Source: Nitrospirota bacterium
Lineage (GTDB): Bacteria > Nitrospirota > Nitrospiria > 2-01-FULL-66-17
Length of the DNA: 64,000 nt
Assembly: GCA_040757335.1 (NCBI GenBank)
Contig: JBFLXB010000008.1
Coordinates: forward strand, 1-64,000
Direction: 5' to 3'
Made by a program: the position numbers and the translations under genes. Shown here piece by piece: positions 1 to 64,000 of this stretch. Position 1 is the first letter of the stretch; each line of letters starts with the position of its first letter. Under the pieces are notes generated by a model. It was not told the DNA's origin, ran no database searches, and worked only from the letters and a program-made list of their open reading frames with translations.

Positions 1-126
1 GAGGCAGCAGGTACGCCGTGTCTCGGTCCGCTGGGATAAATCGCGCCATGGGTCGGGCCTCCTGGGTGGACGAGCGACGCCATTATCCCACAACGGTGAA
101 CGGGACGAAAGTCCGACAGACTCCTA

Positions 127-420
127 GTGCTCGAACCGCGAGCCGTTCTGCTTGACGAACCCCTGTCGAACCTCGATGTCACCCTGAAGCGTGAGCTCCT
201 CTCGTTGTTTCGCGGTCTATTCCAGGAGTACCGCAGCACGGCGATCCACGTGACGCACGACCTGCGGGAGGCGGCGTCGCTGGGCGACCGGATTGCCGTC
301 ATGGAATCGGGTCGGATCGCGCAGGTCGGCGCGCTCAACGAGCTGTGGGAGAATCCTGCCAGCGCATTCGTGAGGGGTTTGGTGGAGGACCTCCGCTGGC
401 AGGAGCCGCCGCGTGCGTGA
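127..420 (+). pseudogene. ABC transporter ATPase, C-terminal fragment
   Basis: This 97-residue stretch keeps only the C-terminal part of an ABC ATPase: the Walker B segment VLLDEP (residues 7-12), the D-loop SNLD and the switch histidine in VTHD (His44). The Walker A loop and the LSGGQ signature, which should lie about 130 residues upstream, are absent. An in-frame TGA at 97-99 separates the fragment from anything further upstream, and nothing ABC-like is readable in bases 1-126. The 3' end overlaps the MFS gene by 8 nt, as an intact ATPase-permease pair would. It is most likely the relic of an importer ATPase cut by a rearrangement; a GTG start at 127 is formally possible, but the product could not bind ATP. 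Confidence 0.75.
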
Positions 421-1621
421 CCGGGGCGTCCTCTATGCCGCCGCCTTCCTCCGCTCGCTCGCGACCGGCATGGTGGGTGTCCTCATCGGCATCTACCTCG
501 CGAAGCTTGGGCTCGATCCCGCTGGGATTGGAGTCATCGTCGGCGCGGGCCTTGGCGGAGCCGCCGTCGCAGCGCTCGTCGTGACGCTCGTCGGCGACCG
601 GATCGGGCGCCGCAAGACGCTCATCACGCTGTCATGGCTAGGGGCAGCCGGCGGTCTTGTGGTCGGGACCGCCTCGGGGATCAACCTCATCGCGGCAGCG
701 GCGTTTCTGGGGATGCTCAACGGCATGGGGCGCGACCGAGGGGCTTCCTTGATCATCGACCAGGCGATCCTCCCGGCCACGGCGTCCGACGATGAGCGGA
801 CGAAAACGTTTGCCTGGTACAACGTGCTCCAGGATGCCGGACACGCCCTCGGCGGTCTTCCTGCGGCCATGCCGGCGCTCCTGCGCGCGAGCCTCGGGAT
901 CGAGGAGGTCACCTCCCTTCGGTTCACCCTTGTGGGCTACGCCGTCATCTTGTTCGCCACGGGTCTTGTCTACGCTGGTCTTTCCCGAGCGGCAGAGAGA
1001 CCTCGATGGGACGGTGGTGGCCTTCGCATCTCGCCTCAGAGCCGCCGCGTGCTCTGGAAGATCTCATCGCTGTTCGCGGTGGACAGTCTGGCGGGCGGCT
1101 TCCTGACGACCGCCCTGCTGGCGTTCTTCTTCTACGAGAGATTCGAGGCCGGGGAAGCGGCCATCGGGTTCCTGTTCTTTGGCGCCCGCCTCGCCAACGC
1201 CGCGTCTCACCTTGGAGCCGCCTGGCTCGCGAAACGGATCGGGCTCGTCAATACGATGGTCTTCACGCACATCCCATCGAGCCTGCTCCTGGTCACGGTG
1301 CCATTCGCGCCGAACTTTCCGGTGGCCGCGGGTCTCTTCTTGCTGCGCGAGGGCCTTGTGGAGATGGACGTCCCGACGCGCCAGTCCTACGTGATGGCGG
1401 TGGTCAATCCGGAGGAGCGCACTTTCGCCTCCGGCATCACTCATCTCGTCCGGCTCGGCTCCTGGGCCGTGGCGCCAGCGTTCGCCGGACTGCTGATGAC
1501 AGGGTTCACGCTGGGAACGCCGCTGTTCGTGGGGGCCGGAATGAAGATCGGTTATGACCTGCTCCTCTACGCGGCGTTCCGGGGGCACAGACCTCCTGAA
1601 GAGCGAAGCGATGGAGAATAG
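413..1621 (+). CDS. MFS transporter
   Basis: This 402-residue protein consists almost entirely of hydrophobic helices separated by short basic loops, compatible with 10-12 membrane segments. The major facilitator motif A appears as GDRIGRRKTL at residues 61-70, between helices 2 and 3. The length is normal for the family. The GTG start overlaps the ABC fragment by 8 nt, so both were once one transcription unit. Substrate cannot be told from the sequence; no drug- or sugar-specific signature is visible. It would act in the inner membrane as a secondary transporter. Confidence 0.8.
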   Translation: MRDRGVLYAAAFLRSLATGMVGVLIGIYLAKLGLDPAGIGVIVGAGLGGAAVAALVVTLVGDRIGRRKTLITLSWLGAAGGLVVGTASGINLIAAAAFLGMLNGMGRDRGASLIIDQAILPATASDDERTKTFAWYNVLQDAGHALGGLPAAMPALLRASLGIEEVTSLRFTLVGYAVILFATGLVYAGLSRAAERPRWDGGGLRISPQSRRVLWKISSLFAVDSLAGGFLTTALLAFFFYERFEAGEAAIGFLFFGARLANAASHLGAAWLAKRIGLVNTMVFTHIPSSLLLVTVPFAPNFPVAAGLFLLREGLVEMDVPTRQSYVMAVVNPEERTFASGITHLVRLGSWAVAPAFAGLLMTGFTLGTPLFVGAGMKIGYDLLLYAAFRGHRPPEERSDGE

Positions 1622-2103
1622 AACGTACAACGAGCCGGCTTGGACTTGAAGACCTCACCAGAGCTGACCCTAACGCGGAGAACTACCCTCTGGGATCATC
1701 CAACTGCACGACTGGTCGTCGCGAGACCTTCCTGACGGCGGACGGGGGGAGTACCGCCGTGTTAGGGTGAGTGATGCGATGTCTGAGCGGGCAGGTACTG
1801 CAGGCTCCTCCTGAGCGATGCGAGTACCGGCGTCGGCGAGACATCTTCGTCGGCGTAGGCGTCCAGGCGCCGCTCGATGGCTGATCGCAAGTCCGCGACA
1901 GCGTCGCATCTTTTTCCGGAAAGCTTACGAGGCGGGTGGGGTTTCTCGATCCACGAAGGCCGTGGCACAATTTCAATACATCGCCGCATGTTCCGTTCGC
2001 AGGCGCACAGAAGTGTTGGGAATCATAAGGCAGGTCACGGAGATCAAAACGGTGACCTGCTGAGTTGTACACAGCAGGTCATGAGGCTTCTAAGTATTTG
2101 AAT
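1622..2103. other. Intergenic region without a convincing gene
   Basis: About 480 bases with no gene I can support. A short minus-strand reading frame (1762-1989, 75 codons) has no recognisable domain and only a weak ribosome site. The last part holds a perfect 9-bp inverted repeat, GACCTGCTG at 2052-2060 and CAGCAGGTC at 2072-2080. This and the following roughly 15 bases recur, slightly diverged, just left of the second tRNA-end copy (26620-26670). On the minus strand this hairpin would lie just downstream of the tRNA 3' end, so it could be an old tRNA terminator or part of an attachment site. Confidence 0.4.
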
Positions 2104-2148
2104 TGGTGGAGGGTACCGGGATCGAACCGGTGACCTGCTGATTGCGAA
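2104..2148 (-). repeat. tRNA 3'-end copy 1 (att-like core)
   Basis: Read on the minus strand this is the 3' half of a tRNA: part of an anticodon loop (TTCGCAA), the 3' anticodon stem, a T-arm with ACCGG / TTCGATC / CCGGT, the acceptor strand ACCCTCC and an encoded ACCA. The 5' half is missing, so it is not a tRNA gene. The same 45 bases occur at 26671-26715 (identical) and 47465-47511 (one substitution, 2-nt insertion). U70, A73 and a CGC in the anticodon position would suit tRNA-Ala(CGC), which is inference. Such 3'-end duplications are typical footprints of tyrosine-recombinase integration. Confidence 0.8.
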
Positions 2149-2314
2149 CGGACAACACGGGTGTGGGCTTCGGGCTTGATGTTGCGACGGTTTCCCCGTT
2201 TTTATTGTCAAAACAGCGACGTTGCGTCATTCCACTAATTCTGGCGAATCCGCCAAGTCTTGTCCTTTTCGACGATTTCCAGCACGAATCTAGCACACGC
2301 GGTTGGGTGGTTCC

Positions 2315-2330
2315 TGGCGTGGCGACGCCA
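2315..2330. promoter_or_regulatory. Inverted repeat upstream of the GAF/AAA+ regulator gene
   Basis: TGGCGT and ACGCCA are separated by four bases (ggcg), forming a perfect 6-bp inverted repeat 18 bp before the TTG start of the regulator gene. It could be an operator or a small hairpin in the leader. There is no independent support. Confidence 0.25.
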
Positions 2331-2348
2331 TTCCTCGAAGGCGCGTGA

Positions 2349-4529
2349 TTGACCGCGACGCTTTTGTCGGCGCCCCTCGTTACTGATCCTTGCAAAACCC
2401 GCCCGGTGATGCTAAAAACGATCTCTCATCCCGTCCGTGCCCCGAGGGCCCCTTGGGTGGAACCTCACGATTTACCGGGTGATTCTCAGCAGTACCGGAC
2501 CCTCCTGGAGGTCTCCGAGTCGATCTGCGCGCACCGCGACCTGAAGGCGCTCCTGCAAGAGCTGTCCAAGCGGCTGCGTTCGCTGGCTCGATTTGAATTC
2601 ATCGGGCTGCATCTGCACGATCCCGCGCGCAATGTCATGCAGACGCTCTACCTTGGGACCGGGGAGGGCGAGAGTATTCATGATTTGGCGCTGCCGATGG
2701 AGGACTCGGCGAGCGCACGGGTGTTTCTCACCCAGCAGCCGATGGTGGTGCGATGTCGCGAGGACATTGCGCACTTGCCGGCGGTGCTGAAGGTCATTGA
2801 TAAGGTCGGATCAGAGTCGTTCTGCATCTTCCCGCTCACGACTGCCATGCGGCGTCTGGGCGCTGTGGGGTTCGGGAGGAAGGGCCGCAGCACGTTCGGC
2901 GAGACCGAGTTGGAGTTCTTGCAGCAGGTGGCCAAGCTGGTGTCGATGGCAGTGGACAATGCACTCAATTTCGAGAGCGCCCTTGCGGCGCAACGGCAAC
3001 TGACGCGCGAGCGGGATCGCCAGCGGTTGTTGTTGGAGGTGAACAACGCGCTGACCACGCACCTGGATTTGCGCGAGGTGTTGCACGCTATCTCGGCCTG
3101 TCTCAGGCGGGCCATGCCGCACGACCTTTCCGGGTTCACGCTCTATGATTCCTCGACGGGTCAGTTGCTGGCCCATGCCATGGACTTCCCTCAGAATCAG
3201 GACTTTGTCGCGATGGGCCATCCCATTCCTATTGACGGGACCCCTGAGGGCTTGGCGTTTACGTCTCGCAAGCCCGTGCTGATCAAAAAGCTCGACCTCG
3301 CGCAGTTCACCGCGCCGATCATGAAACGCGCGGCGGCCGAGGGTCTCAAATCGGGCTGCACGGTTCCCCTGATCTCGCGGGGGCGCGCATTGGGCACGCT
3401 GACCGTGGTCAGTCTGCGCGAGAACGCGTTCAGCGAGGACGATGCAGAGTTACTCGCCGGAATCGGCGCGCAGGTCGCGATCGCGGTGGAAAACGGCTTG
3501 GCGTATCGCGAGATCGCGGAGTTGAAAGACAAACTGAGCAAGGAAAAACTCTACCTTGAAGACGAAATCCGCACACAATACAACTTCGAAGAGATCATCG
3601 GTGACAGTCCGGTGCTGAAGAAGGTCTTGAAGCAGGTCGAAACCGTGGCCCCTACGGACTCCACGGTGTTGATCCGGGGCGAGACCGGCGCGGGCAAGGA
3701 GCTGATTGCACGGGGGATCCACAATTTGAGCCGGCGGCGCGAGCGGACCTTCGTGAAGATGAATTGCGCCGCGATTCCCACCGGGCTGCTGGAAAGCGAG
3801 TTGTTCGGACATGAGCGGGGCGCGTTCACCGGCGCGATCGCGCAGAAGATCGGGCGGTTCGAGCTGGCGCACCAGGGGACCTTGTTCCTGGACGAGGTGG
3901 GGGACATTCCGCTGGAACTGCAGTCCAAGCTGCTGCGGGTGCTGCAGGAGCAGGAGTTCGAGCGCCTGGGAAGCACCCGGACCATCAAGGTCAACATCCG
4001 GCTGGTCGCGGCCACGAACCGGGATTTGGAGCAGATGGTCGCTGACAAGCAATTCCGCAGCGACCTGTACTACCGCCTGAATGTCTTTCCCATCACCGTG
4101 CCGTCTCTGCGGGAGCGCAGCCAGGACATCCCGGTGCTGGTTCGTTACTTCACCCAGAAGTACGCGCGGCGCATGGACAAGCGGATCGGCGCGATCCCGG
4201 CGGAGGCCTTGACCGCGTTGTCGAGGTATCACTGGCCCGGCAATATCCGGGAACTCGAGAACCTGATCGAACGCTCGGTGATTCTTTCGTCGGGCTTGGA
4301 CCTGCAGGTGCCGCTCGGGGAGTTGAAAGTCCGCCCCGTTGCTTCGGTATCAGTTGATGGCGATGGTGCCGGGACCCTGGAGGCAGCGGAACGCAAGCAC
4401 ATCCTGCGTGCCCTGAAGGAAACCGATTGGATCCTCGGTGGAAAATCTGGTGCTGCAGCGAAACTCGGAATGAAGCGGACCACGCTGCAATCGCGGATGA
4501 AGAAACTGGGTATCTCCAAGAACGCCTAG
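2349..4529 (+). CDS. Sigma-54-dependent transcriptional activator, GAF-GAF-AAA+-HTH
   Basis: A 726-residue enhancer-binding protein. Two GAF sensory domains lie at about residues 50-195 and 227-375, a short linker follows, then the AAA+ domain with Walker A GETGAGKE (444-451), the sigma-54 contact loop GAFTGA (491-496) and Walker B LFLDE (around 515). A Fis-type helix-turn-helix forms the last 40 residues. The TTG start at 2349 is chosen because GAAGG lies 7 nt before it; an in-frame ATG at 2409 is the alternative. Two GAF domains resemble the FhlA layout; NifA usually has one. The gene is followed by a gap carrying GGCAC palindromes and a sigma-54 promoter, so it most likely activates the efflux operon at 4758-11022 in response to a small molecule bound by a GAF domain. 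Confidence 0.88.
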   Translation: MTATLLSAPLVTDPCKTRPVMLKTISHPVRAPRAPWVEPHDLPGDSQQYRTLLEVSESICAHRDLKALLQELSKRLRSLARFEFIGLHLHDPARNVMQTLYLGTGEGESIHDLALPMEDSASARVFLTQQPMVVRCREDIAHLPAVLKVIDKVGSESFCIFPLTTAMRRLGAVGFGRKGRSTFGETELEFLQQVAKLVSMAVDNALNFESALAAQRQLTRERDRQRLLLEVNNALTTHLDLREVLHAISACLRRAMPHDLSGFTLYDSSTGQLLAHAMDFPQNQDFVAMGHPIPIDGTPEGLAFTSRKPVLIKKLDLAQFTAPIMKRAAAEGLKSGCTVPLISRGRALGTLTVVSLRENAFSEDDAELLAGIGAQVAIAVENGLAYREIAELKDKLSKEKLYLEDEIRTQYNFEEIIGDSPVLKKVLKQVETVAPTDSTVLIRGETGAGKELIARGIHNLSRRRERTFVKMNCAAIPTGLLESELFGHERGAFTGAIAQKIGRFELAHQGTLFLDEVGDIPLELQSKLLRVLQEQEFERLGSTRTIKVNIRLVAATNRDLEQMVADKQFRSDLYYRLNVFPITVPSLRERSQDIPVLVRYFTQKYARRMDKRIGAIPAEALTALSRYHWPGNIRELENLIERSVILSSGLDLQVPLGELKVRPVASVSVDGDGAGTLEAAERKHILRALKETDWILGGKSGAAAKLGMKRTTLQSRMKKLGISKNA

Positions 4530-4569
4530 CACTTCCCCCTTCACACGACCCTCATCAGTGCCGCTCCCT

Positions 4570-4612
4570 CGGCACAGTGCCGATATAGCGGCACGTGCCC
4601 GTCGGCACTGCC
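4570..4612 (+). promoter_or_regulatory. Probable enhancer (UAS) array for the GAF/AAA+ activator
   Basis: Three related sites lie in 43 bp: the perfect palindrome CGGCACAGTGCCG at 4570-4582, the perfect palindrome GGCACGTGCC at 4590-4599, and a half-degenerate CGGCACTGCC at 4603-4612. They sit 92-134 bp upstream of the sigma-54 -24 element at 4704, the usual distance for enhancer-binding proteins, and directly downstream of such a gene. Assignment to that protein is inferred from position. Confidence 0.65.
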
Positions 4613-4703
4613 TTTCAATGCGAATCCGCTGTAAGGACTAAGATCACATAACTCTCTTGTCATTTCCGTCACTTCCGCGATCTCATCCGCGTTACCGAGC
4701 GCC

Positions 4704-4719
4704 TGGCATGATCGTCGCT
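4704..4719 (+). promoter_or_regulatory. Sigma-54 promoter of the efflux operon
   Basis: TGGCATGATCGTCGCT fits the -24/-12 consensus TGGCACG-N4-TTGCW, with the invariant GG and GC correctly spaced and two deviations (C to T at position 6, T to C at position 13). It lies 38 bp upstream of the first gene of the operon. Confidence 0.75.
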
Positions 4720-4757
4720 ATAGCTGAGGGCAAGACCATTTACCAAAGGAGACGACG

Positions 4758-5180
4758 TTGAACGATCAAACGATTTCCCGGAATTCGATCCCGAGCATGT
4801 TTCGGTCGATCGCGATGCTGATTTTCTCCTTGGGCGTGTTCATGCACGCCGGTTCCCTGGTGGTAGGCCGCGAGCCGTTCGCGCATGGCGTCATGGTGCC
4901 TGCGCTGGACGTTGCGTTCGGCGTGCTCGTGGCAGTCGGCGCGATCCTCGGGCTGCTGGCTTGGCGTCGGTACACCGGCGGACGCGCTCTGCGGTGGGTG
5001 TATGGCTTCGCGATGTTCATGCTGTTGATCAGTGTTCCGATCCATCTCAAGACGCTCTTCACGTGGAATACCGACTACCTGCTCGCGTTTCCGCTGTGGT
5101 ACAGCGCGATCGAAGTGCCAATGTTCGTGGGTCTGGTGTACGCCATGGGTCGGTTGCAGTTCGATCACCGTGACGGATAG
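4758..5180 (+). CDS. Four-helix membrane protein of unknown function
   Basis: A 140-residue protein with four predicted membrane segments (about residues 16-37, 45-68, 75-97 and 105-128). The TTG start is preceded by AAGGAG at 4745-4750, 7 nt away; no better start exists. It is the first gene after the sigma-54 promoter and is followed by a STAS protein and an RND efflux system, so it may assist or sense for that system. I do not recognise the family. A shortened relic of a paralogue with the same first and last segments lies at 25992-26249. Confidence 0.75.
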   Translation: MNDQTISRNSIPSMFRSIAMLIFSLGVFMHAGSLVVGREPFAHGVMVPALDVAFGVLVAVGAILGLLAWRRYTGGRALRWVYGFAMFMLLISVPIHLKTLFTWNTDYLLAFPLWYSAIEVPMFVGLVYAMGRLQFDHRDG

Positions 5181-5202
5181 CCGGCTGAGAAAGCGAGGGA
5201 GC

Positions 5203-5487
5203 ATGACCATGAAAATTACCAGTCGCAAGGTGGCCAAGGCCACGGTGATCGAGGCTTCGGGCAAGCTGATGGGGCCGTGGGTCAAGGAACTCGATCAATG
5301 CTGGCGTGCGGCCAACGGGTCCCAGGTTCTGGTGGATTTGACCGGCGTGACGTTTATCGATGACGCGGGGACCGACCTGTTGCGCACCATGCACCGGGAA
5401 GGCGTCGAGTTCGTGGCCGAGGGGTGTTTCATCGAGGGCATTGTGGATGAGATCAGACACGCCGAGCAGCAGAGGAGAACGCGATGA
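5203..5487 (+). CDS. STAS-domain protein
   Basis: A 94-residue single-domain protein with the STAS fold signature around VDLTGVTFIDDAGTDLL (about residues 45-61), where anti-anti-sigma factors carry the phosphorylated serine. Here that position reads DDAG, so phosphorylation control of the SpoIIAA type is unlikely. ATG 5203 follows GCGAGGGA. The stop overlaps the ATG of the efflux adaptor (ATGA), indicating translational coupling. Possible roles are a partner-switch subunit or a lipid or solute carrier of the MlaB type; the sequence does not decide. Confidence 0.7.
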   Translation: MTMKITSRKVAKATVIEASGKLMGPWVKELDQCWRAANGSQVLVDLTGVTFIDDAGTDLLRTMHREGVEFVAEGCFIEGIVDEIRHAEQQRRTR

Positions 5488-6590
5488 GGACCGTCGTGTG
5501 GTTCGCGGTCATTGCCGCGACGGTGATGACGCTCGGTTGCAAGCGGGAGGCGGCCGAGTCCCATCATGAGGATGTGCGGCCGGTGCGCGCGGTCACGATC
5601 GGGCAGACCGGCGGCACGGTGGGCGCCACCTACTCCGGAGAGATCCGCGCCCGGTACGAGAGCAAGCTGGGATTTCGCAACGGGGGCAAGGTGGTCGAGC
5701 GCCTAGTGGAGGTGGGCACGCGCGTCCGCCAGGGCGAGGCGCTGCTGCGGCAGGACCCCGAGGACGTGGCGCTCAACGTGGTGTCCGCGACCGCCGAGGT
5801 CGAGGCGGCCCGCAGTCGCGTGACCCAGAACCGAGTGGATCTGGAGCGCAGCAAGCAGCTCTTTGCCAAGCGCTTCGTGTCCCAGGCGGAAGTGGATCGC
5901 GACCAGCTCGCGTTGGACGAGGCCGAGTCGCAGCTCAAGGCCGCGGAAGCCCAGTTGAAGATGGCTGCCAACCGCCACGCGTACGCGACACTGGCCGCGG
6001 ATATGGCCGGCGTGGTCACCGCGATCAACGTTGAGGTCGGCCAGGTGGTGGCCGCGGGCCAGGCCGTGCTGACCATCGCGGCGCACGGGGAGCGGGAGGT
6101 GGTCATCAGCATTCCGGAGGCTCGCGTTGACGAGCTCCGCAACGCCAAGAAGATGACGGTGTCGCTGTGGGCAAACCCGGGCAAGACGTACCACGGCAGA
6201 CTGCGCGAGCTGGCGCCGGACACCGACGAAGTGACCCGCACCTACGCGGCGCGGGTCACGGTGCTGGATCCGGACGCGAGTCTATTGCTGGGCATGACCG
6301 CCTCGGTACACGTGCCGGATGTGCAGGGCAGCACCGCAGTGCGGCTCCCCATGACCGCGGTGTACGACAACAAGGGCAAACCATTGGTCTGGGTGGTCGA
6401 CCCGCAGACCTCGCAGGCGACCCAGCGCTTCGTCACGCTCGCGGCCGCTGAGAAGGACACCATCCTCATCAGCGAAGGCCTCAAGGACGGCGAAATCGTG
6501 GTGACCGCGGGCGTCAACATGCTGCACGAGGGCCAGAAGGTCAGGGTCGTGGACGCGCCTCCAGTGCCGGTTGGGGGGGCCACGCCATGA
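5484..6590 (+). CDS. RND efflux periplasmic adaptor (membrane fusion protein)
   Basis: A 368-residue HlyD/AcrA-type adaptor. The N terminus is a lipoprotein signal (hydrophobic stretch ending in MTLGC, lipid-anchored Cys19). A lipoyl half (KLGFRNGGKVVERLVEVGTR), an alpha-helical hairpin at about residues 90-165 and a second lipoyl half with beta-barrel follow in the usual order. It would link the inner-membrane pump to the TolC channel. It overlaps both neighbours by 4 nt. No substrate-specific feature is visible. Confidence 0.9.
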   Translation: MRTVVWFAVIAATVMTLGCKREAAESHHEDVRPVRAVTIGQTGGTVGATYSGEIRARYESKLGFRNGGKVVERLVEVGTRVRQGEALLRQDPEDVALNVVSATAEVEAARSRVTQNRVDLERSKQLFAKRFVSQAEVDRDQLALDEAESQLKAAEAQLKMAANRHAYATLAADMAGVVTAINVEVGQVVAAGQAVLTIAAHGEREVVISIPEARVDELRNAKKMTVSLWANPGKTYHGRLRELAPDTDEVTRTYAARVTVLDPDASLLLGMTASVHVPDVQGSTAVRLPMTAVYDNKGKPLVWVVDPQTSQATQRFVTLAAAEKDTILISEGLKDGEIVVTAGVNMLHEGQKVRVVDAPPVPVGGATP

Positions 6591-9500
6591 GCCAGATGAA
6601 TCTGTCCGAATGGGCGCTCAAGCACCAGCAGATGATCGTATTCCTGTTGGTCGTGCTGAGCGTCGCGGGGTTCTTCGGGTACCAACGGCTCGGCCAGAAG
6701 GAAGATCCCGAATTCACGATCAAGGCGATGGTCGTGCAGACCAACTGGCCCGGAGCGTCGGCAAAAGAGGTCGCGGACCAGGTCACGGACAAGCTCGAGA
6801 AGAAGCTGCAGGAGATAGCGGAGATCGACTACACCAAGAGCTATTCCCGTCCGGGCGAATCCCAGATCACCGTCAACCTCCGGGAGGACACGCCGGCCAA
6901 GATCGTCCCGGACGTCTGGTACCAGGTCCGGAAAAAACTCGGCGATATTCAGCACACCTTGCCGCAGGGCGTCCGAGGTCCCTTCTTCAACGACGAGTTC
7001 GGCGATACCTACGGCAACCTCTACGCCATCACCGGCGACGGGTTCTCGTACCCGGAGATGGAAGACGCGGCCGATGCCACCCGCAACGAGTTCCTTCGCC
7101 TCGCCGACGTGAGTAAGGTGGTGTACGTGGGCGAGCAGGCCGAAAAGATCTACGTAGAGGCTTCGAACGCCAAGCTCGCGTCGCTTGGTCTCGACCCGCA
7201 ACTGATCGTCGACACCTTGCGCGCGACCAACACTGTGGAGCCAACTGGGATCGTGCAGACCAGCGCCGAACGCGTGCACCTGCGGGTCACCGGCGAGTTC
7301 ACGTCGGTGGACAGTATCCGCGAAGTCGGGATTCGCGCAGGGGACCGGGTGTTCCGGCTCGGCGACATCGCGGAAGTCACCCGCGGGGTGATCGACCCGC
7401 CCACGTTCAAGATGCGGCACAACGGGCAGGAGGCGATCGGGCTCGCGGTGAGCATGCGCAAGGGCGGCGACGTGATTCGGTTGGGCGAGCAGCTCTCCGC
7501 CACGGTCCAGCGTGTTCAAGCCACCCTGCCGGTGGGTCTCGAGATCCACGCGGTGTCGGACCAACCCAAAGTCGTCAAAGAGTCGGTGCACGAATTCACC
7601 AAGAGTCTGGCCGAGGCGGTCGCGATCGTGCTGGCGGTGAGCTTCTTCTCGCTCGGCATGCGTACGGGCCTGGTCGTGGCATTGTGCATTCCCTTGGTCT
7701 TGGCGGTCACGTTCCTGGCGATGTATTTCCTGGGCATCGAATTGCAGCGAATTTCGCTCGGTGCGCTGATCATCGCGCTGGGTCTGTTGGTGGACGACGC
7801 GATCATCGCGGTGGAGATGATGGCGCTGAAGCTGGAACAAGGGTGGGACCGGTTTCGGGCCGCCACGTACGCGTACACGGCCACCGCGTTCCCCATGCTG
7901 ACCGGTACCCTGATCACAGCGGCCGGCTTTCTACCGATCGGCTTTGCCAAGTCTGGCGCTGGAGAGTACACCTTCTCGATCTTTCAGGTAGTGGGGATCT
8001 CGCTGATCCTCTCGTGGATCGTGGCCGTGCTGTTCACCCCGTACCTTGGATTTAAATTGCTGCCGACTCATCACGGCGGCGAGGTGGATGAAGATGCCGT
8101 GTATCAGCGTGGGTTCTACGCCAAGTTCCGGGCTGTGGTGGACGCGTGCCTGGTGCACCGCAGGCTGGTAATCACGGTCACAGTGGCCCTGTTCATCGGC
8201 GCGTTGGCCCTGTTTTCCACGGTGCCCAAGCAATTCTTTCCCGCGTCGAACCGGCTCGAATTAATGGTGGACCTGTGGCTGCCCGAGGCCGCGACGTTCG
8301 CGGCCACCGAACGCGAGGTCAAAGCGCTCGAGGCCAAACTCGCGGGCGATCCCGACGTGGCCGCGGTGACCGCGTACGTGGGCGGGGGCAGCCCGCGGTT
8401 CTATCTGCCGTTGGACGTGCAGACGCCGAACATCCAGCTCGGGCAGGTGATGGTGATGACCAGGGACCAGGAGGCGCGGGAACGCGTGCTGGCGAAGCTC
8501 CAGACCTGGTTCGAGAACGACTTCCCCATGGTGCGCGGCCGGGCCAACCGGCTCGAGAACGGACCGCCGGTCGGGTACCCCGTGCAGTTCCGGATCTCGG
8601 GTCCGGACGAGCAGGTCGAGCCGATCGCGCAGCAGGTGGCCGCGATCATGCGCGACGATCCGCACATCCGGCGCGTCAACATGGATTGGGGCGAACGGCT
8701 CAAGACCATGCGCGTGGACATTGATCAGGACAAGGCCCGCGCGCTCGGCATCACCTCGCGCGACGTGGCGTTCGGGTTGCAGGCCTCGCAGTCGGGTCTG
8801 ACCATCACCGAGTATCGCGAACGCGACAAGGGGATCGACGTGGTGGCGAGGGTGACCGCCGGAGACCGGACCGACTTGAACTATCTCAAAGACGCCAAGC
8901 TGTATCTACGCGAGGGCCAATCCGTCGCGCTCTCCCAGATCGGACGTTTGTCTCTGGACAATGAGGCGAGTGTGATCTGGCGGCGCAACCGGGTCCCGAC
9001 CGTCACGGTGCGGGCCGACATTGTGGGCGCCGAAGCGCCCGACGTGACCGCGGCCTTGAAGCCCAAGCTGGACGCGTTGGCGAAGACCCTGCCGCTGGGC
9101 TACACCATCGAGATAGGCGGGGCGCAGGAATCCAGCGCGAAGGCCCAGGCTTCGATTTTCGCGGGGATGCCGCTGATGATCGTGCTGGTGCTGTTCGTGC
9201 TGATGCTGCAACTGCAGAACATCAAGAAGATGATCCTGGTGCTGCTGACCGCGCCGCTGGGCATGATCGGCGTGTCCGCTATCCTGGCGACGTTTCAGAT
9301 TCCCTTCGGGTTCGTGGCGTTGCTGGGGGTGATCGCGCTCTTCGGGATGATCATCCGCAACGCCGTGATCCTGGTGGTGCAGATCGATCACGCGCTCGAA
9401 CACGGTGCGGCCTTGTGGGACGCGATCGTGGAGTCCGCGGTGCATCGGTTCCGGCCCATCATGCTGACCGCGTTGGCCGCGATTCTGGCCATGGTTCCGC

Positions 9501-9661
9501 TGACCCGTTCGACCTTCTGGGGGCCCATGGCGTGGGCGATCATGGGCGGGCTGTTGGTGGCCACGCTGCTGACGCTCTTGTTCCTCCCCGCGCTCTACGC
9601 GAGTTGGTACAACGCCAAGAAACCCACGCACGCCGCATCACCCGAAGGAGCCTTGCGATGA
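6587..9661 (+). CDS. RND efflux pump, AcrB/HAE1-like
   Basis: A 1024-residue proton-driven inner-membrane exporter with the expected duplicated architecture: TM1 near the N terminus, a large periplasmic loop, six TM helices (about residues 335-540), a second loop and a final six TM. TM4 keeps the proton-relay pair in GLLVDDAIIAVEMM. Length and motifs match the hydrophobe/amphiphile efflux family rather than the heavy-metal CusA type (no methionine relay was noticed). It forms a tripartite system with the adaptor before it and the TolC protein after it. Confidence 0.92.
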   Translation: MSQMNLSEWALKHQQMIVFLLVVLSVAGFFGYQRLGQKEDPEFTIKAMVVQTNWPGASAKEVADQVTDKLEKKLQEIAEIDYTKSYSRPGESQITVNLREDTPAKIVPDVWYQVRKKLGDIQHTLPQGVRGPFFNDEFGDTYGNLYAITGDGFSYPEMEDAADATRNEFLRLADVSKVVYVGEQAEKIYVEASNAKLASLGLDPQLIVDTLRATNTVEPTGIVQTSAERVHLRVTGEFTSVDSIREVGIRAGDRVFRLGDIAEVTRGVIDPPTFKMRHNGQEAIGLAVSMRKGGDVIRLGEQLSATVQRVQATLPVGLEIHAVSDQPKVVKESVHEFTKSLAEAVAIVLAVSFFSLGMRTGLVVALCIPLVLAVTFLAMYFLGIELQRISLGALIIALGLLVDDAIIAVEMMALKLEQGWDRFRAATYAYTATAFPMLTGTLITAAGFLPIGFAKSGAGEYTFSIFQVVGISLILSWIVAVLFTPYLGFKLLPTHHGGEVDEDAVYQRGFYAKFRAVVDACLVHRRLVITVTVALFIGALALFSTVPKQFFPASNRLELMVDLWLPEAATFAATEREVKALEAKLAGDPDVAAVTAYVGGGSPRFYLPLDVQTPNIQLGQVMVMTRDQEARERVLAKLQTWFENDFPMVRGRANRLENGPPVGYPVQFRISGPDEQVEPIAQQVAAIMRDDPHIRRVNMDWGERLKTMRVDIDQDKARALGITSRDVAFGLQASQSGLTITEYRERDKGIDVVARVTAGDRTDLNYLKDAKLYLREGQSVALSQIGRLSLDNEASVIWRRNRVPTVTVRADIVGAEAPDVTAALKPKLDALAKTLPLGYTIEIGGAQESSAKAQASIFAGMPLMIVLVLFVLMLQLQNIKKMILVLLTAPLGMIGVSAILATFQIPFGFVALLGVIALFGMIIRNAVILVVQIDHALEHGAALWDAIVESAVHRFRPIMLTALAAILAMVPLTRSTFWGPMAWAIMGGLLVATLLTLLFLPALYASWYNAKKPTHAASPEGALR

Positions 9662-11022
9662 GCATCCGAATCGTATCGACGACGGCCATGGCCACGGCGT
9701 GGCTGGTCGCGTGCGGGCCCGCGCACGCGATCGATTTGATGGGCTCGTACCAGCGCGCGCTCGGCGTCGATCCGAGTTTTCTCGCGGCCAAGGAGGCGCG
9801 CGAAGCTGGTCGCGAGCAGGCGGTGCAGGGCCGCGCATTGCTCCTGCCTAATATCACCGCCTCCGGGGACGCTACGTGGAGACAGGTCGAGACGGAAAGC
9901 GATCTCGCCGCGCAGTTCGGGAGCGTGCTCCCGGCGGAGAGCGCCGGCAACCTCTACGGCTATTCCGTGACGCTGAAGCAACCGCTCTATCGCGCCGAAG
10001 CCTTCGCGACCAACCAGCAGTTCAAGGGGCGTTCGGAGCTGGCCGAGGTCTCGTACCGCGACGCTCAGCAAGCCGTGATCTTGCGCGTGGCGAGGGCCTA
10101 TTTCGGAGTGCTGCTGGCGCAGGACACCGTGCGGCTGACCGCGGCGCAGAAGGCCGCGACCAAGGAGCAACTCGACACCGCGCAGGCGCGGTTCGACGCG
10201 GGACGCGCCAGGATCACGGACGTGCGCGACGCGCAAGCTCGCTACGACGCGATCCTGGCCTCCGAGATCGCGGCCGAAAGCGAGCTCGTGCTTCGCCGGG
10301 CCGAATACGAGGAGGTGACCGGCCAGGCGGCCGACGGCTTGGCCGAGGTGCGTCCCGAGGTCGCGCCGTTGCCCGCGGAGCCGGCCGATCTCGCGGTCTG
10401 GCAGGCCGAGGGTCTCGATGGGAGCCCGCAGGTGCGGGCCAAGCAGCAACAACTCGCGATCGCCGCCGCCGAGGTCGACAAGTACCGGTTCCTGAGCCGG
10501 CCCACGCTCGATCTGATCGGCAGCTACAGTGACAGCCGGCATTCCGGCGATCTGTCGCCCGTTGTGGCGCCCGATCGCAACCAGTCGACCTCGGTCGTGG
10601 TCCAGGTCAGCGTGCCGTTGTTTCAGGGCGGATCCATCAATTCCCAGTTGCGCGAAGCCCGTGCCAAACAACGCGAGGCGACCCAGGACCTCGACGCGGC
10701 CAAGCGGGACGCGCGTCTTCAGGTCCGAGAAGCGTTTCTAGCCGTGAGCACCGGCGTCGCCCAGGTCAAGGCCCTGGAACAGGCGCTGGAGTCGGCGAAG
10801 ACGTCGGTGGACGCCGCGGCCATCGGCCTCGATGTCGGCGTGCGTACCACGCTGGACGTGCTGGACGCCCAGCAGCGTTACTACGCGACCCAGCGCGATC
10901 TGGCCCGGGCCCGGTACGACTATCTGCTGGGGCGCCTGCAACTGCCAGCGGCCATCGGGCAACTGACCGAGAACGAAGTGATGGCCGTGAATGCGTATCT
11001 GTTGGATGAGCCGGTAGACTAG
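9658..11022 (+). CDS. TolC-family outer-membrane efflux protein
   Basis: The ATG at 9658 overlaps the pump stop by 4 nt and gives 454 residues, normal for TolC. A signal peptide ends near GPAHA (about residue 23). Two homologous halves each carry long Ala/Gln/Glu-rich helices and the DVLDAQ motif typical of the second repeat (ttldvldaqqryy region near residue 400). It supplies the outer-membrane channel of the tripartite pump. Its last codons and downstream leader were duplicated to 25891-26015. Confidence 0.9.
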   Translation: MSIRIVSTTAMATAWLVACGPAHAIDLMGSYQRALGVDPSFLAAKEAREAGREQAVQGRALLLPNITASGDATWRQVETESDLAAQFGSVLPAESAGNLYGYSVTLKQPLYRAEAFATNQQFKGRSELAEVSYRDAQQAVILRVARAYFGVLLAQDTVRLTAAQKAATKEQLDTAQARFDAGRARITDVRDAQARYDAILASEIAAESELVLRRAEYEEVTGQAADGLAEVRPEVAPLPAEPADLAVWQAEGLDGSPQVRAKQQQLAIAAAEVDKYRFLSRPTLDLIGSYSDSRHSGDLSPVVAPDRNQSTSVVVQVSVPLFQGGSINSQLREARAKQREATQDLDAAKRDARLQVREAFLAVSTGVAQVKALEQALESAKTSVDAAAIGLDVGVRTTLDVLDAQQRYYATQRDLARARYDYLLGRLQLPAAIGQLTENEVMAVNAYLLDEPVD

Positions 11023-11493
11023 GGCCCGAACTGCATCGGTTCCGAAAGAAGGTCGCCATGAGTGAACAAGCCACCGGCCCCTCTCTTTACGCCACAGCCG
11101 TATCTCTGGTATATTTGCGCCTCCATTTCCACCTTCGGCTGGACGCCTGACTTCTCTCCATGGTGTCGCGGGCCGAACGATCCTGCGACAACGGCGCGGG
11201 CCTTGAACACTGTCGGTCCGATCCTGATCCTCGCGCCGCGCGACTAAAGCATCAGACCTGGACGTACGGGATTCCCGAGCTTCTCGAAATGAGAGCGCTC
11301 GATGGTACCTGCCCGGTTGTCCGGAGCTTTCGGGCCTCGATCCTGGCCTGCTCCGTGCGCACGATCTAAGCTGCCTTTCGCCCCAAGTGCCGAGGGATGA
11401 ATGGCTGACCATTCAGACCAACACGGCGAGGTCTCCTTCTCGCTGCCACAACCGTTCCCCTCGGTGTCCTTCCCCGCGCGTTTGAGATATCAC
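11023..11493. other. Intergenic region with a relic of a TolC-downstream gene
   Basis: Bases 11025-11085 match 25959-26015 closely, including a ribosome site (GAAAGAAGGTCGCC) and a start ATG at 11057 with codons for MSEQAT. Here the frame closes after 31 codons (stop at 11147-11149) and no longer encodes the 4-TM protein seen in degraded form at 25992. The rest, to about 11480, holds no gene I can support. Confidence 0.5.
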
Positions 11494-11530
11494 GTATCTC
11501 AACAGATAACGTCTGTATCTGTTCAGATAC
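11494..11530 (+). promoter_or_regulatory. Tandem palindromic enhancer site A
   Basis: Two copies of a GTATCT-N4-AGATAC palindrome lie exactly 21 bp apart: GTATCT CAAC AGATAA (11494-11509) and GTATCT GTTC AGATAC (11515-11530). They are 84 bp upstream of a sigma-54 promoter. The same paired layout recurs at 23479 and 24879. A further inverted GAGATA lies at 11484. The likely binder is the NtrC-type regulator encoded just downstream (inference). Confidence 0.7.
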
Positions 11531-11613
11531 GGCGCGAAGCCCAGCCTTCCTTATCGACCAATAATCGGTCACTCCTTTCAAGCACTTATGTAGGCTCGCA
11601 CCATGGAGCCTCC

Positions 11614-11629
11614 TGGTATAGGAGTTGCT
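11614..11629 (+). promoter_or_regulatory. Sigma-54 promoter of the signalling operon
   Basis: TGGTATAGGAGTTGCT fits the -24/-12 consensus (TGG at -24, TTGCT at -12, correct spacing), with weaker matches at positions 4, 6 and 7. It lies 85 bp before the regulator gene and downstream of the tandem palindrome. Confidence 0.65.
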
Positions 11630-11713
11630 GAAGAGGTGCGGCATGAGGGTCGACTTCGTCATCTGTTGCCAACGGCCAAGAAGATCCCCCGTTGAAGAGG
11701 AGCCTGATCACGC

Positions 11714-13063
11714 ATGGAATCGTTGAAGACAAAAATCCTGGTGGTCGACGATGATCCCGACATCCGGAAGATTCTCCAGGATCGTCTGGAGGCCTTGCGA
11801 TACCTGGTGGTGACCGCAGAAAACGGACGCAAGGCTCTGGAAAAGCTTCCTCAAGAGGAACCTGACCTGATGTTCCTTGATCTGCAGATGCCGGGGATGG
11901 ATGGCATCGAAGTCTTGAGGAAGCTCAAGGATCACGCCGATCTCCCGATCATCATCATCACCGCCTTCGGAACCATCGAGAAGGCCGTGGAGGCGATGAA
12001 GGAAGGGGCGTTTGATTTCATCACCAAACCGTTCTCCCCCGATCATCTCGAGATCGTCATCAAGAAAGCCCTCGAGCGCACCGCTTTGAAGGAAGAGAAT
12101 CGGTACCTCCAGGGGGCAGTGAATTCGACGTTCCCTGAAATCGTGGGCACGAGTCCAAGGCTGAAGGCGGCGATTCAGGTGGCCCAGCAGGTCGCCGCCA
12201 CCTCGTCGACCGTCCTGCTGCTGGGGGAAAGCGGGACCGGGAAGGAAATTTTCGCGCGATGGATCCACCGCTGGAGCCCGCGAGCCAAGAGACCCTTCGT
12301 GGTGGTCAATTGTGTGGCCCTGAGAGATGAACTCCTGGAGAGCGAGCTGTTCGGGCACGAGAAAGGGGCGTTCACCGGTGCCCATCAGATGAAGCAAGGG
12401 AAACTGGAGATCGCCAACGGAGGCACCGTGTTCTTGGATGAGATCGGCGATTTCAAACCGGACCTGCAAGCCAAGCTGCTCAGGGTGATCCAGGAACGCG
12501 AGTTTGAGCGGGTCGGAGGGACCAGACGAATTAGCGTCGATATCCGGATTATCGCGGCGACCAATCGTGATCTCCAGGAGGAGGTTCAGGAAGGTCGGTT
12601 TCGGGAAGACCTGTTTTTCCGCTTGAATGTCGTCACGATCTCGCTCCCGCCGCTGCGTGAGAAGAAAGAAGATATACCACTGTTGGCTGATTTCTTCCTT
12701 CGCCGAGCGTGCCACAGCGTGAAGAAGCCGCTCATGAAGATTTCCGCGGAGGCCGTGGAGCACCTCATGCGTTACCACTGGCCCGGCAATGTGAGAGAAC
12801 TGGGAAACCTCATCGAACGTGCCGTGGTCCTGGCCAGAGGGGCTGAGATCACGCCGGAAGATCTTCCGCTTCTTCGAGCCCCGACCTCGAGCGACGAGAG
12901 CTTTCTGAGTAAACCGTACCACGACGCGGTTCGCCAGGCTCAGCGGGACGTGATCCGGCATGCGTTGCAGAGCAGCGGAGGCAACCAGGCGAAGGCTGCG
13001 GAGCTCCTGGGGCTTCAGCGGACATACCTCGCGCGATTGATCAAGAAGTTGCAGGTCAGGTGA
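11714..13063 (+). CDS. NtrC-family sigma-54 response regulator
   Basis: A 449-residue protein with three domains: a receiver (about 5-120; phospho-acceptor Asp56 in MFLDLQMPG, Lys in ITKPF), AAA+ (about 140-375; Walker A GESGTGKE 171-178, GAFTGA 218-223, Walker B FLDEIGD) and a C-terminal Fis-type helix-turn-helix (about 405-449). It would be phosphorylated by one of the two histidine kinases encoded downstream and drive sigma-54 promoters. Its own promoter has tandem GTATCT palindromes, so autoregulation is likely; two further promoters with the same sites lie at 23.6 and 25.0 kb. Confidence 0.92.
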   Translation: MESLKTKILVVDDDPDIRKILQDRLEALRYLVVTAENGRKALEKLPQEEPDLMFLDLQMPGMDGIEVLRKLKDHADLPIIIITAFGTIEKAVEAMKEGAFDFITKPFSPDHLEIVIKKALERTALKEENRYLQGAVNSTFPEIVGTSPRLKAAIQVAQQVAATSSTVLLLGESGTGKEIFARWIHRWSPRAKRPFVVVNCVALRDELLESELFGHEKGAFTGAHQMKQGKLEIANGGTVFLDEIGDFKPDLQAKLLRVIQEREFERVGGTRRISVDIRIIAATNRDLQEEVQEGRFREDLFFRLNVVTISLPPLREKKEDIPLLADFFLRRACHSVKKPLMKISAEAVEHLMRYHWPGNVRELGNLIERAVVLARGAEITPEDLPLLRAPTSSDESFLSKPYHDAVRQAQRDVIRHALQSSGGNQAKAAELLGLQRTYLARLIKKLQVR

Positions 13064-13085
13064 AAGGATTCCGTAGGGGAGGCAC

Positions 13086-14735
13086 ATGCTGCATTGGTTC
13101 GGAGCGAAGAGGATGAGCGTTCCTGAAAAGATCTCACTGGACGTGACGGCCGGCATGGTGGGGACGTCAAAGGAAGAACGCTATCGCAGGCTGACGGAAG
13201 AAGCGTTGCGGGAGAAAGAGGAACGGTTCCGGCAGGTGACCGAGAATATCGAGGAGGTCTTCTGGATGTCCTCGATCGACAAGACGCAGATGATCTACAT
13301 CAGTCCCGGGTACGAGACGATCTGGGGGCGTACGTGCGCGAGTCTCTACGAACAGCCGACTTCATGGATGGATGCCATACATCCGGATGACAGAGACCGG
13401 GTCAGGCGCGCCGCGGTCGAAAAGCAGGTGCGTGGCGAGTACAACGAGGAATACCGGATCGTGAGTGGTGATGGCTCCGTTCGATGGATACGCGACCGTG
13501 CGTTCCCTGTTCGCGACGAGCGCGGGGAAATTTATCGCATCGTCGGGGTCGCCGCGGACATCACCGACTACAAACGAGTGGAACAGGCGATGCAGCAGGC
13601 CAACCGGGAACTCGCCGAACTCAATCGGACTCTCGAGGAGCGGGTTCGGGAGAGAACGAACGAACTCGAGGCGGTGATTCGCCAGGTCAACAACGAAAAG
13701 GAAAAGACGGATCGGATTATCAATGAGATCGCGGACGGCGTGATCGTTCTGGATGTGACCGGGAACGTCTTGGTGATCAACCCTGCGGCGCGGACACTGT
13801 TGGGAAATGCACGGCAAGCCGGCGATGCCGATTCGTCGGAGGTCGTTCTTATCCCGCATCTCCTGGAGCTCTTCCAGGACCCTGCCGAGGCGGCTGCGAA
13901 GGAACTCGAAGTCTATGATCCTCGCCTCGCGGCCCAACGAGTACTCAAGGCAACGGCCGTCCCCCTGAAGGATGAGCGAGGCGTTCTTATCGGGAAAGTC
14001 GCCGTCTTCCATGACATCACCCAGTTCAAAGAGGTGGATCGGCTGAAATCCGAGTTTATCTCCCAAGTTTCTCACGAGTTGCGGACACCACTGACCTCCA
14101 TCAAGGGATACATCGATAATCTGCGAGACGGAGTGGCAGGAGCCTTAAAGGAAAAGCAACAGCACTACCTGGACCGAATGGCCAAGAACGCGGATCACCT
14201 GGTCCGTCTGATCAACGACCTCCTCGATGTCTCGCGGATCGAGTCGGGGAACATGCCGCTGAACCTGACATCCCTTTCCCTCCGAGATCTGGTGGCAGAG
14301 GTCATCAACAGCCTTCGGCCCATCGCCGCCGAGAAGCGGCTGCAGGTCACTGTCAAAGAGGTCGAGGCGGGGAGCCGGGTTCGGGCAGATTACGCCAAAA
14401 TCGAGCAGATCATCTCAAATCTCCTGGACAATGCGATCAAGTTCACTCCTGCGGGCGGTCGGATCACGATCACCATGCAGCACGAAGGGAAGTTCCTGAA
14501 AACCTCGATCCGGGACACCGGAATCGGGATTCCGCCGGACAAACGGTCGAAAATCTTTGACCGCTTTTATCGAGTCGTGCAGGAGTCGCCCTCAAAGGTC
14601 AATGGGACCGGGTTGGGCCTTTACATCGCGAAGAACCTGATCGAGATGCACGGAGGTCGGATCTGGGTCACCAGCGAAGTCGGGAAGGGGAGCGAGTTCT
14701 CGTTCATCCTTCCCGCCATCGTCAAAAACATGTAA
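13086..14735 (+). CDS. PAS-domain sensor histidine kinase (soluble)
   Basis: A 549-residue kinase with no membrane segment. A PAS/PAC domain spans about residues 45-160, a coiled coil about 160-205 (rich in E, R and L), a second PAS domain about 206-315, then HisKA with the phospho-histidine in SQVSHELRTPLT (His330) and a HATPase_c domain with N, G1 (DTGIGIP) and G2 (GTGLGLYI) boxes to the end. It starts 22 nt after the response regulator gene and is therefore its likely cytoplasmic partner. Ligand unknown. Confidence 0.9.
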   Translation: MLHWFGAKRMSVPEKISLDVTAGMVGTSKEERYRRLTEEALREKEERFRQVTENIEEVFWMSSIDKTQMIYISPGYETIWGRTCASLYEQPTSWMDAIHPDDRDRVRRAAVEKQVRGEYNEEYRIVSGDGSVRWIRDRAFPVRDERGEIYRIVGVAADITDYKRVEQAMQQANRELAELNRTLEERVRERTNELEAVIRQVNNEKEKTDRIINEIADGVIVLDVTGNVLVINPAARTLLGNARQAGDADSSEVVLIPHLLELFQDPAEAAAKELEVYDPRLAAQRVLKATAVPLKDERGVLIGKVAVFHDITQFKEVDRLKSEFISQVSHELRTPLTSIKGYIDNLRDGVAGALKEKQQHYLDRMAKNADHLVRLINDLLDVSRIESGNMPLNLTSLSLRDLVAEVINSLRPIAAEKRLQVTVKEVEAGSRVRADYAKIEQIISNLLDNAIKFTPAGGRITITMQHEGKFLKTSIRDTGIGIPPDKRSKIFDRFYRVVQESPSKVNGTGLGLYIAKNLIEMHGGRIWVTSEVGKGSEFSFILPAIVKNM

Positions 14736-14763
14736 CGGCCCATCAGTTCATACCGAGGATGCA

Positions 14764-17016
14764 GTGACGACTCGTCTGTGCAAGGCAGTGAGCCTGGGAG
14801 TGCTTACGGGCGTGTTGGGGCTTACGGCAAGCCTGCTGCCTTTCGGCTATGACCTCGAAGAGGGTATCGGTCTCGGTTTGCTGTTCAAGTTGAGGGGTGA
14901 GAGGCCGGCCCCGCCGGACGTGGTCGTGATCGCCGTGGATCGGGCGTCGGCCAATGAGCTGAATCTGCCTCCCGACCCCAAGCAATGGGGGCGCTCCTAT
15001 CACGCACGCTTGACCCAGAAGTTGGCCGACGAGGGCGCGAGCGTGATTGCGTTTGACCTCATGTTCGACGAGGCGCGATCGGCCGCCGAGGATCGCGCCT
15101 TTGCCGAGGCCATCCGAGCGGCGCGCAACGTGGTGCTCCTCGGATATTTGGAACGAGAGACGATTGCTCTTGCGGGACGGTCCGGGCGCGTCACCGGTGG
15201 ACTGACCGTCGATCGCATGAGGCCGCCGGCTCCGGCCCTCGCACGGGAAGCAGCGTCCGTCGCTCCCTTGCCCTTACCCAAGGTGCCGGTCACGGTCAGT
15301 CAGTTTTGGACCTTCAGTGAAGGCGCCGGGGGCCTCCCGACGCTGCCGGTCACCGCATTCCAGCTGTTCGCCCTGCAGGCCTACGATGACTTGGTCGGAG
15401 TGTTGCAGAAGGCTTTGGAGCACCCGAGGATCGCTGAGGCCGGGGAAAATGTGATCCGCGGAGCCGCGATCACCGAGGCCCAAAGACTCGTGAATTTTAA
15501 ACGGGAAGATTTTGAAGCTCCCGGAGCGGTCTATGGGCTAATCCGAAGCCTGCGAGCGGTCCTGGGAAACAGCCCAGTATTCGCCGAGATCATGCTGCGG
15601 GAGCTTGAGAACCCTATGGGGCCGGCCGGCGATGATGGGGGGGCGAAGATCCTCAAGCCGCTCCTCAACATGTACCTGGGCGGCAATAGCCGCTACCTGA
15701 ATTTCTACGGCCCTCCTCGCACCATCACCACGGTGCCGTACTTTCAAGCACTCCGGCTTCCTCAACCGGTCGTCGTGAATGGCCGGGAGGTGGATTTCAG
15801 GGGCAAGACCGTCTTCATCGGGGCATCGGATCTCTACCCATACCAGCAAGGAGACACGTACCGAACCGTCTTTTCGCAGCCGAATGGACTGGATCTCAGC
15901 GGGGTCGAGATCGGGGCGACGGCCTTCGCAAACCTGCTGGAAGACTTTCCGGTGCGGCCGATCGACTTCCGAGCCGCCCTGCTCACGATCCTGCTGTTCG
16001 GCATTGCCGTGGGATCGCTCTGTTTGTTACTCCGCCCACTCCTTGCGTTGGTGTGCAGCGTGGGCTTGATCGCGGCCTGTATGGGCATCGCCTACTACCT
16101 CTTCAAGATGGCGGGTGTCTGGGTTCCGGTGATCATTCCGCTTGGTATTCAGGCGCCGTTCGCGTTGGTGGCGGCGGTGTCCTGGAAGTACTTCGACACC
16201 AGGAAGCTCGAGGCCGCCCACAAACAGTTACAGGAAGTCGACCGGCTCAAGTCCATGTTCCTCTCCCACGTGTCGCACGAGCTGAAGACGCCGCTCACCT
16301 CGATCAAGGGATTCGTCGACAACATGCTGGATGGAGTCCTCGGGGAGCCGCCGCCAAAGTGTGGGGCCCACCGGGAACCAGATCCGGAGGAGTGTCTGGA
16401 CTGCAAGACGTATGAGGTCTATCTCAAGAAACAGCAAGACTACCTGAGTCGGATCAGAGCCAACACCGACCGCCTCAGCCGCATGATCACGAACCTCTTG
16501 GACCTCTCGCGGATCGAGTCCGGGACCCACCGGCTGGACCGCGTGCCGCTCCGTCTCTTTGATCTGGTAGTGGAGGTCGTGGAGCAGTTCCGTCCCATGG
16601 CCACCTGTAAAGGGATGACCTTGGAAATGGTTTGTCCCGATCCCACGATTCGGGCGCTGGCCGATCCCGATAAGTTCATCCAGGTGCTGACCAACCTGGT
16701 GGACAATGCCATCAAATATACGCCGCCAGGAGGAAAGGTCACAGTCACGATGATGCGTCGCGACCCTGAGCACGTGTTGATCACGGTCACGGATACCGGA
16801 GAAGGGATTCGGGCCGAAGCCATGCCGAAATTGTTCGAGCCCTTTTACCAGGCAAGCCAACAGCCCGGGACCCGCGCAAAGGGCCTGGGGCTGGGGCTCT
16901 CCATCGTCAAGACGCTGGTGGAGCTCCATGGCGGCACGATCACGGTGACCAGCGAGGTCGGGAAAGGCAGCGAGTTCTGCATTCTCATGCCGGTGCTCGC
17001 GCAGAAAGACACCTAG
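14764..17016 (+). CDS. CHASE2-domain sensor histidine kinase with cysteine insertion
   Basis: A 750-residue kinase. One N-terminal TM helix (about 8-28), an extracytoplasmic CHASE2 sensor (about 40-385), three TM helices (about 395-470), HisKA with SHVSHELKTPLTSIKG (His505) and HATPase_c (DTGEGI, GLGLGLSI). Between the two HisKA helices it carries an extra roughly 20-residue segment with Cys533-X10-Cys544-X2-Cys547 and a histidine (Cys-Gly-Ala-His) that the neighbouring PAS kinase lacks at the same place. The GTG start at 14764 follows ACCGAGGA. CHASE2 proteins often neighbour FecR-domain proteins, as here. Confidence 0.9.
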   Translation: MTTRLCKAVSLGVLTGVLGLTASLLPFGYDLEEGIGLGLLFKLRGERPAPPDVVVIAVDRASANELNLPPDPKQWGRSYHARLTQKLADEGASVIAFDLMFDEARSAAEDRAFAEAIRAARNVVLLGYLERETIALAGRSGRVTGGLTVDRMRPPAPALAREAASVAPLPLPKVPVTVSQFWTFSEGAGGLPTLPVTAFQLFALQAYDDLVGVLQKALEHPRIAEAGENVIRGAAITEAQRLVNFKREDFEAPGAVYGLIRSLRAVLGNSPVFAEIMLRELENPMGPAGDDGGAKILKPLLNMYLGGNSRYLNFYGPPRTITTVPYFQALRLPQPVVVNGREVDFRGKTVFIGASDLYPYQQGDTYRTVFSQPNGLDLSGVEIGATAFANLLEDFPVRPIDFRAALLTILLFGIAVGSLCLLLRPLLALVCSVGLIAACMGIAYYLFKMAGVWVPVIIPLGIQAPFALVAAVSWKYFDTRKLEAAHKQLQEVDRLKSMFLSHVSHELKTPLTSIKGFVDNMLDGVLGEPPPKCGAHREPDPEECLDCKTYEVYLKKQQDYLSRIRANTDRLSRMITNLLDLSRIESGTHRLDRVPLRLFDLVVEVVEQFRPMATCKGMTLEMVCPDPTIRALADPDKFIQVLTNLVDNAIKYTPPGGKVTVTMMRRDPEHVLITVTDTGEGIRAEAMPKLFEPFYQASQQPGTRAKGLGLGLSIVKTLVELHGGTITVTSEVGKGSEFCILMPVLAQKDT

Positions 17017-17019
17017 CCA

Positions 17020-17391
17020 GTGCTGCCGGAGAAGAAGCGGATTCTGCTTGCGGACGACGATCCAGACGTCTTGCTGGGCATCCGGGATCGTCTTGAATCG
17101 TTCGGGTTTCAGGTCACCGCGGTCTCCAACGGACGCGAGGCGGTGGAGGCGATGACCCTGGGAGGGTACGCCATGGTGATCATGGACGTCACGATGCCTG
17201 AGATGGACGGCATCGAGGCCCTGAGGATGATCCGGCTGCGACACCCGGCAACGCCGGTCCTCGTCATCACGTCCAATGTCGAGAACGCCGTAACCGCACT
17301 GGTCGAGGGGGCACACGCGTACCTCCTCAAGCCGATCGACCACGAACGCCTGAGAGCCACGGTGGACCGCCTGGTCCGGGAGGACTCATGA
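17020..17391 (+). CDS. Single-domain response regulator
   Basis: A 123-residue stand-alone receiver with all key residues: acidic cluster ADDD (11-14), phospho-acceptor Asp56 in MVIMDVTMP, the Thr/Ser position in VITSN and Lys in LLKPI. There is no output domain. It starts with GTG 3 nt after the CHASE2 kinase and overlaps the next gene by 4 nt, so it is probably phosphorylated by that kinase and passes the signal by protein contact or phosphorelay. Confidence 0.88.
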   Translation: MLPEKKRILLADDDPDVLLGIRDRLESFGFQVTAVSNGREAVEAMTLGGYAMVIMDVTMPEMDGIEALRMIRLRHPATPVLVITSNVENAVTALVEGAHAYLLKPIDHERLRATVDRLVREDS

Positions 17392-20300
17392 CGAGACAAC
17401 GGTTTGTCCTGGTCTTGGTGCTCGGCTTGGCAATCGGGTTGCCCCTGAGTGCCGCAGCGGCCACCGAGTGCCCGGAATGGTCGGCCAAGATCGTGTCGAT
17501 CGAAGGGCGCGTGGAAGCGTTGCGCACGGGCGACGCGACCTGGCAGGCCGTGACGCTCAACGATACCTATTGCCCCGATGATCGGGTGCGAACGCTGGAG
17601 AACAGCCGCGCCGCGATCCAACTGCAGAACGAAACCATCATCCGTCTTGATCAGAACACCACGGTCCGGTTCTCAGGCCTGGATCCGCAAAGTCCGACCT
17701 TGCTCGAACTCATACGCGGAAGCGCGTTCTTCTTGAGCCGATTTCCGCGGACATTGACCATCGAGACCCCGTTTGTGAACGCGGCCAGCGGTGGCACCGA
17801 ATTCCACATCGAGGTGAACGAGGAGGATCAAACCACCACCATCACGGTGATCGAAGGGCAGATGAACGTGACCAATGAATCCGGAAGCACGGTGGTTACG
17901 GCCGGTCAAGCCGCGGTGGCCAAAGCCGGCCAAGCCCCGGTGCTTCGTGTGGTGGTCCGCGCCAGAGACGCGATCCAATGGGCGTTGTACTACCCGCCGG
18001 TCTTGAGCCTGCGGGAGCTTCGCCTGGGCGCAACCGAAGGCCTGCTGGAGACGGACTGGCGCGCGATGGTCCAGCGCTCCGTCGAGGCGTACAGAGAGAA
18101 CGACGTGGCGAAAGCCTTCTCCGCAATCGAAGGCGCACCAGAGGACATTGCTGATGCTGGATTCTACACCTATCGCGCTTCGCTCTCGCTCTCGGTCGGC
18201 CGGGTGGACCAGGCCCGAGCCGACATTGACAAAGCGCTAGGACTCGCCCCGCGCGATGGCCTGGCGCTCGCCCTGCAATCGATCATCGCCGTGGTGCAGA
18301 ACGAGCCGGACCAGGCGCTGAAATTGGCAACCGAGGCTACCCAGGCTGCGCCGGATTCCGTGAGCGTGCGTATCGCGCTCTCCTACGCCCAGCAGGCCAA
18401 CTTCAACCTGACTGAGGCACTGGCGGCTGCGAAAGAAGCAGTAAAGCTTGATCCCGAGGCATCCTTGGCGTGGGCGAGACTGGCCGAACTGTGGATGGGC
18501 CAGGGTGACCTGGACGAGGCGCTGGACGCCGCCAAGAAGGCCGAAGCGTTAAATCCGCGGGAGGTGCGCATTCAAACGGTTCTGGGATTTGCGTATCTTA
18601 CCCAAATCAAAATCGACGCAGCCAGGAACGCCTTTCAGAAAGCCATTGCCCTCAACTCCGCAGATCCGTTGCCAAGACTGGGCCTCGGACTGGCCAGGAT
18701 CCGTAAGGGAGATCTTGAACAGGGTCGTAAAGAGATCGAGATCGCCGCCACACTCGATCCCAACAACGCGTTGATTCGCAGCTACCTGGGCAAGGCCTAC
18801 TACGAAGAGAAACGCGATCCCCAGGCTGCGATCCAATTGGACATGGGCAAAGAACTGGATCCCATGGACCCAACGCCATATCTCTACGACGCGATTCGCA
18901 AGCAGACCATTAACCGCCCGGTGGAGGCGCTGCACGACCTGCAGGAATCAATCAAACTCAACGACAACCGCGCGGTCTACCGGTCACAGTTACTGTTGGA
19001 CAAGGATCTCTCGTCCCGCAGTGTGAGCCAGGCGCGAATCGCGGAGGATCTCGGATTCGGGCAACTCGCCCTGTCAGAGGGGTGGAAATCGGTGAACACC
19101 GACCCGACGAACTACTCCGCCCACCGCTTCCTCGCCGACTCCTACGCCGCCCTTCCCAACTCCGAAATCGCCAGACAGAGCGCGCTACTTCAGAGCCAAC
19201 TCCTGCAACCGCTTAATAGCAATCCGATTCAGCCGAGCCTCAGCGACGATTCGGCCCTCTCGCCGGGTACCGGCCCTGCTAACCCCTCGTTCAACGAATA
19301 CACACAGCTCTTCGACCGGAACCGGGCGCAGCTCCTCGCCTCCGGGATCGTCGGCAATCAGGATACCTGGGGAGAGGAGCTCGTCGCCACTGGCCTCTAT
19401 GATCAGTACTCCGTGAGCCTTGGTCAGTTCCGTTATAGAACACAGGGATTCCGGGAAAACGCAGACATTGATCAACAGATCTACAATGGCTTCATTCAGG
19501 TTGCCTTGACTACGAAGCTTAGTATTCAAGGTGAAGCTCGTGTCAATGATAGCAACAACGGTTATCTTGCCATGAGCTTTGATCCTGATCTTTATTCACC
19601 GACGCGTGTGACGGACACAAGAACTGAAACGTATCGGTTAGGTCTCCACTACAGCCCCTCATCGAAATCCGATTTCATCGTTTCCGGCGTGTACCAGAAG
19701 TCCGAGGTGAATCTGACTGATCAGACTCTTATCCTCGCTCCCCCCGATTTCGGGTCAATGGATGCGTCTTCAAGCACGGGGCGGACCGTTGAAGGCCAGT
19801 ATCTTCTCCACCTCGCACGGCTTAGTCTTATAGCAGGCGGGGGGTACTACACGGAGCCCACAAGCGCCGAGTTCAACGCGATTGATTCCAGTACACTTCC
19901 CCCAACGATTTTCGCATCATCTCAGAACACTCAGAAGCGTCATTCCAATGTTTACCTCTATTCACTCATTCATCTTCCGACGCATCTGACCCTCGCATTA
20001 GGAGGAAGCGTTGACCGGCTTCGGCTTGATGTTCAAGCTGATTTCGGCGGCTATGAACTCCAGCCGGAGCAATTCAACCCCAAACTGGGAGTGACATGGG
20101 ATCTGACAGGGTCGAACACGCTACGCCTCGCGTATTTCCGCACGATGAAACGAACACACGTCTCAGATCAAACCATCGAACCAACCCAAGTAGCTGGCTT
20201 TCAGCAGTTCTTCCAGGATTCTAACGACGGTACCGAATCCGCAGAATACGGAGTTGGCATCGATCAGCGGTTCTCTTCCGACCTCTATGGAGGGATAGAG

Positions 20301-20819
20301 TACACCAGACGAGATTTGGATCTTCCCCTCCCAACCTTTTCTACGCCACCCACCGTCGACTACCAGCACGAGAGCATAAAAAGAGGCCGTGCGTATCTCT
20401 ACTGGAGTCCTCACGTCCAAACGACGGCCACCGCGGAATACTTCTACGATAAGATGAGCGGCGACCTGTCCTTTTTTACATCCGAAGTAACAACTCATCG
20501 GATTCCCCTGGGGCTCAATTTCCATCACCCCCGAGGATTCTTTGCAAAGGTGATGGCTTCCTATGTGAACCAGGACGGAGAGTTTATAGATCCCACAACT
20601 TTCGGTTTTGAACCTGGTAAGAGTGAATTCTGGATCTGGGATGTGTCAATTGGCTACCGTCTACCTAGACGGCTCGGGATCATCACCATAGGTGCCGAAA
20701 ACCTTTTTGATCGACAATTCCTGTACGAGGACGTGGGGAATCCCCTGACGAATCCAGATCAGGCTCCGCAAATTCAACCAGCGAGATTCATTTTTGCAAA
20801 GGTGACGCTAGCATTCTAA
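17388..20819 (+). CDS. FecR domain-TPR-outer-membrane barrel fusion protein
   Basis: A 1143-residue exported protein. Signal peptide 1-24, a FecR-like beta domain at about 30-200 (IEGRVEALRTGDATW, TPFVNAASGGTEFHI), about eight TPR-type helical repeats at roughly 215-500, a linker, then from about 640 a series of amphipathic beta strands ending in a TonB-receptor-like terminus (GAENLFDRQFLYED and a last residue Phe). No plug domain or TonB box was noticed. The barrel half is visibly more A/T-rich than the front half, suggesting domain acquisition. It is the last gene of the CHASE2 signalling operon, so it may be the surface output or the sensor of that pathway. Confidence 0.82.
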   Translation: MTRQRFVLVLVLGLAIGLPLSAAAATECPEWSAKIVSIEGRVEALRTGDATWQAVTLNDTYCPDDRVRTLENSRAAIQLQNETIIRLDQNTTVRFSGLDPQSPTLLELIRGSAFFLSRFPRTLTIETPFVNAASGGTEFHIEVNEEDQTTTITVIEGQMNVTNESGSTVVTAGQAAVAKAGQAPVLRVVVRARDAIQWALYYPPVLSLRELRLGATEGLLETDWRAMVQRSVEAYRENDVAKAFSAIEGAPEDIADAGFYTYRASLSLSVGRVDQARADIDKALGLAPRDGLALALQSIIAVVQNEPDQALKLATEATQAAPDSVSVRIALSYAQQANFNLTEALAAAKEAVKLDPEASLAWARLAELWMGQGDLDEALDAAKKAEALNPREVRIQTVLGFAYLTQIKIDAARNAFQKAIALNSADPLPRLGLGLARIRKGDLEQGRKEIEIAATLDPNNALIRSYLGKAYYEEKRDPQAAIQLDMGKELDPMDPTPYLYDAIRKQTINRPVEALHDLQESIKLNDNRAVYRSQLLLDKDLSSRSVSQARIAEDLGFGQLALSEGWKSVNTDPTNYSAHRFLADSYAALPNSEIARQSALLQSQLLQPLNSNPIQPSLSDDSALSPGTGPANPSFNEYTQLFDRNRAQLLASGIVGNQDTWGEELVATGLYDQYSVSLGQFRYRTQGFRENADIDQQIYNGFIQVALTTKLSIQGEARVNDSNNGYLAMSFDPDLYSPTRVTDTRTETYRLGLHYSPSSKSDFIVSGVYQKSEVNLTDQTLILAPPDFGSMDASSSTGRTVEGQYLLHLARLSLIAGGGYYTEPTSAEFNAIDSSTLPPTIFASSQNTQKRHSNVYLYSLIHLPTHLTLALGGSVDRLRLDVQADFGGYELQPEQFNPKLGVTWDLTGSNTLRLAYFRTMKRTHVSDQTIEPTQVAGFQQFFQDSNDGTESAEYGVGIDQRFSSDLYGGIEYTRRDLDLPLPTFSTPPTVDYQHESIKRGRAYLYWSPHVQTTATAEYFYDKMSGDLSFFTSEVTTHRIPLGLNFHHPRGFFAKVMASYVNQDGEFIDPTTFGFEPGKSEFWIWDVSIGYRLPRRLGIITIGAENLFDRQFLYEDVGNPLTNPDQAPQIQPARFIFAKVTLAF

Positions 20820-20919
20820 CTGCAAAAGAGGGAGGTGCACAAATGGATGGCTAAGCTAGGAAACTAGTGTCCATGCGTGACAACACCGCCTAACAACTCC
20901 AACCAGTGGGAGGCTCTAA

Positions 20920-21141
20920 ATGACCGCACAGAGAGAGCATGGGAGAGAACGAAAGGGACCGCCGAGTTACGCACACAGACACTCATGTCAACCGGACTGT
21001 CCTCCTGGTTTTCACGCTGTAGAGTATTGTGGGCAGTGGGTATGTATGCCTGACGACGACAGGGGAGACCCACCGGGTTGCCAGCCAGGTTATCACCCCG
21101 AGTGGAAGCCAGGATATGGTTGGGTATGCGTGCCCAACTGA
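20920..21141 (+). CDS. Small cysteine-rich protein
   Basis: A 73-residue protein without signal peptide. After a basic, polar N terminus come two related modules, CPPGFHAVEYCGQWVCMPD and CQPGYHPEWKPGYGWVCVPN, sharing the pattern C-x-PG-[FY]-H ... G-x-WVC-x-P. A GGGAGG ribosome site lies about 8 nt before the ATG. The paired cysteines suggest disulfides or metal binding. I do not recognise the family. It precedes two micro-ORFs and a secreted metalloprotease; a role as pro-region-like inhibitor or metal carrier is speculation. Confidence 0.6.
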   Translation: MTAQREHGRERKGPPSYAHRHSCQPDCPPGFHAVEYCGQWVCMPDDDRGDPPGCQPGYHPEWKPGYGWVCVPN

Positions 21142-21212
21142 CCTGCATGGGCCAAATGATAGCCAGAAGGTCTGTGAGGCGCCATGGTTGGGTCCAGGAC
21201 GAGAACGGGCCG

Positions 21213-21275
21213 ATGTGCAAGCTGCTCTATCGAGATAGATGTGATCGTGACTGTGACCCAACAAAGTCTGAGTGA
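21213..21275 (+). CDS. Candidate micropeptide 1 (MCKLL...RCDRDCD)
   Basis: A 20-codon reading frame encoding MCKLLYRDRCDRDCDPTKSE. It lies in a stretch of about 75 bp (21183-21258) that is imperfectly repeated at 21418-21498, where a second such peptide is encoded. It may be the tail of a longer, decayed frame that runs in from 21078 (GWVQDENG before the Met). Weak evidence for translation. Confidence 0.3.
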   Translation: MCKLLYRDRCDRDCDPTKSE

Positions 21276-21447
21276 AGTGAGGCCACCTGCCGAGGTAATC
21301 ACAACACTCGGTGGGTGGTCGCACCCTCTACGAGGCCGCGGATATGGTGGCAAGGAAAGCTCGCACAGGTGGATCAGGTAGCGCGACCTGAGGGACAGTA
21401 CGGGCCACCTATGGCGCATCGTCGGGTCCAGGAGGGAGGACCTGCAG

Positions 21448-21522
21448 ATGAAGAAACTGCTGCTTTGTCGAGAAAGATGTGATCGCGACCTCTCACGAGG
21501 CACCTCGGCGGTGGGAACATGA
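21448..21522 (+). CDS. Candidate micropeptide 2, coupled to the protease gene
   Basis: A 24-codon frame beginning MKKLLLCRERCDRD. It has a strong ribosome site (AGGAGGGAGGA at 21430-21440, 7 nt before the ATG), and its TGA overlaps the ATG of the metalloprotease gene as ATGA. It resembles micropeptide 1 (M-x-KLL, R-CDRD). The protease gene has no separate ribosome site of comparable strength, so translation of this frame may be needed for protease synthesis. Confidence 0.5.
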   Translation: MKKLLLCRERCDRDLSRGTSAVGT

Positions 21523-23303
21523 GCGCCGTGCGTTTGCAGGGGCTGAGAGGTTCGGAGAGTTTCCTCGCGGGGGGCGTGCTTTGTGTGGGAATAGTCGTAG
21601 CTGGGGCGGTGTTAGCAAGTACTCCACAGGGAGCGCCCCTACTGTGGCATCCGTCCGAAGTGGCGGGCGACGCGCCGCGATTACCCGAGACCATCCGAAT
21701 ACGTCCAATTACGCTTGATCTCACCCAGCTAACGTCGGCCAAGAACGCCCAATTCACACTCCTGCTACCTGACGGCATGTCACTGACCGTCGTTAAGGCA
21801 GGCGAGGAGCGCGTGGGAGAGCGCGGCTTCGTATGGCGTGGCAAGGTGGTAGGCGATCCTGACAGCTTTGTGACTTTCTCGGTTGTTAACGAATCGGTGC
21901 TGGGCACTGTCATCACTTCGACAGGGAAGTTCTACCGGCTGCGTAGTGGCAAAGGCGGCGTTCGGTTCGTCGAGGAGGTCGATCCAGCCAAAGTCCCCCG
22001 TCCTAGGCTCGATCCGACGCCGCGGGCGATGGGCAGACGCGACGATTTCCAAGCGAAGCCTGTTTCTCAGTGCGCTGACGGGCGGCAGATCGACGTTCTG
22101 GTCCTTTATACTCGGGCTGCAAAGGTGGGTGCCTGCAGCGCTGCAGGCGTGTCCTCCAGTGCCTGCGGACCTGACGAAATCGAGAATACTGTGACCATGG
22201 CAGTCGGAGAGGCCATTACGTCCTACGGCGAAAGCGATATCGACCTGGGAATTAACTTGCTCCCTATCATGCAGATCGATGGGACGTACACGGAATCTAA
22301 CAGTCTCCAAACGGACAAGGATAACCTCAAAGGAGGCGCTATCACGGTCAATGGCACGAGCATTCCAATTCTCCGCAATCAGAGCCACTATGCAGCCGAC
22401 GCGGTGGTGCTCATTGTTGAAAACGGCAACGATAGTCAAGGCAAGGCCGACCAAATGAATGAAATCCAATGCTCCCAAGGGGACCCACAATGCGCACAAG
22501 GAGATGTGCAAAGCTGGCATGTCATACCAAGCCATGATAAATATGCTGCCGTTGTTGTACGCGAATGGGCAACCAGTATCCAGCTCGGTCACCTATTCGC
22601 TCACGAGCTGGGGCACGTCTTGGGAGCGCGTCACGAGTGGGGCAACGCTACCGAATCACTTGTGCCAACCGCTACCTTCACCCCCACTAACCATGCTGGA
22701 ACCTACAACCATGGGCATGGCGAACCACCATCAGGAGCCAACACTGGCTGGTACACGATGATGGCTAGTGGTGTGATAGATACAACGCCCACCACGTATT
22801 GCCCGGCAGCCTGTATCCACGTGCCGATTTGGTCGAATCCGAACAAAACGTACGGAGGGGTTCCGACCGGCCGTGCGACTGGCGCGAAGCCGGAGAACAA
22901 CGCGAAGAGGCTCAATGAGTCTGGCCCCCTGGTGGCCGATTACTTCTGTCATATCACTCGGCCGGACCCAAATCCACCAATCATCTCCAAGGTGGCCGTC
23001 GTGAACATCCAATTCAATTCGGCCGACATCACCTGGATAACCAATAAGGCGTCCAATTCCCGAGTCGAGTACGGACCGACTCCAGCGTACGGGTCGTCCA
23101 CAATGCTGGATCCGGCCTTGGTGACAAGCCACAGCGTCTCACTCTCCGGTCTATCCGCCTCCACCACCTACCATTACCGGGTTAAGAGCGTCGATGTGGG
23201 CGGTAGATGGTCCGTCTCTGGCGGCTACAGCTTCACAACTTCACCTCACGGCCGGCCGGTCGAGAAGCCACCATCTCCGCCGGGCTCAATGCGAGTGCAA
23301 TGA
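21519..23303 (+). CDS. Secreted reprolysin-like zinc metalloprotease with FN3 domain
   Basis: A 594-residue protein. The N terminus has a signal or anchor helix (about residues 14-34), then a propeptide-like beta region to about 185. The catalytic domain (about 190-460) contains the metzincin motif HELGHVLGARH (His362, Glu363, His366, His372) with the following Met-turn candidate YTMMASG. Cysteine pairs typical of export follow (YCPAAC). A fibronectin type III-like domain is at about 485-580 (SRVEYGPTPAYG, TTYHYRVKSVD). It belongs with the M12B-like bacterial peptidases. The start at 21519 is coupled to the preceding micro-ORF. Probably secreted or surface-attached; target unknown. Confidence 0.82.
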   Translation: MSAVRLQGLRGSESFLAGGVLCVGIVVAGAVLASTPQGAPLLWHPSEVAGDAPRLPETIRIRPITLDLTQLTSAKNAQFTLLLPDGMSLTVVKAGEERVGERGFVWRGKVVGDPDSFVTFSVVNESVLGTVITSTGKFYRLRSGKGGVRFVEEVDPAKVPRPRLDPTPRAMGRRDDFQAKPVSQCADGRQIDVLVLYTRAAKVGACSAAGVSSSACGPDEIENTVTMAVGEAITSYGESDIDLGINLLPIMQIDGTYTESNSLQTDKDNLKGGAITVNGTSIPILRNQSHYAADAVVLIVENGNDSQGKADQMNEIQCSQGDPQCAQGDVQSWHVIPSHDKYAAVVVREWATSIQLGHLFAHELGHVLGARHEWGNATESLVPTATFTPTNHAGTYNHGHGEPPSGANTGWYTMMASGVIDTTPTTYCPAACIHVPIWSNPNKTYGGVPTGRATGAKPENNAKRLNESGPLVADYFCHITRPDPNPPIISKVAVVNIQFNSADITWITNKASNSRVEYGPTPAYGSSTMLDPALVTSHSVSLSGLSASTTYHYRVKSVDVGGRWSVSGGYSFTTSPHGRPVEKPPSPPGSMRVQ

Positions 23304-23311
23304 ATATGACC

Positions 23312-23342
23312 AAAAGGGGCAGGAAGGGAGACGTCCCCTTTT
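23312..23342 (+). terminator. Terminator after the metalloprotease gene
   Basis: AAAAGGGG (23312-23319) pairs with CCCCTTTT (23335-23342), a perfect 8-bp stem whose 3' arm ends in T residues, 9 nt after the protease stop codon. Confidence 0.7.
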
Positions 23343-23478
23343 ATATGCTCTTCCCGTTTTCTATGCTTCTACATTCGCAAGCACCTGCTGCGGTGACGGA
23401 GCCCGCCCGTACCTGAATCTCGATCGCACGGCGTCGGAATCCAATGCTCTAGACCTCGGCCACAGCCGCGCGCGGAGT

Positions 23479-23515
23479 GTATCTCATCGGACTCCTCGGT
23501 TATCCGTACAGATAG
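23479..23515 (+). promoter_or_regulatory. Tandem palindromic enhancer site B
   Basis: GTATCT-catc-GGACTC (23479-23494) is followed 21 bp later by TTATCC-gtac-AGATAG (23500-23515), the same paired layout as site A. It aligns over 38 bp with site C at 24879 (TGTATCT-x-ATCGGA-x-TC ... GTTATCC ... AGATA). The right end is 131 bp upstream of the sigma-54 promoter at 23647. Confidence 0.65.
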
Positions 23516-23646
23516 CACTTGCATCAGAGTGAGCCGCTTCTCTTCAGCGTTCTAAGGCACGCCTCCGAACCGTAGCCCCTCATAAGTCTCGACTCTGCAA
23601 GCATTTCGGGCCGACCACGCACGGTCACCTTCAGCGCGCGTCTCCT

Positions 23647-23662
23647 TGGCACGCATGCTGCT
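23647..23662 (+). promoter_or_regulatory. Sigma-54 promoter of the cupredoxin unit
   Basis: TGGCACGCATGCTGCT matches TGGCACG-N4-TTGCT at every position except one (T to C at position 12). It lies 52 bp before the 30-residue membrane peptide gene. The region 23343-23478 before the enhancer site holds nothing else I can name. Confidence 0.8.
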
Positions 23663-23714
23663 ACTTCATTTCATCGTCGTAAGTTGAACGAGTTGAGCAG
23701 GGGAGGTGAGGGGC

Positions 23715-23807
23715 ATGAACCGTGTGGACATTCAAATGGCGTTGGCCCAGTTGCTGTTCGCTGGGATGGGTGCGGCGTTTCTGGTTGGGGTTTTGATAGT
23801 TGGTTGA
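23715..23807 (+). CDS. 30-residue single-helix membrane peptide
   Basis: ATG 23715 follows the strong ribosome site GGGGAGGTGAGGGG. The peptide has a short polar start (MNRVDIQ) and then one hydrophobic helix rich in Gly, Ala and Val up to the stop at 23805-23807. It lies between a sigma-54 promoter and a cupredoxin gene, 40 nt before the latter. It has the size of subunit-like peptides such as CydX, but no homology can be claimed. Confidence 0.6.
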   Translation: MNRVDIQMALAQLLFAGMGAAFLVGVLIVG

Positions 23808-23847
23808 ACGCTCTCGACGGACGTTCGTCGAGAAAGGAGTGAAGAAC

Positions 23848-24225
23848 ATGAACGCACAAACTTCTATGAGCGCGATGTTGGTGGCTGGGCTGCTCTTGGT
23901 GTTCGGGGCCGTGGCGAGTCCTGGGGCCGAAGCTGCGGATACGGTGGTGATGCACGCGGGATGGGGAGAGTTTGCGCCGCAGGTGACGACGATCGAGGTG
24001 GGTGAGCGCGTCACGTGGGTGAATGACAGTCGCATGGACGACATCTTTGTCACCGCGGCCCGGCCGGCGGCGGGGCACGCGATCGGGTGGCAGGCGGTCC
24101 TTGAGATGAACGCGGTGGTCCATCCTGGTAGCACCTACACGCATCGGTTTAAGGAGCCCGGAGCCTACTATTACTACTGTGCTGGCCACAGGGATATGTG
24201 GGGGATCGTCATCGTGGAAGAGTAG
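23848..24225 (+). CDS. Periplasmic cupredoxin-like protein
   Basis: A 125-residue protein with a signal peptide (about 1-30, ending GAEA) and a plastocyanin/azurin-type fold signature: VGERVTWVND at about 51-60 and YYYYCAGHRDMWG near the C terminus, giving Cys111, His114 and Met117 as copper ligands. The fourth ligand, a histidine normally a few residues after VTWVND, is replaced by DD (SRMDDIFVT). AAAGGAG lies before ATG 23848. It is expressed with the membrane peptide from the sigma-54 promoter at 23647. Copper binding with altered geometry, or electron transfer lost, are both possible. Confidence 0.75.
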   Translation: MNAQTSMSAMLVAGLLLVFGAVASPGAEAADTVVMHAGWGEFAPQVTTIEVGERVTWVNDSRMDDIFVTAARPAAGHAIGWQAVLEMNAVVHPGSTYTHRFKEPGAYYYYCAGHRDMWGIVIVEE

Positions 24226-24301
24226 GTCCCTCTCGCGCGAGGCGATGCCCTGAGACGGGTGAAATCAGAGGATCAGGCTACTTACCGGGAAGGAGCGTAC
24301 G

Positions 24302-24787
24302 ATGCAGTCCACTAATGGAGCGGCGACACGCGATGCTGTGCACCGGGCTGAAGGGACTCCGAGTCGCGGCACCCTATCGGCTGTTTCGCTCAGCCCCAAG
24401 ATCCGGCGCGTTGTGTTGCATCTTGCGCAATGTTTCTTGCAGCCCATCTCGCTTCGTCAGGCCTCGGCGGTGGTCGATATTCATCCCGATTACTTGAGCC
24501 GCCGATTTAAACGCGAGACCGGGATCGGGCTCCACGATTACCTCTTGACGTTGCGCCTCCAGCGCGCAACCGCTCTGCTTGTGAAGACAACGAAAAGCAT
24601 CAAAGAAATCAGCGCCGAAGCCGGCTTCCGGGATCCGCAGGTGTTTTCCAAAGCATTCAAGCGGCGGATGGGCTGCCCGCCCACCGTCTACCGGGATCGC
24701 AATTTTCTGTTTTCCGGAATCCCGGCAGCCCAGCTTGCCGACAGCTTTCAGGCAAATAGATCCGGTAGCGCGCCCTCTCTCAATTGA
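24302..24787 (+). CDS. AraC-family transcriptional regulator (short)
   Basis: A 161-residue protein that is little more than the double helix-turn-helix of AraC regulators (about residues 35-130): LRQASAVVDIHPDYLSRRFKRETG in the first and SIKEISAEAGFRDPQVFSKAFKRRMG in the second, ending with the usual PxxYR. There is no ligand-binding N-terminal domain. AAGGAG lies 6 nt before ATG 24302. It follows the cupredoxin gene by 76 nt and may be co-transcribed with it. Confidence 0.85.
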   Translation: MQSTNGAATRDAVHRAEGTPSRGTLSAVSLSPKIRRVVLHLAQCFLQPISLRQASAVVDIHPDYLSRRFKRETGIGLHDYLLTLRLQRATALLVKTTKSIKEISAEAGFRDPQVFSKAFKRRMGCPPTVYRDRNFLFSGIPAAQLADSFQANRSGSAPSLN

Positions 24788-24878
24788 ACTGAACGGCTTC
24801 GTTTTCGTTCCGGCCCAAGGTGCGGTCGTTTGCAGGTCGCACCTTGGCCGCGGTGACCTCGACGCCAGCACGCAACCT

Positions 24879-24916
24879 GTATCTGATCGGATTCGCCCTG
24901 TTATCCATCGAGATAC
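24879..24916 (+). promoter_or_regulatory. Tandem palindromic enhancer site C
   Basis: GTATCT-gatc-GGATTC (24879-24894) and, 22 bp later, TTATCC-atcg-AGATAC (24901-24916). It is nearly the same sequence as site B. Its right end is 132 bp upstream of the sigma-54 promoter at 25049, against 131 bp at site B. Confidence 0.65.
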
Positions 24917-25048
24917 CGTTTTGGGGGTCCCAAGGTCTTTTGTTTCGATGCACTTTGACGCCGCACTCGAGGTAGTCCATCGATAAGTGCTTGTCGTGTC
25001 GGTCATTTTGATCTGACCGACCCCAACGATCTCTAGCGGAAGCCGTTC

Positions 25049-25064
25049 CGGCACGTTTGCTGCA
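25049..25064 (+). promoter_or_regulatory. Sigma-54 promoter of the zinc-finger/SARP gene
   Basis: CGGCACGTTTGCTGCA fits (T)GGCACG-N4-TTGCA with GG and GC correctly spaced and only the first base and position 12 differing. It is 69 bp before the gene. Between 24788 and here there is no protein gene, only enhancer site C. Confidence 0.78.
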
Positions 25065-25133
25065 GCTGTTTTGGCAACAAGAAGGGACCAAGACCTCCAA
25101 TCCTCGCGGGCCAGTGACGAAGGAAACTGTCTG

Positions 25134-25910
25134 ATGTACGGCTGTCCGGACGTGATGAAATTGATGCACGCTTTCCTTGACGGCGAACTCGACGCCACGG
25201 AAACAGGCCGGGTCCAGGCTCATTTGCAGGAGTGCATGTATTGTCGCGACGCGTTCGCCTCAGAGCGCTCGTTTCTCAAACTGCTCAAGTCCCACACGCC
25301 TGAGATTTCCGCGCCGACTCGGCCCCAAACAGACTCGAGGCTCGCCGCTCTTTCGCGGCGGTCCAAGGTGCGGTCGCTCCAGATCCGGACGTTCGGATGC
25401 TGTGCGTTCACCCTTGACGGCCGCCCGATTCCCGACGATGCGTGGCATGGGCCACACACCAAACGCCTGCTGTTGATCCTGGTTTCGTTTGGGCGAGGCA
25501 GTCTGGTGCCGCGTGACGAGCTGATTGACTTGTTGCGTGCCTCGGGAGAACCGGATCCGGAGCCGGTGGATTTCTATCGCGTCCTCCACCAGCTCCAAGC
25601 CGTGCTCGGTCGCCCCTGCGACAGTGGATCCGTCTTCATCCGTCTCCAGCGCGGCAGGTTCCTCTTGGACCCGGAGTACTGTGCCGTGGACTGCTGGCGG
25701 TTCGAAGAGACGGTCTCTTCCGCGAAACGGTACGCCGCTTACGGACAGGGAGAGGAAACTCGCCGCTTTCTGACTGAAGCGCGGGCGCTGTACCGGGGGC
25801 CCTTTTTACCGGCGATACGCGAACGATGGGCGGAGCTCAAGCGGTATGGATTGGAACGCCAAATCGTGTGGATCGAATCCCGAGCAGACCGGGCACCTGA
25901 CCGAGAGTGA
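25134..25910 (+). CDS. Zinc-finger anti-sigma-type domain fused to a SARP-like (BTAD) regulator
   Basis: A 258-residue protein from ATG 25134. Residues 1-45 look like the zf-HC2 domain of anti-sigma factors (Cys4, then HLQECMYC giving His30, Cys34, Cys37). Residues about 80-165 resemble an OmpR-like winged helix (SLQIRTFGCCAFTLDGRPI, KRLLLILVSFG, VPRDELIDLL) and about 175-258 a bacterial transcriptional activator domain (YCAVDCWRFEETV, RALYRGPFLPA). This combination is unusual: a zinc switch joined to a DNA-binding module. It has its own sigma-54 promoter and enhancer site C. The last few codons overlap, in another frame, a relic of the tolC 3' end, so the natural C terminus may have been replaced. 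Confidence 0.72.
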   Translation: MYGCPDVMKLMHAFLDGELDATETGRVQAHLQECMYCRDAFASERSFLKLLKSHTPEISAPTRPQTDSRLAALSRRSKVRSLQIRTFGCCAFTLDGRPIPDDAWHGPHTKRLLLILVSFGRGSLVPRDELIDLLRASGEPDPEPVDFYRVLHQLQAVLGRPCDSGSVFIRLQRGRFLLDPEYCAVDCWRFEETVSSAKRYAAYGQGEETRRFLTEARALYRGPFLPAIRERWAELKRYGLERQIVWIESRADRAPDRE

Positions 25911-26015
25911 CATCATGGCTGTGAATTCGGATCTGTCGAATCAGCCTGCGGGCTAGGGCTCAGACTGCACTGGTTCCGAAAGCAGGTCGCCATGAGCGAA
26001 CAAGCCACCGCGATG
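25891..26015 (+). repeat. Partial duplicate of the tolC 3' end and its downstream leader
   Basis: In the tolC frame 25891-25956 reads GHLTESDIMAVNSDLSNQPAG-stop, clearly related to the real tolC tail GQLTENEVMAVNAYLLDEPVD. The following 59 bases match the sequence after tolC (11025-11085), including the ribosome site and MSEQAT start. This marks a second, decayed efflux-operon end. Confidence 0.75.
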
Positions 26016-26249
26016 TCGATCTCCGTGGCGTTTCGTGGAATCGGCAGGGGCACTTTCTCGCTCGGCGTCCTGATGCACGGAGGGCGGCTCGTCGTAGGCC
26101 GGGAGCCGTTCGTGCGCAAGGTCATACCACTCGACGTGGCGGTCGGCCTGGGGTACGCGATGGGCCGACTGTGGTTCGACGGCGCTAGCGCGATTCATCC
26201 CTTGGGCCCGAGACGTCAAGGTAGTGCTGCTTGCCCTGCCGCGCCGTAA
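25992..26249 (+). pseudogene. Shortened paralogue of the 4-TM protein at 4758
   Basis: The first about 45 codons (FSLGVLMHGGRLVVGREPF) correspond to FSLGVFMHAGSLVVGREPF of the 140-residue protein at 4758-5180, then the frame jumps to GLGYAMGRLWFDG, matching its end GLVYAMGRLQFDH. About 75 codons containing two or three membrane helices are missing. The remaining frame runs into unrelated sequence. It sits behind the tolC relic, implying an ancestral order tolC then 4-TM gene. Confidence 0.75.
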
Positions 26250-26634
26250 TAATGAACCGCTGGCCGTGTCCGCCCACCCCCACGGTCCAGCAGCGGGTCG
26301 CGCCACCCATGGGGGAGTGGCGCGACCCGTATCTCCCTCGGGGACTACTTCTTTCGCTGGGAGGAGAAACCCGCAGCGTACTGCGGTCGTACGTGAGGAT
26401 TTCCAACGACGGAGAACGCAGCAGACGGCCTTTCTCGGCAGCCGGCTGGGCTTTGAGCACATCCTCGACCGTGCAGACGTGATCCTTAGAGAAAGTGAAG
26501 GCGACGGTGCCCTCTGAGGGGCCCTGCTGGTAATTAACAAGTATCTTTCGAACGTCACAGTGAATGAGTTTTTTTTGCGCCTTTGCCTCTCTCGCGGTAC
26601 GGGAAAATGACCATGAGCCGTGACCTGCTGACAA
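26185..26634 (-). CDS. Hypothetical protein, uncertain
   Basis: A 149-codon minus-strand frame. Its middle (VRKILVNYQQG, VAFTFSKDHVCTVEDVLKAQP, SLEILTYDRSTLRVSP) has protein-like composition and spacing, but I recognise no domain and its 3' part overlaps the 4-TM relic. It may be a decayed gene. No other gene is visible in 26250-26670 apart from an imperfect hairpin related to 2052-2080 near 26621-26647. Confidence 0.3.
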   Translation of the reverse strand: MSAGHGSWSFSRTAREAKAQKKLIHCDVRKILVNYQQGPSEGTVAFTFSKDHVCTVEDVLKAQPAAEKGRLLRSPSLEILTYDRSTLRVSPPSERSSPRGRYGSRHSPMGGATRCWTVGVGGHGQRFIITARQGKQHYLDVSGPRDESR

Positions 26635-26670
26635 TACTCAGCAAGTCATCAGGCTTCTAAGTCTTTGAAA

Positions 26671-26715
26671 TGGTGGAGGGTACCGGGATCGAACCGGTGA
26701 CCTGCTGATTGCGAA
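26671..26715 (-). repeat. tRNA 3'-end copy 2 (left boundary of the nif region)
   Basis: Identical over 45 bp to copy 1. The left flank (about 50 bp, GGCTTCTAAGT and a hairpin) matches copy 1, while the right flank (26716-26845) matches copy 3 (47512-47640) over about 130 bp with scattered differences, ending in a double GGTAGCA motif (26825-26843). This is what an attL-like junction would show: chromosomal side on the left, element side on the right. No integrase gene lies next to it. Confidence 0.75.
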
Positions 26716-26948
26716 GAATGTTGAGAGGCAACCTGAGCCGAACGATGACGAAGTAACCCACAGTAAACTCGATGAAAATGAGTAATGCCATGTTCGGCTG
26801 ATAGGGCCTGATGTTGGATGGTTTGGTAGCAAGGCGGTAGCAATCTATCCCGGAAAGATTGTCCGGCCTCCGCATGATCGCTTACGAATTTCCTATTGGT
26901 CTTCCTGAGCTCGTCGGCTCACGCGCACGAAATAAAAATCTCCTCCAA

Positions 26949-26973
26949 GGAGGCGGACGAATCGGCCGCCTCC
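26949..26973 (-). terminator. Strong hairpin, possible minus-strand terminator
   Basis: GGAGGCGG (26949-26956) and CCGCCTCC (26966-26973) form a perfect 8-bp stem with a 9-nt loop. On the minus strand a T-rich tract (ATTTTTATTT) follows about 14 nt later. It could end transcription entering the nif region from either side. The rest of 26846-27065 has no supported gene. Confidence 0.35.
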
Positions 26974-27065
26974 TACTCCTATAATGAGGCGTTGGCTGCC
27001 CCAAACACTGGAAGAATCCACTGAGGCACAGCACAGAGGTGCCTCAATTTTCTCCTCCACCTTTT

Positions 27066-27081
27066 TGTTGGCTGTCGCACA
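27066..27081 (+). promoter_or_regulatory. NifA upstream activator sequence
   Basis: TGT TGGCTGTCGC ACA is an exact TGT-N10-ACA NifA-binding motif, located 61 bp upstream of the sigma-54 promoter. No nifA gene is in the window; the activator must be encoded elsewhere. Confidence 0.7.
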
Positions 27082-27142
27082 CTTGTGTTCGACAATTCCT
27101 TCCGGTGATGGCTTGGGAGGCGGTTTCCAAGCTGCTTTCATT

Positions 27143-27158
27143 CGGCACGCTGTTTGCT
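27143..27158 (+). promoter_or_regulatory. Sigma-54 promoter of the nif cluster
   Basis: CGGCACGCTGTTTGCT matches GGCACG-N4-TTGCT perfectly apart from the first base. It lies 28 bp before the DUF2292 gene and downstream of a NifA site, so it is the likely nitrogen- and oxygen-regulated start of nif transcription. Confidence 0.85.
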
Positions 27159-27186
27159 TCGGTTGGTGATCAGACAAGGAGTTGCG

Positions 27187-27396
27187 ATGTGTGTCGGGAG
27201 GGATTGCGGAGAATGCCAGGTCAAGAAGCAGTTGGATCGGGATGGGTTTGTCGGGACCTGTAGCGTCATTGTGGTCTGCCGGATCATGGAGAGTATCGGG
27301 GAAGTCAAATACGGTTCGGTGGAGATCAAGATACAGGATTCAAAAGTCGTTCAAATCGATGTCTTGGAGAAGAGGCGCCTAACGGAAAACGGGTAG
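27187..27396 (+). CDS. DUF2292 (YezD-like) small protein with Cys-rich N terminus
   Basis: A 69-residue protein. The C-terminal half (IGEVKYGSVEIKIQDSKVVQIDVLEKRRL) has the DUF2292/YezD pattern: GSV-x-I, then KVVQI and a basic end. The N terminus adds MCVGRDCGEC with three cysteines. ATG 27187 is chosen because AAGGA lies 6 nt before it. It is the first gene after the nif sigma-54 promoter but is separated from nifH by a strong terminator. Its role in nitrogen fixation is unknown. Confidence 0.7.
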   Translation: MCVGRDCGECQVKKQLDRDGFVGTCSVIVVCRIMESIGEVKYGSVEIKIQDSKVVQIDVLEKRRLTENG

Positions 27397-27416
27397 AGCG
27401 GTTGTCGTAACCATAG

Positions 27417-28403
<987 letters not shown>

Positions 28404-28460
28404 GGCACGCGTTCCGCCGTCAGACGCGGCGATCGGAAGTTCAAAAGGAGAGGTTCGCCC

Positions 28461-29930
28461 ATGAGTATGTCCATCGAAGAAGGCAAGCAACTGATCAAGG
28501 ATGTTCTGGAGGTCTATCCCGAGAAGACCCGAAAGAAGCGGGAGAAGCATCTCGGAGTCTTCGACGAGAGCCAGGCCCAGAAGGGCGAGTGCAGCGTCAA
28601 GTCGAACGTCAAATCCCTCCCCGGGGTCATGACCATCCGCGGCTGCGCCTACGCCGGCTCGAAAGGGGTGGTGTGGGGGCCGATCAAAGACATGATCCAC
28701 ATCAGCCACGGCCCGGTGGGGTGCGGCCAGTACTCGTGGGCCTCACGGCGCAACTACTACATCGGGACCACCGGCGTGGATACCTTTGTGACGATGCAAT
28801 TCACCTCCGATTTTCAGGAGCGCGACATTGTGTTCGGCGGGGACAAGAAGCTGGAGAAGATCATCGACGAGATCGAGCAGCTCTTCCCGCTGAATAAGGG
28901 GATCACCATCCAGTCGGAGTGCCCCATCGGCCTGATCGGCGACGACATCGAAGCCGTGTCCAAGAAGAAGTCCAAGGAGCACGACGGCAAGACGATCGTC
29001 CCGGTCCGGTGCGAAGGGTTCCGTGGGGTGAGCCAGTCGCTGGGGCACCACATCGCCAACGACTCGATCCGGGACTGGGTCTTCCCCCAGGCCGACAAGA
29101 AGGCGTTCGAGGGCACGCCGTACGACGTCGCCATCATCGGCGACTACAACATCGGCGGCGACGCCTGGTCTTCCCGGATCCTCCTGGAGGAGATGGGGCT
29201 CCGCGTGGTCGCCCAGTGGTCCGGGGACGGCACCATCAACGAGCTGATGAACACCACGAAAGTGAAGCTCAACATCCTCCACTGCTACCGGTCGATGAAT
29301 TACATCTCGCGCCACATGGAGGAGAAGTACGGCATCCCCTGGGTGGAGTACAACTTCTTCGGTCCCACCAAGATCGAAGAGTCGCTCCGGAAGATCGCCG
29401 CCCACTTCGATGACAAGATCAAAGAGGGGGCGGAGAAGGTGATCGCCAAGTACCGCCGCCTGGTCGACGGGGTGATCGAGAAGTACCGGCCGCGCCTTGA
29501 AGGGAAGACGGTGATGCTCTTTGTCGGCGGGCTTCGGCCGCGCCACGTGATCGGGGCGTATGAGGACCTGGGGATGAACGTGGTCGGGACCGGGTACGAG
29601 TTCGGCCACAACGACGATTACCAGCGGACCTCCCATTACGTGAAGGAAGGCACCGTGATCTACGACGACGTGACCGGCTACGAGTTCGAAAAGTTCGTGG
29701 AGAAGATCCAGCCCGATCTGGTCGGTTCCGGCATCAAAGAAAAATACGTCTTCCAGAAAATGGGGGTCCCCTTCCGGCAGATGCACTCCTGGGATTATTC
29801 GGGGCCCTACCACGGCTACGACGGGTTCGGCATCTTTGCCCGGGACATGGATATGGCGATCAACAACCCGGTCTGGAAGCTGACCAAGGCGCCGTGGACG
29901 GACGCTCAGCGGGAAGGAGTTCGCGCATGA
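28461..29930 (+). CDS. nifD: Nitrogenase Mo-Fe protein alpha subunit
   Basis: A 489-residue catalytic subunit. P-cluster ligands Cys62 (IRGCAYAG), Cys88 ([10 protein letters not shown]) and Cys154 ([11 protein letters not shown]), FeMo-cofactor ligands Cys275 (LHCYRSMNY) and His442 ([14 protein letters not shown]). All five positions are numerically those of the Azotobacter vinelandii protein, and the length is typical, so this is a Mo-type, not V- or Fe-only, nitrogenase. It overlaps nifK by 4 nt. Confidence 0.98.
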
Positions 29931-31465
29931 GCCAAAATGCCGACAACATCCTCGACCATGCGAACCTGTTCCGGGAACCGGAATATCTCCAAATGTTCGA
30001 GAACAAGAAGCAGCAATTCGAGGACCCCTGCGGCTCGGACGAGCTTGAAAAAATCCGGGAATGGACCAAGACCCCGGAGTACCGGGAGTTGAACTTCAAA
30101 CGGGAGTCCCTCACGGTCAATCCAGCCAAGGCTTGCCAGCCGTTGGGGGCGGTCTTCTGCACCGTGGGATTTGAGGGGACGCTCCCCTTCGTTCATGGCT
30201 CCCAAGGGTGCGTGGCCTATTACCGGAGCCACTTCAGCCGCCACTTCAAGGAGCCCAGCTCGTGCGTCTCCTCCTCCATGACGGAGGACGCGGCGGTCTT
30301 CGGCGGGTTGAACAACATGATCGACGGCCTGGCCAACGCCTACGCCATGTATAAACCCAAGATGATCCACGTCTCCACCACCTGCATGGCCGAGGTAATC
30401 GGAGACGACCTGAGTTCCTTCATCAAGAGCGCCAAGGCCAAGGGGTCGGTGCCGGAGGAATACGATGTCCCGTTCGCCCACACCCCCGCGTTCGTGGGTT
30501 CTCACATCACGGGATACGACAACACGCTCAAGAGCATCCTCCAGCATTTCTGGGAGGGGAAGGAGCGGACTCCTGGCGAAGCGATCAACCTGGTCATGGG
30601 CTTCGACGGCTACACCGTGGGGAACATCCGGGAGCTGAAGCGACTGCTGAACCTGATGGGGGTGAAGCACACGATCCTGGCCGACAACAGCGACGTGTGG
30701 GACACGCCGGCGGATGGAACGTTCCGGATGTACGACGGGGGCACCACCCTCGAGGAAACGAAGCAGGCCTTGCACGCGAAGGCCACGCTGTCGATGCAGG
30801 AGTTCTGCACGGAGAAGGCCATGGAGTACGCGGCCTCCGTGGGTCAGGAAGCCGTGGCACTCAACCTTCCAATGGGCCTCCAGGGGACGGATCGGTTGTT
30901 GATGGAGATCGCCCGGATCACGGGTAACCCGGTTCCCTTGGAACTGGAGAAGGAGCGGGGCCGCCTGACGGATGCCATCGCCGACTCGTCGGCCCATATC
31001 CATGGCAAGAAGTTTGCGCTCTACGGCGACCCGGATCTCTGTTTGGGGCTCACCGCGTTCCTGTTGGAATTAGGAGCTGAGCCGGTCCACGTCCTGTCCA
31101 CCAACGGGGGGAAGGCGTGGGAGGAGAAGGTTCAGTCGTTGTTCGACGCGTCGCCTTTCGGCAAGGGGTGTCATGTCTACGCCGGAAAGGACCTCTGGCA
31201 CATGCGGAGCCTGCTCTTCACCGAGCCGGTCGACTTTCTCATCGGAAACACCTACGGCAAATATTTGGAGCGGGACACCGGGACGCCGCTGATCCGGATC
31301 GGGTTCCCGGTCTTCGATCGGCATCACCACCACCGGTACCCGGTCATCGGCTATCAGGGGGCGTTGAACGTCCTGGTCTGGATCCTGGACAAGATCTTCG
31401 ATGAGTTGGACCGCAATACCAACGTCCCGGCGAAGAGCGACTACAGCTTCGACATCATTCGGTAA
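29927..31465 (+). CDS. nifK: Nitrogenase Mo-Fe protein beta subunit
   Basis: A 512-residue partner of NifD. P-cluster ligands Cys70 (AKACQPLGA), Cys95 (GSQGCVAYY) and Cys153 ([12 protein letters not shown]) are all present. The N-terminal extension of about 50 residues is the longer Mo-nitrogenase type. ATG 29927 overlaps the nifD stop (ATGA). A GC-rich 65-bp gap with a small C5/G5 hairpin (CCCCCTCAAGGGGGG) separates it from nifE and may be an mRNA-stability element. Confidence 0.97.
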
Positions 31466-31530
31466 CCCCCCTCCACTCCCTCCCCCTCAAGGGGGGTAAG
31501 GGTGGTGGTGATGAGTATCAAGGAGAGGCC

Positions 31531-32919
31531 ATGCTGGCCCCAAAAGTCGCCGAGGTGTTCAACGAGCCCGGCTGCGAGAAGAACAAGACCAAGTCCGAGA
31601 AGGACCGCAAGAAAGGCTGCACCAAGCTGGCGCAGCCCGGCGCCGCGGCAGGCGGCTGCGCCTTTGACGGGGCCAAGATCGCGCTGCAGCCGATCACGGA
31701 CGCGGCCCACCTGGTCCACGGTCCCATCGCGTGCGAGGGGAATTCCTGGGACAACCGGAGCGCCAAGTCCTCCGGCCCGCTCCTCTACCGCACCGGCTTC
31801 ACCACCGACATCAATGAGAACGACGTGGTCATGGGCGGCGAGAAGCGGGTTTTCCGGGCGATCAAGGAGATCCTCGAGAAGTACGATCCGCCCGCGGTGT
31901 TCGTCTATCAGACCTGTGTCCCGGCCCTGATCGGGGACGACATCGAGGCGGTCTGCAAGGCGGCGAGTCAGAAGTTCGGCCGGCCGATCATCCCGGTGAA
32001 CTCCCCCGGTTTTGTGGGGGGCAAGAATCTGGGAAACAAGCTGGCGTCGGAAGCGCTGCTCGATCACGTCATCGGAACCATTGAGCCCGACGTGACCACT
32101 CCGTACGACATCAACATCATCGGCGAGTACAACCTCTCGGGCGAGCTCTGGCAGGTCAAGCCGCTGCTGGACCGGCTCGGGATTCGGATCCTCTCCTGCA
32201 TCTCGGGTGATGCCCGTTATCGGGAGATCGCCTGGTCCCACCGCGCCAAGGCCGCGATGATGGTCTGCAGCAAGGCCATGATCAACATTGCCAGGAAGAT
32301 GGAGGAGCGGTACGGCATCCCTTTCTTCGAGGGATCGTTCTACGGGATCTCGGACATGAGCGATTCGCTGCGGAACATCGCCAGGCTTCTGGTGGAGCGG
32401 GGGGCGCCGGCGGACCTCCTGGACCGGACCGAAGAGTTGATCCTGGAGCAGGAAGCCCTTGCGTGGGCCAGGCTGGCGCCCTACAAAGAGCGGCTGAAGG
32501 ACAAACGGGTTCTGCTTATCACCGGCGGGGTGAAGTCGTGGTCCGTGGTGGCGGCGCTTCAGGAGATCGGGATGGAAGTGGTGGGCACCAGCGTGAAGAA
32601 GAGCACGAAAGAAGACAAGGAGCGGATCAAGGAGCTCATGGGCCAGGATGCCCACATGATCGAGAATATGGCCCCCCGGGAGATGTACGCCATGCTGAAA
32701 GAATCCCGAGCCGATATCTTGATGGCCGGCGGCCGCTCCCAGTTCGTCGCTCTGAAGGCCAAGGTCCCATTCCTCGATATCAACCAGGAGCGTCATCACG
32801 CCTACGCGGGCTACGAGGGCATGGTTGAGCTCGTCGAGGAAATCGATAAGGCCATTCACAGCCCGATCTGGGAGCAGGTGCGAAGACCCGCGCCGTGGGA
32901 GTCTCGATGTCCGTCGTAA
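31531..32919 (+). CDS. nifE: FeMo-cofactor scaffold subunit NifE
   Basis: A 462-residue NifD paralogue that, with NifN, receives the NifB cofactor core and completes FeMo-co. Cluster-binding cysteines Cys43 (GGCAFDGAK), Cys68 ([11 protein letters not shown]) and Cys129 ([13 protein letters not shown]) correspond to the P-cluster positions of NifD; the NifE hallmark NSWDNR is present. AAGGAGAGG precedes ATG 31531. It overlaps nifN by 13 nt. Confidence 0.96.
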
Positions 32920-34286
32920 CGAAGTCCCATAAATCCTGCTCGGTCAATCCGCTGAAGATGAGCCAGCCGATCGGCGCGGCATTGGCCTTCCTGGGCCTGG
33001 ATCGTTGCCTGCCGATCCTCCACGGGTCTCAGGGGTGCACCTCCTTCGGCCTCGTGCTCTTTGTTCGCCACTTCCGTGAATCGATCCCCATGCAGACCAC
33101 GGCCATGAACGAGGTGACCACCATCCTCGGCGGCGCCGAAAACATCGAGGAAGCCCTGCTGACGCTGTACAAGAAGGCCGATCCGGCCGTTGTCGGTCTC
33201 TGCACCACCGGCCTCACCGAGACCAAGGGAGAAGACATCGTAGGGGCGGTGAAGGCATTCCAGAGCAAACACCCCGAGCTGGCCGATCGGACCATCGTGC
33301 CGGTCTCGACCCCCGACTTCGTGGGCGCGTTCCAGGACGGATGGGCGAAGGCCGTGACCCGGATCGTGGAGGAGCTGGTTGAGGGAGAGTCCGAGGAGCT
33401 GTCGGGACGGGTGAACGTTTTGGCCGGGCCGTACCTCACGCCTGCGGATATCGACGAAATCCGCGAACTCATCAAAGCCTTTGATCTCGCGCCGACCATC
33501 TTGCCGGATCTTTCGGGATCGCTGGACGGGTATGTCCCGGATGATTTCAGCCCGACGACCATGGGCGGAACCGGCCTGAACGAGATTCGCGCGATGGGGA
33601 ATGCCGAGATCACACTGGCCTTGGGGGAGAGCCTGCGTCCGGCCGCGGAGGCGTTGCAGAACAAGTGCGGCGTGCCCTTTGTGGTGTTCGACCGCGTGAC
33701 CGGACTGGAGGCGACCGACCGGTTGATCGATCTGCTCCATCGCCTGAGCGGCGAGGAGGTCCCGGCCAAATATCGACGTCAGCGGAGCCGGCTGGTGGAT
33801 GCCATGCTGGACGGGCATTTCTCGTTCGGGAGGAAGAAGATTGCCATCGGGGCGGAGCCGGATCTGCTCTATGCTCTCTCCTCATTGTTTGCCGACATGG
33901 GCGCCGAGATTGGCGCGGCCGTGACCACCACGGAGTCGCCGATTCTGGAGAAGATCCCGGCCAGCGAAGTCCTCATCGGAGACCTGGAGGACCTGGAAGA
34001 GCGGGCAAAAGGATGTGATTTGTTGGTGACGCATTCCCACGGCCGCCAGGCCGCGGAGCGATTGAAGATCCCTCTGCTTCGCGTTGGGATTCCGATCTTC
34101 GATCGCCTGGGCGCCGCCCATCGGCTGAGCGCGGGGTATCAGGGGACGATGAGACTGATCTTCGAGGTGGGGAATATGTGGTTGGCCGATCTCAACGAAA
34201 ACCATCCCGATACCTGGGCACTCCCACGGCGACCCGAACTACTGGACGTCGCGGCGCCTGCCCTGATCGGTGGAGGAGGGCGCTGA
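32907..34286 (+). CDS. nifN: FeMo-cofactor scaffold subunit NifN
   Basis: A 459-residue NifK paralogue, partner of NifE. The N-terminal [14 protein letters not shown] and [10 protein letters not shown] segments match the NifK P-cluster regions, and [15 protein letters not shown] the third. ATG 32907 inside the end of nifE is taken; a GTG at 32895 is in frame. Tight overlap with nifE fits equimolar synthesis. Confidence 0.95.
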
Positions 34287-34287
34287 C

Positions 34288-34686
34288 ATGAAGGTGGCGT
34301 TCGCCACGCAGGATCTGGCCACGGTCAACGCGCACTTCGGCTGGGCTAAGCACATCATGGTCTACGACGTCTCGCCGGACGGGTATCGCCACGTGGAAAC
34401 CCACAACTTTACCGGCGACCTTCAGGAAGACGGCAACGAAGACAAGCTGGCCCCCAAGATCGCGGCCATCAAAGACTGCGCCATTCTCTATGTGGCCGCG
34501 ATCGGCGGATCGGGCGCAGCCCGGGTCGTGGCCCAGAAGATTCATCCGGTGAAGGTCAACGAACCTGAGCCGATCACCGAGATCCTGCAGAAGCTCCAAG
34601 CGGTCTTGGGTGGGACGCCGCCGCCCTGGCTTCGCAAAGCCATGCAGAAGGGACAGGAACGAGTGTTGGATTTCGAGGAGGCGTGA
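34288..34686 (+). CDS. nifX: Nitrogenase cofactor carrier NifX
   Basis: A 132-residue protein of the dinitrogenase iron-molybdenum cofactor-binding family ([27 protein letters not shown] at the start, [13 protein letters not shown] in the middle). NifX binds NifB-co and a FeMo-co precursor on their way to NifEN. The same fold forms the C-terminal part of the NifB protein at 35523. Start ATG 34288, 1 nt after nifN. Confidence 0.92.
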
Positions 34687-34687
34687 G

Positions 34688-35158
34688 ATGAGCCAGGAGC
34701 AGACGGCTGTTGCCGATCCGATGACGTCGCTGTTCGTGAAGGAACTGGTCAAGCAGTTTCGCGCCCAGGACACCCACGGCGCCTGGGACGGCAAGTCCGA
34801 CCGGGAACTGCTGGCGCCGTTGATCGTCGACAAGGAAAAGCGAAAGACCCTGCCGATCATCGGCGATCCGGACCCCGAGGTCCTCTGGCGGGTGGAGCTG
34901 TTCTACAACGCCGTCGGTCTGGCGATCGAGCGCCGCACCGGGATCATGGTCTCCCCCATCATGAAGATGCACCACGAGGGATTCGGACGGATGGCGCTGA
35001 CGGCAGGCCGGCTCATCGTGGTGAACAAGCAACTGCGCGACGTGCACCGCTTCGGGTTCGCCAGCCTGGAGAAACTGGCCGAGGAAGGGGGAAAGGCGGT
35101 GGCTGCAGGCGCGGAGATGATCGAGAAGTTTCCCGATGTGGCGCGGTACGGATCGTAG
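34688..35158 (+). CDS. NifX-associated protein (DUF269)
   Basis: A 156-residue protein of the DUF269 family regularly found directly after nifX ([20 protein letters not shown] near the start, [25 protein letters not shown] towards the end). Its biochemical role is not established; location links it to cofactor assembly. It starts 1 nt after nifX. Confidence 0.85.
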
Positions 35159-35169
35159 GAGAATCCGAG

Positions 35170-35514
35170 ATGGAATACGACCTGACCAAGGAGTTCAACA
35201 AGCTCGTGGATGCCGAGGACTATTTGAGATTTTTTGCCATCACCTACGATCCCCGAGTCGTTCACGTGAATCGGCTGCACATTTTGAAGAAATTTGCGCT
35301 CTTCAAAAACGAGATCGATCGGGCCAACGAGAATCAGCTCCTTGAAGAGCGTCTCTTTTCCTATCGAGAAGCCATGCGCAAGGCCTATGAGACGTTCCTG
35401 ACCTCCACGGCCCCCGCGGAGCGGCTCTTCAAGGTCTTTCAACAACCCCCGCCTGGGTTGGTGCAAATCACGATGTCACCGGCGCTTGAGCCGTCGGCCG
35501 TCAACGAACCGTGA
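35170..35514 (+). CDS. nifW: Nitrogenase-stabilising protein NifW
   Basis: A 114-residue protein matching NifW: LVDAEDYLRFFAITYDPRVV, VNRLHILKKF, YREAMRKAYETFL and FKVF in order. NifW associates with the Mo-Fe protein and protects it from oxygen damage. Its presence suggests fixation under at least some oxygen exposure. The last 15 residues are Pro/Ser-rich and unconserved. Confidence 0.85.
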   Translation: MEYDLTKEFNKLVDAEDYLRFFAITYDPRVVHVNRLHILKKFALFKNEIDRANENQLLEERLFSYREAMRKAYETFLTSTAPAERLFKVFQQPPPGLVQITMSPALEPSAVNEP

Positions 35515-35522
35515 GGTGAGCT

Positions 35523-37046
35523 ATGGACCTGCCAGTGTTGAACGTCAGTAACAGCGCGGACCCCGCGGGCTGCAAGGCCAAAGCAAGTTGCGGCGACAGC
35601 CGCGGACCCGGAGACATGGACCCGGAGACCTGGGAGAAGGTCAAAAACCATCCTTGCTACAGCGAGGAAGCCCACCACCACTACGCCCGGATGCACGTGG
35701 CGGTGGCTCCCGCCTGCAACATCCAGTGCCACTACTGCAACCGCAAATACGATTGCGCCAACGAGAGCCGGCCCGGCGTGGTCAGCGAGAAATTGACGCC
35801 GGAGGATGCCGCCAAAAAAGTGCTCGCCGTGGCCAGCACCATCCCTCAAATGACGGTCCTGGGGATTGCCGGACCCGGAGATCCCCTGGCCAACCCCGAC
35901 AAGACCTTCCGCACCTTCGACCTGATCGCCGAGAAGGCGCCGGATATCAAGCTCTGCCTGTCCACCAACGGCTTGGCCCTCCCCGACCACGTGGACCGGA
36001 TCAAGGCCCTGAAGGTCGATCACGTCACCCTTACCATCAACATGGTCGATCCCGAAGTGGGGGAACGCATCTACCCGTGGGTCTTCTACAAGCATAAACG
36101 GTGGACGGGGCGCGACGCTGCCAAGATCTTGAGCGAACGCCAGTTGGAGGGGCTCGATCTGCTGACGTCCAACGGCATTCTGTGCAAGGTCAACTCGGTG
36201 ATGATCCCGGGTGTCAACGACGACCACCTGGCCGAGGTCAACCAGAAGGTCAAGTCGTTGGGGGCGTTCCTCCACAACATCATGCCGCTGATCTCCGCCC
36301 CGGAACACGGGACCCATTATGGCCTCACCGGCCAGAGGGGACCGACCGCCCAGGAGCTCAAGGCGTTACAAGATCGCTGCGAGGGGCAGATGAACATGAT
36401 GCGCCACTGCCGCCAGTGCCGCGCCGACGCGGTGGGACTCCTGGGAGAGGACCGGAGCAAGGAGTTCACCCTGGAGAAGATCCGGGAGATGGACGTGGAG
36501 TACGACCTGGACAAACGGCAGGCCTATCAGACCCAGGTGGAGGCCAAGCGCCTCGAGACGAGGAAGGCCAAGGAGGAGGGGCTGAAGGCCCTGGAGGACG
36601 TCACGACGGATCTGAAGATCTTGATCGCCGTCGCGACCAAAGGGCAGGGGATCATCAACGAGCACTTCGGACACGCCCATGAATTTCAGGTGTACGAGCT
36701 CAGCGGGGGGGGGAGCAAATTCGTCGGCCACCGGCGCGTGGACATGTATTGCCAGGGGGGATTCGGGGAGGAAGACGCCCTCGACACGGTGATCCGGGCG
36801 ATCAGCGACTGCGTGGCGGTCTTCGCCTCCAAAATCGGCAATTGTCCCAAGGACACGCTCAAGGCCGCCGGGATCGAGCCGGTCGACCGGTATGCCCACG
36901 AGTTCATCGAGAAATCGGCCTTGGCGTACTTCAAGGAGTATGCGGAGAAGGTTCGGCGCGGCGAGGTCGTTCATATCCCCCGAGGGGACGCTGAGATCCG
37001 GACCGGAGCCCTCGTGTCGGCCGGCGCGACCGGGGAGGATGCGTAA
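35523..37046 (+). CDS. nifB: FeMo-cofactor core synthase NifB (radical SAM)
   Basis: A 507-residue enzyme that fuses two [4Fe-4S] units with a SAM-derived carbide to make NifB-co. Radical SAM motif CNIQCHYC with Cys65, Cys69 and Cys72; further conserved cysteines near the N terminus (AGCKAKASC) and CRQC (Cys296, Cys299) for the auxiliary clusters. From about residue 360 a NifX-like domain is fused ([14 protein letters not shown]), the two-domain form common in Proteobacteria. The next gene, a ferredoxin, follows with no gap. Confidence 0.97.
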
Positions 37047-37313
37047 GTGGCGCTCAAGATCATCACGGACAATTGCACGTCCTGCGACGCCTGTTTGCCG
37101 GAGTGCCCCAACGAGGCGATTGTTCAGCGCAAGGGGCTCTACTTCATTGAGTGGGAGAAATGCACGGAGTGCGTCGGCTTCTATGACGATCCTCAGTGCA
37201 CGGCGGTCTGTCCGATCGACGAGACGTGTATCTTGGACCCCGATCACCAAGAGAGTCGGGAAGAACTGTTGGCCAAGAAGAAGCGGCTGCACGCCGCAGA
37301 AGGGGTGGGGTGA
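37047..37313 (+). CDS. 2[4Fe-4S] ferredoxin
   Basis: An 88-residue ferredoxin with two cluster motifs: Cys10-X2-Cys13-X2-Cys16-X3-Cys20 and Cys39-X2-Cys42-X8-Cys51-X3-Cys55. The eight-residue spacer in the second motif is characteristic of the FdxN type found beside nifB. Probable electron donor for NifB. GTG start directly after nifB. Confidence 0.88.
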   Translation: MALKIITDNCTSCDACLPECPNEAIVQRKGLYFIEWEKCTECVGFYDDPQCTAVCPIDETCILDPDHQESREELLAKKKRLHAAEGVG

Positions 37314-37684
37314 TGCAGATCACGATTACGGAGCGGGCGGGAACGTTCATCCGCCGGATGATCGCCTTTGGGGGCGGCGAGCCTGGCTCGGGATTTCGGC
37401 TGGCGGTGAAACCGGGAGGCTGCGCCGGCCTGAGCTACGACTTCAACATCGAGGCAACACCCCAACCGGGAGACGAGGTGGTGGAGGGGCCGGGTTTCAA
37501 GGTCCATGTCCCGGTTGAAAGCCGCCCGTACCTGGAAGGAACCACGGTCGATTTTGTCGAGACGCTGATGCAGTCGGGGCTGACCTTCACGAATCCCAAC
37601 GCCGGCGCGCAATGCGGCTGCGGCAGTTCATTTTCTCCAACGGGCGAAGCCCCGTCGGTTGGTAAGGAGTGCGGAAAACCGTGA
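37313..37684 (+). CDS. IscA/HesB-type iron-sulfur carrier
   Basis: A 123-residue A-type carrier with the three cysteines of the family, Cys37 (GGCAGLSY), Cys101 and Cys103 (CGCGSSF). Within nif clusters such proteins are called NifIscA and help deliver Fe-S clusters. There is no nifU in the window, so this protein and the NifU-C-like protein at 44158 may carry that load. ATG 37313 overlaps the ferredoxin stop. Confidence 0.87.
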   Translation: MQITITERAGTFIRRMIAFGGGEPGSGFRLAVKPGGCAGLSYDFNIEATPQPGDEVVEGPGFKVHVPVESRPYLEGTTVDFVETLMQSGLTFTNPNAGAQCGCGSSFSPTGEAPSVGKECGKP

Positions 37685-38184
37685 TGGTGCAGGAGGAGGA
37701 ATGGATCGAACGCGTGTATTACGGCGGGGATCTCCCCCGTGAAGCCGAACGGTGTCTTCATCTGGCCGCCCTTTCTTACCGGCAGGAAGAGCTGGCCGAG
37801 CGATATCTGTACGAGGCTCTCGGGCTCGCCCCGGACCACATCGCGGTCTACATCGGGATGTACAAGTTCTATTTTTACAAGGGGCGACTTGAAGAGGCGT
37901 TGGGATGCGCCCTCCGGTGTCTGGAGAAGGCGACCGTGGAGGGCGGTCTCTCTCCGGATTGGCGGCAGGTGAAACCCTCCGATGCGGCTTTTGACGGCTT
38001 CAATACCGCCCCGAGATTTTATCTCTTCACGCTGAAGGCCTATGGCTATATCCAGATGCGGCTGGGGAACTTTGAAGCGGGGAGGGCGGCCATCACGAAG
38101 GTGATGGAACTGGATCCGGGGGACAAGATGGGTGGGTCCATCCTGCTGGGCATCCTGGATCGGGTGGGGCAAGAGGATCAATGA
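37684..38184 (+). CDS. TPR-repeat protein of the nif cluster
   Basis: A 166-residue all-helical protein with TPR-like repeats (LHLAALSYRQEELAERYLYEAL, VYIGMYKFYFYKGRLEEALGCAL, KAYGYIQMRLGNFEAGRAAI). It overlaps iscA by one base and precedes nifZ; a TPR protein at this place occurs in other nif clusters. It probably holds partners together during cluster insertion; no enzyme motif. Confidence 0.75.
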   Translation: MVQEEEWIERVYYGGDLPREAERCLHLAALSYRQEELAERYLYEALGLAPDHIAVYIGMYKFYFYKGRLEEALGCALRCLEKATVEGGLSPDWRQVKPSDAAFDGFNTAPRFYLFTLKAYGYIQMRLGNFEAGRAAITKVMELDPGDKMGGSILLGILDRVGQEDQ

Positions 38185-38196
38185 GGATCAAGAGAC

Positions 38197-38517
38197 ATGG
38201 GTGACATCAGCCGAGACAGCGACGTGATTGAAATCGCAACCCCCCCGCGGTTCGATTACGGCCAGAAGGTCCGCTCCAAGCGGATGATCCGCAACGACGG
38301 AACCTTTCCCGGCAGAGATGTGGGAGAGGTCCTGGTGAAGAAAGGAGACGAGGGATACGTGGCGAGCATCGGCACGTTCCTCCAGCAGTTCTATATCTAT
38401 GGGATCTACTTCTACGAGAAGGGATATACGGTCGGCTGTCGGGGCAAAGAGTTGGAACCGACGGATGGGGAGGGCGAAAGACCGAAGGTGCCCGGAGAGG
38501 GAGACCATGTCGTCTGA
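38197..38517 (+). CDS. nifZ: Nitrogenase maturation protein NifZ
   Basis: A 106-residue protein with the NifZ pattern PRFDYGQKVRSKRMIRNDGT, then GEVLVKKGDEGYV, IGTFLQQFYIYGI and a basic-acidic end. NifZ takes part in maturation of the second P-cluster of NifDK. It overlaps the Rieske gene by 11 nt. Confidence 0.88.
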   Translation: MGDISRDSDVIEIATPPRFDYGQKVRSKRMIRNDGTFPGRDVGEVLVKKGDEGYVASIGTFLQQFYIYGIYFYEKGYTVGCRGKELEPTDGEGERPKVPGEGDHVV

Positions 38518-38839
38518 TCCATTCGTCGTTGCCGTCAAGCTGGGAGACCTTCCCCCGGAGTCCGGTAAGGTGGTGAAGGTCAACAAGCGCAGTCTCCTCC
38601 TAGTCAACAAAGGAGGGAGCGTCGCGGCCTTCTTGAACCGCTGTCCCCACCAGGAGAGCCCCTTCGGCGGGACAGCGTACAAACTCTCGGGATGCGTGGC
38701 GGGGACCGTGGTCTGTCCGATGCATGAGTGGGTCTTCGACGTTCCCTCCGGCGAAGCGATCGGCCGGCCCGGAGTCTGCCTGAAGCCTTATCCGGTTCAG
38801 ATCGCTGGCGACGACGTGCTGGTGGCGGTCGAGTCATGA
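38507..38839 (+). CDS. Rieske-type [2Fe-2S] ferredoxin
   Basis: A 110-residue soluble Rieske protein: Cys46-Pro-His48 (RCPHQE) and Cys70-Pro-Met-His73 (VCPMHEW) ligate the cluster. The fold resembles the ferredoxin components of ring dioxygenases and nitrite reductase small subunits. In nif clusters it is probably an electron carrier for the assembly enzymes. ATG 38507 lies inside nifZ. Confidence 0.85.
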   Translation: MSSDPFVVAVKLGDLPPESGKVVKVNKRSLLLVNKGGSVAAFLNRCPHQESPFGGTAYKLSGCVAGTVVCPMHEWVFDVPSGEAIGRPGVCLKPYPVQIAGDDVLVAVES

Positions 38840-39990
38840 TGAATCCGATCTATCTTGATAACAATGCTACGACCCGGATCGCGCCGGAGGTCCTGGAGGC
38901 GATGTTTCCCTACTTGGCGAATGTGTATGGGAATCCGTCGAGTCAACACCTCTTCGGCGAGCCGGTCAAGCGGCGGATCGGGGAAGCTCGATCCGCCGTG
39001 GCTGCCCTTCTGGGAGCGAGCCCCACGGAGCTCGTCTTCACCAGTGGGGCAACCGAAAGCAACCATACGGCCATCATGGGTGCCCTTGCCATGAGGCCGG
39101 GGCGCCGGGAGATCGTGACCATGTCGGTCGAGCATCCTTCGGTTCTCCGCCTCTTCCGCCGCTTGGGTGAAACGGGATATCGGGTGACGTTCCTTCCCGT
39201 CCACTCAGACGGTGCCCCGGATATGGACGTGCTGCAAGAGACGGTCACGGAAGAGACGGCCCTGGTCTCCATGATGTGGGCGAATAACGAGACCGGAGTG
39301 GTGTTCCCGGTTACGGAAGCGGTGGGTGTGGCAAAGAACAAAGGAGCCCTGTTTCACACCGATGCGGTCCAGGCCATCGGGAAGATTCCCGTCAATCTGT
39401 CAGAAAATCCTGCCGACCTCCTCTCCGTCTCGGGCCACAAGCTTCACGCGCCCAAGGGAATCGGGGTTCTCTTCGTCCGGAAGGGACTCACGCTCCCTCC
39501 GCTTTTGTTCGGTCATCAGGAGCGGGGAAGGCGAGGGGGGACCGAAAACGTTCCGGGGATCGTGGGGCTGGGAAAGGCCTGTGAGCTGGCTGCGTTGGGT
39601 ATGGCGGATGATATGGAACGGGTTCGCGGTTTGAGGGATCGGTTGGAACAGGGGATTCTCCGCGCTGTTCCGACGGCCAGGGTCAACGGGGGCCGCCACG
39701 GCCGCGTCCCCAACACCGCCAACCTCTGCTTCGGGACCATGGATGCGGAAGCCATCCTGAGCCGGCTGAACCGGCTGGGGATCGCGGTGTCCGCCGGCTC
39801 GGCCTGTTCTTCCGGCGGCACCGAGCCGTCGCACGTGTTGACGGCGATGGGGCTGTCTCGCGAAGAGGCTCTCGCCTCGATCCGATTTTCGTTGAGCCGC
39901 TATACGACGATCGAGGAGATCTCCAAAGTCTTGGAGGTGCTGCCGGGGATCATGGAGGAACTGACCGCGATGGATCTGGTCCGGGGCTAA
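38836..39990 (+). CDS. nifS: Cysteine desulfurase NifS
   Basis: A 384-residue PLP enzyme releasing sulfur from cysteine for nitrogenase clusters. PLP lysine Lys202 in SVSGHKLHAPKG, catalytic cysteine Cys324 in SAGSACSSGG (short-loop extension of NifS/IscS group I), His in MSVEHPSV. Two adjacent ATGs (38836, 38839) overlap the Rieske stop. It feeds the IscA- and NifU-C-like carriers of this cluster. Confidence 0.95.
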   Translation: MMNPIYLDNNATTRIAPEVLEAMFPYLANVYGNPSSQHLFGEPVKRRIGEARSAVAALLGASPTELVFTSGATESNHTAIMGALAMRPGRREIVTMSVEHPSVLRLFRRLGETGYRVTFLPVHSDGAPDMDVLQETVTEETALVSMMWANNETGVVFPVTEAVGVAKNKGALFHTDAVQAIGKIPVNLSENPADLLSVSGHKLHAPKGIGVLFVRKGLTLPPLLFGHQERGRRGGTENVPGIVGLGKACELAALGMADDMERVRGLRDRLEQGILRAVPTARVNGGRHGRVPNTANLCFGTMDAEAILSRLNRLGIAVSAGSACSSGGTEPSHVLTAMGLSREEALASIRFSLSRYTTIEEISKVLEVLPGIMEELTAMDLVRG

Positions 39991-39995
39991 CTCAG

Positions 39996-40199
39996 ATGAA
40001 AGTGATGATCCGAAAAAATGCAGAGGGCATCCTCTCAGCCTACATGGCGAAAAAGGACCTGGAGGAGCCGATCGTGGCGATGGAGAAGGAGACCCTCTGG
40101 GGAGGGGCGGTCACCCTGGCCAACGGGTGGAAGCTGGCGTTGCCGGAGATGGCCCAGGACACCCGGCTGCCGATCACCGTGGAAGCGCGCCGACTATGA
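39996..40199 (+). CDS. nifT: NifT/FixU protein
   Basis: A 67-residue protein with the NifT pattern: MKVMIRKN start, AYMAKKDLEEPIV, LWGGAVTLANGWKLALP. Function unresolved; often found between nifK and later genes, here after nifS. Confidence 0.85.
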   Translation: MKVMIRKNAEGILSAYMAKKDLEEPIVAMEKETLWGGAVTLANGWKLALPEMAQDTRLPITVEARRL

Positions 40200-41335
40200 T
40201 CTCCCTGTCAGAACCAGACCTCTCGCCCCTGGAATCGGAGGTAGCGGCGGAGGTGCTCCGATCCATCCGGTTCGGTTCCGGAGCGATGGCGGAGGCTTTC
40301 GAGGATGTGTTTTCGGATTATGCCGGTAGGGAGTATGCGGCGTCGGTCAGCAGCGGGACCCTGGCCTTGCTCCTCTGTTTGAAGGGCTACGGAATCGGAC
40401 CGGGGGACGAGGTCGTGGTCTCGCCATTCTCCTGGCATCAGATCGTCCACGCGGTTTCTTTCGTGGGAGCTGAGGCGGTGTTTGCCGACATCGACTATTG
40501 GACGTGCACCCTTGACCCTGCCAAGGCGGAACAGAAGATCACGGCGAAGACCAAAGCCATTCTGGTGGGCAATACCAACGGCCACCCCGCCGACTGGGAC
40601 GCCTTCCGGGATCTGGCCAGGCGGTATGACCTGCGGCTGATCGAGGATTCCACCGAGGCGATCGGCTCGTTGTACAAAGGGACGCCGGTTGGCCGGTTCG
40701 GGGACTGCGCGATCTTCTCCCTCTGCGCGCCGGGTCCGCTGGCCACGGGTGGTTGCGCCGTGGTGGTGACGGACGATGGCGATCTGGACCGGGCCGTCCG
40801 GTATGGACGGAGTCGGCGGTTGGAGGACCGGTTCTCCATCGTCGTGACCGGCACGCTCTCCCTGGATGCCGGGGTCAACGATCTCTCGGCGGCGTTGGGG
40901 CTGGCGCAACTGAGCCGGCCCGACGAGATCCTGGCGCAACGGAAAGCGGTGGAAGCCTGGTATGCCCGGGAGATGAAATCCTTTGAGGGGATCAAGGACC
41001 CCTTTGTCGCTCCGTACGCCACCGAAGTCCACTGGTTTCTCTACATGGTCCACCTGGGAACCCGGTTCAGCCGGAGCAGTCGGGACGCGATCATCGAAGA
41101 CCTCCTGACCGAAGAGGTCGAGGGGACGGCGTATTGCCAACTGGCGCATCTGCAACGGTTTTATGTGGAACGCGGAAGTCGTAAGGGAGCGTGCGCCATC
41201 GCGGAGAAAAATGGGGATCGGGCCATCGTCCTCCCCTTCCATGGACATCTGACGGAGGATCAGGTGGTGTTTATCGTGAAAACCTTGAAGGATGCCTCGC
41301 TCAACGTGGGGGCCGGGTCGGCCATCTATTTGTAA
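40196..41335 (+). CDS. DegT/DnrJ/EryC1-type aminotransferase homologue lacking the PLP lysine
   Basis: A 379-residue protein from ATG 40196 (overlaps nifT by 4 nt) with the fold signature of sugar aminotransferases: VSSGTLALLLCL, GPGDEVVVSPFSW, LIEDSTEAIGSLYKG and FGDCAIFSL. The Schiff-base lysine should be the fifth residue after Ser175; here the segment reads SLCAPGPLATGG with Gly180 at that place. The aspartate of IED that holds the PLP pyridine is kept. So the protein may bind PLP or a relative without transamination, or act as a dehydratase-like or structural variant. Role in nitrogen fixation unknown. Confidence 0.8.
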   Translation: MISLSEPDLSPLESEVAAEVLRSIRFGSGAMAEAFEDVFSDYAGREYAASVSSGTLALLLCLKGYGIGPGDEVVVSPFSWHQIVHAVSFVGAEAVFADIDYWTCTLDPAKAEQKITAKTKAILVGNTNGHPADWDAFRDLARRYDLRLIEDSTEAIGSLYKGTPVGRFGDCAIFSLCAPGPLATGGCAVVVTDDGDLDRAVRYGRSRRLEDRFSIVVTGTLSLDAGVNDLSAALGLAQLSRPDEILAQRKAVEAWYAREMKSFEGIKDPFVAPYATEVHWFLYMVHLGTRFSRSSRDAIIEDLLTEEVEGTAYCQLAHLQRFYVERGSRKGACAIAEKNGDRAIVLPFHGHLTEDQVVFIVKTLKDASLNVGAGSAIYL

Positions 41336-41347
41336 GAAGAGGGAGCG

Positions 41348-41575
41348 ATGGACTCAAACCAGATCATGATCCACGTCCGGTTCGCCCCGGACGGCACCGT
41401 GAAGGAGATCGGCGAGCGGCCCCCCGGGATCACCGCACAGGAGTGGTTCAACCACCTGAGCCGGAACACGCAGAACTGCTACCAGATCTTTTCCGGAGGG
41501 CGGGGGATCTTCCGTTTGACCCGAGAACAGGTGGAGGCATGCAAAGGGCTCTCCGCGGTGAAGGAGCCGGCATGA
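41348..41575 (+). CDS. Small nif-cluster protein of unknown function
   Basis: A 75-residue protein, start ATG 41348 with AAGAGGGAG before it, overlapping the SIR2-like gene by 4 nt. Predicted alpha/beta (IMIHVRFAPDGTVKEIGERPPGI, AQEWFNHLSRNTQNCYQIF, GGRGIFRLTREQVEACK). Two cysteines. No family recognised. Gene coupling ties it to the DegT- and SIR2-like proteins. Confidence 0.7.
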   Translation: MDSNQIMIHVRFAPDGTVKEIGERPPGITAQEWFNHLSRNTQNCYQIFSGGRGIFRLTREQVEACKGLSAVKEPA

Positions 41576-42447
41576 CGACGGGAAGAGACCGGGACATGTT
41601 TGAAGAGATTGCCGCCGGTCTTGTGGAGGGAACGATCATTCCCTACCTCGGGCCGGGGGTCTTCCAGACGCAGGCCGGCGTTCCCGTCGGTCCCTCGGAG
41701 CTGGCGGACTGGCTCTGTCACAAGATCGCGGTTCCCGGCCGAATCCGAGGGAATCTGACGGCCGTGGCCCAGTACATCGAGAACTTCAAGCACCGGAAGA
41801 CCCTCACCCATCTGATGAACGAGGCCTTCACTCCGGAGACCGTCCCCGCTCCGGCTCACCGGCTTCTGTCGGCTCTGCCGCGCCTGCGGTTGGTGGTGGA
41901 CACCTGGTATGACGGGACCACGGCCCTGGCGCTGATGGGTTCCGGTGAACAAGGTCGAACCGTGTGTCAGATCACCGGTGTCAGCCGCTCGGAGCATCCG
42001 AACGATTGGGTCCGATATGCCGGCGGTGGCGCCTCCATAGAGGCGGCGGACACCGTGCTCTACAAACCCCACGGGTCGGTGTATCCAGAACCGAATTTTC
42101 TCGTTTCCGATGCGGACTACGTCGAAGTGCTGACGGAGATCGATATCCAGACGCCGATTCCACCGGTGGTCCAGCGGCTTCGAACCGGGAGCCACTTCCT
42201 GTTTCTGGGATGCCGGTTCAACCAGCAGCTTGACCGAATTTTTGCCCGGCAGATCATGAAGCGCTCCTCCGACCGGCACTGGGCCGTCCTGGATGGGGAG
42301 CTGTCCAAGAAGGAGGCCCAGTTCCTGGCCGTCCAGGGCATCCTTCCCATCAGGAAAGAGCTGCAGGAGTTTATCGGCGAGTTGGCCGGACGGTGGCCTG
42401 TGGTTAGCCACACCGGAGGGGAGACCGTGTCATGCAAATCGGTGTAG
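41572..42447 (+). CDS. SIR2-like protein of the nif cluster
   Basis: A 291-residue protein from ATG 41572. The N terminus (VEGTIIPYLGPGVF) resembles the Rossmann start of SIR2-like proteins, LRLVVDTWYDGTTALAL and LYKPHGSVYPEPNFLVS the NAD-binding middle including the KxHG segment, and SHFLFLGCRFNQQLDRIF the second Rossmann motif. The zinc-finger cysteines of classical sirtuins are missing. It may be a NAD-binding regulator or NADase; target unknown. It overlaps both neighbours. Confidence 0.72.
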   Translation: MTTGRDRDMFEEIAAGLVEGTIIPYLGPGVFQTQAGVPVGPSELADWLCHKIAVPGRIRGNLTAVAQYIENFKHRKTLTHLMNEAFTPETVPAPAHRLLSALPRLRLVVDTWYDGTTALALMGSGEQGRTVCQITGVSRSEHPNDWVRYAGGGASIEAADTVLYKPHGSVYPEPNFLVSDADYVEVLTEIDIQTPIPPVVQRLRTGSHFLFLGCRFNQQLDRIFARQIMKRSSDRHWAVLDGELSKKEAQFLAVQGILPIRKELQEFIGELAGRWPVVSHTGGETVSCKSV

Positions 42448-42872
42448 AGGCTGCTCGTGCGGTGGAAAACAAAAGAGTCTTTGTGGTCGAGCCGGATGAG
42501 GTCACCCGCGCCGCCCTCCAGTTCATGCTCCACGATGAGAACGAGACGCATGAACTGCGCGACGTGCCGACGGTGTACCTGAAAGGCCGCGAGCACCGAC
42601 CTGATCTGATTCTTCTGGGATTGTCCATCATCCGCGATCAGGGGGTGCAGGTCCTGGGCGCGCTTAAAGGCGCCTTCCCCGGTGTGAAGATCGTCCTGGT
42701 GGTGGATGCCGATGCGATGCCGACGGTCAAAGAGGCGCTCGGAGCCGGTGCGGATGACACCTTGCTCAAACCCTTGCGGGTGGAAGCGGTGAGGGAAACG
42801 GTGGATCGCCATCTTGGACGGAACGGGATACCTCACGGCGTGGAATCGAATCCTTTTCGGATTCTTCAATGA
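42432..42872 (+). CDS. Receiver-like protein without phospho-acceptor aspartate
   Basis: A 146-residue receiver fold ([54 protein letters not shown]). The site where response regulators have the phosphorylated Asp (PDLILLD) reads LLGLS, and the acidic pocket is reduced to EPDE. The lysine of LLKP is kept. It is therefore a pseudo-receiver that probably works by binding partners. It overlaps the SIR2-like gene by 16 nt. Confidence 0.75.
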
Positions 42873-42885
42873 AGGGATCAGTCAG

Positions 42886-43200
42886 ATGAGCGCGACGGAA
42901 ATGGTCACCGGCGTGACGCAGGGCGGAACCGTCTGGATTCCACGGTTTGTCCAGAACATCGACGCCTCAAAGTGCATTGGCTGTGGCCGGTGCTTCAAGG
43001 TCTGCGGCCGGGATGTGATGCGGTTGACGCCCGTGGACGAGGACGGGACGTTGATCGTAGTGACGGATGAAGACGAGGAGTTCGAGAAACAGGTGATGAC
43101 CCTGGCTCATCCCGAGAGCTGCGTCGGATGCGAAGCCTGTTCCCGGGTCTGCCCGAAACAGTGTTACACCCACGGCCCTCTGCCGGCCGTAACAACCTGA
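42886..43200 (+). CDS. fdxB: Ferredoxin III (FdxB)
   Basis: A 104-residue protein with a 25-residue leader and two [4Fe-4S] motifs, [11 protein letters not shown] and [11 protein letters not shown], separated by an acidic insertion ([20 protein letters not shown]). This is the FdxB layout of nif clusters, probably an electron donor for cofactor assembly or nitrogenase. ATG 42886. Confidence 0.88.
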
Positions 43201-43210
43201 GGGGAGCCAC

Positions 43211-43528
43211 ATGAAGATGGTCCGCGCAATTGTCCGCCCGGAGAAGGAGCAGGAGGTGGTTCTGGCTTTGGAGGGAGCGGGTTTTCCCGCCGTCACCAAG
43301 TCCCACGTCTTCGGGCGGGGTAAGCAGAAAGGGCTCCAGGTGGGGAGCGTTCACTACGATGAGCTTCCCAAGCTGGTCCTCATGATGGTGGTGGAGGATC
43401 AGAATGCCGACGAGGTGGTCCAGTTGATTCTCAAGACGGCGAGAACCGGGAACATCGGCGATGGAAAGGTGTTCGTGAGCCCCGTCGAGCGGTCATATAC
43501 CATCAGGACCGGAAAGCCGGAACTGTAA
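43211..43528 (+). CDS. nifI1: PII-like nitrogenase regulator NifI1
   Basis: A 105-residue PII protein. The T-loop GRGKQKGLQVGSVHYDELPK is of the NifI1 type and lacks the uridylylated tyrosine of GlnB. With NifI2 it forms a complex that shuts off the Mo-Fe protein when ammonium is present and is relieved by 2-oxoglutarate and ATP (known from methanogens). In many organisms the pair sits between nifH and nifD; here it is far downstream. Confidence 0.88.
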   Translation: MKMVRAIVRPEKEQEVVLALEGAGFPAVTKSHVFGRGKQKGLQVGSVHYDELPKLVLMMVVEDQNADEVVQLILKTARTGNIGDGKVFVSPVERSYTIRTGKPEL

Positions 43529-43530
43529 CC

Positions 43531-43950
43531 ATGAAGGAGATCATCGCGATCATTCGACGAGACAAGTTCCCCATGACCAAGCGTGTCCTGGACGAGATCG
43601 GCTGTTCCGCCATGACCGTCTACAGCGTGGAGGGGCGAGGCAAACAAAAAGGCCGGTTCTCTGAAATCGATCCTGAGCTGCCGGAACACTACGAAGGCGT
43701 CTCGCGGATCATGACCAAACCGACACCGTCGGTGTACGCCCTGGAGCATCAGATCACCAAGCCGGTCCTCTATGTTCCCAAACGAATGCTCAGGATGGTT
43801 GTTCCGAATGACAAGGTGGACCCGGTCGTCGAGGCTCTGATCCAGGTAAACCGCACCGGGGCCCACGGGGACGGCAAGGTCTTCGTGACACCGGTGGAGG
43901 AGGCCTGGCAGATCAGAACGTCACAAGTCGGCGAGGAGATGTTGCAATGA
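43531..43950 (+). CDS. nifI2: PII-like nitrogenase regulator NifI2
   Basis: A 139-residue PII protein with a longer T-loop region than NifI1 (RGKQKGRFSEIDPELPEHYEG), typical of NifI2, and the C-terminal GDGKVFVTPVEEAWQIRT. It starts 2 nt after nifI1. Together they imply post-translational nitrogenase control by direct binding; no draT/draG is in the window. Confidence 0.88.
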   Translation: MKEIIAIIRRDKFPMTKRVLDEIGCSAMTVYSVEGRGKQKGRFSEIDPELPEHYEGVSRIMTKPTPSVYALEHQITKPVLYVPKRMLRMVVPNDKVDPVVEALIQVNRTGAHGDGKVFVTPVEEAWQIRTSQVGEEMLQ

Positions 43951-44165
43951 ACGACACGATGACGATCGAGGAGTTGAAGGTACGGGTCAAGCGACTGAAC
44001 TCGGAGGCGGGGCAATTGAAAATGGACCTGCACGACCTGGCCGAGGACCTTCCCAAGGGGTGGGAGACGATCATGGAGGTCGCGCAAAAGACCCATCAAA
44101 AGTACGTCGACCTGATGTCGGCACGGCAACAATTGACGGAAATGGAGAAGCAGGCGAATGGATGA
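43947..44165 (+). CDS. CCE_0567-like small helical protein
   Basis: A 72-residue two-helix protein (IEELKVRVKRLNSEAGQLKMDLHDLAEDLP, then TIMEVAQKTHQKYVDLMSARQQL). The pattern fits the Rop-like DUF683/CCE_0567 family of nif clusters, which forms dimeric helical bundles and may bind metal. It overlaps nifI2 by 4 nt and the next gene by 8 nt. Confidence 0.75.
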   Translation: MNDTMTIEELKVRVKRLNSEAGQLKMDLHDLAEDLPKGWETIMEVAQKTHQKYVDLMSARQQLTEMEKQANG

Positions 44166-44412
44166 GGCGGTTGGACGGGTCATCGAGGTGCTTGAGGAAA
44201 TTCGCCCCGAGTTGATCGCGGAGGGTGGAGACGTCAAGGTGGCCGGCTGCGCCGACGGGGTGGTCTACGTGAGCCTCGCCGGCCCGTTCACCGCCTGGTG
44301 TCGAACCCGCCGGATGGTGCTCTGGAACATCGAGCAGATGGTGAGGGAACGACTCCCCTGGATCGAGCGGGTCGAGGCGGTCTGCCCGCCGCCGGAAGAT
44401 CAGGCGTGGTAA
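44158..44412 (+). CDS. NifU C-terminal-domain homologue with altered cysteine motif
   Basis: An 84-residue protein with the NifU-C/Nfu fold (VIEVLEEIRPELIAEGGDVKVAG, VVYVSLAGPFTAWC, WNIEQMVRERLPWIERVEAV). The cluster-binding CxxC normally reads G-A/S-C-x-x-C; here the first cysteine is replaced (AGPFTAWC), leaving one. It may no longer carry a conventional [4Fe-4S] cluster. No complete nifU is present in the window. Confidence 0.78.
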   Translation: MDEAVGRVIEVLEEIRPELIAEGGDVKVAGCADGVVYVSLAGPFTAWCRTRRMVLWNIEQMVRERLPWIERVEAVCPPPEDQAW

Positions 44413-44416
44413 GCGC

Positions 44417-45607
44417 ATGGGGTGTGAGGGGAGCATCCGGGATCGGGAGATGAGTGACGGTGTCAGAAACGTGTTCATCGACGACACCACCCTGCGTGAT
44501 GGGGAGCAGGCGGCCGGAGTCGCCTTCACCATCGACGAGAAGCTGAGGATCGCCAGACTGCTGGATGACTGTGGCGTCGATCAGATCGAGGCCGGAACCC
44601 CGGCGATGGGCGGAGAGGAGCAGGAGGCGGTTCGAGCCATCGCTGCGCTGGGTCTTCGGGCCGAGGTCCTCGCGTGGTGCCGGGCCACGCGGTCGGACAT
44701 CGATGCGGCGCTGGCCTGCGGGGTGAAGTGGGTGCACATCTCCCTTCCGGTCTCCGATCTTCATATCGAGCGCAAGCTCCGGAAGACGCGCGCCTGGGTG
44801 CTGGCGCGACTCCGCTGGGCCCTTTCCTACGCCAAGCGACGGGGTCTCACAGTGTCGGTTGGGGCGGAGGACGCCTCCAGAGCCGACTGGACGTTTCTGG
44901 TCCAGTACGGTCAAACCGCCGCGGAGTCTGGCGCAGACCGGTTTCGCTACTGTGACACCGTCGGCATCCTGGACCCCTTCGTCACCTACGAGATGATCCG
45001 TCTCCTCTCGGATCGCCTGCCCATCCCGATCGAGATTCATACCCATAATGATTTTGGTCTGGCGACCGCCAACGCCTTGGCGGCCGTGAAGGGAGGGGCT
45101 GTCGCTGTCAATACCACCGTCAACGGCCTGGGAGAGCGAGCCGGCAACGCCGCCCTGGAAGAGGTCGTCATGGCCCTCAAACATCTTGAGGAAGAGGCAC
45201 TCTCCCTGAAGACCGAAGCCCTGCTTCCCCTCTGCCAAGAAGTCGCCAGGGCCTCGGGCCGTCCCATCCCGCCCTGGAAGGCCGTGGTGGGACGCTGCAT
45301 CTTTGCCCACGAGTCGGGGATCCACGCGGATGGCGTTCTGAAGGACCCGCTGACGTATGAGGCTTTTCCGCCGGAGGAGGTGGGGCTTTCGCGAACCCTG
45401 GCGGTGGGAAAACACTCGGGATCGCACCTGCTCAAGGAGCGGTTTGATCGGCTGGGGATCCTCCTCTCGAACGAGGAGGCGGGAGCCATGCTCCCGGTCG
45501 TCCGCCGTCTGGCCACTCAGAAGAAGCACGTGCTGACGGACAAGGATCTCGTGCAGCTCCGCAAGATGACCTTGTCCAGTTCGAGCGCGGGAGGCAGGCG
45601 TGGGTAA
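44417..45607 (+). CDS. nifV: Homocitrate synthase NifV
   Basis: A 396-residue enzyme condensing acetyl-CoA with 2-oxoglutarate to homocitrate, the organic ligand of FeMo-co. Signature DTTLRDGEQAAGVAF near the start, metal-binding IEIHTHNDFGLATAN and the glycine-rich VNTTVNGLGERAGNA. Start ATG 44417 or 44450; ribosome sites are poor for both. It overlaps hesA by 8 nt. Confidence 0.93.
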   Translation: MGCEGSIRDREMSDGVRNVFIDDTTLRDGEQAAGVAFTIDEKLRIARLLDDCGVDQIEAGTPAMGGEEQEAVRAIAALGLRAEVLAWCRATRSDIDAALACGVKWVHISLPVSDLHIERKLRKTRAWVLARLRWALSYAKRRGLTVSVGAEDASRADWTFLVQYGQTAAESGADRFRYCDTVGILDPFVTYEMIRLLSDRLPIPIEIHTHNDFGLATANALAAVKGGAVAVNTTVNGLGERAGNAALEEVVMALKHLEEEALSLKTEALLPLCQEVARASGRPIPPWKAVVGRCIFAHESGIHADGVLKDPLTYEAFPPEEVGLSRTLAVGKHSGSHLLKERFDRLGILLSNEEAGAMLPVVRRLATQKKHVLTDKDLVQLRKMTLSSSSAGGRRG

Positions 45608-46367
45608 CATCCTGGACGAGAGAGTGGACCTCCATCCGCTGGAGCGATATCGAAGACAGCTCTCCCTGGACGGGTTCGGCGTGGAAGGTCAGGAGAGGCT
45701 GAAGGACTCCACGGCCCTGGTAGCTGGGATAGGGGGGCTCGGCGGGACGGTCGCCCTCTACCTTGCGGCGGCCGGGATCGGCCGGCTGTCATTGGTCCAT
45801 CATGGGGTCCTCGACCTGCCCGATCTGAACCGCCAGATCCTGATGAGACCGGAGCAGGTCGGCGAAAGCCGTGTGCGCTGCGCGCAGGATGGCCTCAGGA
45901 GGTTCAATCCGGAGGTGGGCATCGACGTCCTCGACGGACGGATTTGCGAAGAGAATGTGAGAGACCTCGTAGAGGGGGCAGACATCGTCATCAGTTGTCG
46001 GTACAACTTTGAGGAGCGCGAGCTTCTGAACCGGTCGTGCGTCAGATTGGGAACGCCCATGGTCGAGGCAGCCATGTATGGGATGGAGGCGTATCTCACC
46101 ACCATTCTACCTGGGCGCACCCCCTGCCTGGGCTGCATCTACCAGGAGTTTCCCGATTGGGATCCGATGGCGTTTCCGGTCCTGGGCGCTGTGTCGGGGA
46201 CCCTCGGCTGTCTGGCGGCCGTTGAGGCGATTAAGGTGCTTACCGGCAGCGGCTCCCCTTTGTGGGGGTGGCTGCTTCACTTTGATCTGTCGGATATGAC
46301 GTTCAGAAAGCTTCGGGTGGCGCGGCGGCCAGGTTGTTCCGTGTGCGGAGTGGGCGATGGAGGATAA
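45600..46367 (+). CDS. hesA: HesA/MoeB/ThiF-family adenylyltransferase
   Basis: A 255-residue E1-like enzyme. The nucleotide-binding GIGGLGGTVALYLAAAG lies near residue 43, DLPDLNRQILM follows, and zinc cysteines appear as CLGC and CSVCG. HesA homologues accompany nif genes in cyanobacteria and Frankia and are thought to assist metallocluster synthesis or molybdenum handling. It overlaps the next gene by 11 nt. Confidence 0.82.
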   Translation: MGNILDERVDLHPLERYRRQLSLDGFGVEGQERLKDSTALVAGIGGLGGTVALYLAAAGIGRLSLVHHGVLDLPDLNRQILMRPEQVGESRVRCAQDGLRRFNPEVGIDVLDGRICEENVRDLVEGADIVISCRYNFEERELLNRSCVRLGTPMVEAAMYGMEAYLTTILPGRTPCLGCIYQEFPDWDPMAFPVLGAVSGTLGCLAAVEAIKVLTGSGSPLWGWLLHFDLSDMTFRKLRVARRPGCSVCGVGDGG

Positions 46368-47112
46368 TCTCGGCACCGTCCTCATTCCGGGGGTGTTGAT
46401 GATCGCCGCCCTCTATTCCTCGGTCGGCCACGGTGGCGCCTCGGGCTATTTAGCTCTCTTGGTCCTCGCGGGATTTGCCAGGTCCGAGGTCACCCCGGTC
46501 GTGCTCATTCTCAACATCATGGTTGCGGCGACCAGTTTCTTCAACTACTGGAAGGCCGGACATTTTGCTCCCCGTCTGCTGCTCCCCTTTGCCGTAACCG
46601 CCATTCCCGCGGCTTTTGCGGGGGGATTGATCACGGTCAGCGACCGGCTCTACGCCGGGCTGCTGGGGGGAACCCTTCTGGTTGCCGCGTTGCGCTTTCT
46701 CTTGTTGGCGCGGGTGGTCAGCCCCGCCTTCGTTGCCGGGGCTTCGCCACGATGGTCGCTGGCGTTGCCGGTGGGCGGTGTCCTCGGTGTTCTCTCCGGC
46801 GTGGTGGGCGTGGGGGGCGGGATCTTCTTGAGTCCCTTGCTTCTTCTCCTCGGATGGGCCGACGCCAAAAAGACCGCAGCGGTTTCCTCCGCCTTCATCG
46901 TCCTCAATTCCCTGAGCGGTCTGGCCGCCCACCTCCTTCGGGGAGCGGCCGTGGACGGCCACCTGTTGGTTCCCCTGACCGCGTGCGTCCTCCTGGGAGG
47001 GGCCATCGGCTCCTCGATGGGAGCATGGCGGATTTCCCTGCTCTCTCTACAGCGGCTGCTGGGAACCGTTCTCATGGTGGCGGGACTCAAACTCGCTGGT
47101 CTGTTCTGGTAG
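46357..47112 (+). CDS. TauE/SafE-family anion permease
   Basis: A 251-residue protein with about eight membrane helices and the family's two glycine-rich repeats, VGHGGASGYLAL near the start and GVVGVGGGIFLSPLLLL in the middle. Members transport sulfite, sulfonates or other anions. As the last gene before the right att-like repeat it may supply sulfur, or possibly molybdate, for nitrogenase assembly (inference). Confidence 0.82.
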   Translation: MEDNLGTVLIPGVLMIAALYSSVGHGGASGYLALLVLAGFARSEVTPVVLILNIMVAATSFFNYWKAGHFAPRLLLPFAVTAIPAAFAGGLITVSDRLYAGLLGGTLLVAALRFLLLARVVSPAFVAGASPRWSLALPVGGVLGVLSGVVGVGGGIFLSPLLLLLGWADAKKTAAVSSAFIVLNSLSGLAAHLLRGAAVDGHLLVPLTACVLLGGAIGSSMGAWRISLLSLQRLLGTVLMVAGLKLAGLFW

Positions 47113-47464
47113 GCTCATAACGCTTCGCCCGCCCCTGCGTCTCCTCCCGTGGGCAGGAAGGGCCAAGTCTGCGATCTCCGATATCCCGATGTCCGCGACC
47201 CCGACCTTGATAACGGCCATCGTATTCTCCGATCACGATTGCTGAGGTGACTGTCAGTCAGCGAAAGGCGGGGCTAGGGACAAATCAAGCGCCGCCAGCC
47301 CACTCGTCAGGGGAGGCCTGTCACAGAGCAAGAAGAATCGAACGCGAAAAACCTGCTGATTCGTCATTGTGTAAAAGTGGTAGCAAACTGGCAGCAAAAA
47401 ACCAAAAACGGGATTACACCCTCTGGGCGTGCTACGGAAGTGCTGGAAAGAATTTAAAAAAAGA
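47113..47464. other. Left flank of tRNA-end copy 3, integrase-tail-like sequence
   Basis: No intact gene. A direct double motif GGTAGCAAACTGGCAGCAAAA (written in two parts GGTAGCAAAC / TGGCAGCAAAA) lies at 47379-47399, and a core-like CCTGCTGATT at 47352-47361. The + frame here (KSGSKLAAKNQ...) running into the tRNA-derived GCRDRTGDL looks like the tails commonly read at the ends of tyrosine-recombinase genes beside tRNA att sites. Probably a relic of an integrase end plus arm site. Confidence 0.45.
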
Positions 47465-47511
47465 TGGTGGAGGGTGCCGGGATCGAACCGGTGACCTATG
47501 CTGATTGCGAA
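47465..47511 (-). repeat. tRNA 3'-end copy 3 (right boundary of the nif region)
   Basis: Same tRNA 3' half as copies 1 and 2 with one substitution (TGCCGG for TACCGG) and an inserted AT (CCTATGCTGATT). The right flank 47512-47640 parallels that of copy 2 and ends in GGTAGCAAAGTGGTAGCA (47620-47637). Unlike copy 2, the left flank also has the GGTAGCA pair, so this copy is attP-like (arms on both sides). Confidence 0.72.
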
Positions 47512-47714
47512 GAATGTTGAGGAACAACCTGAGCCGAACGACGACGAGCCAACACCTGGTAAAGTCGATGAAACCGCGTAATGCCATGTTTGCCTGATAG
47601 GCCCGATCTTGGATGGTTTGGTAGCAAAGTGGTAGCAGAAAATACCGACAGACGAGCCGGGCCGGGCCCGCGCGAGCAACAACGTGCCGTATAATGTTTA
47701 CTACGTCAGAGAGC

Positions 47715-47744
47715 TAAATTCTGGGGCTGTAAATTCTGGGGCTG
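47715..47744. repeat. 15-bp tandem repeat at the left IS edge
   Basis: TAAATTCTGGGGCTG occurs twice without gap, immediately before the left terminal inverted repeat of the insertion sequence. The second copy's GGGGCTG resembles the outer flank on the right side read in reverse (CCCCTG). It may mark the IS end or an earlier nested insertion. Confidence 0.5.
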
Positions 47745-47747
47745 AAT

Positions 47748-48837
47748 AGGTCCAGATACATGTGAGACAAGATCTGGTAGAAGCGAGGGGCTCAACCCTG
47801 AAGCGGGAGGCCTCTGGCGATGCGGGTATTTGGACTGACGTGGCAGTTTCAGCAACGGTTTCCGGAGATCGAGCTCTCGCCCCGGGGGCAGGAGCGGCTG
47901 CGGGTGCTGACGTTGTGGCGGGAGACCCGTGATGTCGACGTCGTCTGTCGGACCTTTGGGCTCAGCCGGGCGACCCTGTATCGGTGGGCGCGGCAGTTTG
48001 ATCCACACGATCCCACGTCGGTGCGGGCGCGCTCCCGCCGACCGCGGCGGGTCCGCCAGGCCACCTGGACTTCTGCGCAGCTCGAGGCGGTCCGGCGCTT
48101 GCGGGCGCAATACCCGCGGTGGGGCAAAGCCAAGCTGGCGGTCCTGCTCCAGCGGGCCGGCGACCGGCTCTCGGCATCAACCGTGGGGCGGATGCTGCAG
48201 TGGCTCAAAGCGCACGGCCGTCTGGTGGAACCGCGCCGTCACGCCATCTCGGCGCGCAAGCGGCGGCCGCCCCGGCCCTACGCGGTGCGCAAGCCCGCGG
48301 ACTACCACCCGCAGGCCCCGGGCGATCTGGTCCAGGTCGATACGCTGGATGTGCGGCCCGTCCCGGGGGTGATCCTCAAGCAGTTCACGGCCCGGGACGT
48401 GATCTCTCGATGGGATGTCGTGGAAGTGCATGAGCGGGCGACGGCCCGGGTGGCCGCGCAGTTCCTCGACACCCTGCAGGCGCGGCTCCCCGTGCCCGTC
48501 CGCGCCATTCAGGTCGATGGCGGCTCGGAGTTCTTCGCGGACTTCGAGGCCGCCTGTCAGCAGCGCCAGATCCGCTTGTTTGCCCTCCCACCGCGCAGTC
48601 CCAAGCTCAATGGGAAGGTGGAACGTGCCCAGCGCACCCATACCGAGGAGTTCTACGAGATCACGCCGTGTGCCTGGACGGTGGCGGCCCTCAACCCCGA
48701 ACTGCGTCGCTGGGAGCACACCTACAACACCATCCGCCCCCACCAAGCGCTCGCCTATCGCACGCCCTTGCAATTCCTCCAGGACCTCGGCATCATGCCG
48801 CTCACTCGCCCCTCGTTGTCTCACATGTAGTGGACCA
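47748..48837. mobile_element. DDE insertion sequence with terminal inverted repeats
   Basis: Terminal repeats AGGTCCAGATACATGTGAGACAA (as AGGTCCAGATA / CATGTGAGACAA, 47748-47770) and its counterpart at 48816-48837, complement of TGGTCCACTACATGTGAGACAA, match except for one indel and two bases. A single transposase gene fills the element, and its stop codon lies inside the right repeat. No clear target-site duplication was found. The element separates the right nif boundary from the cobalamin operon promoter. Confidence 0.8.
47820..48830 (+). CDS. IS transposase, HTH plus DDE integrase core
   Basis: A 336-residue transposase. N-terminal helix-turn-helix (VVCRTFGLSRATLYRWARQF), a basic linker, a second HTH (YPRWGKAKLAVLLQ), and the rve core with the catalytic triad: Asp in LVQVDTLD, Asp in IQVDGGSEF and Glu in LNGKVERAQRTH. 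The closing YNTIRPHQALAYRTP is typical of IS481/IS3-like elements. Full-length and apparently intact, so the element could be active. Confidence 0.85.
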   Translation: MRVFGLTWQFQQRFPEIELSPRGQERLRVLTLWRETRDVDVVCRTFGLSRATLYRWARQFDPHDPTSVRARSRRPRRVRQATWTSAQLEAVRRLRAQYPRWGKAKLAVLLQRAGDRLSASTVGRMLQWLKAHGRLVEPRRHAISARKRRPPRPYAVRKPADYHPQAPGDLVQVDTLDVRPVPGVILKQFTARDVISRWDVVEVHERATARVAAQFLDTLQARLPVPVRAIQVDGGSEFFADFEAACQQRQIRLFALPPRSPKLNGKVERAQRTHTEEFYEITPCAWTVAALNPELRRWEHTYNTIRPHQALAYRTPLQFLQDLGIMPLTRPSLSHM

Positions 48838-48847
48838 GTACAGGGGC

Positions 48848-48877
48848 TTGACATGGGCTCGGCGTTGGGAGTATGGT
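48848..48877 (+). promoter_or_regulatory. Sigma-70-type promoter of the cobalamin operon
   Basis: TTGACA at 48848-48853 and TATGGT at 48872-48877 with an 18-bp spacer, just upstream of the riboswitch. The -35 box begins only 11 bp from the right end of the IS. Confidence 0.55.
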
Positions 48878-48883
48878 CGCGAC

Positions 48884-49072
48884 TGCTTCGGGTGCCCCCT
48901 GAGGGGGCTGAAAAGGGAACCCGGTGGAAGTCCGGGACGGTCCCGCCGCTGTGTACGGGGACGAAACCCCTAGGGTTGCGACATAGGCGACCCGATCAGG
49001 CCACTGCTTGAAAGAGCGGGAAGGCCGGGGGAGTAGGATGATCCGTAAGTCAGAAGACCTGCCTGAAGCGTG
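48884..49072 (+). promoter_or_regulatory. Cobalamin riboswitch
   Basis: Conserved blocks of the AdoCbl aptamer in order: AAAAGGGAACCCGGTGGAA near 48911, GTCCGGGACGGTCCCGCCGC (the B12 box core) to about 48950, CTGTG, and CAGAAGACCTGCC at about 49051-49063. It controls the B12 operon that starts at 49224. Together with the terminator at 49140 it forms an OFF switch when cobalamin is plentiful. Edges are approximate. Confidence 0.92.
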
Positions 49073-49139
49073 TTGCCATACACCCCGGATCTGGGTGGAC
49101 GTGGTGACCTAAATTTTGAGGATCAAGAACCTGGGTGCA

Positions 49140-49176
49140 ATCCTCAATACCCGTATCGGGTGTTGAGGATTTTTTA
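49140..49176 (+). terminator. Riboswitch expression-platform terminator
   Basis: ATCCTCAATACCCG and CGGGTGTTGAGGAT (49140-49170) form a 14-bp stem with G-U pairs, followed by a T run (49170-49176). The upstream TTGAGGATCAAG (49117-49128) can pair with TCCTCAA of the 5' arm and would act as antiterminator. Confidence 0.8.
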
Positions 49177-49223
49177 TTTGGCGAGCCTCCCCCGATGCGG
49201 ACCACGCGGCCGAGGGAAGCGCG

Positions 49224-50261
49224 ATGTACACCGGGCACGGAGGCAATCTCGAAGCGATTCGAGCGCGGTACGGGTGGGAGCCGGCCACCGTCTGTGATTT
49301 CAGCGCCAGCCTCAACCCCCTTGGTCCCCCGCCGGTAGTTGACGCCATCCTCCAGGCGACATCCCCACTCGTTGCCGCGTACCCCGATATCGATTGCCGG
49401 GCGCTGCGGCGCGGCTTGGCCCGCCTGCACGGTCTCTCGGACGACTCCATCCTGATCGGTAACGGGTCGACCGAGTTCATCTTCCTGCTGCCCCGCGTGT
49501 TCCGCCCCCGGACCGTGCTGGTCGACCCGCCGACCTATCGCGATTACGCCGAGGCCGCCGAGGCGGTCGGCGCCGTCGTTGCCGACGGACGCGCGACGGG
49601 CTCCTGCGGCGATCTCGCGTTCGTGTGTAATCCCAATAATCCCACGGGGACGGCGCTCGATGCCGATGCGGTGCGTGCTCTTGCCGCCGCCCGACCGTCC
49701 ACGCTCTTCGTCGTGGATGAAGCCTACGTCGATCTTTCCGACGCGCCCGAGGCTTTTTCGCTCCTGTCCGCGCCTCTGCCCGACAACGTCATTGTCCTGC
49801 GCTCGTTCACCAAGACCTACGCCGTGCCGGGCCTGCGCCTGGGCTACGCGGTCGGCGCGCCGGCGCTCATGGCGCGGGTCGAGCGGTTGAAGGAGCCGTG
49901 GGCGGTCAACGCGCTCGCGCTGGCGGCGGGACAGGAGCTCCTCGATTGCGCCGACCACGCGCGCGCGGGCGCCGAGTTGATCCGTCGCGCGCGCGCGCGG
50001 CTGATCGAACGGCTCGGGGCGCTCCCGGGGTTCCATCCCGCGCCGTCGCGCGCTAATTTCATCCTGATCCGGCTGCCTGACGGCCTGCACGCCGACGCCC
50101 TCCGCGATCGCCTGATCGAGGATCGCATCCTGATTCGCAGTTGCGCCGATTTTGATGGCCTCGGTCCCTCGTACATTCGAGTCGCCGTTCGCACCGAAGC
50201 GGACAATCGACGGTTGGTCGAGGCGTTCGCCGCGGCGGTCAAGGAGCCGGCATGGGCCTGA
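49224..50261 (+). CDS. cobD: L-threonine-O-3-phosphate decarboxylase
   Basis: A 345-residue PLP enzyme of the histidinol-phosphate aminotransferase fold making (R)-1-amino-2-propanol phosphate for the nucleotide loop. HGGN start (YTGHGGNLEAIRARYG) and DFSASLNPLGPP are CobD/CobC hallmarks; PLP lysine Lys197 lies in SFTKTYAVPGLRLGY. First gene behind the riboswitch; it overlaps the next gene by 10 nt. Confidence 0.88.
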   Translation: MYTGHGGNLEAIRARYGWEPATVCDFSASLNPLGPPPVVDAILQATSPLVAAYPDIDCRALRRGLARLHGLSDDSILIGNGSTEFIFLLPRVFRPRTVLVDPPTYRDYAEAAEAVGAVVADGRATGSCGDLAFVCNPNNPTGTALDADAVRALAAARPSTLFVVDEAYVDLSDAPEAFSLLSAPLPDNVIVLRSFTKTYAVPGLRLGYAVGAPALMARVERLKEPWAVNALALAAGQELLDCADHARAGAELIRRARARLIERLGALPGFHPAPSRANFILIRLPDGLHADALRDRLIEDRILIRSCADFDGLGPSYIRVAVRTEADNRRLVEAFAAAVKEPAWA

Positions 50262-51103
50262 CGGCGCGCGTGCCGGGCAGTTGCGGCGAACTCGTGCAAG
50301 GCATCGTTGACGGCGTGCGGCTGCACGCGTCGTGTCCGGTCGATCGCTACGCGCGGGCGACGTGGCGACCGGGGCCGCGCCGCGCCGGGCATGGGGAGAA
50401 AGTGCGGCGGGCGCTCGCCGCCGCGGGCGGATCGCCGGCGTTCCTGGCCGGCCTTGCAATGAGGTCGGACCTCCCCCGCGCGATCGGGATGGCGAGCAGC
50501 ACGGCCGATATCGGCGCGGCGGTGGGCCTGTGGTTGGCGACGGCGCGCGGAACGGTGGATGCCGGCGCCGTCGCGCGTGCGGCACTGGCGGTGGAACCCA
50601 CCGACGGCGTGCTGTTCGACGGCATCGTGCTGTTCGACCACCGGCGCGGGAGCGTGCTGGAGCGCTGGGGGTTGCCCCCGCCCATCGAGTTGGTGGCGGT
50701 CGAGGTGGGCGGGCCGGTGGACACCCTGGCGTTCAACGAACGGGACACGGCCGCGGTGTCGCGCGAGCAAGCGGGGTCGATCCTGCGCGCGTTCGATCTG
50801 GTGCGGCGGGGGCTGGCGCGCGGCGACGCGGCATCGATTGGCCGGGGCGCGACGATCAGCGCGCTCTGCCATCAAAACATTCTACCCAAGCCCGCGCTCG
50901 AACCGCTGCTGCGGCTCGCGCTGGAAGAGGGCGGCTATGGGGTGAACGTCGCGCACAGCGGATCGCTCATCGGTCTCCTCCTTCCGCCCGGCGGTTATGA
51001 CCGCGAGCGGGTGGCGCGGCGTATCGCCGAACTCGTGCCTCACCGCGCGCCCGTCCGCCGGCTGCGCCTGCAGGGCGGCGGCATCGAAGTGGGGGCCGCG
51101 TGA
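50252..51103 (+). CDS. pduX: L-threonine kinase (PduX-like GHMP kinase)
   Basis: A 283-residue GHMP-family kinase starting ARVPGSCGELVQG, the PduX signature, with the ATP-binding GMASSTADIGAAVG motif near residue 80 and a C-terminal GVNVAHSGSLIGLLL. It phosphorylates threonine, the substrate of CobD, so these adjacent coupled genes form the aminopropanol arm. Confidence 0.85.
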   Translation: MGLTARVPGSCGELVQGIVDGVRLHASCPVDRYARATWRPGPRRAGHGEKVRRALAAAGGSPAFLAGLAMRSDLPRAIGMASSTADIGAAVGLWLATARGTVDAGAVARAALAVEPTDGVLFDGIVLFDHRRGSVLERWGLPPPIELVAVEVGGPVDTLAFNERDTAAVSREQAGSILRAFDLVRRGLARGDAASIGRGATISALCHQNILPKPALEPLLRLALEEGGYGVNVAHSGSLIGLLLPPGGYDRERVARRIAELVPHRAPVRRLRLQGGGIEVGAA

Positions 51104-51648
51104 GCGCCCCCGGACGCACCGCCCTGGTCCTGGGCGGCACGCGGAGCGGCAAGAGCCGGGTGGCGCTGGAGCTGGGCCGCGCGATGCCGGGCCGCCGCGC
51201 CTTTGTCGCCACCTGTCGCGTCCAACCCGGTGACGCGGAGATGACGGCGCGGGTGTCGGCGCACCGCGAGCGGCGGGACGCCTCGTGGGAGACGATTGAA
51301 GAGCCGCTGGATCTGGGCGAGCGCGTGGACGCGCTGGCCCGCGAATACGACGTGATCGTGGCGGATTGCCTCACGCTGTGGCTCTCCAATCTGATCGAGC
51401 GCGAAGAAGGCGATGCCGGGATTGCCCGCCGCCTCGATCGTCTGACGGCGTCGATCGCCGCGTCGCGCGCCCGCGTCATCGTCGTCAGTAACGAAGTCGG
51501 GATGGGCATCGTCCCCCCCACCCACCTGGGGCGGCTGTTCCGGGATTGGCAGGGGCTCGTCAATCAAGCCGTGGCCGAGGCGGTCAACGACGTCTATCTC
51601 GTCACCGCGGGGTTGGCGCGGCGGCTCAAACCGATTGGAGTGTCATGA
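51100..51648 (+). CDS. cobU: Adenosylcobinamide kinase / guanylyltransferase
   Basis: A 182-residue enzyme with Walker A GGTRSGKS (12-19), AHRERRDASWETIEEP (guanylylation region with His) and VVSNEVGMGIVP. It phosphorylates adenosylcobinamide and transfers GMP to it. It overlaps pduX and cobT by 4 nt each. Confidence 0.93.
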   Translation: MSAPGRTALVLGGTRSGKSRVALELGRAMPGRRAFVATCRVQPGDAEMTARVSAHRERRDASWETIEEPLDLGERVDALAREYDVIVADCLTLWLSNLIEREEGDAGIARRLDRLTASIAASRARVIVVSNEVGMGIVPPTHLGRLFRDWQGLVNQAVAEAVNDVYLVTAGLARRLKPIGVS

Positions 51649-52706
51649 CATCACGCAGTATCACCGAGAAAGTCGCGTCCGATCCAATGGTGGCGGACGC
51701 GTTGCAAGCGCGGTTGGATCGGCTGACCAAGCCGCTCGGCAGCCTGGGCCGCCTGGAGGAATTGGCGCGCTGGTACGGCGCGGCGCGCGGGACCGCCGCG
51801 CCGGTGCTGCGCCGCAAGACCGTTGCGGTCTTCGCGGGCGACCACGGCGTGACCGCCGAGGGGGTGAGCGCCTATCCGTCCGACGTGACCGCGCAGATGG
51901 TCTACAACTTCCTGCGCGGCGGCGCGGGCATCAACGTGTTGGCGCGGCACGTCGGCGCGGACGTCGTCGTGGTGGACGTGGGCGTGGCGCACGCGTTTCC
52001 GGAGCTGGAGGGCTTGCGCCGCCGGAAGGTTCGCCCCGGCACCGGCAATCTGGCGGTCGGGCCCGCGATGATGCGCGAGGAGGCCGAGGCTGCGGTGGGT
52101 GTGGGCGTGGAGCTGGCCGAGGATCTGGCATCGTCGGGTGTGGACGTGATCGGCGTGGGCGAGATGGGAATCGGCAACACCACGCCCAGCAGCGCGATTA
52201 CCGCGGTGATGACCGGCGCGTCGCCGCGGGACGTGACCGGCCGCGGCACCGGGATCGACGACGCGGTCTGGGCCCGCAAGGTCTCGGTGATCGAGCGCGC
52301 GATCGCCGTCAACCGACCCGACGCGAGCGATCCCATGGACGTGTTAACGAAGCTCGGCGGCCTGGAGATCGCGGCGCTGGTCGGGATGATGCTCGGCGCG
52401 TCGAACCGGCGCGTGCCGGTCGTGCTCGACGGCTTCATTTCCGGGGCCGCGGCGCTGATCGCCGCGGGCCTGGAACCCTCGCTCGACGGCTATCTCTTGG
52501 CGTCGCACCAATCGGTCGAACCGGGACATCGCCTGGCGCTCGATCGGTTGGGGCTCGCGCCGGTGTTGGATTTGGGGCTGCGCCTGGGCGAGGGCACCGG
52601 CGCGGCCTTGGCCATCGGGCTGCTCGACGGGGCGGTGAAGATCCTTAACGAGATGGCGACGTTCGGCGAGGCCGGGGTCTCGGAGCGGCGAGGAGCCTGT
52701 CCATGA
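51645..52706 (+). CDS. cobT: Nicotinate-nucleotide:dimethylbenzimidazole phosphoribosyltransferase
   Basis: A 353-residue enzyme activating the lower ligand. AGDHGVTAEGVSAYP, GEMGIGNTTPSSAI and the C-terminal catalytic glutamate in ATFGEAGVSE are all present. From ATG 51645. Works with bluB of the same operon, which makes the base. Confidence 0.94.
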   Translation: MTSRSITEKVASDPMVADALQARLDRLTKPLGSLGRLEELARWYGAARGTAAPVLRRKTVAVFAGDHGVTAEGVSAYPSDVTAQMVYNFLRGGAGINVLARHVGADVVVVDVGVAHAFPELEGLRRRKVRPGTGNLAVGPAMMREEAEAAVGVGVELAEDLASSGVDVIGVGEMGIGNTTPSSAITAVMTGASPRDVTGRGTGIDDAVWARKVSVIERAIAVNRPDASDPMDVLTKLGGLEIAALVGMMLGASNRRVPVVLDGFISGAAALIAAGLEPSLDGYLLASHQSVEPGHRLALDRLGLAPVLDLGLRLGEGTGAALAIGLLDGAVKILNEMATFGEAGVSERRGACP

Positions 52707-52830
52707 AAGACCATCTGCGGCGTTGTCGGTCGGCGTTGCGTGCTCACGGTTCTCGTAGGGGCGTATTGCAATACGCCCCTACAGGCGCGCAAGGCTCTCC
52801 CTCCGCCTGGCATCTGGCCTTCCCTGAACA
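52707..52830. repeat. REP-like element 1 with 28-bp perfect palindrome
   Basis: Begins CCATCTGCGGCGTTGTCG (about 52711) and ends CTGGCATCTGGCC...CTGAACAGGCTC (to about 52830), flanks shared with element 2 at 53626. Its centre is a perfect 28-nt palindrome, GTAGGGGCGTATTG / CAATACGCCCCTAC (52755-52782). It fills the gap between cobT and cobS. Confidence 0.7.
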
Positions 52831-52872
52831 GGCTCCGGCACTCGACGACTCGGACACAATCCTGACATCGCA

Positions 52873-53625
52873 ATGAGAGCGTTTCTGGCGGCATGGGCGT
52901 TTTTGACCGTGGTCCCGCTGGGCCGCCGAGGGCGCGCCGCGGACGAGGGGGCGTTCGGTCGCTCGCTCGCCGCCTTTCCCCTCGTGGGGCTCGCGCTCGG
53001 CGCGGCGCTGGCGGTGTTCTCTCTGGCGGCCGTCCGGCTGTTTCCCCCTGCGCTGGTGGCGACACTTGCCGTGCTGCTCTTGGCGTGGCTCTCGGGCGGC
53101 CTGCACCTCGACGGCGTGGCGGATACCGCCGACGCATGCGGCTCGCGCTCGCGCGAGGAGGCGTTGCGGATCATGAAGGGCTCGACGATCGGGACCTACG
53201 GGAGCCTGGCCTTGTTCTCGGTGCTCGGGCTGAAGATCGCGGCGCTGGCGGCGCTGCCGCCCCGCGCGCTCGCGCCCGCGCTGCTCGCCATGCCGGTGCT
53301 GGGGCGCTGGGCCCAGGTCCACGCCACGGTCGGACGGACGTACGCGCGCGAGCAGGGGACCGGCAAGGCATTCGTCGAAGGCGCGACCCGCGCGGTCTGG
53401 TGGTGGGCGACGGTGACGACGTGCCTCATCGCGGCCGCGGTCATGGGACCGGCGGGGCTTGCGGCGGTCGCGGTCGTGTGGGCCGCGGTGACCGTGTATG
53501 CCCGCCGGGTCACGGCGTGGCTGGGCGGCGTGACCGGCGACACGATCGGCGCCGCGGGCGAGGGCGCGGAAGTGATCGCGGTCCTGACCTGGGCGGCCTT
53601 CTTTCACGTGGGAGCCCGTCCATGA
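52873..53625 (+). CDS. cobS: Adenosylcobinamide-GDP ribazoletransferase (cobalamin synthase)
   Basis: A 250-residue polytopic membrane enzyme joining adenosylcobinamide-GDP with alpha-ribazole phosphate. WLSGGLHLDGVADTADACGS carries the acidic active-site motif, KGSTIGTYGSLAL follows, then several TM helices. It lies between two REP-like elements. Confidence 0.93.
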   Translation: MRAFLAAWAFLTVVPLGRRGRAADEGAFGRSLAAFPLVGLALGAALAVFSLAAVRLFPPALVATLAVLLLAWLSGGLHLDGVADTADACGSRSREEALRIMKGSTIGTYGSLALFSVLGLKIAALAALPPRALAPALLAMPVLGRWAQVHATVGRTYAREQGTGKAFVEGATRAVWWWATVTTCLIAAAVMGPAGLAAVAVVWAAVTVYARRVTAWLGGVTGDTIGAAGEGAEVIAVLTWAAFFHVGARP

Positions 53626-53728
53626 GCGGCCATCTGCGGCGTTGTCGCTGCGCGTCCGCTCCTCACGTACGACCCAGTACGCTGCGGTGCGGGCGCTCGC
53701 TCCGCCTTGCATCTGACCGCTCCTGAAC
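53626..53728. repeat. REP-like element 2
   Basis: Shares GGCCATCTGCGGCGTTGTCG at its start and CCGCCTTGCATCTGACCGC...CTGAACGGGCTC at its end with element 1. The ends are imperfect inverted repeats, so the RNA can fold into a long hairpin. Its centre differs from element 1 (CACGTACGACCCAGTACG). Confidence 0.65.
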
Positions 53729-53754
53729 GGGCTCTAAAGTAGGGGTACCGAAAC

Positions 53755-55260
53755 ATGGTCTGGAAAGAGTCAGGAACTCAGACAATTATGATTCAGGGCA
53801 CCGGTTCGAATGTGGGCAAGAGCCTGATTACGGCCGCGCTGTGCCGGATTTTTCTCCAGGACGGCTATCGCGTCGCGCCGTTCAAGTCGCAGAACATGGC
53901 GTTGAACGCGGCGGTCACGCGCGACGGCCTGGAGATGAGCCGCGCCCAGGCGCTCCAGGCCCAAGCCTGCCGGATCGAGCCCGACGCGCGGATGAACCCC
54001 ATTTTGCTCAAGCCCTCGTCGGAGGACGGCTGCCAGGTGGTCGTGATGGGCAAGGTCCGCGGCACGCTGTCCGCCGACGCGTACCTGGACGCCAAGGCCG
54101 AGTTGTTCCCGGTCGTCAAAGACGCATACTCCTCGCTCGCGGCCGAGCACGACGTGATCGTGATCGAGGGCGCCGGGAGTCCGGCCGAGATCAATCTGAT
54201 GGATCGCGAGATCGTGAACATGCGGGTGGCCGACATGGCCGACGCGCCCGTGCTTCTGGTGGGCGACATCGACTCGGGGGGCGTCTTCGCGGCATTGGTG
54301 GGCACGTTGGCGCTCCTGCCGGAGGTGCACGCGGCGCGGGTGAAGGGACTGCTGATCAACAAGTTCCGGGGCCGCCGGTCGCTGCTCGATCCCGGCCTTG
54401 ACGCGGTGGCGCGCCGCACCGGCCGCCCGGTGTTGGGGGTCATCCCATACCTGGATCACCTGCGCCTGCCCGACGAGGACTCGCTGGCGCTCCGCGGTCA
54501 CGCGGCCGAGCCCGACTCCGCGTTCTCGGTGACGGTCGCGGTGATCGAGCTCCCGCGCATCAGCAACTTCAACGACGTCGATCCGCTGCGGATCGAGCCG
54601 GATGTCCGCGTGCGCTTCGTCCAGCCTGGAGAACGGCTGGGCCGCCCCGAGGTGGTGATCCTTCCCGGCTCCAAGAACGCGGCCGCCGATCTGGCGGCGC
54701 TGCGCGCGTGCGGGCTGGCCGAGGAGCTTCGCGCCCACGCCGCGTCGGGGGGCGCCGTGATCGGGCTTTGTGGCGGGCTGCAGATGATGGGCCGGACGAT
54801 CGAAGACCCCGGCGGAATCGAAAGCGCGCATGGCCGCACCGAGGGCCTGGGGTTGCTGCCCGTGGAGACCGTCCTGGAGGACGCGAAGGTGCTGCGGCGC
54901 GTGTCGGGACGTCACCGGTCCACCGGCTGCGCCGTGACCGGTTATGAGATCCATCATGGCCGGAGCCGCCTTTCTGATCCGGGAGGGGTTCGACATGTCG
55001 AACCCCTTCTCTTTGATCTTGACGACGGTCGCGCCGAGGGTGTCGCGCGCGGGGCGTGCTGGGGGACATATCTCCACGGGATCTTCGACGGCGACGAATT
55101 CCGGCGGGCGCTGATCGACTCGTGGCGGGAGAAGAAGGGGCTGGCGCCGCTGGGGACCGTCCGGGCCCGTTACGACGTGGACGCCGAACTGGATCGGCTG
55201 GCGTCGGCGGTGCGGACGGCGGTAGATCTTGAGGTCGTGTACCGGGTCATGGGGCGGTGA
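53755..55260 (+). CDS. cobQ: Cobyric acid synthase (glutamine-hydrolysing)
   Basis: A 501-residue amidase for side chains b, d, e and g of the corrin ring. N-terminal dethiobiotin-synthetase-like domain with P-loop QGTGSNVGKSLITAALC, C-terminal glutamine amidotransferase with nucleophile Cys339 in GLCGGLQMMG and a late His in GTYLHGIFD. It overlaps cbiB by 4 nt. Confidence 0.95.
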   Translation: MVWKESGTQTIMIQGTGSNVGKSLITAALCRIFLQDGYRVAPFKSQNMALNAAVTRDGLEMSRAQALQAQACRIEPDARMNPILLKPSSEDGCQVVVMGKVRGTLSADAYLDAKAELFPVVKDAYSSLAAEHDVIVIEGAGSPAEINLMDREIVNMRVADMADAPVLLVGDIDSGGVFAALVGTLALLPEVHAARVKGLLINKFRGRRSLLDPGLDAVARRTGRPVLGVIPYLDHLRLPDEDSLALRGHAAEPDSAFSVTVAVIELPRISNFNDVDPLRIEPDVRVRFVQPGERLGRPEVVILPGSKNAAADLAALRACGLAEELRAHAASGGAVIGLCGGLQMMGRTIEDPGGIESAHGRTEGLGLLPVETVLEDAKVLRRVSGRHRSTGCAVTGYEIHHGRSRLSDPGGVRHVEPLLFDLDDGRAEGVARGACWGTYLHGIFDGDEFRRALIDSWREKKGLAPLGTVRARYDVDAELDRLASAVRTAVDLEVVYRVMGR

Positions 55261-56225
55261 CCGGCCCGGACCACGTGGAGATCGTCCTCCTTGTCCTCGG
55301 CGCGCTGGCGCTCGATGCGGCGCTCGGCGATCCCCGCGAACTGCCGCATCCCGTGCGCGGTTTGGGCCGGATCATCGCGAGCTTGGAGCGCGCGTTGCGC
55401 GCGCACTATCCGTCGCGCGAGCGGGCGGCCGGGGTTACGTTGGCGCTCGGAGTGGTCGGGGGGACATTTGGGGCAGCCTGGGGCGTGATCCACCTGGCGG
55501 GGCTGATCCATCCATGGGCCGCGCGCGGGACGGAGGTCATGGCGATCTACTGGTCGCTCGCGCCCCGCGATCTGTGGCAGCACGCGGCAAGGGTGTCGGG
55601 CGCGCTGGGCCGGGGCGACCTGGCCGAGGCGAAGCGTGGGGTGGCGATGATGGTGGGGAGGGACGTGGAGCCGCTGGACGAGAAGGGCGTGACCCGCGCG
55701 ACGATCGAGAGCGTGGCCGAGAACACGGTGGACGGCGTGACCGCGCCGCTCTGCTTCGCCCTGCTCGGCGGCGGTCCGCTCGCAATGGCGTACCGCGCGG
55801 TCAACACGTTGGACTCGATGGTGGGCTATCGGATCGAGCCCTACGCGCGGATCGGCTGGGCGTCGGCGCGGCTGGACGATCTGGCCAATCTGCTCCCGGC
55901 GCGCCTGACGGCGCTGCTCATGCCCATCGCCGGCGGTTTCCTCGGCGGGTCGGCCCGCGGGGGCTGGTCCGCGGCGTGGCGGGACGGGCGCAAACACGAC
56001 AGCCCCAATTCGGGGTTAACAGAGGCGGCGATGGCGGGGGTGTTGGGGATCGAGCTTGGGGGGCCGCACTGGTACCGAGGGACGTACTATGCATCGCCGA
56101 CGATCGGGACCGCGAAGCGTCCCGTCGAGCGAGCCGATATCGCACAGGCCTGCCGTGTGATGGCCGCCACGACGGCCATGGTGTTCGTCATCGGCGTCGC
56201 GGCGCGACTCTGGATCGGCCCGTGA
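55257..56225 (+). CDS. cbiB: Adenosylcobinamide-phosphate synthase
   Basis: A 322-residue membrane protein (ALALDAALGDPRELPHPVRGLG at the start, ATIESVAENTVDGVTAPL and NTLDSMVGYR in the middle, HDSPNSGLTEAAMAG later), all CbiB hallmarks. It attaches aminopropanol phosphate to adenosylcobyric acid. GTG start within the end of cobQ. Confidence 0.93.
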   Translation: MTGPDHVEIVLLVLGALALDAALGDPRELPHPVRGLGRIIASLERALRAHYPSRERAAGVTLALGVVGGTFGAAWGVIHLAGLIHPWAARGTEVMAIYWSLAPRDLWQHAARVSGALGRGDLAEAKRGVAMMVGRDVEPLDEKGVTRATIESVAENTVDGVTAPLCFALLGGGPLAMAYRAVNTLDSMVGYRIEPYARIGWASARLDDLANLLPARLTALLMPIAGGFLGGSARGGWSAAWRDGRKHDSPNSGLTEAAMAGVLGIELGGPHWYRGTYYASPTIGTAKRPVERADIAQACRVMAATTAMVFVIGVAARLWIGP

Positions 56226-56770
56226 ACGACTTGAACCGCGGTTCGCGCGGCCTGGTCCTCGTGTATACCGGCGACGGCAAAGGGAAGACCACGGCGGCGT
56301 TCGGTTTGGCCTTGCGCGCGGCGGGGCGCGGGTTGCGCGTCCACGTCATCCAGTTCATCAAGGGCGAGATGGACACGGGGGAAATCGAGATGATCGCCAA
56401 GGCCCTGCCGTCGATCACGGTGGAGCGGGTGGGCAAGGGATTCACCTGGCGCCGCGACGTCGTCCCCACGTTCGAGGATCATGTGGCGGCGGCGCGCGAG
56501 GGGCTCGCCCGGGCCCGCGAGGCAGTGACTGCGGGGGACTATCAGGTCGTCATCCTGGACGAGATCAACGTGGCGCTCAAGAAGAAGCTCTTGGAAATAG
56601 ATGACGTGCTGGATGTGTTGGATCTGCGGCCGAGTGGACTCCATCTGGTGCTGACGGGCCGGGGAGCGCCGGAGGAATTGCTGGAGCGGGCCGATCTGGT
56701 GACCGAGATGCGGTGCGTCAAGCATCCGTTTCATCGCGGCATTCCAGCCCAAGTCGGAATCGATAAGTGA
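56222..56770 (+). CDS. cobA: Cob(I)alamin adenosyltransferase, CobA/CobO type
   Basis: A 182-residue ATP:corrinoid adenosyltransferase: P-loop YTGDGKGKTTAAFG near residue 14, VIQFIKGEMDTGE, VILDEINVAL and a closing KHPFHRGIPAQVGID. GTG start at 56222 overlapping cbiB. Upstream residues in the same frame are not conserved and belong to the cbiB region. Confidence 0.93.
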   Translation: MNDLNRGSRGLVLVYTGDGKGKTTAAFGLALRAAGRGLRVHVIQFIKGEMDTGEIEMIAKALPSITVERVGKGFTWRRDVVPTFEDHVAAAREGLARAREAVTAGDYQVVILDEINVALKKKLLEIDDVLDVLDLRPSGLHLVLTGRGAPEELLERADLVTEMRCVKHPFHRGIPAQVGIDK

Positions 56771-57498
56771 GGGAAACTTCCGTGGCGGGCCTGAAATCGA
56801 ACACGTTTCCTCCGCTCTGGCGGCGCGGCGTCTACGAGGCCATCTACCGGCGGCGCGACATGCGCAAGTTCCTCCCGAGGCCGATTCCGGACAAGCTGCT
56901 GCGCCGGGTGTTGCACGCCGCGCACCAGGCCGGTTCGGTGGGGTTGATGCAGCCGTGGAACTTTCTGGTCATCCGCGACCCCGAGGTCAAGCGCCGGATC
57001 AAGACCCAGTTCCTGACCGCGAACGAGGCCGCGGCGGCGGTGTACGAGGGCGAGCGTCGCCTGCTCTATCAGCGCCTCACGCTGGAAGCGATCGAGGAGG
57101 CGCCGATCAATCTGGCCGTGACCTGCGACCGTTCGCGCCGGGGTCCGCACGTGCTGGGCCGCCACAGCATCCCGGATACGGATCTGTACTCCACCGTCTG
57201 CGCCGTCCAGAACCTCTGGCTCGCGGCCCGCGCCGAGGGGATTGGAGTGGGCTGGGTGAGCATTCTGGATCCCGCTGCCGTCGCGCACATCCTGGACATC
57301 CCCGACGACGTGGTCCTCGTCGCGTACCTGTGCATGGGGTACGTGACCCGGTTTCCGGACGCGCCCACGCTGGAGACGGCGGGATGGGAGAGCCGCGTGC
57401 CGCTGGAGTCGGTGCTGTACTACGACCGCTGGGGCCGGCGCCCGCCCGAGACGGCGGGAGATGTCAACGGCAACCATCGACCGGGAGAAACCATATGA
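56767..57498 (+). CDS. bluB: 5,6-dimethylbenzimidazole synthase
   Basis: A 243-residue flavin enzyme of the nitroreductase fold (YEAIYRRRDMRKFLPRPIP, AHQAGSVGLMQPWNFLV, LYSTVCAVQNLWLAARAEGIGVGWVS). BluB cleaves reduced FMN with molecular oxygen to make DMB. Its presence means the lower ligand is made aerobically although the corrin genes here are of the early-cobalt type. Confidence 0.92.
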   Translation: MRETSVAGLKSNTFPPLWRRGVYEAIYRRRDMRKFLPRPIPDKLLRRVLHAAHQAGSVGLMQPWNFLVIRDPEVKRRIKTQFLTANEAAAAVYEGERRLLYQRLTLEAIEEAPINLAVTCDRSRRGPHVLGRHSIPDTDLYSTVCAVQNLWLAARAEGIGVGWVSILDPAAVAHILDIPDDVVLVAYLCMGYVTRFPDAPTLETAGWESRVPLESVLYYDRWGRRPPETAGDVNGNHRPGETI

Positions 57499-58343
57499 TG
57501 ACCATCAATCCCGCTCTTTTCCTTGTGGGGCACGGCAGCCGCGACGCCGAGGGCAATGAGGAATTCCTGGCAATGGCCGAGCGCCTGAAGGACCGCCGAC
57601 CGGTGCGCGCCGTGTACTCTGCGTTCGTGGAGTTGGCCGAGCCGTCGATCGCCGACGAGTTGGACCGCTGCGTGCGCGACGGCCATGAGGATGTGGTCGT
57701 GCTGCCCCTGCTCTTCTTCGCCGCGGGCCACGCCAAGACCGATGTGCCCCGCGAGATGGTTCGGGCGCGCGAGCGCCATCCCGCCGTGCGATTTCACTAC
57801 GGACCGCCGCTCGGCATCCATCCCGTGTTGCTGGACGTGGTGGATGAGCGCGTGCAGGCGGTCGAGCGCGGCCTGCCCTCGCGGGACCGCCGCGAGACCG
57901 CGATCCTGCTGGTGGGGCGCGGCAGCTCCGACCCCGACGCCAACGGCGACCTGCTGAAGATCGCGCGGCTCTACTGGGAGCACACGCGCTACGGCTGGGT
58001 GGAGACCTGCTTCATCGGCGTCACCGAGCCCGATCTGCCCACGGGCCTCGACCGGTGCGTGCGCTTGGGCGCGCGCCGGGTCATCGCGATCCCGTATTTC
58101 ATCTTCACCGGCGTGTTGATCAAGCGCATCAATCGGATCGTGGCCGAGGCCGCCGCGGCTACGCCGGGCGTGGAGATCGCGGCGGGCGACTACCTGGGGC
58201 GGCATCCGGCGTTTCTGGACGTGGTGGAGCAGCGCGCGCGGGAGACGCTCGAAGGGCCGATCCTCATGTCCTGCGACACGTGCAAATATCGCGACCCTGA
58301 TCTGGTCTTCAACGGAGCGGAGGCGCACGGGCATGGACATTAA
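57495..58343 (+). CDS. cbiX: Sirohydrochlorin cobaltochelatase, long CbiX
   Basis: A 282-residue two-domain chelatase from ATG 57495. Each half has a chelatase fold ([16 protein letters not shown] with active His13, [14 protein letters not shown]; second half [16 protein letters not shown]). The C terminus has [10 protein letters not shown] and ends in a His-rich EAHGHGH, a possible cobalt or Fe-S site. It inserts Co2+ into sirohydrochlorin and so starts the early-cobalt branch. Confidence 0.9.
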
Positions 58344-58713
58344 ATATCCGGAGGTCCTCAAGCCCGTGCTTAAGCCGTTTGCGCGCCACGTCCTGCTCTG
58401 CGTGAAGGGCCGGTGCGCGGAGACTGGCCGGTCCGAGCGGTTGTTCGACGCGCTGCGGGACCGGCTGGCCGCCGCCGGTCTCGACGAGGGAGCCGGGCGG
58501 GTCAAGCGGACCAAGTGCCAGTGCTTCGCGATCTGTAAGGAGGGTCCGATTCTGGTCGTCTATCCCGACGGGGTCTGGTATTGCCGGGTGACGCCGGATG
58601 TGCTGGATCGCATCGTGGACGAGCACTTGGTCGGCGGACGGCCGGTAGAAGAGTTCGTCTTTCATCAGGCAGCCGAGTCGTTGTGCGGTCTCGACGTGGA
58701 GGGACCGCCATGA
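58333..58713 (+). CDS. Thioredoxin-like [2Fe-2S] ferredoxin (CbiW-like)
   Basis: A 126-residue protein with [15 protein letters not shown] (Cys23, Cys28) and [23 protein letters not shown] (Cys62, Cys64, Cys68), the arrangement of thioredoxin-fold [2Fe-2S] ferredoxins. Genes of this kind beside cbiX are called CbiW. Likely redox partner in corrin assembly; exact step unknown. It overlaps both neighbours. Confidence 0.82.
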
Positions 58714-59333
58714 CCTATCCCACGATCGTTGATCCCGAGAAGATCGAGGCGGAGAGCTTTCGGATCATCGAGGAGGAATTGGGGCCGCACGAGTTCGGTC
58801 CGGGGGAATTTCAGATCGCGCGGCGGGTCATCCACGCCTCGGCCGATTTCGAATTCGCGCGGCGGCTGCGCTTTCACCCGCGGGCGGTCGAGGCGGGGGT
58901 CGAGGCGCTGCGGCGCGGGGTGGACGTGGTGGCCGACGTGGAGATGGTGCAGGCGGGGATCAGCAAGGTCGGTCTGGCGCGGTTCGGCGGGGGCGTGCGG
59001 TGCTTCATTTCCGACCCGGACGTGATGGCCGAGGCCAAGGCGGCAGGCGTGACGCGGGCGATCATGTCGATGCGCAAGGCGGCGCGGGAAGTCCAGGGCG
59101 GGATTTACGCGATCGGCAACGCGCCCACCGCGCTCTTCGAATTGATCCGGCTCATCCAGTCGGGCGAGGCCCGGCCGGATCTGGTCGTCGGCGTGCCGGT
59201 CGGCTTCGTCTCGGCGGCCGAATCGAAAGAGGCGCTTTCGGGCCTCGATTGGCCGTTCATCACCGCGCTGGGGCGCAAGGGCGGGACGCCGGCGGCGGTG
59301 GCCACCGTCAATGCTCTGTTGAGGATGGCCTAG
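58710..59333 (+). CDS. cbiC: Cobalt-precorrin-8 methylmutase
   Basis: A 207-residue isomerase moving a methyl group from C11 to C12. Catalytic histidine in [24 protein letters not shown], and [16 protein letters not shown] at the end are conserved. ATG 58710 overlaps the ferredoxin stop. Confidence 0.94.
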
Positions 59334-59396
59334 GGGCCTCCGGGCTGGATGGAGCGAGAGGGCGGGCTCAAGGGCAAACCAAACAAGGAGGAAGAG

Positions 59397-59579
59397 ATGG
59401 AACAGGTGATGACACAGGCAGTGACGGGGACCAAGCACGCGCCGATGAGCGTGATCGCGGCGCTGGGGGTGGTGGTGGCGATGCAGGCGGTGGTGATGTT
59501 CGGGCCGTCGTTCGCGGGGGCGTGGGCGCACGACGGGCTGCACAGCTACCGGCACAGCCTCGGCATGGCGTGTCACTGA
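59397..59579 (+). CDS. cbtB: Cobalt transporter subunit CbtB
   Basis: A 60-residue single-TM protein ending in the CbtB metal motif HDGLHSYRHSLGMACH. AAGGAGG at 59385-59391 is 5 nt before ATG 59397. CbtB usually pairs with CbtA in B12-regulated cobalt uptake; the next gene may take the CbtA role. Confidence 0.88.
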   Translation: MEQVMTQAVTGTKHAPMSVIAALGVVVAMQAVVMFGPSFAGAWAHDGLHSYRHSLGMACH

Positions 59580-59998
59580 TGGGCGCGCGGGGCGTGACGG
59601 ATCAAGCCCGGCCGTCGCCCTCGGTCCCGGCGATCGGGGCCAGCCTGGGCATCGGCGCGTTGTGGGGGCTTGCGAATCTGGGCGTGGTGGTGGCGAGCGG
59701 ATGGCCCGAGCTGGAGGGACGGCTCGCGACCAATGGTGCGGCGTTCGCTGCCGGCGGGGCGCTCATGGGGCTCACCGTGGCGCTGATCCTGGCGCTGGTG
59801 GGGCCCGCTGATCGGCGCAGCCGGGTGGCGTGGTCGCTGGGCGCGACGTGCGCGGTCTGGATCGTCTTCGTTGCGGCCGGAGCTGCGCTGGGGGCGGTGC
59901 AGCCCGAGCGCTACCGTCTGGTGTGGCCCGAACTGCTCCGCGGAGTGGTCCTGGTGGCGGTCCTCGGCGTGCTGCTGGGGTTGGTTCGTCGTGGGTAG
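59579..59998 (+). CDS. Small membrane protein following CbtB
   Basis: A 139-residue protein with about four TM helices (SLGIGALWGLANLGVVVA, GAAFAAGGALMGLTVALILALV, SLGATCAVWIVFVAAGAALG, LLRGVVLVAVLGVLLGLV). It overlaps cbtB as TGATG. CbtA proteins are longer (about 240 residues) and rich in histidine, and this one has none in the membrane part; so it may be a shortened CbtA substitute or an unrelated partner. Confidence 0.65.
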   Translation: MGARGVTDQARPSPSVPAIGASLGIGALWGLANLGVVVASGWPELEGRLATNGAAFAAGGALMGLTVALILALVGPADRRSRVAWSLGATCAVWIVFVAAGAALGAVQPERYRLVWPELLRGVVLVAVLGVLLGLVRRG

Positions 59999-60004
59999 GG
60001 ACGC

Positions 60005-61096
60005 GTGCAGGCGGCTGAAAAGAAGGGGATGCGCACCGGCTATACCACCGGGGCGTGCGCCGCGGCGGCGGCCAAGGCCGCGACGGGCGTCCTGGCCGGG
60101 TGCCCCACGCCGGACCGCGTGGCGCTGACCTTGCCGATCGGTGAGACCGTGACGTTTGCTCTTGCCGAGTGTACGGCGGAGGGCAATCGCGTGACCTGCG
60201 GGATCGTCAAGGATGCCGGCGACGACCCCGACGTGACCAACCGGGCGCTGATCCGCGCGACCGTCTCGTGGCTCGACGAGCCGGGCGCGGTGCGGTTGGA
60301 GGCCGGGGAGGGCGTGGGCGTTGTCACCAGGCCCGGTCTGGGTCTGGACGTGGGCGCGCCGGATATTACGCGCGGCCCGCGCAAGATGATCACGCAGGCC
60401 GTGTCGGACGCGGCCGGGGACGCGCTGCGGACGCGGGGCGTCCGGGTGGTGCTGTCGGTGCCTGGCGGCGAGGAATTGGCGAAGAAAACGGAGTTGCCGC
60501 GTCTGGGCGTGGTGGGCGGGGTGGCGATCCTCGGCACCACCGGGATCGTGACCCCGTATTCCACGGCGGCGTTCCGGGCCGGGATCAGCGTGGCGGTGAC
60601 GATGGCCGCGGCCAACGGGCATCGTCATCTCGTGTTCACCACCGGCGGGATGAGCGAGCGCTTCGCGCGGAAGCTGGTGAACGTCCCCGAGGCGGCGTTC
60701 ATCCAAATGGGGGATTTTGTGGGATATGCCTTGCAGGCGGCGGTCAAACGGCAGGTAGAGCGCGTCACGATCTCGGGCATGATCGGCAAGCTGTCCAAAA
60801 TGGCCAAGGGCACGATGCAGACCCACGCGGCGGGATCAGACGTGGACACCGACTTCCTCGCGGCGCTGGCCGAGGAATGCGGAGCGGACGAAACGGCGGT
60901 GGCGGCGATCCGGTCGGCCAACACCGCGCGGCACGTGGCGGAATTGGTCGCCGAACACGGCGTCGAAGGCTTCTTCGACCGCCTCGCCGACCGGGTGTGC
61001 GCTGCGGCGTCGCGCCACGTGAAGGGCGCGCTCGCGGTCGAATGTCTGCTGACCGATTTCGAGGGCCGGTTGATCGGCCGGGCGGCCACCCCATGA
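60005..61096 (+). CDS. cbiD: Cobalt-precorrin-5B C1-methyltransferase
   Basis: A 363-residue protein starting MRTGYTTGACAAAAAKAA (from residue 9), the CbiD signature; ILGTTGIVTPYSTAAF and FTTGGMSERFA are also typical. It methylates C1 during ring contraction in the anaerobic route. GTG start at 60005. Confidence 0.93.
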   Translation: MQAAEKKGMRTGYTTGACAAAAAKAATGVLAGCPTPDRVALTLPIGETVTFALAECTAEGNRVTCGIVKDAGDDPDVTNRALIRATVSWLDEPGAVRLEAGEGVGVVTRPGLGLDVGAPDITRGPRKMITQAVSDAAGDALRTRGVRVVLSVPGGEELAKKTELPRLGVVGGVAILGTTGIVTPYSTAAFRAGISVAVTMAAANGHRHLVFTTGGMSERFARKLVNVPEAAFIQMGDFVGYALQAAVKRQVERVTISGMIGKLSKMAKGTMQTHAAGSDVDTDFLAALAEECGADETAVAAIRSANTARHVAELVAEHGVEGFFDRLADRVCAAASRHVKGALAVECLLTDFEGRLIGRAATP

Positions 61097-61722
61097 CGCC
61101 CGTTCAGGTCATCGGCATCGGGGACGACGGGGCCCACGGCCTGCCCGCGAAGCGGATCGCGGTCATCGAGTCGGCCGACGTCCTCGTGGGCGGCCGGCGG
61201 CATCTGGCGTTTTTCCCCGAGGCGGGCGCCGATCGGATTGAGGTCGGCTCCAATCTCAAGGAAGTCGCTACGCGGATCGATGGTGCGTCCGCGGATGATC
61301 GGAGGGTTGTGGTCCTGGCTTCCGGCGATCCCCTGTTTCACGGGCTCGGGGGGTACCTCGTTGGCAAGCTGGGCGCTGAACGGGTGGTCATCCACCCTCA
61401 CGTCAGCGCGATGCAGCTCGCCTTCGCGCGGATCGGGGAGCCCTGGCACGCGGCGGCGCTGGTGAGCCTGCACGCGAAGCCGATCGAGGACTTAAAGCCG
61501 CCGATCGAGCGCGGCGCCACGCCGATCGGGATCTTCACCGATGAAACGAACACGCCGAATGCGATCGCGCGCTACGTTCTCGGGATGGGAGGCGCCTACT
61601 CGGCCGCGGTCTGTGAGAATCTCGACGGAGCGGACGAGCGGATGTGGACCGGGTCGCTCGAACGGATGGTTGCGGAGCCGTTCGCTCCGCTCAACGTGGT
61701 TATCTTACGGAGGATCGCATGA
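61093..61722 (+). CDS. cbiE: Cobalt-precorrin-7 C5-methyltransferase
   Basis: A 209-residue SAM-dependent methyltransferase of the precorrin family (VQVIGIGDDGAHGLP, ADVLVGGRRHLAFFP, VVVLASGDPLFHGLGG). It partners with CbiT next to it; the two are fused as CobL in the aerobic route. ATG 61093 overlaps cbiD. Confidence 0.92.
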   Translation: MTPVQVIGIGDDGAHGLPAKRIAVIESADVLVGGRRHLAFFPEAGADRIEVGSNLKEVATRIDGASADDRRVVVLASGDPLFHGLGGYLVGKLGAERVVIHPHVSAMQLAFARIGEPWHAAALVSLHAKPIEDLKPPIERGATPIGIFTDETNTPNAIARYVLGMGGAYSAAVCENLDGADERMWTGSLERMVAEPFAPLNVVILRRIA

Positions 61723-62357
61723 CGACGCTTGCGCACACATATCCCTCGACGCGTTTCGGCCTGCCGGACGACGCCTTCGTCTACCGGTCGCCGGAGAAGG
61801 GCCTGATTACCAAACGCGAGATCCGCGTCCTGAGCCTGGCCCGCCTCGAGCTTACGCCCGACAGCGCGGTATGGGACATCGGGGCGGGCTCGGGCTCGGT
61901 GGGCATCGAAGCGGCGCGGCTCTGCCCGCAGGGGCGGGTTTTCGCGATCGAGAAGAACGCCGACGACTTCGCGCTGGTGCGGACCAATTGCGAGCGCTTC
62001 GGGGTGACGAACCTCACCGGCGTCTGCGGGAAGGCGCCGGCGGGACTTTCGGCGTGGCCCGATCCCGACGCGGTCTTCATCGGCGGGAGCGGGGGCGTGA
62101 TGGCCGATGTGCTGGACGTGGTGACCCGCCGCCTGCGCCCCGGCGGCCGGGTGGTGATCAACCTGGTGACGCTCGACAATCTCGCCGAGACGGTGGGGTA
62201 TTGGCAACGCCTCGACTGGCCGGTCGATTACACGCTGGCGCAAATTTCGCGATCGAAACCGATCCTCAATCTCACCCGCTATGACGCGCTCAATCCCGTG
62301 ACGATCGTGACGGCGAGGAAACCGGGTGGGGGAAACGGGGAGGGGGTAAGCGGGTGA
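61719..62357 (+). CDS. cbiT: Cobalt-precorrin-6B C15-methyltransferase (decarboxylating)
   Basis: A 212-residue class I methyltransferase with GLPDDAFVY, KGLITKREIRVL and the SAM motif VWDIGAGSGSVGIEAA. ATG 61719 overlaps cbiE by 4 nt. The last about ten residues are Gly-rich and not conserved. Confidence 0.93.
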   Translation: MTTLAHTYPSTRFGLPDDAFVYRSPEKGLITKREIRVLSLARLELTPDSAVWDIGAGSGSVGIEAARLCPQGRVFAIEKNADDFALVRTNCERFGVTNLTGVCGKAPAGLSAWPDPDAVFIGGSGGVMADVLDVVTRRLRPGGRVVINLVTLDNLAETVGYWQRLDWPVDYTLAQISRSKPILNLTRYDALNPVTIVTARKPGGGNGEGVSG

Positions 62358-63097
62358 AACAGAACAACGAAGTCAGTGTGACGGCACAGACCGGGACGTT
62401 CTATGGGGTCGGCGTGGGACCTGGGGACCCCGAGCTGCTGACGCTCAGGGCCCTGCGCGTTCTTCAATCGGTTCCCACAATCTACTACCCGGCCTGTGCG
62501 CCGGGGGCGAAGAGTTATGCGTCCAAGATCGTCGAACGTCACGTGCGGCCCGATCAGGCACTCAAGGGCCTCCTCTTTCCCATGGAGAAGGACATGGAGC
62601 GCCTCCGGCCGATCTGGGAAGAGTCGGCGGCGACGATGGCCGGGGACCTTCTCGCGGGGCGCGACGTGGCGTTCATCACCGAAGGCGACCCGTTCTTCTA
62701 CAGCACGTTCGTCTACATGGACCGGATCATCCGCCAACGGTATCCCCAAGTGACGATCGAGGTGATCCCGGCGGTGGCGTCGCCGATGGCGGCGGCTGCG
62801 CGGACCAGTGTCCCGCTTGCGATGGCGGACGAACGGCTGGCCGTGCTCCCCGCCACGTACGACGACGGATTTTTGCTGCGCGCGCTGGAGGATTTCGACA
62901 CGGTGGTCCTGCTCAAGGTGAACAGCGTGATGCCCAAGGTGATGACCCTGCTGGAGAAGCTGGGGCTGCTGGATCGGGCCGTCTTCGTCGAGCGCTGCGG
63001 CAGCCCCGACGAACGGGTGATCACCGACCTCCGGCGGCTGGAGGGCGAGCGACTCAATTATCTCTCGCTGGTCATCGTAAAAAAAGGAGCCCTGTGA
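62354..63097 (+). CDS. cbiL: Cobalt-precorrin-2 C20-methyltransferase
   Basis: A 247-residue methyltransferase (FYGVGVGPGDPELLTLRALR at the start, FITEGDPFFYSTFVYM, EVIPAVASPMAAAA). Acts early in the pathway after CbiX. GTG start at 62354, one base overlap with cbiG at the end. Confidence 0.93.
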   Translation: MKQNNEVSVTAQTGTFYGVGVGPGDPELLTLRALRVLQSVPTIYYPACAPGAKSYASKIVERHVRPDQALKGLLFPMEKDMERLRPIWEESAATMAGDLLAGRDVAFITEGDPFFYSTFVYMDRIIRQRYPQVTIEVIPAVASPMAAAARTSVPLAMADERLAVLPATYDDGFLLRALEDFDTVVLLKVNSVMPKVMTLLEKLGLLDRAVFVERCGSPDERVITDLRRLEGERLNYLSLVIVKKGAL

Positions 63098-64000
63098 TGG
63101 CCGACGTGGCGATCGTGGCGATCACCAAGCACGGTCTGGCGCTGGCCCGGACGCTCCACGCGGCGCTGCCGGGCAGCGAACTGCTCGCGTCGAAAAAGTT
63201 TCTCGCCGGCGAGGAGCCGGGCGTGCTCGCGATGGAGACGCCGCTCAAGGAGGAAATCGCCCGCTTCTTCCATCGCTACAAACAGATCGTCTTCCTGGTT
63301 TCGCTGGGGGCGGTGGTGCGTTTGATCGCGCCGCATCTGAAGGACAAGCACGTCGATCCGGGCGTGCTTGTGGTGGACGACCGCGCGCAATTCGTCATCA
63401 GCGTGCTGTCGGGGCACGTGGGCGGGGCCAATGCCTTCACCGACGAGGTCGCCCGTATTCTCGGCGCGACGCCCGTCATCACCACGGCGTCGGACGTGGG
63501 CAAGACGATCCCGGTCGACATCCTGGGGCGCGAGCTGGGATGGACGCTTGAGGGCGAGGCCAACGTCACGCGCGTGAGCGCCGCGGTGGTCAACGAAGAG
63601 CCGATCGCGGTCATTCAGGAGACGGGGGAGAAGACGTGGTGGACGCGGGATACGCCGTTGCCGCCGCAGATCAAACGCGTTGTCTCGCTGGACGAGGTGG
63701 GCGGCGCGGTCTTCGGCGCGTACCTGATTGTGAGTGATCGGGTGCTCGACCTCCCGCCATCCGTCGCCTCCCGCTGCGTGATCTATCGCCCCAAGAGCCT
63801 GGTGCTGGGCATGGGGTGCGATCGGGGCGCGAGCTTCGAGGAAGTCGACGGGCTCGTCAAAGAGACGCTGGCGCGGCACGGCCTGGCGCTCGCGAGTGTG
63901 AAGGCCCTGGCGACGATCGAGCAGAAGCGGGATGAACCGGCCCTGCTCCGGCTGTGCGAGACGTATCGATGGGAGTTCAAGGTCTATACCAAAGACGAGT
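63097..64000 (+). CDS. cbiG: Cobalt-precorrin-5A hydrolase, cut by the window end
   Basis: At least 301 residues, open at the 3' end. N-terminal VAIVAITKHGLALARTLH, VFLVSLGAVVRLIAPHLKDKHVDPGVLVVDD and SGHVGGANAFTDEVA are CbiG hallmarks; the C-terminal domain begins near LVLGMGCDRGASFEEV. It opens the delta-lactone and releases C20 as acetaldehyde. Remaining early-cobalt genes (cbiF, cbiH, cbiJ, cbiA) are expected downstream. Confidence 0.94.
   Translation, partial: MADVAIVAITKHGLALARTLHAALPGSELLASKKFLAGEEPGVLAMETPLKEEIARFFHRYKQIVFLVSLGAVVRLIAPHLKDKHVDPGVLVVDDRAQFVISVLSGHVGGANAFTDEVARILGATPVITTASDVGKTIPVDILGRELGWTLEGEANVTRVSAAVVNEEPIAVIQETGEKTWWTRDTPLPPQIKRVVSLDEVGGAVFGAYLIVSDRVLDLPPSVASRCVIYRPKSLVLGMGCDRGASFEEVDGLVKETLARHGLALASVKALATIEQKRDEPALLRLCETYRWEFKVYTKDE

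Follow-up and report, generated by a model that had tools for sequence, protein, structure and literature searches.

The four genes of a Nitrospirota nif region coding for a DegT-like protein, a protein of 75 amino acids, a SIR2-like protein and a receiver-like protein (Table 1) belong to nif-dedicated families, which were found almost solely in nitrogen-fixing bacteria. They were analysed within a window of 64,000 nucleotides, i.e. the whole stretch of DNA considered here. Judged from the residues aligned with known enzymes and receivers, all three recognisable folds (DegT, SIR2 and receiver, assigned by homology) have lost the residues needed for catalysis or phosphorylation. We infer, with a probability of about 0.55, that the four products assist the maturation or protection of nitrogenase as catalytically dead accessory proteins, structural helpers rather than NAD sensors. 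The folds of an aminotransferase, of a defence-type SIR2 NADase and of a response-regulator receiver would have been recruited together with a small undescribed family. The four proteins, encoded with the NifB/NifZ/NifS/NifT group, would most likely be binding proteins that scaffold, chaperone or protect during the assembly or insertion of nitrogenase metalloclusters.

Table 1. Coordinates of the four genes, their nif neighbours and the candidate promoter elements in the window, with the match supporting each assignment.
Feature	Position	Strand	Basis
candidate NifA site TGT-N10-ACA	27066-27081	+	pattern match upstream of nifH
sigma-54-like element	27143-27157	+	pattern match upstream of nifH
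nifB	35523..37046	+	74% identity to annotated Methylococcus NifB
TPR protein, member of conserved nifB operon	37669..38184	+	Pfam TPR; recurrent neighbour in relatives
nifZ	38197..38517	+	PF04319, 3.7e-33
nifS-type cysteine desulfurase	38839..39990	+	TIGR03402 2.4e-156, slightly under its cut-off; recurrent neighbour
nifT	39996..40199	+	TIGR02934, 2.4e-33
DegT-like	40196..41335	+	Pfam DegT_DnrJ_EryC1 PF01041, E 9e-79
75-aa protein	41348..41575	+	Pfam/NCBIfam: no match
SIR2-like	41572..42447	+	Pfam SIR2_2 PF13289, E 2e-17
receiver-like (pseudo-receiver)	42432..42872	+	Pfam Response_reg PF00072, E 4e-13
fdxB (ferredoxin III, nif-specific)	42886..43200	+	TIGR02936, 6.9e-41
nifI1 and nifI2 (two P-II proteins)	43211..43950	+	PF00543, 2.7e-26 and 1.3e-24

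All four ORFs were intact and occurred at the place and on the strand given in a preliminary description of this DNA, which had described their ends as overlapping. The genes are real and correctly placed, but not all ends overlap. Overlaps of 4, 4 and 16 nt were observed at the nifT/DegT, 75-aa/SIR2 and SIR2/receiver junctions, respectively, and gaps of 12 and 13 nt at DegT/75-aa and receiver/fdxB. Nor is overlap peculiar to these genes. From nifH (27516) to a TauE/SafE-like gene (47112) extends a single unbroken run of 28 genes on the + strand, whose 27 junctions (counted with a few start codons set by the analyst's choice) all measured 65 nt or less, 14 of them being overlaps. Since overlap is so widespread across the run, it does not mark out the four genes as a module. 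Inspection of the nifS-type protein revealed the catalytic Lys and Cys.

The candidate NifA site and the sigma-54-like element upstream of nifH are aptly placed and might drive transcription of the entire run, but matches to TGT-N10-ACA were no more numerous across the window than expected by chance, so that position alone singles out this candidate. Within the run, no sigma-54-like site and a single weak sigma-70-like match were found, so that a transcription unit proper to the four genes is unsupported. Two coding stretches for NifA-like sigma-54 activators (3363-4514 and 12074-13057, with 37% and 44% identity to Methylococcus NifA) were located far upstream of nifH, and nifI1 and nifI2 lay far downstream of nifHDK instead of adjoining nifH. 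Beyond the run, an integrase/transposase-like ORF (47820-48830) separated it from cobalamin biosynthesis-like genes, which were preceded by a cobalamin riboswitch (48873-49080, 119.8 bits). A tRNA-Met predicted by ARAGORN (49831-49925) falls within a long ORF and is a probable false positive.

Each of the four families was conserved in a nif context in other genomes, which goes beyond chance. The SIR2-like protein was about 45-55% identical to plasmid proteins of Methylococcus, Paraburkholderia, Bradyrhizobium, Sinorhizobium, Mesorhizobium and Rhizobium, and those relatives whose surroundings were read were situated in nif clusters. Homologues of all four genes were present on the Methylococcus plasmid, where a run composed of nifT, an 87-aa gene, DegT, a 2Fe-2S ferredoxin gene, the 75-aa homologue, SIR2 and BolA was observed; the receiver gene was divergent from nifHDK and adjoined by a truncated globin gene. 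The receiver gene is usually located apart from the SIR2 operon and often diverges from nifH, as observed in several genomes.

A survey of SIR2 neighbourhoods, with 80 loci kept out of at least 562 relatives from the genome scan, disclosed a stereotyped order: nifA, nifB, fdxN, iscA, TPR, LRR, nifZ, nifZ, DUF3024, nifS, nifT, 87-aa, DegT, (2Fe-2S), (75-aa), SIR2. Genes of nif were seen at 75 of the 80 loci, the remaining five having little sequence upstream of SIR2. In all 72 loci with at least 2.5 kb of upstream sequence, nifT occurred within 4 kb upstream of SIR2. Where at least 8 kb were available, fdxN and nifT were recorded in 60/60 loci and nifB and nifZ in 57/60. At L004 (6178-10181), further constant but uncharacterised members of the nifB operon were noted, namely the TPR, 4Fe-4S leucine-rich repeat, DUF3024 and 87-aa proteins.

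The phylogenetic profile was established on three samples totalling 687 genomes, i.e. 198 of Nitrospirota, 200 of the order of Azoarcus (G245) and 289 of Alphaproteobacteria. Out of 50 genomes with the SIR2-like gene, 49 possessed nifD; in the sole exception (G397), nifD was not detected and the operon is cut by the contig start. Among Nitrospirota, nifD scored above the cut-off in 58 of 198 genomes, which included all 14 with a strong SIR2-like match. In the Azoarcus order, SIR2-like occurred in 30 of 200 genomes, while nifD scored above the cut-off in 29 and partially in one more. Of these 30 nif+ genomes, 29 carried SIR2-like, compared with 1 of the remaining 170 (Fisher 1e-32, a value that counts genomes as independent although they are kin and the sample centres were chosen as gene carriers); G394 was nif+ without the SIR2-like gene. 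The six alphaproteobacterial carriers were all among the nine nifD+ genomes of 289. The DegT-like gene was recorded in 16 genomes, all with SIR2-like, and its scores of at least 617 bits were clearly separated from the next best (262 bits, ordinary DegT proteins). The receiver occurred in 14 genomes, all with DegT-like. Among 42 SIR2+ genomes, the 75-aa protein was found in 17, all of them with the receiver, which itself was present in 21.

Occurrence is nested rather than four-way coupled (receiver within DegT-like, DegT-like within SIR2-like, SIR2-like within nif), and neither this nesting nor the absence from nif-minus genomes relies on Fisher values. Occurrence of the four genes independently of one another and of nif, the outcome that would speak against a link, was not seen. 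The view of one coupled unit held in part: the genes are tied to nif and to one another, but the unit is not exactly four genes. Its core is the longer nifB-fdxN-iscA-TPR-LRR-nifZ-DUF3024-nifS-nifT-(87 aa)-DegT-(2Fe-2S)-(75 aa)-SIR2 operon, with the receiver usually elsewhere. Many nif+ genomes were devoid of SIR2-like (44 of 58 in Nitrospirota and 3 of 9 in Alphaproteobacteria, besides G394), so that these genes are not required for nitrogenase generally.

Domain PF13289 was recovered in 48/48 SIR2-like proteins, and a Foldseek search with the AF2 model (pLDDT 88.6) returned ThsA, DSR2 and KomC as best matches; the SIR2 subfamily of nif clusters is not represented in NCBIfam. In alignments to ThsA and KomC, where sequence similarity is weak, Trp replaced the catalytic Asn (TTNYD in ThsA) in 86/86 main-family sequences (W112 in the window protein). 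The position of the catalytic His (YKxHG) was occupied by L in 45, I in 16, W in 7 and H in just 4 of the 86; the window protein has H167 there, but the Asn is absent. Likewise, the NAD-binding motif GAGxS was changed to GPGxF/L (YLGPGxL in most of the family versus VGAGVS in KomC). Earlier, two proteins had been credited with the loss of key residues, rightly so for the DegT PLP lysine and the receiver aspartate (see below), but the SIR2-like family lost its own as well, which makes three. The lack of zinc cysteines, also pointed out earlier, is real but uninformative, since SIR2_2/ThsA-type domains normally do without them.

The most conserved 19-residue window of the SIR2-like family (0.948 versus 0.683 overall) spans residues 179-197, SDADYVEVLTEIDIQTPIP, where AF2 confidence falls to about 68-73, the lowest in the isolated model apart from the tail. 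Such a combination is as expected for a partner-binding segment, and this stretch, like the conserved C-terminal tail of the DegT-like protein, is a likely contact surface. Seven nif+ genomes from the order of Azoarcus contained a divergent SIR2-like group (L113-L119, 85-134 bits). It displayed Asn where the main family has Trp, had Leu in place of the catalytic His, and kept SDADxV and KPxGTP; it is possibly a sister nif pseudo-SIR2 family, for which, from these residues, an ordinary NADase role would not be expected either.

For DegT-like proteins, the position of the PLP lysine was set by full-length alignment to perosamine synthetase 3bn1. No Lys was found at or near this position in 69 orthologues, which carried S, G, A, C or F, mostly Ser or Gly (G180 in the window protein); other Nitrospirota DegT-like proteins were also without it and displayed Gly or His. 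The Asp of the PLP ring, which binds pyridine N1, was kept in 69/69 (D151), so that PLP could still be bound without a Schiff base. The family thus shares a full-length match and the PLP-ring Asp with the DegT/DnrJ/EryC1/StrS sugar aminotransferases (e.g. perosamine synthetase and the Lys-less member ColD), but differs by the replaced lysine and by a nif-specific C-terminal tail with a conserved NVGAGxxIYL. The 75-aa protein represents an undescribed family whose orthologues occur in nif operons. It has a predicted beta-beta-alpha-beta-beta-alpha arrangement with conserved IHxRF, P25, W33 and GGRGxF, and a fold search with its AF2 model (pLDDT 82) gave no PDB match. Two homologues were found away from the usual place, one (L012, 9001-9183) on Methylovirgula plasmid pHY1, with no nif genes listed close by, and the other as a second copy in G235 (contig 20, 8390-8584).

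Receiver-like proteins have the fold and a partly kept acidic pocket in common with CheY-like receivers and pseudo-receivers. They are distinguished by the absence of the phospho-Asp in 19/19 sequences (G in 16, otherwise S, A or N; Gly63 in the window), by D/E close to the Ser/Thr position (D92 in the window) and by an invariant N-terminal MQIGV. At the position of the conserved Lys before Pro, K was recorded in 12, R in 6 and T in 1 of the 19. A receiver fold implies signalling more often than assembly, which speaks against a maturation role and in favour of a regulatory or sensing unit, where dead enzymes would bind NAD and PLP or PMP without catalysis and, with the pseudo-receiver, relay metabolic state to NifA, NifI or FdxB. 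The retained D151 and the receiver genes divergent from nifH fit this reading, as do fdxB and nifI1-nifI2 downstream in the window and in another Nitrospirota family, where the same genes are followed by fdxB, nifW, nifI1 and nifI2. Yet the receiver is not phosphorylatable at the usual Asp, the SIR2 NAD-site residues are lost, with Trp at the catalytic Asn position, and none of the four proteins showed a domain for DNA binding or output in Pfam and NCBIfam. Moreover, nifI was near SIR2 in none of the 80 related loci and its vicinity was encountered in Nitrospirota only. A sensing unit is thus rather unlikely. The preliminary idea that NAD state is read for nitrogenase control conflicts with the loss of GAGxS, Asn and His, and a partnership with NifI1/NifI2 failed as a general rule.

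Less likely still, the proteins might serve electron supply or oxygen protection by holding ferredoxins (2Fe-2S, Rieske, FdxB) and nitrogenase together in one complex. In many loci, a 2Fe-2S ferredoxin gene was found between DegT and SIR2 or directly after SIR2, fdxB came after SIR2 in the Nitrospirota loci read, and the globin next to the Methylococcus receiver gene would suit such a function. Many other SIR2 loci, however, had no adjoining 2Fe-2S ferredoxin gene, and the constant neighbours were nifT and nifZ.

That the proteins are active enzymes with altered chemistry, i.e. a SIR2 lysine deacylase or NADase and a ColD-like PMP-dependent DegT dehydratase, appears very improbable. ColD-type proteins function without the Lys, via His, and one Nitrospirota DegT-like family has His at this place, but the 69 orthologues do not, and the SIR2 catalytic motifs are lost across the family. 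A nif-island SIR2 protein of Zymomonas, ZMO1821, upregulated in N2 fixation, was guessed by the authors of that study to be a deacetylase (PMC8600466; also PMC8594446), a role that looks unlikely given the residue loss across the family. A nifA1-nifA2 deletion strain of R. capsulatus lacked detectable Rcc03262, a SIR2 family protein from operon nifB1-rcc03265-nifZT-rcc03262 (PMC6925177), and nifZ, nifT and a SIR2-like gene are reported for Rhodovulum (PMC9412634). Like the window protein, these proteins are encoded beside nifT (Rcc03262, Rhodovulum) or within a nif island, and they depend on NifA or are upregulated when N2 is fixed (PMC6925177, PMC9412634, PMC8600466). They were published as annotation only, apart from the deacetylase guess; Rcc03262 and ZMO1821 are compared here by annotation and location, the residue loss being that of the family. 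In the open literature searched, neither mutants nor pull-down or activity measurements turned up for the four proteins, and where nif was mentioned along with SIR2, DegT, transposon sequencing or pseudoenzymes, this was at the level of annotation.

The SIR2 fold nearest to ThsA, DSR2 and KomC and a weak PADLOC ThsA match might suggest that a cassette for anti-phage defence has lodged in the nif cluster. This was rejected given the lost NADase residues, the confinement to nif+ genomes and to a constant position within the nif operon, and the lack of any further defence family among the four proteins. The likeness to these defence proteins covers the fold of the SIR2 domain, with weak sequence similarity; unlike them, the SIR2-like protein is without GAGxS, catalytic Asn, catalytic His and a second effector-sensing domain, and is nif-restricted.

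The preferred reading, that of dead accessory proteins, places the four beside NifT, NifZ and NifW, which are likewise small accessory products of this nif operon but belong to unrelated families. More tentatively, the four may form an undescribed nitrogenase accessory complex in which three folds of enzyme or signalling origin are dead, one of them a domesticated NADase of anti-phage type. This complex would be near-universal in some diazotroph orders and needed for full maturation or protection. The families clearly illustrate how the folds of a defence-type SIR2 protein and of a sugar aminotransferase have been reused without enzyme function. Residue loss in the SIR2-like family shifts the focus from deacetylation to a binding or scaffold role. 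The moving of nitrogen fixation to new hosts relies on the nif parts list, in which the SIR2-like gene represents a gap: it has no assigned role, yet 29 of the 30 nif+ genomes sampled in one order carry it and its R. capsulatus homologue is NifA-dependent.
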